A program made the position numbers and the translations under genes. From positions 9,945 through 38,339 of the forward strand of contig PLMF01000261.1 of assembly GCA_003142355.1 (NCBI GenBank): a stretch of 28,395 bases of DNA, given 5' to 3'. Origin of the DNA: Bryobacterales bacterium (GTDB lineage Bacteria > Acidobacteriota > Terriglobia > Bryobacterales > Bryobacteraceae). The notes beneath the pieces are model-generated. The model saw only the letters and a program-made list of their open reading frames with translations, did no database searches and was not told the origin of the DNA. This document shows positions 1 through 28,395 of the stretch, in pieces; positions within the stretch are counted from its first letter, which is position 1, and each line of letters opens with the position of its first letter.

Positions 1-99
1 CAGCTTCGCCGCACGCGGTACGGCGAAGGCCTCACCGCCAACGAATTGTTGTTCCAATTCCAGTTCTCCATGGGCGCTCACGGAGCGCATCCCTTCTGA
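1..99 (+). CDS. C-terminal end of a probable outer-membrane beta-barrel protein (partial)
   Basis: Frame 1 is open from the window edge to a TGA at 97-99, giving 32 residues. The last part (ELLFQFQFSMGAHGAHPF) alternates hydrophobic and polar residues and ends in phenylalanine, which is how the last strand of many outer-membrane barrels ends. The two His residues near the end could bind metal, which would suit the metal transporter genes that follow, but this is inference. Its stop overlaps an upstream ATG of the next gene by one base (TGATG), and the likely true start is 12 bases on, so the genes are probably one operon. The protein family cannot be named from so short a tail. Confidence 0.45.
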   Translation, partial: QLRRTRYGEGLTANELLFQFQFSMGAHGAHPF

Positions 100-110
100 T
101 GAGGAAAAGC

Positions 111-1034
111 ATGTCGAAACGATTATTCGCATCTGCCGTCGCGCTGTTGACGGCCGCGGCCGGCGTCACCCAGGCCGCTTCCAAATTGAACGTGATGACC
201 GCCACGCAGGACCTGGCCTCCCTCGCCCGCGAGGTGGGCAGTGACCTCATCAACGCCGACTCCATCGCCATGGGCTACCAGGACCCGCACTTCGTCGAGC
301 CCAAGCCCAGTTTCCTGCTCAAACTCCAGAAGGCCGACCTCCTGGTGGTAGTTGGTCTTCAGCTCGAAATCGGCTGGCTTCCTCCGCTGATCACGCAAAG
401 CCGCAACCCTAAGATCCAGGTGGGCGCGCCGGGGTACCTCGATATGTCGCAGTCCTGCCAGATCCTGGAAATCCCCACCGGCCAGGTCACGCGCGCCATG
501 GGCGACGTCCACCCGCTGGGCAACCCGCACTACTGGCTCGATCCCGATAACGGCCGCCGCATCGCCAAGGCACTGGCCGCGAAGTTCAGTGAAATGCAGC
601 CCGCCAACGCCGCCGCCTTCGCGCAGCGCTACGCCGATTTCGATAAGCGCCTGGCGGCCGCCGAAAAAGGCTGGGAAGCCAAAATGGCGCCCTACCGCGG
701 CCGCAAGGTGGTCACCTACCACCGCTCCTGGCCCAACTTCTGCGAGCACTTCGGCCTCGTCGTGGTCGACTACGTGGAGCCCAAGCCCGGCATCCCGCCC
801 AGCCCCGTCCACACCCTGGAAGTGATCAACACCATGAAGCGCGAAGGCATCAAGCTGATCCTGGTGGAGCCTTACTTCGACCTGCGCGCGCCCAACAAGA
901 TCGCGCAGGATGTCGGCGGCCAGGTCGCGGTCCTGCTGCCATCGGTGGGCGGCGTCAAACAAGTGACGGATTACTTTCAGTTGTTCGACTACGACATCGG
1001 CCTGCTGGTGAGCCTGTTCGAAAAAGCGAAGTAA
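111..1034 (+). CDS. Metal ABC transporter substrate-binding protein (ZnuA/TroA family)
   Basis: This is a periplasmic or lipid-independent binding protein of the cluster 9 (A-I) family, which delivers Zn2+ or Mn2+ to an ABC permease. An ATG exists at 99, but a GAGGA ribosome site at 101-105 lies five bases before the ATG at 111, so that start is preferred (307 aa). The N-terminus has a basic start, a hydrophobic stretch and an Ala-x-Ala cleavage region (signal peptide). Typical family motifs follow: YQDPHFVEPKPS, GDVHPLGNPHYWLDP, VTYHRSW and LVEPYFDLRAP. The histidines in the first three are the expected metal ligands. The His/Asp-rich flexible loop of many zinc-specific ZnuA proteins is absent, so the metal (Zn or Mn) cannot be fixed from sequence. 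The permease gene follows after nine bases. Confidence 0.9.
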   Translation: MSKRLFASAVALLTAAAGVTQAASKLNVMTATQDLASLAREVGSDLINADSIAMGYQDPHFVEPKPSFLLKLQKADLLVVVGLQLEIGWLPPLITQSRNPKIQVGAPGYLDMSQSCQILEIPTGQVTRAMGDVHPLGNPHYWLDPDNGRRIAKALAAKFSEMQPANAAAFAQRYADFDKRLAAAEKGWEAKMAPYRGRKVVTYHRSWPNFCEHFGLVVVDYVEPKPGIPPSPVHTLEVINTMKREGIKLILVEPYFDLRAPNKIAQDVGGQVAVLLPSVGGVKQVTDYFQLFDYDIGLLVSLFEKAK

Positions 1035-1043
1035 GGAAACCCG

Positions 1044-1871
1044 ATGAGCACACTCTCATTTCTGCTCCCTCCGTTTATTGCGAGTCTGATTCTGACGGGC
1101 ATTCACGCCTACCTCGGCGTCCACGTGGTGGAGCGCGGCGTGATCTTCGTCGACCTCTCCCTGGCGCAGATCGCCGCGCTCGGCACCACCATGGCGGTGC
1201 TGTATGGCATCGAGCCTCACAGCACGACCGCCTACGTGGTCAGCCTCATCTTCACATTCGTCGGCGCGGCGGTCTTCTCCACCATCCGCGGCCGCCGCGC
1301 GCGCATTCCACAAGAAGCCATAATCGGCATCTGCTACGCGGTGGCGTCGGCGGCCGCGATCCTGGCGATGAGCAAGTCGGTGGAGCAGACCGAGCACCTC
1401 AAGGAAATGCTGGTGGGCAACATCCTGACCGTCTCGTGGTGGGAGGTGGAGAAGACCGCCCTCCTCTATGGCGCTATCGGCCTGTTCCATTACATCTTCC
1501 GCCGCAAGTTCCTGCTGATCTCGATGGACCCCGAGGCGGCCGAGGCGCAGGGCATCTCGACGCGCTTTTGGGACTTCGTCTTCTACGCTTCGTTCGGCTT
1601 CGTGGTGACCTCTTCGGTGGCCATCGCCGGCGTGCTGCTGGTGTTCTGCTACCTGATTGTGCCGTCGGTGGGCGCCATGATCTACGCCGAGAACATCGGC
1701 ACAAGGCTGGCGATTGGATGGACGATGGGCACGCTGGTCTCGGCGCTGGGCGTCTACCTGTCGCTACAGATCGACCTGCCGACCGGCGCCACTATCGTGT
1801 GCACCTTCGCGATCGTCCTGATCCTGATGGCGCTCGTGAGGCCCCTGATCCGTAAGAAGATACCGGCGTAG
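1044..1871 (+). CDS. Metal ABC transporter permease (ZnuB/MntB, ABC-3 family)
   Basis: A 275-residue integral inner-membrane protein with about eight hydrophobic segments spread over its full length, the usual size and shape of ABC-3 permeases that move Zn2+ or Mn2+. Family features include the early GIHAYLGVHVVERGVIFVDLSLAQ segment region (residues about 19-42) and the glycine-rich GVLLVFCYLIVPSVGAM helix near residue 200. The start has an AGGAAA ribosome site overlapping the stop region of the binding-protein gene, so the two are co-translated. The ATPase subunit needed for transport is not found downstream: the next gene is convergent and unrelated. It must lie upstream of the window or elsewhere. 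Confidence 0.92.
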   Translation: MSTLSFLLPPFIASLILTGIHAYLGVHVVERGVIFVDLSLAQIAALGTTMAVLYGIEPHSTTAYVVSLIFTFVGAAVFSTIRGRRARIPQEAIIGICYAVASAAAILAMSKSVEQTEHLKEMLVGNILTVSWWEVEKTALLYGAIGLFHYIFRRKFLLISMDPEAAEAQGISTRFWDFVFYASFGFVVTSSVAIAGVLLVFCYLIVPSVGAMIYAENIGTRLAIGWTMGTLVSALGVYLSLQIDLPTGATIVCTFAIVLILMALVRPLIRKKIPA

Positions 1872-1897
1872 CGCCGCGATCCGGTGGCTGCCCGGCC

Positions 1898-2542
1898 TCA
1901 GCGGTTCAGCAGCTTGTCCACTGCCTTGGCCAGTTTGCGGAACTCTTCGTGCGCCGGCGAATCGGGCGCGTACTCGGCCACCGTCAGTCCGTGGACCACC
2001 GCCTCCGCCAGCACCACGCGCTGGCCGATGCCCGGCAGGACCTTCCTTCCCATATCCTTTAGCGAGGATGCCAACCCCCGCCCGAGGTTGGTGGTCATGA
2101 CAACCTTGGAAGGCACGAACCGGATGCGCGGCTTCTTCGAGCGCCGCTCCGCGCGCGCCTTGAGTCCCCAAGACAGTGCTTCCTTCAGGGCGAACAGATC
2201 GAGCGGCGAGGGCCCGCACGGCAGCAGCAGCAGGTCCGCTGCCAGCGCCGCCTGGTAGCCCACCTCCGGCATGCCGGGCGGCGTGTCGATCAGCACGATA
2301 TCGGCGTCCTGCTCGGCCTTGTGCGCTCGCGACCGCAACGTGTCGCCGCCGTCGGACACTTTCCGGATGGAGCGCGCCAGCATCCCGTCGCCCTGCGCCG
2401 CCCAGGCGACCAGGCTATGCTGCGGATCGGCGTCGAGCACCGCCACGCTCCGCCCCATGGCGGCAAACTCCGCCGCCAGATTCCCGACGATGGTGGACTT
2501 TCCCACCCCGCCCTTGCGGCCCGCCACGGCGATGATGGCCAT
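1898..2542 (-). CDS. Small orphan ParA-family ATPase (ParF/VirC1-like)
   Basis: The protein starts at the ATG at 2542 (214 aa); the longer open frame upstream has no ParA character. It carries a deviant Walker A motif KGGVGKST (residues 10-17), the Walker A' motif LDADPQHS (36-43) and the hydrophobic Walker B strand DIVLIDTPPG (81-90). Such ATPases bind DNA non-specifically and position plasmids, chromosomes or protein clusters. At 214 aa, without an N-terminal helix-turn-helix, it is the short ParF/VirC1 type rather than chromosomal Soj. No ParB or centromere-like array is nearby, and its minus-strand neighbour is a secreted phosphatase, so the cargo is unknown. A TATAGT box lies seven bases before the ATG with no ribosome site, which suggests a leaderless mRNA. 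Confidence 0.85.
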   Translation of the reverse strand: MAIIAVAGRKGGVGKSTIVGNLAAEFAAMGRSVAVLDADPQHSLVAWAAQGDGMLARSIRKVSDGGDTLRSRAHKAEQDADIVLIDTPPGMPEVGYQAALAADLLLLPCGPSPLDLFALKEALSWGLKARAERRSKKPRIRFVPSKVVMTTNLGRGLASSLKDMGRKVLPGIGQRVVLAEAVVHGLTVAEYAPDSPAHEEFRKLAKAVDKLLNR

Positions 2543-2549
2543 AGAGAGT

Positions 2550-2555
2550 ACTATA
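2550..2555 (-). promoter_or_regulatory. Candidate -10 box (TATAGT) for the ParA gene
   Basis: TATAGT on the minus strand ends seven bases before the ATG. That would place transcription initiation at or next to the start codon. No convincing -35 box was found at 16-18 bases upstream, where the sequence is very GC-rich. Confidence 0.4.
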
Positions 2556-2636
2556 CAGCGAAATGGGGGGCCGGGGCCCCAACAGGCACGGGGTTCTGGC
2601 GCGGAATGTGGTGCGTACTTGCCGTGAGCCGTGGAG

Positions 2637-4022
2637 CTACTGCCCAGGCACACTGGCCAGCACGCCGGGCGGAGATTCCAGCATGGGATTCTGCACGTAT
2701 TGCGGCCCAATTGCATTCCTCATCAGTTGCTGAAAGATCTCAAACTTGACGTCCAGGGACGCGCCTGGTTTGCTGCCGCCCGGAATCACAAGCTGGGCCG
2801 TCTCCGGTGGTGAAAGGACCGTCAGTGGCGTCAGGTTGCGCAGTTGGTCGAAGCTCTGTGCGGTGTAGAACGCGCGAACCAGATGCTCGCCCGTTCTTCT
2901 GGACTGCCGCACTTCGAAAACGAGCGCCCCGCCCGGAGTGCAAAAGTCCGGTTGATAGCCGGGTAGTTGCCAGTGCAGGCCGAGAAGTCCGGCCAATCCC
3001 GTCATATAGGCATCGGAGCTGATCACTACAATCACTCGCGATGCGGGGTCCCCAAATGCGCCGGGGATCGCTTCACCCAGAACCGCTTGTTTCATGGAGC
3101 GAAGAATGTGCGCCGCGGCGTTCGAGCTCTGCACTTGGGCCAGGTACGGCGTTCTAAGTTCCACATTCAGAGTAAGGGTTATAATCCGGGTAGTTTGGGA
3201 GAGAGTATCCAACGAAAGTTGCCCCCAACCCACGTCCGCGAGCGGGAAGCCATTCGCGTATTCCATCACAAACGGGTCGGCCGCGGCGTTGGTTGCCCCA
3301 AGTCCACCCTCGTCAATCACGTTTCCCGTGTACAGCAGGGATGTAATCGCATCCAGAGGAATCGGTTGAACGGTTGGGTCGGTGATGCCAGGCGGCGTGG
3401 GGGGTAGTGGCTGCACTCCGTTTTGATAGTTCAACAGGACACTGCGAATGAGAGAGAACTCGCCGCTATAGGCGGACGCCAACGCTTTACCACTGCTGTA
3501 AATCGCCTGAACTTCGGCGGCGGCGCGGAGCGGGTCTACGGCCACCACATCGGCCAAAATGGGATCGAAAATCGGGTCGGGCTGATTCAGAGGGTAAGAG
3601 TGCACGGGCACGGTTATGCCATTGAACAACCCAGCCCCGAGCTTGGTAGCGGTGAGATTGGAACGCTGAATCGAATTGGCGCGGAAATACGAGCGGGCCA
3701 GATCCGTACCCGAGTCGCCGGTGAGCAGCCCCTCGACAAGCAGATAGCTGCGGTAGTAAGCCCCAAGCAGGACTTCCGCCTGCTGGCCATGGACGGTCAA
3801 ATACCCCGGCTGAAGGACCCCGAAGTCAGGGTAAGGCCTGGGTGAATACTGAGCGTAATCGGCCTGTGAGATGGCGGGTGCCCTTACGCCATGACGGCCA
3901 AAGACGATGATCTGCTTGAGTACTGTTCCATCATTTGTAACCGTCTGTGCCGGCACGGGCGCAGCCATGGCTAACGCCAGGAGAACACCGGGCACGATCG
4001 CGTTGCTTCGGATTCGTTTCAT
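2637..4022 (-). CDS. Secreted histidine-acid-phosphatase (phytase-like) family protein with altered HD motif
   Basis: A 461-residue protein with a signal peptide (MKRIRSNAIVPGVLLALAMA, cleavage near AQT). The branch-2 histidine phosphatase signature FGRHGVRAP is intact (R43, H44; H44 would be the phospho-acceptor), and R120 in the RANSIQRSN stretch fits the next conserved arginine. The C-terminal catalytic motif, normally HD, reads VVISSDAYMTGLAGLLGLHW, so Asp337 is kept but the histidine is replaced by Ser336. Active members hydrolyse phosphomonoesters such as phytate or sugar phosphates in the periplasm; the substitution could lower or change activity. The gene sits between the cupin gene upstream and parA downstream on the same strand, with gaps of about 110 and 94 bases, so a shared operon is not certain. 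Confidence 0.85.
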   Translation of the reverse strand: MKRIRSNAIVPGVLLALAMAAPVPAQTVTNDGTVLKQIIVFGRHGVRAPAISQADYAQYSPRPYPDFGVLQPGYLTVHGQQAEVLLGAYYRSYLLVEGLLTGDSGTDLARSYFRANSIQRSNLTATKLGAGLFNGITVPVHSYPLNQPDPIFDPILADVVAVDPLRAAAEVQAIYSSGKALASAYSGEFSLIRSVLLNYQNGVQPLPPTPPGITDPTVQPIPLDAITSLLYTGNVIDEGGLGATNAAADPFVMEYANGFPLADVGWGQLSLDTLSQTTRIITLTLNVELRTPYLAQVQSSNAAAHILRSMKQAVLGEAIPGAFGDPASRVIVVISSDAYMTGLAGLLGLHWQLPGYQPDFCTPGGALVFEVRQSRRTGEHLVRAFYTAQSFDQLRNLTPLTVLSPPETAQLVIPGGSKPGASLDVKFEIFQQLMRNAIGPQYVQNPMLESPPGVLASVPGQ

Positions 4023-4133
4023 AGTCCGTTGTATTGGTTGCGCAACGGCAGCAATTTTCTCAACTTTCGGCGACAGATTCGTTCTGCGAGTGCGGGCTGG
4101 CGGCGAAGAGCACGAGCAGATCCGGGTAAGGGC

Positions 4134-4583
4134 CTACTCGATTCGGACTTTGAATACGAGATAGGTGCAAACCTTGCCCGGCTCGACGCTCAACCGGTGC
4201 GGCATTTTCGCCGGGATGTGAACCATATCGCCGGCCGCGAGTTTTTTGGTTACTCCTCCGCTGATGGATTTGCCACGAATCTCGCCGGCAGTCGTGTTCA
4301 CCGGGTCCACGATGATGCCGCCCACCGTCAGCAAGGTCTCGCCCGATGCGACTACAAACAGATCGGCCATGGTGTCGTGAGCTTCCGCCGGAGTGGCGCC
4401 TTCCAGGCGTTCGAGAATTACGGCGTGGTTTCCCCAATTCTCCATTCGATCCACACCCTGCCGGTATTCATCGAGCTTGAGCGCATTGGCACGGGTCTGC
4501 AACTCGGATGAGGTCCACATCTGAAACCCTGCCGGGTCTGCTGCGAACAACGGGAGGGCTGCGGCCAGCAAGAGGAGCTTCAT
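4134..4583 (-). CDS. Secreted small cupin-domain protein
   Basis: A 149-residue protein with a short signal peptide (MKLLLLAAALPLFAA). Residues about 50-148 form one cupin barrel: a first motif around AEAHDTMADLFVVASGE and a second around AAGDMVHIPAKMPHRL, followed by terminal beta strands (CTYLVFKV). The histidines in both motifs could hold a metal, though the first motif has only one of the usual two. Single-domain secreted cupins of this kind have no assigned reaction; isomerase, dioxygenase-like or pure binding roles are all possible. It is the first gene of the minus-strand set and ends 111 bases before the phosphatase gene. Confidence 0.8.
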   Translation of the reverse strand: MKLLLLAAALPLFAADPAGFQMWTSSELQTRANALKLDEYRQGVDRMENWGNHAVILERLEGATPAEAHDTMADLFVVASGETLLTVGGIIVDPVNTTAGEIRGKSISGGVTKKLAAGDMVHIPAKMPHRLSVEPGKVCTYLVFKVRIE

Positions 4584-5113
4584 GAGTCTATTATTGCGCC
4601 GAAGGCCAGGCGGGCTGTGAGAAAACAGCCGGGCTGCGGTGCGAGTACGCCCGGCGCGCGGCCCCCGAAACGCGGGTGCGGGCGGCGAAGACCAGGAGCG
4701 GTGGCTCCTGGGCGCACCTAGCCTGCACGGAAATCTCGTGCGCCGGTACGGAAGCCATTTTGCGATATGACTACACGGCCACTTGCTTCAGTTCGCCGAC
4801 CTGCGGTCACGAATCGGACCTCTGGCGCCTGATGCTGGCCACAAACCGGGTGCGAAGTGGCATGTGAATGGGACTCATTTCCCGGTCATCTCCGCACATG
4901 CTGAATGTTATTCACCATAGCGGCGAACTCGGGGCCGTGGAGCTTCTCCATTAACCGCGCGGCTTTGGCAAAGCCTTCCGTATCCGCCTGGAGGTCACTG
5001 GCCGATGGCGTATCGGGGCGGAAGGTCCGGTTTAGCCAGGGAAACAGCACCGGCGGTAGCCGTTCCGGTGAGTCGAGTTGGCAGTGAGAGGTTTAAGTGA
5101 ACAGCATTGCCGG
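4584..5113. other. Gene-poor stretch of about 530 bases
   Basis: No convincing gene was found. It holds a 6-bp perfect stem hairpin (AGGAGC-GGTG-GCTCCT) near 4691-4706 and an open but startless minus-strand stretch at 4886-5092, listed separately. A 63-codon plus-strand frame at 4676-4867 has no ribosome site and no recognisable content and is not called. Confidence 0.6.
4886..5092 (-). pseudogene. Possible gene remnant, 68 open codons without a start
   Basis: On the minus strand the stretch after a TAA at 5093-5095 is open for 68 codons to a TGA at 4886-4888. It lacks an ATG start, apart from internal Met codons near the end, and lacks a ribosome site. The translation looks protein-like and not like an antisense shadow: LPPVLFPWLNRTFRPDTP near the start and FAKAARLMEKLHGPEFAAM in a likely amphipathic helix near the end. 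I cannot assign a family. It may be the surviving 3' end of a deleted gene. Confidence 0.3.
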
Positions 5114-7381
5114 CTAGAACTGAACTTCCAGGCGCATGGCGGCACGAACCTTCTCCAGTTTGACTGTCGTGCTCGCCGGCCGTGGCGCAGCGTGCCCGTC
5201 GATCAGAAGCGAGTGGATGGCGCTGCCGTCTGGTAGCGGGAAACGCACGATCACATCTACCGGTTCTTGGGGCGCGTCCAAGTCGAGCACCATTTTGCCG
5301 GCGGCCGGACAGGAAAGACGGTAGGACGCGGGACCGCCAAGAAGCGCTGGAGCGTTGCGAATGGAAATCTCTTCGCCAACGCCGATCCAATCGGCGGGGA
5401 CGCCCGGGAGGATATACAGAGCTCCGTTTTGTTCGAGGAGCAGCATGTCCCGGACGAGGTTCACCAGGTTGGCGTTGGCCCAGGCTTCCGGCATGTCGCC
5501 GGTGCCCATCCGGTTGTCGAGGTTCCGGCTGTTGCCGTTCGGGCAGGTGGTCGGGATGGTTTTGTCGACCCGAATCTCCTCGCGCCAGACGTTGGTTGAA
5601 TACGAATGATTCAAGGTGGCGGCCAGGAGGTTGGCGGCCTTTCGGACGTCGCCGCGGCGGAGGTAGACTTCCGCCATATTCATGGAATTGCCGGGCCACA
5701 CGCCGCTGAAGCCCAGCCACGCCATGTTGGTGGGCAGGCCCTGGCGCATGGTGCTCTCGATGCGCGTCAACAGGCCGGTGATCAGTGGATCGTCCGGCTT
5801 GAAAAGCTCGGTGGGATAGACCGCCACGAAGCTCTGCGACCACGACGCTTCGGGCGCCGCGGGCATGGCGGGAAGGTACGGTGGCGCGCCCTGTTCGAGT
5901 TTCAGCGCGCGCTGGATCGAAGCGAAAATGGCATCGCGGTAGCTCGCGTATTCGCTGGAGAGCCAGGCGGCGTCTTCCTTGTTTCCCAGTTCGAGTGCGG
6001 CCTTGCGGGCGCACTCCACGGCGTAGAGCGCGAAAAAGTTGTGCGGGAACGCGTGGCCCTCGGGGAGTCCGCTGTCGCCATAGCTCCATGGCAGAAGCCC
6101 GGACCAGATGGGCTTTTCACCGGGCTGGAGCGGGGGCGCGGTTTCGGGCTTGCAACTCGATGGGATCTGGCGGCGGGCGGGCTTCGCGCCGGCGGGCACG
6201 TCCAGGGCTTCGAGATCGCTTTCCTCACGATGGTACCGGACCCAGCGCGCGGCAGCCAGCAGGTGCGGGTACGCGCGCGCCAGCCAGGCGCGGTCGCGCG
6301 TGAACAGGTAATACTCCCAGACGCCGGCCGCGTTGCCGCCGATGTTATCCCAGGAAGGCCAGCCGCTGATCGGGGGGCCGTCCCATTCGCCATCGTCCAT
6401 CTGAATATGGAAGGCGTGTTCGAGAGATTCCGCGGCCAGGTCGGAGCGGCCGAGCAGGTCGAGGGCGCGCGCCTGGAAATACTCGCCGCGGCCCCAGAAC
6501 TGGCGATAGCCGCCGGGGCCGTCGAGGATCCACAAATCGCCGGCGGCATCGTATTCGGTGAGGATCAGGACGTAGGCGAAGGAAGAGTAAAAGAAGTCTT
6601 CGAGCGCTTTCTGGGGAAGGTGGATCTGCGGTCCTTTGGCCCAGATGGCCTGCCACGAATCTTGCGCGCGGGCCAGCAGGGTTTCACCGCTATCGCCATC
6701 GATGGCGGATTCGTTGGCCGCGGGAAGATCGTACGGGACCTTGAGCCACAGGGTTTGGGTGGAGCCAGCGGGCACGGTCCAGCGGCACGCCAGGGTCAGC
6801 CCGTTGGCCTTGGAAACGCATGCGGGCGCCGCCGGCTGGACCAGCACGATTTCGTAGCCATCGCGCGTGACCAGGGTGTTTTGGCGGGCGTGGCCCGGCA
6901 GGTTGTAGTGCTTGCCACTCAACCGTGTTTCGAGTTCGCGGGTTCCCCCCGACCGGTTGGCGACCTGCAATCGGACCACGTCGAGGCCCTGCGTTCCGGC
7001 TTCGGCGGCAAATGCGAGTTCTTCCAGCGCCACATCTCCCGCGGTCAACTGCGTCACGACGAAGGGATAGCGGCCGCGGTAGAGGCTCTGCGGTCCGGCT
7101 TCGAGCGGTGTTTCGCGATCGCCATCGATGCGGAACGTTTGAATGTCGAGCGCGCCATCCATCTGGCCGCTGAAGCCGAAGGGCGAATCGAGCGGCCTGC
7201 GTTTCAGACTCCATTGCGACCAGCGGAGAGCGCCGTCCTTTTCGACCAGCGTCTTGTGACTGCCCATCGGCAGCCCGATGAGGCTGTGCGCATTTCGATT
7301 GGCGAATTCGTGGGTAATGACGAAAGGCTCGGCGGCGAGTGCCGGTGCGAGCGCGCATAAAAATGCAATGGTGAGTCTCAT
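5114..7381 (-). CDS. Secreted (alpha/alpha)6 six-hairpin-type glycoside hydrolase, family unassigned
   Basis: A 755-residue protein when started at the ATG at 7381, which gives a clean signal peptide (MRLTIAFLCALAPALAAEP). Residues about 20-250 are beta-rich, like the N-terminal sandwich that precedes six-hairpin glycosidase barrels. Residues about 250-650 show repeated helical pairs with conserved-looking acidic and aromatic clusters: YRQFWGRGEYFQARALDLLG, DDGEWDGPPISGWPSWDNIGGNA and GLPTNMAWLGFSGVWPGNS. The end is a short beta domain. The architecture resembles GH63/GH37/GH78-type inverting enzymes, but the substrate cannot be read from sequence. The gene is divergent from the FGE-BNR fusion gene with only 35 bases between the two starts, so the pair is probably controlled together. 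Confidence 0.75.
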   Translation of the reverse strand: MRLTIAFLCALAPALAAEPFVITHEFANRNAHSLIGLPMGSHKTLVEKDGALRWSQWSLKRRPLDSPFGFSGQMDGALDIQTFRIDGDRETPLEAGPQSLYRGRYPFVVTQLTAGDVALEELAFAAEAGTQGLDVVRLQVANRSGGTRELETRLSGKHYNLPGHARQNTLVTRDGYEIVLVQPAAPACVSKANGLTLACRWTVPAGSTQTLWLKVPYDLPAANESAIDGDSGETLLARAQDSWQAIWAKGPQIHLPQKALEDFFYSSFAYVLILTEYDAAGDLWILDGPGGYRQFWGRGEYFQARALDLLGRSDLAAESLEHAFHIQMDDGEWDGPPISGWPSWDNIGGNAAGVWEYYLFTRDRAWLARAYPHLLAAARWVRYHREESDLEALDVPAGAKPARRQIPSSCKPETAPPLQPGEKPIWSGLLPWSYGDSGLPEGHAFPHNFFALYAVECARKAALELGNKEDAAWLSSEYASYRDAIFASIQRALKLEQGAPPYLPAMPAAPEASWSQSFVAVYPTELFKPDDPLITGLLTRIESTMRQGLPTNMAWLGFSGVWPGNSMNMAEVYLRRGDVRKAANLLAATLNHSYSTNVWREEIRVDKTIPTTCPNGNSRNLDNRMGTGDMPEAWANANLVNLVRDMLLLEQNGALYILPGVPADWIGVGEEISIRNAPALLGGPASYRLSCPAAGKMVLDLDAPQEPVDVIVRFPLPDGSAIHSLLIDGHAAPRPASTTVKLEKVRAAMRLEVQF

Positions 7382-7394
7382 GGCGATTGCTGAC

Positions 7395-7406
7395 ATTATA
7401 TATATT
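7395..7406. promoter_or_regulatory. Overlapping divergent -10 boxes
   Basis: The 35-base gap between the divergent genes contains one AT-rich patch. On the minus strand TATAAT (7400-7395) lies 13 bases before the glycosidase ATG. On the plus strand TATATT (7401-7406) lies 10 bases before the ATG at 7417. Neither gene has a ribosome site, so both mRNAs would have very short leaders. The -35 boxes would fall inside the opposite coding region and are weak. Confidence 0.4.
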
Positions 7407-7416
7407 GGTTCGAGCA

Positions 7417-9681
7417 ATGAATACGTGCTGTGTTCTGGCGGCCATTTTGTGCGCGATTGCGGCAGCGCCGCCCGCCGCAACGGTGAACTCGATCGGAATG
7501 GCGATGGTACGCATCGAGCCGGGAAGTTTTCAAATGGGAGTCGATTCCGTGCCGCTGCCGAAGGAGTTGCTGAAAGGGCCGCCGGGCGTGATCTTCGACC
7601 GGCCGAGCGATGCGGGCGATTACGACGAAGCGCCGGTGCACGAGGTCGTCATCACATCGCCGTACTGGATGAGCGTTACCGAAGTCACGGTGGAACAGTA
7701 TCACCGGTTTCGGCCCGACTATCGCGGCAATCCCCACTATGCGCCGTACGCGTCGGGCGTGAGCTGGAACGACGCCGTGGCGTTTACGAAATGGCTCAGT
7801 CAGAACGAGGGGAAACCATACCGGCTGCCCACGGAGGCGGAGTGGGAATACGCGGCGCGCGCCGGCACACGCACGCCGTTTTCCTCCGGCCCGACGGCGC
7901 CGGCGGCGGAGACCGCGAACGCCTGGGGCTTGAAGAACATGCACAGCGGCGTGGCGGAGTGGTGCCTGGACTGGCACGGCCCGTATCCCAGCGGGACTCA
8001 AACCGACCCGGTGGGCCCCGCGTCCGGCATCGCCAAGATCGTGCGCGGCGGCGGCCTGGATTATCGCGCGTCGAAGACCGATGGAGGCAAGTTTCTGCCG
8101 GCGGAGACACCCTACTATGCGCGCTCGGCGAACCGGGCCAGCATGGCGCCCGATTTCGCGTCCGCCGGCCATGGCATCGGATTTCACGTGGTGCAGGCTG
8201 CCATGCCCGGCGCCAAACCGTTGCCGTACGAGCCGCCGCTTATGCAACTGGCGGTGAAGCAGAGCACGCCACCCGACATCCGGCGCGGGCCCGACCCGGC
8301 CAAGCCGTATTACTACACGCGCCCGCTGTTCCCGGACCTGGGCGATCGCACGATGCGGACGGTTGGCTGGAAGATCGGCTTGAAGCCCGGGCTCGGCATC
8401 GCGTATCACAATTCGGCCGTGCAGGCGCTGCCGAACGGCGATCTGCTGGCGGCCTATTACAACACTCCGAAGGAGGAGAACGATCCGGATCAGACGATTC
8501 TCACCATGCGGCTGCGCTATGGTGCGGAGGATTGGGACAGGCCGGAACCCTGGCCGGATTTTGCGGATGCCGCCGATGCGGCGCCGGTAATCTGGAACGA
8601 CCATGGCAAGATCTGGTTCTTTTGGGGATCGCCGCGGCTGCTCGGAGGCCCGCCGTTCCAGTACATGACGTCCACCGACAACGGCGCGACCTGGAGCGCG
8701 GTGGAACTGCCGAAACTCACGGGCACGGTTGGCAAGTTTACGCCGCAGCCGATCAATAGCGTGGTGCGCGGAACCGACGGCACGATCTACTTACCGGTTG
8801 ACGGAGCGGGCAGCACCTCGGTTCTGTTTGCGTCGAAGGATGAAGGCCAGTCGTGGTACGATACCGGAGGCCGCACGGCGGGCCGGCACACCACCGTGGT
8901 ACTGGGCCAGGATGGATCGCTGATCGGATTCGGCGGGAAGAATTCGGAGATCGATGGCTTCATGCCCAAAGCCATCAGTCAGAATGGCGGCAAAACCTGG
9001 GAGAAATCGAAGACTCCGTTCCGGCCCTTGGGCAGCGGGCAGCGTCCCAGCGTGGTCCGGCTGGCTTCCGGGCGCTTGTTCTTCGTGGCCGACCTGTTCG
9101 ACAAGAAGAAGCTCGGCCCCAACGGCGCGGGTGCATTTGTCGCTGTGAGCGATGACGATGGCGCCACCTGGAAGACGCGGCAGCTTCCCGGCTTGGTCAC
9201 GGTGGGATACACCACCGCCACGCAGGCGCCGAATGGCGTCATTCACATCGTGACTTCGAAGAACAAACCGGATCTGCACATTGAGCTGAATGAAGCCTGG
9301 GTGCTGGAAGGGGGACCGACGACGCCGGCGGCCTCCGATCCGCGTGACGTGCGCGAGTTTCGCGAGACGTATCGCAACGGAAAAGTCAGGGTGACATGGA
9401 GCGCGGGCGTTGCTTCCGACGGCCGGTACGTTCTCCAAGGCCGGCAGACCTTTTATTGCGAGAACGGCCAGAAGCAGTGGGAAACCACGTTCCAGAGCGG
9501 CCGGCGAATCGGGTTGGAGACCTGGTGGAGCGACACTGGCCGCAAACTATGGGAGCGCACCTTCTCGCCCGGCGATGTCTGGACGTGGCGGATCTACGAT
9601 GGCGCGGGCCGCGAGTCAGCCGAGTCGCGATGGAAGAGCAAAGAGTTGATGGAAGCCAACCCGGAAGGCCCCCTCAGGTGA
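7417..9681 (+). CDS. Secreted fusion: FGE-sulfatase-like domain + BNR sialidase-like domain + MORN-like repeats
   Basis: A 754-residue protein with an N-terminal signal sequence (MNTCCVLAAILCAIAAAPPA). Residues about 25-260 match the formylglycine-generating-enzyme fold: MVRIEPGSFQMG, SVTEVTVEQY, RLPTEAEWEYAARAGT and KIVRGGG. The C-terminal cysteine pair used for catalysis in true FGEs is absent (PYYARSANRASMAPD), so this domain is probably a binding or structural one. Residues about 295-630 form a sialidase-like beta propeller with four Asp boxes: TSTDNGATW, ASKDEGQSW, ISQNGGKTW and VSDDDGATW. Residues about 645-745 carry short repeats of the YRNGK / YCENGQKQWE / WWSDTGRKLWE type resembling MORN_2 repeats. 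It may bind or cleave a glycan in the periplasm or outside the cell. Confidence 0.8.
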   Translation: MNTCCVLAAILCAIAAAPPAATVNSIGMAMVRIEPGSFQMGVDSVPLPKELLKGPPGVIFDRPSDAGDYDEAPVHEVVITSPYWMSVTEVTVEQYHRFRPDYRGNPHYAPYASGVSWNDAVAFTKWLSQNEGKPYRLPTEAEWEYAARAGTRTPFSSGPTAPAAETANAWGLKNMHSGVAEWCLDWHGPYPSGTQTDPVGPASGIAKIVRGGGLDYRASKTDGGKFLPAETPYYARSANRASMAPDFASAGHGIGFHVVQAAMPGAKPLPYEPPLMQLAVKQSTPPDIRRGPDPAKPYYYTRPLFPDLGDRTMRTVGWKIGLKPGLGIAYHNSAVQALPNGDLLAAYYNTPKEENDPDQTILTMRLRYGAEDWDRPEPWPDFADAADAAPVIWNDHGKIWFFWGSPRLLGGPPFQYMTSTDNGATWSAVELPKLTGTVGKFTPQPINSVVRGTDGTIYLPVDGAGSTSVLFASKDEGQSWYDTGGRTAGRHTTVVLGQDGSLIGFGGKNSEIDGFMPKAISQNGGKTWEKSKTPFRPLGSGQRPSVVRLASGRLFFVADLFDKKKLGPNGAGAFVAVSDDDGATWKTRQLPGLVTVGYTTATQAPNGVIHIVTSKNKPDLHIELNEAWVLEGGPTTPAASDPRDVREFRETYRNGKVRVTWSAGVASDGRYVLQGRQTFYCENGQKQWETTFQSGRRIGLETWWSDTGRKLWERTFSPGDVWTWRIYDGAGRESAESRWKSKELMEANPEGPLR

Positions 9682-9703
9682 AGCTCCGCAGGAGCCAAAG
9701 AAA

Positions 9704-9828
9704 TTAGCCCACGGCGTGAGCCGTGGGAGAATTGCGAGATCCACCAAGCCCCCGGAGGGGGCGAAAGAACGTTCTTCCGCCCCCTCCGGGGGCTACCCCG
9801 GTTGCCCACCAGTCCCACGGCTTGCGCC
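9704..9828. repeat. Palindromic intergenic repeat, copy A
   Basis: This copy starts with TTAGCCCACGGC and runs into a 108-base stretch (9721-9828) that recurs at 11176-11283 with one difference (G9801 versus A11256). Its core at about 9747-9796 is a near-perfect 48-base palindrome: arms of 17 bases (AGCCCCCGGAGGGGGCG and its complement) around AAGAACGTTCTT, with one mismatched pair. It follows the FGE-BNR gene by 22 bases, with no T-run, so it is not a classical terminator. The last 10 bases (9819-9828) are the left target duplication of the insertion element. Confidence 0.85.
9819..9828. repeat. Left target-site duplication of the IS element
   Basis: GGCTTGCGCC here is repeated exactly at 11168-11177. 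Removing the IS and one copy restores a continuous tandem repeat, which confirms that this is an insertion scar. Confidence 0.88.
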
Positions 9829-9866
9829 GAATATGCGTTAACCTAAGGCTTGCCTTCGCTCTGAAA
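9829..9866. repeat. Left terminal inverted repeat of the IS element
   Basis: Begins GAATATGCGTTAACCTAAGG and pairs with the right end at 11130-11167. There is a four-base mismatched block after the first 20 bases, then CGCTCTGAA is shared by both ends. Confidence 0.9.
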
Positions 9867-9884
9867 CTAGCGTATGCTGTTGCT

Positions 9885-11142
9885 GTGACGAACTTGACGG
9901 AGCGCACTGCGGTACTGGACAGTTGGGGAATCCTATGCACGTTCCTGCCAGAGGATTGGGTTGATCAGGCATGGGAACTCGGCGTAATGCAGCGGGCACG
10001 CTATATCAAGGATCCAGCGGTCGTGCTCCGGTTGCTGCTCATGCATGTTGGGGCCGGTTGCTCGCTGGCGGAGACCGCCGCGCGCTGCCGGGCGGCTGGA
10101 TTGGCGCAGATCAGTTCGGTGGGCGTGTTTAAGAGACTGCGTGCCGCGGAGCCGTGGTTTCGCTGGCTAGCCCTGCAGATGCGAGGGGCAACCACGTTGC
10201 CCCTGCAACTGCTGGGGCGCCGCCTTCGCGCCGTGGATGCAACGTCGGTTCACGAACCCGGAACAACGGGAACTGACTGGAAACTCCACTATTGCGTGAA
10301 TTTGGGCGATCTGCACTGCGATTTTTTTCAACTTACCGATATCCGGGAAGGAGGCGAGACGTTTCGGCGCGTGCCCGTCGTGCCTGGCGACGTTCTGATG
10401 GGAGACCGTGTTTACGCAGCGCCGCCCGGCGTGTCGCATGTCGTGAGCCGGGGAGGCGACGTGATCGTCCGGCTGAATCGTGCGGCCCTGCCGTTGTATG
10501 AACCGAGTGGCGAGCGCATAGAGTTACTGCCCCGTTTGCGCCAACTGGGGGAAAAGCCGCGCGAGTATCAGGCGCATGTCAAGGACCCGCGCGGAGGTTG
10601 GATTCATGGCCGGTTACTCGCTCTGCGGCAGAGCGTAGAAGCGACCCGATGGGCGCAGAAGCGGATGCAGCGCCGCGCCCAGCGCAGCCAAGAGACGGTC
10701 TCCCGTGAATCGTTGGAATGCGCGGAGTATTTCATGGTGTGGTCAACGTTACCTGCTGCGGTGCCCACCGCGCAAATACTGGAGTTCTACCGATTGCGTT
10801 GGCAAATCGAGTTGGTTTTCAAACGCATGAAATCGATATTAGGCGTTGGCCATTTGCCCAAGAAGGACCCCCTCAGTGCGCAGGCTTGGCTGGAGGGAAA
10901 ACTGTTTGTGGGCTTGCTGATCGAGCGCATGATCCACACTGCAGAAGCTATTTCCCCCTGGGGCTACACCTTGGCAGCCTCGCCGCAGCCGCTGGCGCGA
11001 GGTTGAGTTTCTTTACAGACAAGTCGGCGCTGCGCTCCTGACACCCCAGGACCTCTCGACCGTCCTTGACAACTGGGATGCGATCACCAAGGTTCTCGCG
11101 GAACCGCACCGAAGGCGGCGTCGCTTCAATTTCAGAGCGTAG
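9885..11142 (+). pseudogene. IS4-family DDE transposase, frameshifted near the C-terminus
   Basis: The reading frame starts at a GTG (9885) inside the element; an open frame further left only runs into the flanking repeat. It is open for 373 residues to a TGA at 11004-11006. DDE residues fit Asp118 (RAVDATS), Asp174 (LMGDRVY) and Glu309 in the IS4 signature YRLRWQIELVFKRMK (Y-x2-R-x3-E-x6-K). After SPWGYTLAAS the family-like sequence continues in the +1 frame as RRSRWREVEFLYRQVG and then to RRRRRFNFRA with a TAG at 11140-11142, inside the right terminal repeat. So one extra base (or two lost bases) around 10955-10990, possibly in the CCCCC run at about 10956-10960, removes about 50 C-terminal residues. 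The catalytic core is whole, but activity is doubtful. Confidence 0.85.
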
Positions 11143-11167
11143 GGCCTCCTTAGGTTAACGCATATTC
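11130..11167. repeat. Right terminal inverted repeat of the IS element
   Basis: Ends CCTTAGGTTAACGCATATTC, the exact complement of the left end. It overlaps the stop codon of the transposase's downstream reading frame. Confidence 0.9.
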
Positions 11168-11177
11168 GGCTTGCGCC
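11168..11177. repeat. Right target-site duplication of the IS element
   Basis: GGCTTGCGCC, identical to 9819-9828. It also forms the junction between tandem repeat copies A and B. Confidence 0.88.
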
Positions 11178-11292
11178 GTGGGAGAATTGCGAGATCCACC
11201 AAGCCCCCGGAGGGGGCGAAAGAACGTTCTTCCGCCCCCTCCGGGGGCTACCCCGATTGCCCACCAGTCCCACGGCTTGCGCCGTGGGCTAA
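11178..11292. repeat. Palindromic intergenic repeat, copy B
   Basis: Second tandem unit, differing from copy A at one of 108 aligned positions. It contains the same 48-base near-palindrome (about 11202-11251). It ends GCCGTGGGCTAA, the exact inverse of the TTAGCCCACGGC that opens copy A, so the whole two-copy block is bounded by inverted ends. Before the IS inserted, the units would have repeated with a period of about 106 bases. Confidence 0.88.
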
Positions 11293-11370
11293 TCCCTTTC
11301 GCCCTGACGGGCTAGAGAAACACCTTGAGGACCGGCTACGCCTGGATTCCTGCGATTCGCTTTGCAGGCC

Positions 11371-11397
11371 CTGTGGATGCGCCGGCGCGATCCACAG
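11371..11397. repeat. 27-base inverted repeat (hairpin)
   Basis: CTGTGGAT and ATCCACAG flank GCGCCGGCGC plus one extra G, giving a potential 13-bp stem with a single bulge. No T-run follows, so it is not a typical terminator. It lies 44 bases before the mini-ORF start and could be part of that vanished gene's control region. Confidence 0.5.
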
Positions 11398-11440
11398 GAG
11401 CTAAAATCCAGATAAGCCATTTCAGGCTGAGGAGGTCCAC

Positions 11441-11485
11441 GTGAGACGGTTGCTGTTTCTGTCGCTTGCGATCGCAGCATGTTGA
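11441..11485 (+). pseudogene. Lipoprotein signal-peptide stub (14 codons) with strong ribosome site
   Basis: GTG at 11441 is preceded by a near-ideal ribosome site, GAGGAGG (11430-11436). The translation MRRLLFLSLAIAAC ends in a lipobox-like IAAC and is followed directly by TGA. This looks like the 5' end of a lipoprotein gene whose body has been lost or frameshifted; nothing recognisable follows in any frame before the tRNA. A TAAAAT box at 11402-11407 could be its -10. It could also be a real leader peptide, but no regulated gene follows on this strand for 370 bases. Confidence 0.35.
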
Positions 11486-11580
11486 TGGGCAGTGTCACCG
11501 TGCCCCACGGCGCGGCTTTCCGAAGGCTTTCTGGTGGGTCCGGGCTGATTTGCTTTATCTCGCCGAACCCTTGATTCTAT

Positions 11581-11657
11581 TGGTCGGGGCGGGGCGATTT
11601 GAACGCCCGACCCCCTGCGCCCAAGGCAGGTGCGCTACCAGGCTGCGCTACGCCCCG
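11581..11657 (-). tRNA. tRNA-Pro (anticodon UGG), CCA encoded
   Basis: Read on the minus strand, a full cloverleaf is present. The acceptor arms are CGGGGCG (11657-11651) and CGCCCCG (11591-11585). The D arm contains AGCCTGGTAG. The anticodon stem CCTGC/GCAGG encloses the loop CTTGGGC with anticodon TGG, and the T arm is GGGCG-TTCAAAT-CGCCC. Discriminator A (11584) is followed by encoded CCA (11583-11581), giving 77 bases. The UGG anticodon decodes proline CCA/CCG-type codons. A TATAGA box at 11674-11669 on the same strand, 11 bases before the 5' end, is a plausible -10. Confidence 0.95.
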
Positions 11658-11782
11658 ACTGGCTTCATTCTATATCATTCCGGAGCATGCTGACGGCTCT
11701 GTAGTGGCATGTCGCTGGGGCAAAGGCTCTTCCTTTCATTAAGTGCCGAAGCAGAATCGACCGGGCAATCGCCATCCTTACT

Positions 11783-11814
11783 GGTCAGGACGCTGACCGG
11801 CACCTGGCCGTCAG
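11783..11814 (+). promoter_or_regulatory. Two mutually exclusive hairpins upstream of the dehydratase gene
   Basis: GGTCAG (11783-11788) can pair with CTGACC (11793-11798) across a GACG loop. The same CTGAC can instead pair with GTCAG at 11810-11814 as part of CTGAC-C-GG...CC-GTCAG. A TATCAT box (11838-11843) lies downstream of both, so they are more likely DNA-binding sites or chance than RNA attenuators. Their role is not established. Confidence 0.25.
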
Positions 11815-11837
11815 CCTGTCCCACCGGGAAACTGTCG

Positions 11838-11843
11838 TATCAT
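11838..11843 (+). promoter_or_regulatory. Candidate -10 box for the dehydratase-GH67 operon
   Basis: TATCAT ends 10 bases before the ATG at 11854. No ribosome site precedes that ATG, which fits a nearly leaderless mRNA. The -35 region (CTGTCC around 11816) is weak. Confidence 0.3.
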
Positions 11844-11853
11844 GTAACCAATC

Positions 11854-13098
11854 ATGAAGATAGTGGATATCCGGGCGACCACTGTCACGGTTCCGCTGGA
11901 GGCGCCGTTGCGCCATGCCAACGGCTGCCACTGGGGCCGTTTTGTACGAACCATCGTGGAAGTGGAGACCGACAACGGTCTGGTTGGGCTGGGTGAGATG
12001 GGCGGGGGCGGGGAATCGGCCGAGGCCGCATTCCGCGCCATAAAATCTTACCTGGTGGGGCACGATCCGGCGCGCCTCGAGGAGATGCGCTTCCTCATCG
12101 CCAATCCAACGGCCTCACTTTACAATAACCGGACCCAGATCCTGGCCGCCCTGGAATTTGCGTGCCTCGACATTCTGGGGCAAGCCTGGGGCGTCCCGGT
12201 GTGTGAGATCCTGGGCGGACGCCTGCGCGACCGCGTGCCGTTTGCCGCCTACTGCTTTTTTCGGTATCCGGATCCGCGCACGGGCGGCGGTGAAGTGCGC
12301 ACCATCGACCAACTGGTGGAACATGCCGGCTCGCTCAAGCGGCGCTTCGGCTTTACCACCCATAAACTGAAGGCCGGGGTCTTCCCCCCGGACTATGAGC
12401 TCGAGGCGTATCGCGCCCTGGCCGCCGCTTTTCCCCAAGATTCGTTGCGATTCGATCCCAACGCCGTCTGGTCCACCGAACAGGCCATTCGTTTCGGACA
12501 GGCCATCGAGGGGTTGCGCAACGACTATCTGGAGGATCCGGTCTTCGGCCTCAACGGCATGCGGCGCACGCGCCAGATGGTGCGGATTCCGCTCGCCACC
12601 AATACCGTGGTGGTCAACTTCGAGCAACTCGCCGCCAATGCGCTCGACACGGCGGTGGACGTGATTCTCCTCGACACTACCTTTTGGGGCGGAATCCGGG
12701 CCTGTGTAAAGGCCGCCGCGGTGTGCGAGACGTTCCAACTGGGCGTCGCCGTTCACTCATCGGGCGAGCTGGGCATCCAACTGGCAACCATGCTGCATCT
12801 GGGCGCGGTTCTTCCGAACCTTTCGTTCGCAGCCGATGCCCACTACCATCATTTGACGGACGACATCATTGAAGGCGGCCCGATGCCATACGAAAACGGC
12901 GCCATCCGCGTTCCCGACAAGCCAGGGTTGGGCGTCAGGCTCGACCGCGACAAGCTCCGCCGGTACAGCGAACTCTACCAGCGGCTGGGGAGCTATCCAT
13001 ACGACCAGGATCCGGGGCGGCCCGGCTGGACCCCAATTGTTCCCAACGACCGGTGGGCCGATCCGAAAGATGGCCGGCCGGTGCGGATTCCCTACTGA
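11854..13098 (+). CDS. Enolase-superfamily dehydratase, glucarate dehydratase type
   Basis: A 414-residue cytoplasmic protein with the two-domain enolase-superfamily plan. Residues 1-130 are the capping domain and the rest is the barrel. Active-site motifs match the glucarate dehydratase subgroup: K171-L-K173 (HKLKAG), metal ligands Asp201 (RFDPN), Glu227 (YLEDPV) and Asn250 (LATNT), and a dyad of Asp274 ([10 protein letters not shown]) and His301 (VHSSGELG). These enzymes remove water from aldarates, giving 5-keto-4-deoxyglucarate from D-glucarate. Being one base upstream of an alpha-glucuronidase gene suggests it acts on acid derived from (methyl)glucuronic acid of xylan. The uronate dehydrogenase that would make glucarate is not in the window, so the exact substrate is open. 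Confidence 0.8.
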
Positions 13099-13099
13099 C

Positions 13100-15607
13100 A
13101 TGCGACGCTACCTGAATTGGACACTTTTGAGCCTGTTAGCGGCCGGCGGCCTTCACGCCGAAACCGGCCGCGCCGCCTGGTTGCGATACGCGGCGCTGGG
13201 CGATGGCTCCGCCCGGCAGTACCGCGAGACCGTACCGGCGGTGGTCACGAGGCTGGGCGACGCCGCTCCCCTGGAGAGCGCACGGCAGGAATTGACCCTC
13301 GGCATCCGCGGCATGCTCGGCAGGACGCTCCGCGTGGATTCCCGTGTGCCCGCCGAATCCGCCATCGTGCTCGGCACGCTGGGCGCGATTCGGCAGGCCT
13401 TTCCTCAGTTCGATGCCGCGGCCAAGCTGGAGCCGGACGGATATTGGCTCAAGACTCTGCGCGCCGGCGCCACCCGCTACACCGTTGTCACCGCGGCCAA
13501 CGATCGCGGCGTCCTCTACGGCGCATTCGCGCTTCTGCGGAAGATCGCTCTGGGGGAGCCGGTGGGCGACCTCGATGAGAAGCAATCGCCCTTCGCTCCC
13601 GCCCGGTGGATCAACCAGTGGGACAATCTGGATGGCTCCATCGAGCGCGGCTATGGCGGCCGCTCCATTTTCTGGGAGAACGACCACGTGCGCGAGGACC
13701 TCACCCGCGCCGGCGAGTACGGCCGCCTGCTGGCGTCGGTCGGCATCAATGGCTGCTCCATCGACAACGTCAACGCCAACCCGCGCGTCCTGGCCTCCGA
13801 CTTCCTCCCGCAGGTGGCGCGCGTAGCCGCGGCTTTCCGCCCCTGGGGCGTCCAGGTGGTGCTTTCGGTCGATTTCGGAAGTCCCCAAAGTGTCGGCGGT
13901 CTGCTTACCTTCGACCCGCTCGACCAGCGCGTGGCCGCATGGTGGAAATCCAAAACCGACGAGATCTACCGCGCTGTCCCAGACCTGGCGGGCTTCGTCC
14001 TGAAGGCGGATTCCGAGGGCCGCGTGGGACCGTCGGCCTACGGAAGAACCCACGCGGATGCCGCCAACGTGGTGGCTCGCGCGCTGAAGCCGCACGGCGG
14101 TCTTCTCTTTTACCGCGGCTTTGTCTACGACCACCACATGGACTGGCGCAATCCCAAGAACGATCGCGCCCGCGCCGCTTACGACAACTTCAAGGAACTC
14201 GACGGCAAATTCGACGACAACGTCGTCATTCAGATCAAGCACGGTCCCATCGATTTCCAGGTGCGCGAGGCCACGTCCCCGCTGTTTGGCGCGCTCGAAA
14301 AGACCAACTAGGCGATTGAATTGCAGATCACCCAGGAGTACATGGGACAGGCCCGGCATACCGTCTTTCTGGTTCCCATGTGGAAAGAGACGCTCGATTT
14401 CGACATGCACATCACCGATACCCCGGCACCCGTCAAGGCGCTGGTGGCCGGCAAAGTCTTCCACCGGCCTGCCGGCGGTTTCGTGGGGGTCGCCAACGTG
14501 GGGCTCGACGACAACTGGGCGGGCAATCACCTTTCGATGGCGAATCTCTACGGCTTCGCCCGGCTGGCGTGGGACCCCGATCTGAGCACCCGGCGCCTGG
14601 CCGAAGAATGGACGCGCCTCACCTTCGGAGACGATCCCAAAGTGGCCGAGACCGTCGTTGGCATCGAACTCAGCTCGTGGCGCACCTATGAGAACTACAC
14701 TGGGCCGCTCGGGCTGCAGAATCTCACCGATATCGCCGGCGATCACTACGGAGTCGCCGTGGAAGCCTCCGAGCGCAACGGTTGGGGACAGTGGCACAAC
14801 GCCGACGAGAAGGGCGCCGGCATGGACCGCACCGTGGCCACCGGCACTGGTTACATCGGCCAGTACCGCCCCGCCGTGGCCAGCCTGTACGAATCGCTGG
14901 CTGCCTGTCCGGATGACTTGCTGCTGTTCCTGCACCACGTTCCCTACACTTACAAGCTGCACTCCGGCCAGACCGTCATCCAATACATTTACGATTCGCA
15001 CTACCAGGGAGCGGACGCCGTCGCGGGATACGCGAGCGCCTGGAAGCCGCTCCAGGGGCGGGTGGACGACCAGCGGTACGGCGAAGTGCTGGCGCAACTC
15101 GAGTATCAAGCCGGCCAGGCCCAGGTGTGGCGCGACGCCGTCACCATGTGGTTTCTGCGCGCCTCCGGCATCCCCGATGCCAAGGGCCGCGTGGGTCGCT
15201 ACCCGGGCCGTTTCGAGGCGGAGTCGATGACGCTCGAGGGCTACACCGTCAAGGATGTCGTGCCCTGGGAAGCCGCTTCCGGCGGAAAAGCGGCCGTATG
15301 CGCGGCGCAATGCGCGGCCACTCTGCGTTTCGACGGCGCGCCCGGCTGGTATACGCTCCACGTCCAGTATTTCGACCTGCCCGCCGGCGTCTCCCGCTTT
15401 CGAGTGCTGGTGGCGAACCAGGTGGTCGATGAATGGGCCGCCGCCGACCATCTGCCGGCGCGGAAAATCGACGCGTCCGCCTCAGTGCGGCGCGTCATCC
15501 CCGGCATCTCTCTGCGTGCGGGGGATGAGATCCGCATCGAAGGTGTGCCCGATGGCGGCGATCCCGCGGCGCTCGATTACATCGAAATCCTATCGGATGT
15601 GCGATGA
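13100..15607 (+). pseudogene. Secreted GH67 alpha-glucuronidase interrupted by an in-frame TAG
   Basis: Family GH67 cuts (4-O-methyl)glucuronic acid from the non-reducing end of xylo-oligosaccharides. The ATG at 13100 (one base after the dehydratase stop, so coupled) gives a signal peptide (MRRYLNWTLLSLLAAGGLHA), which is unusual for the often intracellular family. The catalytic acid fits Glu306 (KADSEG); Asp362 and Glu390 (DFQVREA) are 28 residues apart, like the known GH67 pair. Codon 404 is TAG (14309-14311), between EKTN and AIELQITQEY, a run that is continuous in family members. The same frame then stays open for 431 codons with the GH67 C-terminal domain and an extra, probably carbohydrate-binding beta domain (about residues 700-835, FEAESMTLEGY onward). 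All else is intact, so this is a fresh nonsense mutation, a sequencing error or readthrough. Confidence 0.88.
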
Positions 15608-15613
15608 AGCAAT

Positions 15614-16939
15614 TCATCGCTTGGATATGCCGCGGGTGAATTCTCCATGGGGCCGGAATTCGCCGCCATTCAGGATGATGCCGAGCACCTCCTTGGAACG
15701 CGAATCATAGGCGCCTTGCTTTTCGGGCGTAATGTTGTTGTGGTCGGATTCAGCCATGGGGATGACCTCCTTGAGACCGGGGACTTGGTTGACGGCTGTC
15801 CAGATGCCGGCTGGCGGCGCGATGGTGTCAATGAAGCCCACAGCGGCCAGAACGGGGGCTTTGATGCGAGAAGCGAAATTGACGGTATCGAAGTAGAGGG
15901 CCGTCTCCATGACCTTAGGATTGTTCGAGGGCCAGTTCGGGTAGCCTGCCTTGCGGCCGTGCAGATCGCCGTTGGAGTCGGCGCCAGCGGGTTCGTTCAC
16001 AATGACGGCGGTCACCTTGGGATTGAGGCCGGCAGCGGCGAGGCTTTGCTGGCCGCCCATGCTGACGCCCGTGACGACGATCGTTTTGCCGTCCCAGTCC
16101 GGGCGGCTCGCAATGTAATCGATGGCGCGCGAGTCGCGTAGATACATGTTGAGAAAGTAAGACGTTTCCCTATCGGTATTGCCTATCGACGCGTAGTTCG
16201 CGCTTACGCCGGCCGCCTCGCTGGGTGGGATGTCGTGCGAATCCACGTCGAAGGCCAGCCAGCCCTCCGCCGCGCGCTCCGTGACCGTGTTTGGCTGGAG
16301 GGCATACACGCCGGCATACTGAAAAATAACGAGGGCCGGTAACTTGCCTTCCTTGCCCGGTTTTGCGAGGTAGCCCTGGACGTGCGAGCCAAGGCTGTCA
16401 AGCTTCACGGTGTACAATTCCACGCCGGCCTTGTTGGTTTCGGCGGGTGCCAGGACGGGATTGATGGGAATTTCGCCCAGGGCCTTCAGTTTGGCTTCCC
16501 AAAAAGCGTCAAAATCGGCCGGGCGCGGGACCGACGGCTGCAACTTCCATGGCGCGATCGCCGCACCGAGAGCCATCGTGGGGACGTTGCCGACAGTTGG
16601 CACGTCCGGCCTCGTGGGCCGCCCCGGTGCTGTTGGCGAGGCGCTGACTTGGACGTAGAGCATGGCCGGTTCACTGAGCGTGGCTTCAATGGTAGCGCTG
16701 CCGGATGAAGCGTCGATGACGCCAGTCTTGACGATGTCGAGATTGTTTCTCTTGATTACGTAGGAGTAGTTGCCGGTGGCGGCGGCGTCCTGCGGGAGCG
16801 TCACAGTCCAACCGGCTCTTTCGCCGAGATCGTAAATCCCGCTCTTGTTAAACGGCGTGAAGCTCAACTGCTGAGCTCTGGCCGGTAACGCCGCAAGAAC
16901 CAGCGCGAGGCCGGCGGCGGACAAACGAGTTCTTGTCAA
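15614..16939 (-). CDS. Secreted acetyl-xylan esterase-like alpha/beta hydrolase (CE7/AXE1 type)
   Basis: A 441-residue protein with a signal peptide (cleavage near ARAQQ). Residues about 25-105 form an N-terminal beta domain; residues about 135-430 are an AXE1-type hydrolase. The catalytic triad is Ser293 (GVSMGGQQ), Asp371 (GFIDTIAPP) and His400 (SDHNN). CE7 enzymes remove acetyl groups from xylan and xylo-oligosaccharides. The start appears to be TTG at 16939: stops lie in frame just upstream and no ATG fits, and there is no ribosome site. It is convergent with the GH67 gene (6 bases between stops) and divergent from the CE15-SGNH gene (33 bases between starts), so its strand breaks the locus into two transcription units. 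Confidence 0.85.
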   Translation of the reverse strand: MTRTRLSAAGLALVLAALPARAQQLSFTPFNKSGIYDLGERAGWTVTLPQDAAATGNYSYVIKRNNLDIVKTGVIDASSGSATIEATLSEPAMLYVQVSASPTAPGRPTRPDVPTVGNVPTMALGAAIAPWKLQPSVPRPADFDAFWEAKLKALGEIPINPVLAPAETNKAGVELYTVKLDSLGSHVQGYLAKPGKEGKLPALVIFQYAGVYALQPNTVTERAAEGWLAFDVDSHDIPPSEAAGVSANYASIGNTDRETSYFLNMYLRDSRAIDYIASRPDWDGKTIVVTGVSMGGQQSLAAAGLNPKVTAVIVNEPAGADSNGDLHGRKAGYPNWPSNNPKVMETALYFDTVNFASRIKAPVLAAVGFIDTIAPPAGIWTAVNQVPGLKEVIPMAESDHNNITPEKQGAYDSRSKEVLGIILNGGEFRPHGEFTRGISKR

Positions 16940-16972
16940 GACAACAGAATACCATTACCCTCAAATACAAGT

Positions 16973-19150
16973 ATGAAACTCACAAAGCGTTTGCTGGTTG
17001 CTTCATTCGGTTCCTGCGCGGTTGCGCTGGTGGCGGTTTTGTCGGCTGCCGGCCTGCTTGGCCAGCGAGCCCCGGCGCCGCTGGCGGCTGCGGCGCCGAC
17101 CACCGCCGAAGATCATCGGAACATGATGGATCAGCTTGGCATCAAGGCGCTCCGTCCAGGTCCCAGCGGTAACGAGGCGGCGCCCAATCATGCCAACTAC
17201 GACGAGTCCAGGGCCAATCCTTTCCCGAACTTGCCCGATCCCCTGACGCTGAAGAACGGCAAGAAAGTCACCACGGCGCAAATGTGGTGGGTCGAGCGCC
17301 GCCCTGAGATCGTGGAGGATTTCGAGCGAGAGGTGGTTGGCCGTGTTCCCAAGAACGTGCCCAAAGTGACCTGGACGGTCACCGGCACGGTCAACGGGAC
17401 GCTCGGTTCATATCCGATCGTCACCAGGCAACTCGTGGGACATGTGGATAATTCTTCGTACCCGGCGATCAGCGTCGATATCCGATTGACGTTGGTGACG
17501 CCGTCGAATGCGCGCGGCCCGGTTCCGGTGATGATGATGTTCGGTTTTGGCGGCATCCCTCCCGCGTCGCCCCCTGGCGGCGACCCGCCCGCCACTGAAC
17601 AACTGATCGCCGATGGCTGGGGTTATGCCACCATCGTCCCCGCCAGTATTCAAGCCGACAGCGGCGCGGGCTTGACCAAGGGCATCATCGGCCTGGTCAA
17701 CCAGGGCCAACCCCGCAAGCCCGATGATTGGGGCGCTTTGCGAGCCTGGGCCTGGGGCGCCGGCCGGGCTTTGGACTATCTGGAAACCGATCCGGCGGTG
17801 GACGCCAAACACGTCGGCATCGAAGGTGTTTCGCGTTACGGCAAGGCTGCCCTCGTGACCATGGCGTTCGACCCCCGCTTTGCTCTTGTTCTGGTCGGTT
17901 CTTCCGGCGAGGGCGGCGCCAAACTGCATCGCCGCAATTGGGGGGAAGCGGTGGAGAACCTCACGGGGTCGGGTGGATACCACTGGATGGCCGGCAACTT
18001 CCTGAAGTACGGCGCCGCGGAAGCCACTTTCGGCAGCAGGAACGCCGGCGACCTGCCTGTGGACGCTCACGAGCTGATCGCGTTGTGCGCGCCGCGACCG
18101 ACCTTTATCAGCTACGGCGTGCCGGAGAAGGGCGACGCGAAGTGGCTGGACCACCAGGGCAGCTATATGGCCGCCGTCGCCGCCGGGCCGGTATTCAGGC
18201 TCTTGGGCGCCAGAGACTTGGGGACATCGGATGACTATCGCATCGAGAAAATGCCGCCGGTCAATGTGGGCATGCTCGACGGCCAACTTGCCTGGCGCCA
18301 GCATGACGGCGGACACACTGATGGTCCGAACTGGAAGTACTTCATCCCGTGGGCCGATAGGTTCATCCAACACGCAGGGCCGCCCGCCTCGGTGCCGGCC
18401 GATCAACCCGTTTCCCGAACCGACCAAAACTCTCTGACCGCCCATGCCCAGTTGTTGGAAAAAGCCAGGAAGGGCCGCATCGACATCTATTTTGAGGGCG
18501 ACTCCATTACCCGCCGCTGGGGGGCTACCGATTATCCGGATTTGCTGGCCAATTGGAACCAGAACTTCTTCGGCTGGAATGCGGCAGATTTCGGATGGGG
18601 CGCCGATACCATTCAAAACATCCTTTGGCGCCTCAACAATGGGGAACTGGACGGAGTCAATCCGAAGATCATCGTTCTGCTTGCCGGAACCAATAACGTC
18701 GGCAATGTCGTCTCCCCTGGCGGCAATGAGGCCAAAGCGGCGGACGTCACCAGGGGCATCCAGGCCATATTAAGAATCATGGAGACGAAGGCCCCCGGCG
18801 CCACCATTGTCCTGATGGGCATTTTCCCTCGCAACGACAATATGGCAGTGATGCCGGCGATCGATAAGATCAACAACAATCTCTCCAAACTCGCCGATGG
18901 CAAAAAGATCCGGCATCTCAACGTAAATGACAAGCTGGCCGACCAGGACGGCAAGCTGTTCGACGGCATGATGAACGCCGGCGACAAGCTCCATCCCACG
19001 ATCCAGGGCTACCAGGTCTGGGCAGATGCGTTGAAGCCCATTTTCAGAGAACTGCTCGGTCCTCCCGGGGCCGAGGACCACGCTCCGCCGCCTCTCCCTT
19101 CCAAGAACCGCGGGGAGATTGTGGGCGGATTCCGCGCCCTGGTGCATTGA
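16973..19150 (+). CDS. Secreted bifunctional esterase: CE15 glucuronoyl esterase + SGNH/GDSL hydrolase
   Basis: A 725-residue protein with an N-terminal signal peptide. Residues about 60-470 match CE15 glucuronoyl esterase: nucleophile Ser287 in GVSRYGKAA, Glu313 in GSSGEGG, and a histidine (444 or 448) in QHDGGHTDG. CE15 cuts ester bonds between lignin alcohols and methylglucuronic acid on xylan. Residues about 490-705 are an SGNH hydrolase: block I FEGDSITRRWG with Ser511, block III LAGTNN, and block V DKLHPT with Asp671 and His674. That domain resembles acetyl-hydrolases acting on xylan or acetylated sugars. A short linker (about 470-490) joins them. The start has no ribosome site; a TACCCT box lies 11 bases upstream. 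Confidence 0.88.
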   Translation: MKLTKRLLVASFGSCAVALVAVLSAAGLLGQRAPAPLAAAAPTTAEDHRNMMDQLGIKALRPGPSGNEAAPNHANYDESRANPFPNLPDPLTLKNGKKVTTAQMWWVERRPEIVEDFEREVVGRVPKNVPKVTWTVTGTVNGTLGSYPIVTRQLVGHVDNSSYPAISVDIRLTLVTPSNARGPVPVMMMFGFGGIPPASPPGGDPPATEQLIADGWGYATIVPASIQADSGAGLTKGIIGLVNQGQPRKPDDWGALRAWAWGAGRALDYLETDPAVDAKHVGIEGVSRYGKAALVTMAFDPRFALVLVGSSGEGGAKLHRRNWGEAVENLTGSGGYHWMAGNFLKYGAAEATFGSRNAGDLPVDAHELIALCAPRPTFISYGVPEKGDAKWLDHQGSYMAAVAAGPVFRLLGARDLGTSDDYRIEKMPPVNVGMLDGQLAWRQHDGGHTDGPNWKYFIPWADRFIQHAGPPASVPADQPVSRTDQNSLTAHAQLLEKARKGRIDIYFEGDSITRRWGATDYPDLLANWNQNFFGWNAADFGWGADTIQNILWRLNNGELDGVNPKIIVLLAGTNNVGNVVSPGGNEAKAADVTRGIQAILRIMETKAPGATIVLMGIFPRNDNMAVMPAIDKINNNLSKLADGKKIRHLNVNDKLADQDGKLFDGMMNAGDKLHPTIQGYQVWADALKPIFRELLGPPGAEDHAPPPLPSKNRGEIVGGFRALVH

Positions 19151-19200
19151 ACTGAGTTACACTAAATTTGCGTGTCCGAAAGAGGGAGGTGGCCGGCCAG

Positions 19201-20373
19201 TTGAAGGTGACTGAACCAAAGCGGATTCAGGCCGCGTCCAGCGAGGTGGTTCGCGATATCAACCGGCGAATCGTCCTGAACCTCATCAGGACCCGTCACC
19301 CCATCTCGCGCGCGGACCTCGCCCGTCTCTGCGGGCTCCAGCGGAGCACGGTTTCCTTAATAGTCGAACAATTGATCGAGGAAAGTTGGGTGATCGAGGG
19401 CCCCACCGGCCGGTTGCCGCGGGGCCGCCGGCCCACGTTCCTGCGGCTGAATGACGAGCGCGTCATCATCGGCGTGGATATTCGACCGATACAGACTACC
19501 GTGGCCCTGGCTGACGCCAACGGCAAGTTCTCTTCGCGGGAAGTGTTGGCCACGCCTTCGGACCCAAGAACGGCGGTGGATGAGCTGATCCAATGCATCC
19601 ACCGCATGGTGGCTTCCTGCCGTGGGAAGAAGATCGAAGGCATTGGAATCAGCCTGCCCGGAGGTTTCGATCAGCGCGCCAACAGACTCGTCTTTGCCCC
19701 CAACCTCAAGTGGCCCGAATTCGACATTCGCAATCCCATCATGGAAGCTACGGGTCTTGAAGTGGAGCTCGAAAACGCCGCCAACGCGTGCGTCCTGGCA
19801 ACGGCCTGGTTCGATCGCATGGAAGAGGGGCGCAACCTGGTAGTGGTGACGGTCTCCGAGGGCATCGGCACTGGAATCATGGCGAACGGGCAGCTCCTGC
19901 GCGGCCTGCACGGAATGGCCGGCGAGTTTGGCCACGTGCCACTCGATTCAAAAGGCCCCATATGCGGTTGCGGCGGCCGTGGCTGCTGGGAAGTATTCGC
20001 CTCGAATCGCGCGGCTCTGCGTTACTACCTCGAATCCGGTTCGGCGGCCAGCGACCTGAGTTTCACCGATCTGCTCAGTCTCGCCGACCAGGGTGACATT
20101 CGGGCCGCTGGGGCTCTGGAAACCATGGCGCACTACTTGGGGCGCGGCATGCGCATGATCGTGGCCGGACTTGCGCCCGAGCGCATCGTGGTAGTCGGCG
20201 ACCTCACCCGGTCCTGGCATCGTTTCGGGCCCGTGATTGAAGCCGAAGTCCAGGCCCAGGTACTGCCGGGCGGCTGCGCTCCCCGCGTAATCCCCGCGCA
20301 CGAAGACGGTATGGCCCGTCTGCGCGGCACCGTGGCCCTGGTATTGCAAAAAGATTTCGGCGAGCAAGTGTAG
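19201..20373 (+). CDS. ROK-family transcriptional regulator (XylR/NagC type)
   Basis: About 390 residues. Residues about 20-75 form a winged helix-turn-helix (LARLCGLQRSTVSLIVEQLIE). The rest is a ROK sugar-kinase fold with the zinc motif GLHGMAGEFGHVPLD...CGCGGRGCWE. Two kinase features are lost: the phosphate-binding loop reads VDIRPIQT, and the catalytic Asp of the usual NDAN motif is replaced (ENAAN). It should therefore be a pure sensor of a sugar, most likely xylose or a xylan-derived ligand given its neighbours. Start choice: GGGAGG at 19184-19189 favours TTG 19201; GTG at 19189 or 19207 and the more distal TTG 19168 are alternatives. Confidence 0.85.
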   Translation: MKVTEPKRIQAASSEVVRDINRRIVLNLIRTRHPISRADLARLCGLQRSTVSLIVEQLIEESWVIEGPTGRLPRGRRPTFLRLNDERVIIGVDIRPIQTTVALADANGKFSSREVLATPSDPRTAVDELIQCIHRMVASCRGKKIEGIGISLPGGFDQRANRLVFAPNLKWPEFDIRNPIMEATGLEVELENAANACVLATAWFDRMEEGRNLVVVTVSEGIGTGIMANGQLLRGLHGMAGEFGHVPLDSKGPICGCGGRGCWEVFASNRAALRYYLESGSAASDLSFTDLLSLADQGDIRAAGALETMAHYLGRGMRMIVAGLAPERIVVVGDLTRSWHRFGPVIEAEVQAQVLPGGCAPRVIPAHEDGMARLRGTVALVLQKDFGEQV

Positions 20374-20440
20374 GGGCCGGGTATGCTTGGCCAGCCGCCG
20401 GCCAGGCGGGCGCCCCTCACTCATCGTCCACCTCGGCGGC

Positions 20441-20469
20441 TTGATTTCGGGCTGCAATCTCGTTATAGT
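20441..20469 (+). promoter_or_regulatory. Sigma-70-type promoter for the GH3-symporter operon
   Basis: TTGATT (20441-20446) and TATAGT (20464-20469) are separated by exactly 17 bases. Transcription would start near 20476, leaving a leader of about 90 bases before the GH3 ATG. The leader holds a GAGCA-TCCA-TGCTC hairpin (20501-20514) and the 10-base palindrome GGTCCGGACC (20516-20525), a possible operator for the ROK regulator encoded just upstream (inference). Confidence 0.6.
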
Positions 20470-20567
20470 TTGAGTCCACAACCAATTCCGCGTGAGCGGC
20501 GAGCATCCATGCTCAGGTCCGGACCGGCCGTTTGAACCGGCCCTGTCGGTGAAGAAGAACGGAATAT

Positions 20568-22892
20568 ATGAAGCCATCTACCAACACTAAGAGTGAAAGT
20601 AAAAGAACGAAAATACCGCCTTATCGCAATTCCGCTTTGCCCACGGCGAAACGGGTCAAAGATCTTCTGTCGCGAATGACGCTGGAAGAGAAAGCCGCAC
20701 AGATGATGTGCATCTGGCAACGAAAAGCCGAAACACTCGTGGACGCCAACGGCGGCTTCGATCTTCGGAAAGCCAAGGCGGCTTTTAGGGACGGACGCGG
20801 ACTCGGCCAGGTTGGCCGTCTCAGCGATGCGGGAAAGGGCCAGGATGCCCGCGGCATGGCGGAACTCACCAACGCCATTCAGAGATTCTTCCTCGAGAAC
20901 ACTCGTCTTGGAATCCCCGTGATGTTTCACGAGGAGTGCCTGCATGGCCACGCGGCCATCAATGCCACCAGCTTTCCTCAGCCAATCGCTCTGGGCGGCA
21001 CGTTCAATCCCGATTTGGCCGAGTCGCTCTTCACCATGACCGCTTGGGAAGCGCGGCTACGCGGCACGCACCAGGCGCTGACGCCCGTAGTGGATGTGGC
21101 ACGCGATCCGCGCTGGGGCCGCGTCGAAGAAACTTACGGCGAAGACCCATATTTGGTTTCGCGGATGGGCATCGCGGCCGTGCGTGGATTCCAGGGCGAC
21201 GCCGACTTTCGCGATAAGAAGCGCGTGATCGCCACCCTGAAGCATTTTGCCGCGCACGGCCAGCCGGAATCCGGCATGAACTGCGCGCCCGCGAATATCT
21301 CCACGCGCGTGCTCCGCGAGACCTTCCTGTATACCTTCAAAGAGGCCATCCAGAAGGGCGGAGCCATCAGCGTCATGGCTTCCTACAACGAAATCGACGG
21401 CGTGCCGTCCCACGCCAATCGGTGGCTCTTGCGGGACGTGCTCCGCAAGGAGTGGGGCTTCAAAGGGTTCGTAGTGTCGGACTACTATGCGATCTGGGAA
21501 TTGAGCCGGCGCGTCGAAGTCCGCGGCCACTCTGTGGCCAAAGACAAGAAGGAAGCGTGCGCTCTGGCCGTTCAGGCCGGCGTCAACATCGAGTTGCCGG
21601 AACCGGAGTGCTATTTGCACCTGCGCGAACTCGTTCGCACGGGCGTGCTCAAGGAATCGCAACTCGATGAACTCGTCGCTCCGATGCTCTTTTGGAAATT
21701 CCAAATGGGGCTTTTCGACGACCCGTACGCCGACCCGGACGAGGCGGAGCGCGTGGTGGGGTGCGACGATCATCGGAAGCTCGCTTTGCAAGCGGCGCGG
21801 GAAGCCATCACGCTGTTGAAGAACGACAACAATTTGGCGCCGCTGAATCTGAATCGCATTCAATCCATAGCGGTCATCGGCCCGAATGCCAATCGTGTCC
21901 TGCTCGGCGGCTACAGCAGCGTGCCCAAGCACAACGTCACCGTGCTCGAGGGCATCCAGGCGAGGGCCGGCGGCCGGGCGAAAGTGCTCTACAGCGAAGG
22001 CTGCAAGATTACGATTGGCGGCTCATGGCAACAGGACGAGGTCGTACCCAGCGATCCCGACGAAGACCGCAGGCAAATCGCGGAAGCCGTCGAGGTGGCG
22101 AAACAGGCGGACGTGATTGTGCTGGCCATCGGCGGCAACGAGCAGACTTCACGCGAAGCGTATGCCTTCAACCATTTGGGCGACCGCGCGAGCCTGGACC
22201 TGGTCGGAAGACAGGAGGAACTGGTCAGGGCGATGGTTGCGACCGGCAAGCCGGTCATTGTTTTCCTGTTCAACGGCCGGCCGATCTCGATTAATTACAT
22301 CAGCCAGAACGTGCCGGTGGTTTTTGAGTGCTGGTATCTCGGTCAGGAGACCGGTAATGCCGTCGCAGAGGTTCTATTCGGCGATTTCAATCCGGGCGGA
22401 AAGTTGCCCATCACCATTCCCCGGTCCGCGGGACATTTGCCCGCATTCTACAATTACAAGCCCATGGCGCGCCGCGGCTATTTGTTCGACGACGTGTCGC
22501 CCCTTTATGCCTTCGGCTACGGCTTGAGTTACACCACTTTCGCCATCGAGAACTTACGGCTGTCCAAGAAGAAAATCAGCCGCGACGGCGCGACTCGCGT
22601 CCTGGTGGACGTGACCAACACAGGCAAGCGTCAGGGAACGGAAGTCGTGCAGATGTATATTCGCGATGTGGTCAGTTCCGTAACACGGCCGCTCAAGGAG
22701 TTGAAAGGTTTCCAAAAAGTCTCTTTGCAGCCAGGTGAAACCAGGACCGTCGCGCTCGATATCACCCCCGAGTCACTGGCGTTCTACAACATCGATATGA
22801 AATATGTCGTCGAACCCGGCGAATTCGAAATTATGGTCGGTAATTCGTCGCGCGACTGCGATCTACAGAAGGTGATCCTGCATGTCAGCTAA
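20568..22892 (+). CDS. GH3 beta-xylosidase/beta-glucosidase, cytoplasmic
   Basis: A 774-residue protein of glycoside hydrolase family 3 with no signal peptide. The order is an N-terminal barrel (RVKDLLSRMTLEEKAAQM onward), with the nucleophile Asp305 in KGFVVSDYYAI; a second alpha/beta domain (about 400-620, EAITLLKNDNN onward); and a C-terminal fibronectin-type domain (GTEVVQMYIRD to VEPGEFEIMVG). GH3 enzymes release a single sugar from the non-reducing end of short chains with retention. The cytoplasmic location, overlap with a sugar symporter gene and position in a xylan locus favour cleavage of imported xylobiose and xylo-oligosaccharides; beta-glucosidase activity is the alternative. Its 3' end overlaps the symporter gene by 11 bases. 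Confidence 0.9.
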   Translation: MKPSTNTKSESKRTKIPPYRNSALPTAKRVKDLLSRMTLEEKAAQMMCIWQRKAETLVDANGGFDLRKAKAAFRDGRGLGQVGRLSDAGKGQDARGMAELTNAIQRFFLENTRLGIPVMFHEECLHGHAAINATSFPQPIALGGTFNPDLAESLFTMTAWEARLRGTHQALTPVVDVARDPRWGRVEETYGEDPYLVSRMGIAAVRGFQGDADFRDKKRVIATLKHFAAHGQPESGMNCAPANISTRVLRETFLYTFKEAIQKGGAISVMASYNEIDGVPSHANRWLLRDVLRKEWGFKGFVVSDYYAIWELSRRVEVRGHSVAKDKKEACALAVQAGVNIELPEPECYLHLRELVRTGVLKESQLDELVAPMLFWKFQMGLFDDPYADPDEAERVVGCDDHRKLALQAAREAITLLKNDNNLAPLNLNRIQSIAVIGPNANRVLLGGYSSVPKHNVTVLEGIQARAGGRAKVLYSEGCKITIGGSWQQDEVVPSDPDEDRRQIAEAVEVAKQADVIVLAIGGNEQTSREAYAFNHLGDRASLDLVGRQEELVRAMVATGKPVIVFLFNGRPISINYISQNVPVVFECWYLGQETGNAVAEVLFGDFNPGGKLPITIPRSAGHLPAFYNYKPMARRGYLFDDVSPLYAFGYGLSYTTFAIENLRLSKKKISRDGATRVLVDVTNTGKRQGTEVVQMYIRDVVSSVTRPLKELKGFQKVSLQPGETRTVALDITPESLAFYNIDMKYVVEPGEFEIMVGNSSRDCDLQKVILHVS

Positions 22893-24375
22893 GCCCCAGA
22901 AGCTGTCTTTTATCGAAAAGGCGGGCTACAGCCTGGGTGACGCCGCCGCCAACTTCGTCTTCCAGACGATGATCCTCTTCCAGTTGAGTTTCTACACGGA
23001 CACGTTAGGGATCATGGCCGCGGCGGCGGGGACGCTCCTGCTGGTGGGGCGGCTGTGGGACGCCTTTTTCGATCCGATGATGGGCGTGATGGCCGACCGC
23101 ACCAAGACGCGCTGGGGAAAGTTCCGCCCGTGGGTGCTGTGGACGGCGATACCGTGGGGCGTGGTCCTGGTTCTGGCCTATACGACTCCCGACTGGGGAG
23201 TGACGGGCAAACTGTTCTACGCGTGCCTGACCAACATCCTTCTGATGACGCTGTATTCGGCCAATAACACGCCCTATTCGGCGATGACCGGCGTGATGAC
23301 CGGCGACGTCCATGAACGCACCAGCCTGTCGTCGTATCGCTTCGTGGCCGCCCTGATTGCGCAGCTTATTGTCGGCGGCTTCACGCTGCCACTGGTCGCG
23401 AAGTTCGGGCAGGGCAACAATGCCAAGGGCTGGCAGATGACCATGGCGTTGTGGGCGACGATTGGCGTGGTTTTCTTCGTCATCACGTTCCTTACCACTC
23501 GCGAACGCATCCAACCCGACCCGAAGCAGAAGGTGTCCGCCAGACTGGATTTCGGCGATCTGCTCAAGAACGGGCCCTGGATCGCGATGTTCATACTCAC
23601 GGTGTCCCACTTCCTCGTCCTGGCCATGAGGGGCGGCACCATGTTTTACTATTTTCGGTATTACGTCAACCAGGACCGTTTGTTCGACCTTCTTCAGTCT
23701 TTGGGCCTGACCCGCGGAGCGAGCGGGACCGTTCCCGCTGGAATATGGCACTACTTACTGAATACCTTCGGCTTGATTGTGGATGCGGCCAATACGAATG
23801 TGTCTTCCGTGGGGTTCAGCCTGTTCAACATGTCGAGCCTGTTCGTCACGCTCCTTGGTGTGCTCTGCTCGACGTTTTTGTCGATCCGGTTTGGCAAGAA
23901 AGCTGTTGCGCTTGCCGGTTTCTCAATGACGACGATATTCATGGCCTCATTTGTTCTGCTGCCGCCCAACGCCATCGGGACGATGTTCATTCTGGAGTAT
24001 TTTCGCGTTCTGACCTATGGCCCCACGGTTCCCCTGATTTGGGCCATGTTTGCCGATGTGGTGGATTACGCCGAATGGAAAACCGGCCGCCGCACCACCG
24101 GAGTAATCTACGCCACCATTTTGTTCGGCCTCAAAGCCGGTTTGAGCCTGGGTGGCGCGATCACCGGATGGCTTCTCTCCGGCTACGGTTACCGGGCCAA
24201 CGTGGCTCAGACGCCCGGGGCGTTGCTGGGCATTCGCTTGACAATGAGTGTCTATCCAGCCATGTTTTTCCTGGTCGTGATTGTTTGCCTGACCTGCTAC
24301 AAGATTGGTAAGAGGCTGAATATCCAGATACAGGACGAGCTGGCCGAGCGGCGGAAGGGGTTTGCGACTAGTTAG
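22882..24375 (+). CDS. GPH-family glycoside-pentoside-hexuronide:cation symporter (MFS)
   Basis: A 497-residue inner-membrane transporter with about twelve hydrophobic segments. It begins with the GPH hallmark GYSLGDAAANFVFQTMILFQ region and the loop DPMMGVMADRTKTRWGKFRPW, typical of MelB/XylT/XynB-like symporters that bring in sugars with Na+ or H+. The loop around residues 265-310 (LGLTRGASGTVPAGIWHYL) is long for the family. Its ATG lies inside the GH3 gene with a GAAGG ribosome site (22868-22872), so both are translated from one mRNA. It probably imports xylobiose or short xylo-oligosaccharides for the GH3 enzyme; aldouronic acids are another possibility. Confidence 0.9.
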   Translation: MSAKPQKLSFIEKAGYSLGDAAANFVFQTMILFQLSFYTDTLGIMAAAAGTLLLVGRLWDAFFDPMMGVMADRTKTRWGKFRPWVLWTAIPWGVVLVLAYTTPDWGVTGKLFYACLTNILLMTLYSANNTPYSAMTGVMTGDVHERTSLSSYRFVAALIAQLIVGGFTLPLVAKFGQGNNAKGWQMTMALWATIGVVFFVITFLTTRERIQPDPKQKVSARLDFGDLLKNGPWIAMFILTVSHFLVLAMRGGTMFYYFRYYVNQDRLFDLLQSLGLTRGASGTVPAGIWHYLLNTFGLIVDAANTNVSSVGFSLFNMSSLFVTLLGVLCSTFLSIRFGKKAVALAGFSMTTIFMASFVLLPPNAIGTMFILEYFRVLTYGPTVPLIWAMFADVVDYAEWKTGRRTTGVIYATILFGLKAGLSLGGAITGWLLSGYGYRANVAQTPGALLGIRLTMSVYPAMFFLVVIVCLTCYKIGKRLNIQIQDELAERRKGFATS

Positions 24376-24413
24376 TGAGCGTAGTAGAATGCAGTGCGCG
24401 CGGTCGGCAGGTT

Positions 24414-24502
24414 GTGGGGCGGGCAATCCTGCCCGCAGGCCGGCCTTCCGGCCGGCTGGACCCGCTGGAAAGCGGGTCGGTAGGCTGAAAAGCCTGCCCC
24501 AC
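24414..24502. repeat. Multi-hairpin intergenic repeat
   Basis: Four consecutive hairpins are present: GGGC-AATCCT-GCCC, GCCGG-CCTT-CCGGC, ACCCGCT-GGAA-AGCGGGT and AGGCT-GAAA-AGCCT. They are enclosed by an outer pair GTGGGGC (24414-24420) and GCCCCAC (24496-24502), so the single strand could fold into a multi-branched structure. It lies between the symporter stop and the GH115 start, 31 bases before the latter. Its form suggests a dispersed REP-like element, but only one copy is in this window. Confidence 0.7.
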
Positions 24503-24532
24503 ATCGGCTCAGTAGTCGGGGGATCGAGGAGT

Positions 24533-27436
24533 ATGTCTCTGAAAGCGGCAGCGTTGGGAAGATCGGTTCTGTTCATCATTGTTTGCCTTCTTACTCTCCC
24601 ATGCGACGGTTTCGCCCTCGGCCAGGTTCCGTATGTGCAGGGGATTTACGTCCAGGGCGGTTTCACAATCGTGCAGGGAAAGATGGCCGCGCCGGTTTAT
24701 GTCGATCGCAACGACTATGCCGGCGTCGTTCGCGCTGTCCACGATCTCGAAGCGGATATTGCTCGTGTCACGGGCTGCACTCCGGCGGTTGTTCACGATG
24801 AGAAGGGTCTTGGAGGGAACGTCATCATCGCCGGCACAATCGGAAAGAGCCAGCTTGTCGACCGGTTGATCCGCGAAGGGAAACTGGATGTCACCCGGAT
24901 CGCGGGCAAGTGGGAATCGTTTCTGGTCCAGGTTGTGCCAAGGCCATTGCCGGGCGTGGCCAGCGGGTTGATCATCGCGGGAAGCGATAAGCGAGGAACC
25001 ATTTACGGTATCTACGATCTCTCCGAACAGATTGGAGTGTCGCCGTGGTACTGGTGGGCGGACGTGCCCGTCGCGCATAAAGACGCCCTCTTCGTGAAGC
25101 CGGGGAAATACGTGCAAGGGGAACCCGCGGTCAAGTATCGCGGCATCTTTTTGAACGACGAAGCACCGGCGCTTTCCGGCTGGACGAAGGAGAAATTCGG
25201 CGGTTTCAACCATGAATTCTACGTGAAGGTCTTCGAACTTCTGCTGCGGTTGAAGGGCAACTACCTCTGGCCCGCGATGTGGGGCAACGCGTTCAGCGAG
25301 GATGATCCGCTCAATTCCCAGCTCGCGGACGAATATGGCATCGTCATGGGAACTTCGCATCACGAGCCGATGCTGAGGGCGCAGCAGGAGTGGAAGCGGC
25401 ACGGCGAGGGTCCGTGGAACTACAACACCAACGCCGCGATCCTGCGCGCGTTTTGGGAAGAAGGCATTCAGCGCAATAAGAGTTACGAGAGCATCGTTAC
25501 GGTCGGCATGCGCGGCGATGGCGACTTGCCCATGGCGGCGGCCGACGATATGCCCGCGAATATTGCGTTGCTGGAAAGAGTCGTGGCCGATCAGCGGGCG
25601 ATCCTGGCGAAGGATGTCAAGCCGAAGTTGCCGGAGGTTCCGCAACTCTGGGCGCTCTACAAAGAAGTGCAGGAATACTACGACAAGGGAATGCGCGTCC
25701 CCGACGATGTGACTTTGCTGTGGTGCGACGACAACTGGGGCAACATTCGCCGTCTGCCCACCGGGGAGGAACGGAAGAGAAGCGGCGGCGCCGGGGTCTA
25801 TTATCACTTCGACTACGTGGGCGGCCCCCGCAATTACAAGTGGCTCAATACCAACCCCATCGCCAAGGTATGGGAGCAGATGAATCTGGCCCTCCAGTAC
25901 GACGCCAAACGGATCTGGATTGTGAACGTCGGCGACCTCAAGCCGATGGAGTTCCCCATCGAGTTCTTCCTGGATTTCGCCCGCGATCCGCAAAGGTGGC
26001 CAAAGGAAAGAGTATCGGAATTCACCAGGCTGTGGGCGGAACGGGAATTCGGACCCGCTCCCGCCGTGGAAATCGCGGACATTGTCTCCAAATACACGAA
26101 ATACAACGGCAGGCGCAAACCGGAACTCCTCGATCCAGCCACGTTCAGCCTCCAGAATTATAACGAAGCGGATACCGTGCTGGCCGGCTGGAAAGCGATC
26201 GCGGACAAGGCGGAGCGCATCTACCGCGGCTTGCCCGAGAACACCAAGGACGCGTTTTTCGAGCTGGTTCTCTTTCCCACCAAAGCTTCCTTCCAGGTGA
26301 GTGAACTCTACATCACCGCCGGGAAGAACCGATGGTATGCCGGACAGGGCCGCGCCAGCGCAAACGATCTGGCCGCACGGGCGAAGGGGCTGTTTCAGGC
26401 CGATGCGGATCTGTCGGATTCCTACAATCACACTTTGGCCCATGGCAAGTGGGACCACATGATGGACCAGACGCACATCGGTTACACGTATTGGCAAGAG
26501 CCGCCCACGAACACGATGCCGAGTGTCACGGAGATCGAGGTTCCGGAAGCGGCGGAAATGGGCGTCGCCATAGAGGGTTCCGCCGCCGCCTGGCCGGGGG
26601 CGCGGGATGAGCCGGTTCTGCCGGAATTCGACGCATACAATCGACCGCGACGGTACATCGACGTGTTTAACCGTGGACGCGCGCCGTTCGAGTTCTCGGC
26701 TACGGCCAGCGCCCCCTGGATCGTTCTGAGCACAGTGCGAGGGAAAGTTGAGAAGGAACAGCGCATTTGGGTGAACATAGATTGGCGCCAGGCGCCCCAA
26801 AGACCAGGTAATGGATATATTCGGATCGCCCGTGGCGGCGGCGATTCGGTGACGGTGAAGGTCAGCGCATTCAATCCGCCAAAACCCACGCGATCTACTC
26901 TGAAGGGCTTCGTCGAAGCAGATGGTTACGTATCCATCGAGGCGGAGCATTACACAAAGAAGATCGATGCCGGTACGGTCCGGTGGGAGAAGATTGAGGG
27001 TTTCGGGCGGACCCTCTCGGGCATGGCGGTATTTCCCGTTACCGCGAAGAGCGTGACCCCGCCGCGGGATTCTCCTTGTCTCGAATATCAAATGTACTTA
27101 TTCCATCCGGGGAGAATTGAAGTCGAGGCGATTATCGCTCCGACATTGAACTTTGTTCCCGGCCGGGGCCTTCGCTTCGCGGTTTCCTTTGACGACCAGC
27201 CGCCCCAGACGGTCGATGCGCTGGCGCAGAACTCGCAAAGCGACTGGGAGGAATCCGTGAAGGACAGCGTTCGCAAAGTCAAATCCACTCACACGCTGGC
27301 AAAGTCCGGCTATCACACGCTGAAATTCTGGATGGTCGATCCCAGCCTGGTGCTGGAGAAACTCGTCGTAAACCTGGGCGGCGTGAAACCCAGCTATCTT
27401 GGCCCGCCTGAAAGCTATCGCGGTGGCGGCCAATGA
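24533..27436 (+). CDS. Secreted GH115 xylan alpha-1,2-glucuronidase
   Basis: A 967-residue protein starting at the ATG at 24533, which has a GAGGAG ribosome site and a signal peptide (hydrophobic SVLFIIVCLLTLPC). The GH115 plan is visible: an N-terminal alpha/beta domain (GGNVIIAGT, DKRGTIYGIYDLSEQIG), a barrel with YRGIFLNDEAPALSGW near residue 200, GTSHHEPMLRAQQEW (His276, His277, Glu278) and WCDDNWGNIRRLP, a helical domain, and a C-terminal beta domain starting near GYVSIEAEHYTK. GH115 enzymes release 4-O-methylglucuronic acid from internal and terminal xylose units of polymeric xylan, complementing GH67, which acts only on terminal ones. It is separated from the symporter by the multi-hairpin repeat and may have its own promoter. 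Confidence 0.93.
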   Translation: MSLKAAALGRSVLFIIVCLLTLPCDGFALGQVPYVQGIYVQGGFTIVQGKMAAPVYVDRNDYAGVVRAVHDLEADIARVTGCTPAVVHDEKGLGGNVIIAGTIGKSQLVDRLIREGKLDVTRIAGKWESFLVQVVPRPLPGVASGLIIAGSDKRGTIYGIYDLSEQIGVSPWYWWADVPVAHKDALFVKPGKYVQGEPAVKYRGIFLNDEAPALSGWTKEKFGGFNHEFYVKVFELLLRLKGNYLWPAMWGNAFSEDDPLNSQLADEYGIVMGTSHHEPMLRAQQEWKRHGEGPWNYNTNAAILRAFWEEGIQRNKSYESIVTVGMRGDGDLPMAAADDMPANIALLERVVADQRAILAKDVKPKLPEVPQLWALYKEVQEYYDKGMRVPDDVTLLWCDDNWGNIRRLPTGEERKRSGGAGVYYHFDYVGGPRNYKWLNTNPIAKVWEQMNLALQYDAKRIWIVNVGDLKPMEFPIEFFLDFARDPQRWPKERVSEFTRLWAEREFGPAPAVEIADIVSKYTKYNGRRKPELLDPATFSLQNYNEADTVLAGWKAIADKAERIYRGLPENTKDAFFELVLFPTKASFQVSELYITAGKNRWYAGQGRASANDLAARAKGLFQADADLSDSYNHTLAHGKWDHMMDQTHIGYTYWQEPPTNTMPSVTEIEVPEAAEMGVAIEGSAAAWPGARDEPVLPEFDAYNRPRRYIDVFNRGRAPFEFSATASAPWIVLSTVRGKVEKEQRIWVNIDWRQAPQRPGNGYIRIARGGGDSVTVKVSAFNPPKPTRSTLKGFVEADGYVSIEAEHYTKKIDAGTVRWEKIEGFGRTLSGMAVFPVTAKSVTPPRDSPCLEYQMYLFHPGRIEVEAIIAPTLNFVPGRGLRFAVSFDDQPPQTVDALAQNSQSDWEESVKDSVRKVKSTHTLAKSGYHTLKFWMVDPSLVLEKLVVNLGGVKPSYLGPPESYRGGGQ

Positions 27437-27441
27437 GCATC

Positions 27442-28395
27442 TCATGCCGCCGCCGTCCGAGGCCGCAACGCTTCGAGCACGCCTTTCCATTTGCGCAGAA
27501 TCAGTTCCGCCAGGTTCAGCGCGAGGGCCAGGGCCACGAGGCCCGGCCATAATTCCATAGTCGAGCGGATGCTGCGGCCGCCGGCATGGAAGACCTCGCG
27601 CGGCGCGGGGTTGAAGCGGCCGCCGGTGGCGGCGGCAGTCTGGCGTAACAACGCCTCGTTATTGCCGTATTCCCGCATTTCGTCTTCCTGGCGATAGAAA
27701 CCCACCTCGGGGAAGGCGCGCGAGTCGGCCAGCGGGCGCACGCGGAAAAGTCCCTGGTTCTGGCCAATGGCCAGACGGCCGCGATAATGGCCGGCGGCTA
27801 CTTTGCCGACCTTTAGCGGAGCCTGGAAGCCGTTGGGGCCGAAGACGAAGATGTCGGGAACCTCGACGGCCTGCGGCGACGGCTCCTCGTGGTAGTCCAC
27901 CACCAGCTCGTTTGAGGCGCGGTCGAAATCGGCGGCGGTTTCGGTTTGGGAAGCGTGCGGCAGAATGTCGCGGAAGATGTTGGCCCACAACCGGTCGAAG
28001 CCCGGCCAGGTCACCCAGTTCACCGCCCAGCGGTTTTTGGCGTCGGAAGTGAATACGGCGGCCCGGCCCAGGCCATATTGCCAGCGCACCAACAACGGGT
28101 CGCCGCGGTCGGCGGTCAGGATGGTGTCGGAAGCCGGACGCGGCTGGAACCGCACGTATCCGCGCAGCGCGGGCGCATTCTCGATGCCGACTCCATCGAG
28201 GATTTCGGCCTGCTTCACGATTTTCGGCGTGAACTGTTTCTCCACCGCCGTGAGGCCGGTGTGCTCCTCGACGTCGCGCAGCAGAATCTGGGCCAGGCCG
28301 GAAGGGTCGTTCAGGAAGTACGATTTGCCATCGGCGCTGGACGCCACCTTTTCCAGAAACGCGCGGTTCACGTCCTGCCCCAGGCCGACGGTGGA
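27442..28395 (-). CDS. Membrane-anchored protein with VWA-like / glutamine-amidotransferase-like region (partial)
   Basis: The frame is open to the window edge (317 codons visible, N-terminus missing). It begins STVGLGQDVNRAFLEKVASSADGKSYFL, the pattern of the last strands of a von Willebrand A domain. It continues with a beta-rich region containing ADRGDPLLVRWQYGLGRAAVFTSDAKNRWAVNW, as found in large membrane proteins of the VWA/DUF1355 type. A single C-terminal transmembrane segment (LWPGLVALALALNLAELIL) is followed by a basic tail. Such proteins often accompany MoxR-type ATPase and DUF58 genes, none of which are visible here. It is convergent with GH115 (5 bases between stops) and probably unrelated to xylan use. 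Confidence 0.75.
   Translation of the reverse strand, partial: STVGLGQDVNRAFLEKVASSADGKSYFLNDPSGLAQILLRDVEEHTGLTAVEKQFTPKIVKQAEILDGVGIENAPALRGYVRFQPRPASDTILTADRGDPLLVRWQYGLGRAAVFTSDAKNRWAVNWVTWPGFDRLWANIFRDILPHASQTETAADFDRASNELVVDYHEEPSPQAVEVPDIFVFGPNGFQAPLKVGKVAAGHYRGRLAIGQNQGLFRVRPLADSRAFPEVGFYRQEDEMREYGNNEALLRQTAAATGGRFNPAPREVFHAGGRSIRSTMELWPGLVALALALNLAELILRKWKGVLEALRPRTAAA

Follow-up and report, generated by a model that had tools for sequence, protein, structure and literature searches.

An in-frame amber codon within the catalytic domain of a conserved GH67 alpha-glucuronidase frame from a Bryobacteraceae-like acidobacterium

A single amber codon interrupts the frame of a xylan-degrading enzyme, a GH67 alpha-glucuronidase, within a 28,395-nucleotide stretch of DNA from a soil acidobacterium (hereafter the window). 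The pattern goes beyond chance, since nothing of the frame is missing before or after this TAG and relatives carry a sense codon at all 40 loci that span the position. Comparison of the sequences suggests that GH67 has probably been inactivated, in one lineage of a Bryobacteraceae-like acidobacterium, by a nonsense mutation of recent date, C to T within a CCAGG site.

The GH67 frame and its internal stop

The GH67 frame (13100-15607, plus strand, 835 codons) begins with ATG at 13100, directly 3' of the stop of the upstream gene, and ends with TGA at 15605-15607. As the earlier note reported, TAG occupies 14309-14311 (plus strand), codon 404, where the nearest species has CAG (Gln); it is the sole internal stop, and because of it GH67 is not one uninterrupted protein under translation table 11. 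The 403 codons that precede the stop (13100-14308, plus strand) encode the N domain and most of the middle domain, including E306 and D385, and match Pfam GH67N together with positions 4-256 of the 326 in GH67M. The remainder (14312-15607, plus strand) encodes the end of the middle domain with E407 and E413, the C domain, a C-terminal extension and the terminal TGA, and matches GH67M 259-326 and GH67C in the same frame as the 5' part. The division of the GH67M match on either side of the stop means that the catalytic middle domain itself is cut. When the stop is read as X, the N, M and C domains follow in one order and one frame, which bears out the earlier claim that both sides are in the same frame. 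Codon style is likewise unchanged across the TAG, as had been stated, with GC by codon position of 0.687/0.476/0.824 before and 0.689/0.462/0.805 after. A 771-codon open frame on the minus strand (13136-15451) runs antisense through nearly the whole of the gene and is probably incidental to its G+C-rich codon use.

The best solved relatives of the frame were Geobacillus AguA chains (E 3.5e-207). Counting along the alignment, AguA E285 and D364 correspond to E306 and D385 of the window, before the stop, and AguA E386 and E392 to E407 and E413, after it; all 130 full-length homologues share these four window residues without exception. We take E285, D364 and E392 of AguA to be its catalytic residues. 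The earlier note had placed all catalytic residues before the stop, which the alignment contradicts: the active-site acids E407 and E413 lie downstream of the TAG, and neither piece is therefore a complete enzyme. The frame resembles AguA (PDB 1k9d and others) in the order of its N, middle and C domains, and reading through the stop recovers all four active-site acids that we checked. It differs in being interrupted at codon 404, between D385 and E407/E413, and in continuing for ∼138 residues past the point where the AguA match ends (residue 697 of 835).

Codon 404 in relatives and the age of the stop

A search with the 5' half of GH67 found 41 genome loci, with DNA spanning codon 404 in 40 of them. 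All 40 have a sense codon there (CAG 23, CAA 2, GAA 7, GAG 3, others 5) and none has a stop. The nearest species with available DNA, the Bryobacterales MAG fen_178 (locus L001 in genome G001; 89% protein and 91% nucleotide identity), has CAG. The surrounding context is CCAGG at 20 of the 25 loci with Gln, whereas the window reads CTAGG. A single C-to-T change from CAG, as proposed earlier, thus fits the TAG, and intact orthologues carry a codon one step from the stop, as they would for a recent nonsense allele.

Amber hotspots in E. coli lacI lie at CCAGG methylation sites. The likeness to the present case is the C-to-T change at the inner C of CCAGG, which converts CAG to TAG, although CCWGG methylation is only hypothetical here. 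A search of G001 for a CCWGG methylase gave one cytosine-5 methylase match, which exceeded the cut-off of the general model but fell far below the cut-off of the PRK10458 DNA cytosine methylase subfamily. Counts of CTAGG and CCAGG were close to expectation.

Protein databases were searched with the whole protein (7998 candidates scored, the best 120 of 7954 listed) and with the two halves of GH67 apart, the best 120 proteins being listed for each. Among the 332 proteins that aligned at codon 404, of 360 from the three listings, the residue was Q in 234, E in 70 and another in 28; the position is not invariant and, as these alignments show, tolerates change. Called proteins cannot contain a stop, and the 332 were therefore dropped as evidence against a stop at codon 404. 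Identity among the proteins listed reached 88% for the 5' half and 91% for the 3' half, and none listed for either half was marked as encoded by the window.

The 5'-half list was limited to lengths of ∼222-705 residues, which left out full-length relatives, and in 5 of its 120 proteins the GH67 match ends at codons 390-410. These five (P0148, P0171, P0189, P0194 and P0240) are 62-68% identical to the window. P0148 and P0240 continue beyond the match with ∼30 unrelated, frameshift-like residues, and P0171, P0189 and P0194 end no more than about ten residues past it, as at a contig end. P0135 leaves the family frame near codon 398 with an unrelated tail like those of P0148 and P0240; the exits of the three fall near codons 398-403, with termination ∼30 residues later, and P0240 is encoded on a 1.9 Mb contig. 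Exits of this type are either frameshift errors or real breaks. In a further few called GH67 proteins the match ends at codons 413-440, followed by unrelated tails. In the 3'-half list, 18 of 120 proteins begin at codons 395-430. Disrupted or cut GH67 genes therefore do occur near codon 404, but none of these proteins comes from a near relative and ends in a stop as that of the window does. The expectation that relatives have one continuous protein here thus held at all 40 loci, but not for some distant GH67 genes, which are broken by frameshift-like breaks or deletion rather than by a stop.

A GH67 match was present in 83 of the 237 genomes of the family to which G001 belongs. After re-alignment of 87 GH67 stretches, 12 of the 83 genomes were excluded on manual inspection because contig ends truncate the gene, and 71 were judged evaluable. 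A premature in-frame stop in GH67 was found in none of these 71, so such alleles are not common in the family. The stop seen in L033 falls at window codon 45 within a badly aligned N-terminal stretch, and those in L147 and G011:C150 lie at the gene end and are probably the natural terminator. GH67 looks broken in 5 of the 71 genomes. Two of the breaks coincide exactly with N runs, and the remaining three are clean deletions or an abrupt junction; in G003, the residues around codon 404 itself are lost in a clean 42-residue deletion. Two loci, L095 and L097, show clean deletions without N runs (about 42 and 85 residues) over active-site residues, which are either real losses or misassemblies. 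None of the 237 genomes is closer to the window than 91% nucleotide identity.

We then asked how far the window gene has decayed. Relative to L001, dN/dS is 0.2225 before the stop and 0.2152 after it. Of 257 columns that are conserved in 97% or more of 130 homologues, the window deviates at 1 of 134 before the stop and 1 of 123 after, and 46 of the 130 homologues deviate at as many or more. The branch leading to the window is similar in length for the two halves (0.0705 for the 5' half, 0.0607 for the 3' half) and within the range of its neighbours, and the share of it that could have been unconstrained is at most about 9%, a rough bound that crudely assigns half of the synonymous distance to L001 to the window branch. 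Polarised nonsynonymous and synonymous changes numbered 34:28 in the window lineage and 21:34 in that of L001, a difference that is not significant (p 0.095), with 106 more differing positions either unpolarisable or fitting neither lineage; the excess of amino-acid changes in the window lineage falls in the 5' half (p 0.075) and not in the 3' half (p 0.79). With both halves constrained and the conserved columns almost untouched, the stop is either very young or not real. A recent nonsense allele would show just such slight decay beyond its stop.

Explanations for the amber codon

The main rival of our preferred explanation, a recent nonsense mutation, is that the contig consensus is wrong at one base, or that the assembler fixed a variant from a minority strain, and that the real gene is intact. 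We regard this as a serious possibility, though clearly the less probable of the two. It would give the same picture as a real mutation, a single substitution with all else intact and constrained, and the nearest relatives are themselves metagenome assemblies with flawed GH67 genes. Their flaws are however gaps, deletions and frame changes rather than in-frame stops, and natural mutation, too, produces transitions at CCAGG. Pfam matches across the window reveal no other clear break, a weak test because several window genes match their families incompletely (histidine phosphatase, sulfatase-modifying factor, symporter) and 5114-7480 has no match.

The remaining explanations accept the TAG and differ in how it is read. 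Reassignment of TAG to an amino acid in the window's genome, for which only the sense-like context of codon 404 speaks, was rejected and is strongly disfavoured. Five other predicted window genes terminate in TAG, their coordinates (1869, 2637, 5114, 20371 and 24373) matching those given earlier; the ROK regulator gene has identical last residues and TAG in the window and L001; and matches to RF1 (prfA) pass the curated threshold in 54 of 61 genomes of the family, G001 among them. Genome-wide recoding is thus unlikely, as the earlier note had held. Leaky reading of UAG by a near-cognate or suppressor tRNA, making some full-length enzyme with the stop as a dosage reducer, is unlikely too. Stops within bacterial genes have been suggested to play such a role generally, and TAG/CAG exchanges of this kind are described (PMC7918605); the tolerance of position 404 for many residues and the apparent constraint on the 3' half are in keeping with it. 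That constraint is equally explained by a young stop, however, and TAG is a normal terminator here, with RF1 present in relatives. No locus of the 40 shares the stop, and the 100 nt from the stop fold no better than shuffles (z 0.31, against 0.27 for intact L001), on which grounds we rejected conserved or programmed readthrough. The only tRNA in the window is for proline, and no suppressor tRNA was seen there. A more specific version, in which low-level readthrough would supply a reduced GH67 dose beside GH115, as a short-lived dosage switch at a mutation-prone CCAGG, is if anything slightly less probable still.

It is very improbable that the two pieces form a two-part enzyme, the 3' half restarting at TTG 14321 or ATG 14342 and assembling with the 5' half. 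The in-frame ATG at 14342-14344 (plus strand) is preceded by CAGGAG, with AGGAG 3 bases upstream, and is a possible but unlikely restart; the same stretch is conserved coding sequence, made up of ordinary codons, in intact L001. Each piece matches its own Pfam parts, and in some of the distant relatives at 62-68% identity the GH67 match ends at codons 402-403, but these shortened proteins resemble contig ends or frameshifts. A conserved two-part enzyme was rejected because the split falls inside the catalytic domain, the frame is continuous at 40 of 40 loci and the restart bases occur in an intact gene. Of the four options that the earlier note left standing, nonsense mutation and base error fit everything, whereas conserved readthrough and a natural two-part enzyme lost support from the 40 loci, the RNA fold and the restart bases in L001. 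The amber codon in this conserved enzyme gene most likely reflects an ordinary nonsense mutation or an error at a single base, and no novel mode of decoding.

Belinky et al. 2021 (PMC7918605) describe such in-frame stops in bulk. The window resembles those cases in the pairing of TAG with CAG, in constraint on both sides and in being apparently short-lived. The focus described there is on stops shared by at least two species, which limits artefacts, whereas the window stop is in a single sequence.

The glucuronoxylan cluster and consequences of the stop

GH67 lies in a glucuronoxylan cluster that comprises genes for a sugar-acid dehydratase-like protein, GH67, an acetyl xylan esterase-like protein, a glucuronoyl-esterase-like protein with SGNH, ROK, GH3, a GPH-type symporter and GH115. 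The enolase-superfamily dehydratase-like gene just upstream (11854-13098, plus strand) is 95.7% identical in L001, where it has the same position, and its spacing suggests that it is probably co-transcribed with GH67. Downstream, the acetyl xylan esterase-like gene (15614-16939) is on the minus strand, which makes GH67 the last gene of its run, and its truncation should therefore not silence others. An IS4-family transposase (9723-11006), above its NCBIfam cut-off, lies just upstream of the cluster, with tRNA-Pro (11581-11657) near it.

Over 15592-19111 the cluster also differs in the placement of its SGNH/GDSL domain. In the nearest relatives (P0001-P0016, P0018 and L001) this domain is fused to the GH67 C terminus. 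In the window an SGNH domain (18383-19111), 87% identical, sits on the glucuronoyl-esterase-like gene (16973-19150, plus strand), with the reversed acetyl xylan esterase gene in between; P0017 also lacks the GH67-SGNH fusion. As the tree nests the window among fused forms, the SGNH domain may have changed its fusion partner through an insertion or recombination of ∼2.8 kb.

A GH115 alpha-glucuronidase gene with full-length Pfam domains (24362-27436, plus strand) lies ∼9 kb downstream of GH67, and GH115, whose family takes glucuronate off polymer and oligomers, is a possible functional backup. In PMC4870768, GH67 is described as acting only on oligosaccharide ends and the GH115 studied as acting on both polymer and oligomers, and passages of PMC3879575 are similar. 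Across the family, GH115 at E 1e-50 or better was found in 22 of 237 genomes, 18 of which also have GH67, and was not found in the draft genome G001, the nearest relative. Four of the five genomes with broken GH67 have GH115 (Fisher 0.006, 71 evaluable). We rejected this link, as two of the five breaks lie on N runs and the other three are also explicable by misassembly; in the control, the neighbouring dehydratase gene, a split was seen in G082, which likewise has GH115.

If the nonsense mutation is real, the inner C of CCAGG became T, and the glutamine codon at position 404 became TAG. RF1 would then end translation at the UAG, leaving a 403-residue product without the end of the catalytic domain, E407, E413 or the C domain, which is predicted to be inactive. 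The loss might be tolerated because GH67 is last in its run and GH115 is nearby, and the gene would be either a pseudogene of very recent origin or a null allele that is segregating. No general idea is changed by the GH67 amber codon, but it calls for caution in annotation, since the two half-genes would be mistaken for distinct enzymes, each truncated. A real mutation would capture gene loss at its first step, in a cluster for glucuronoxylan degradation that also contains a second alpha-glucuronidase family.
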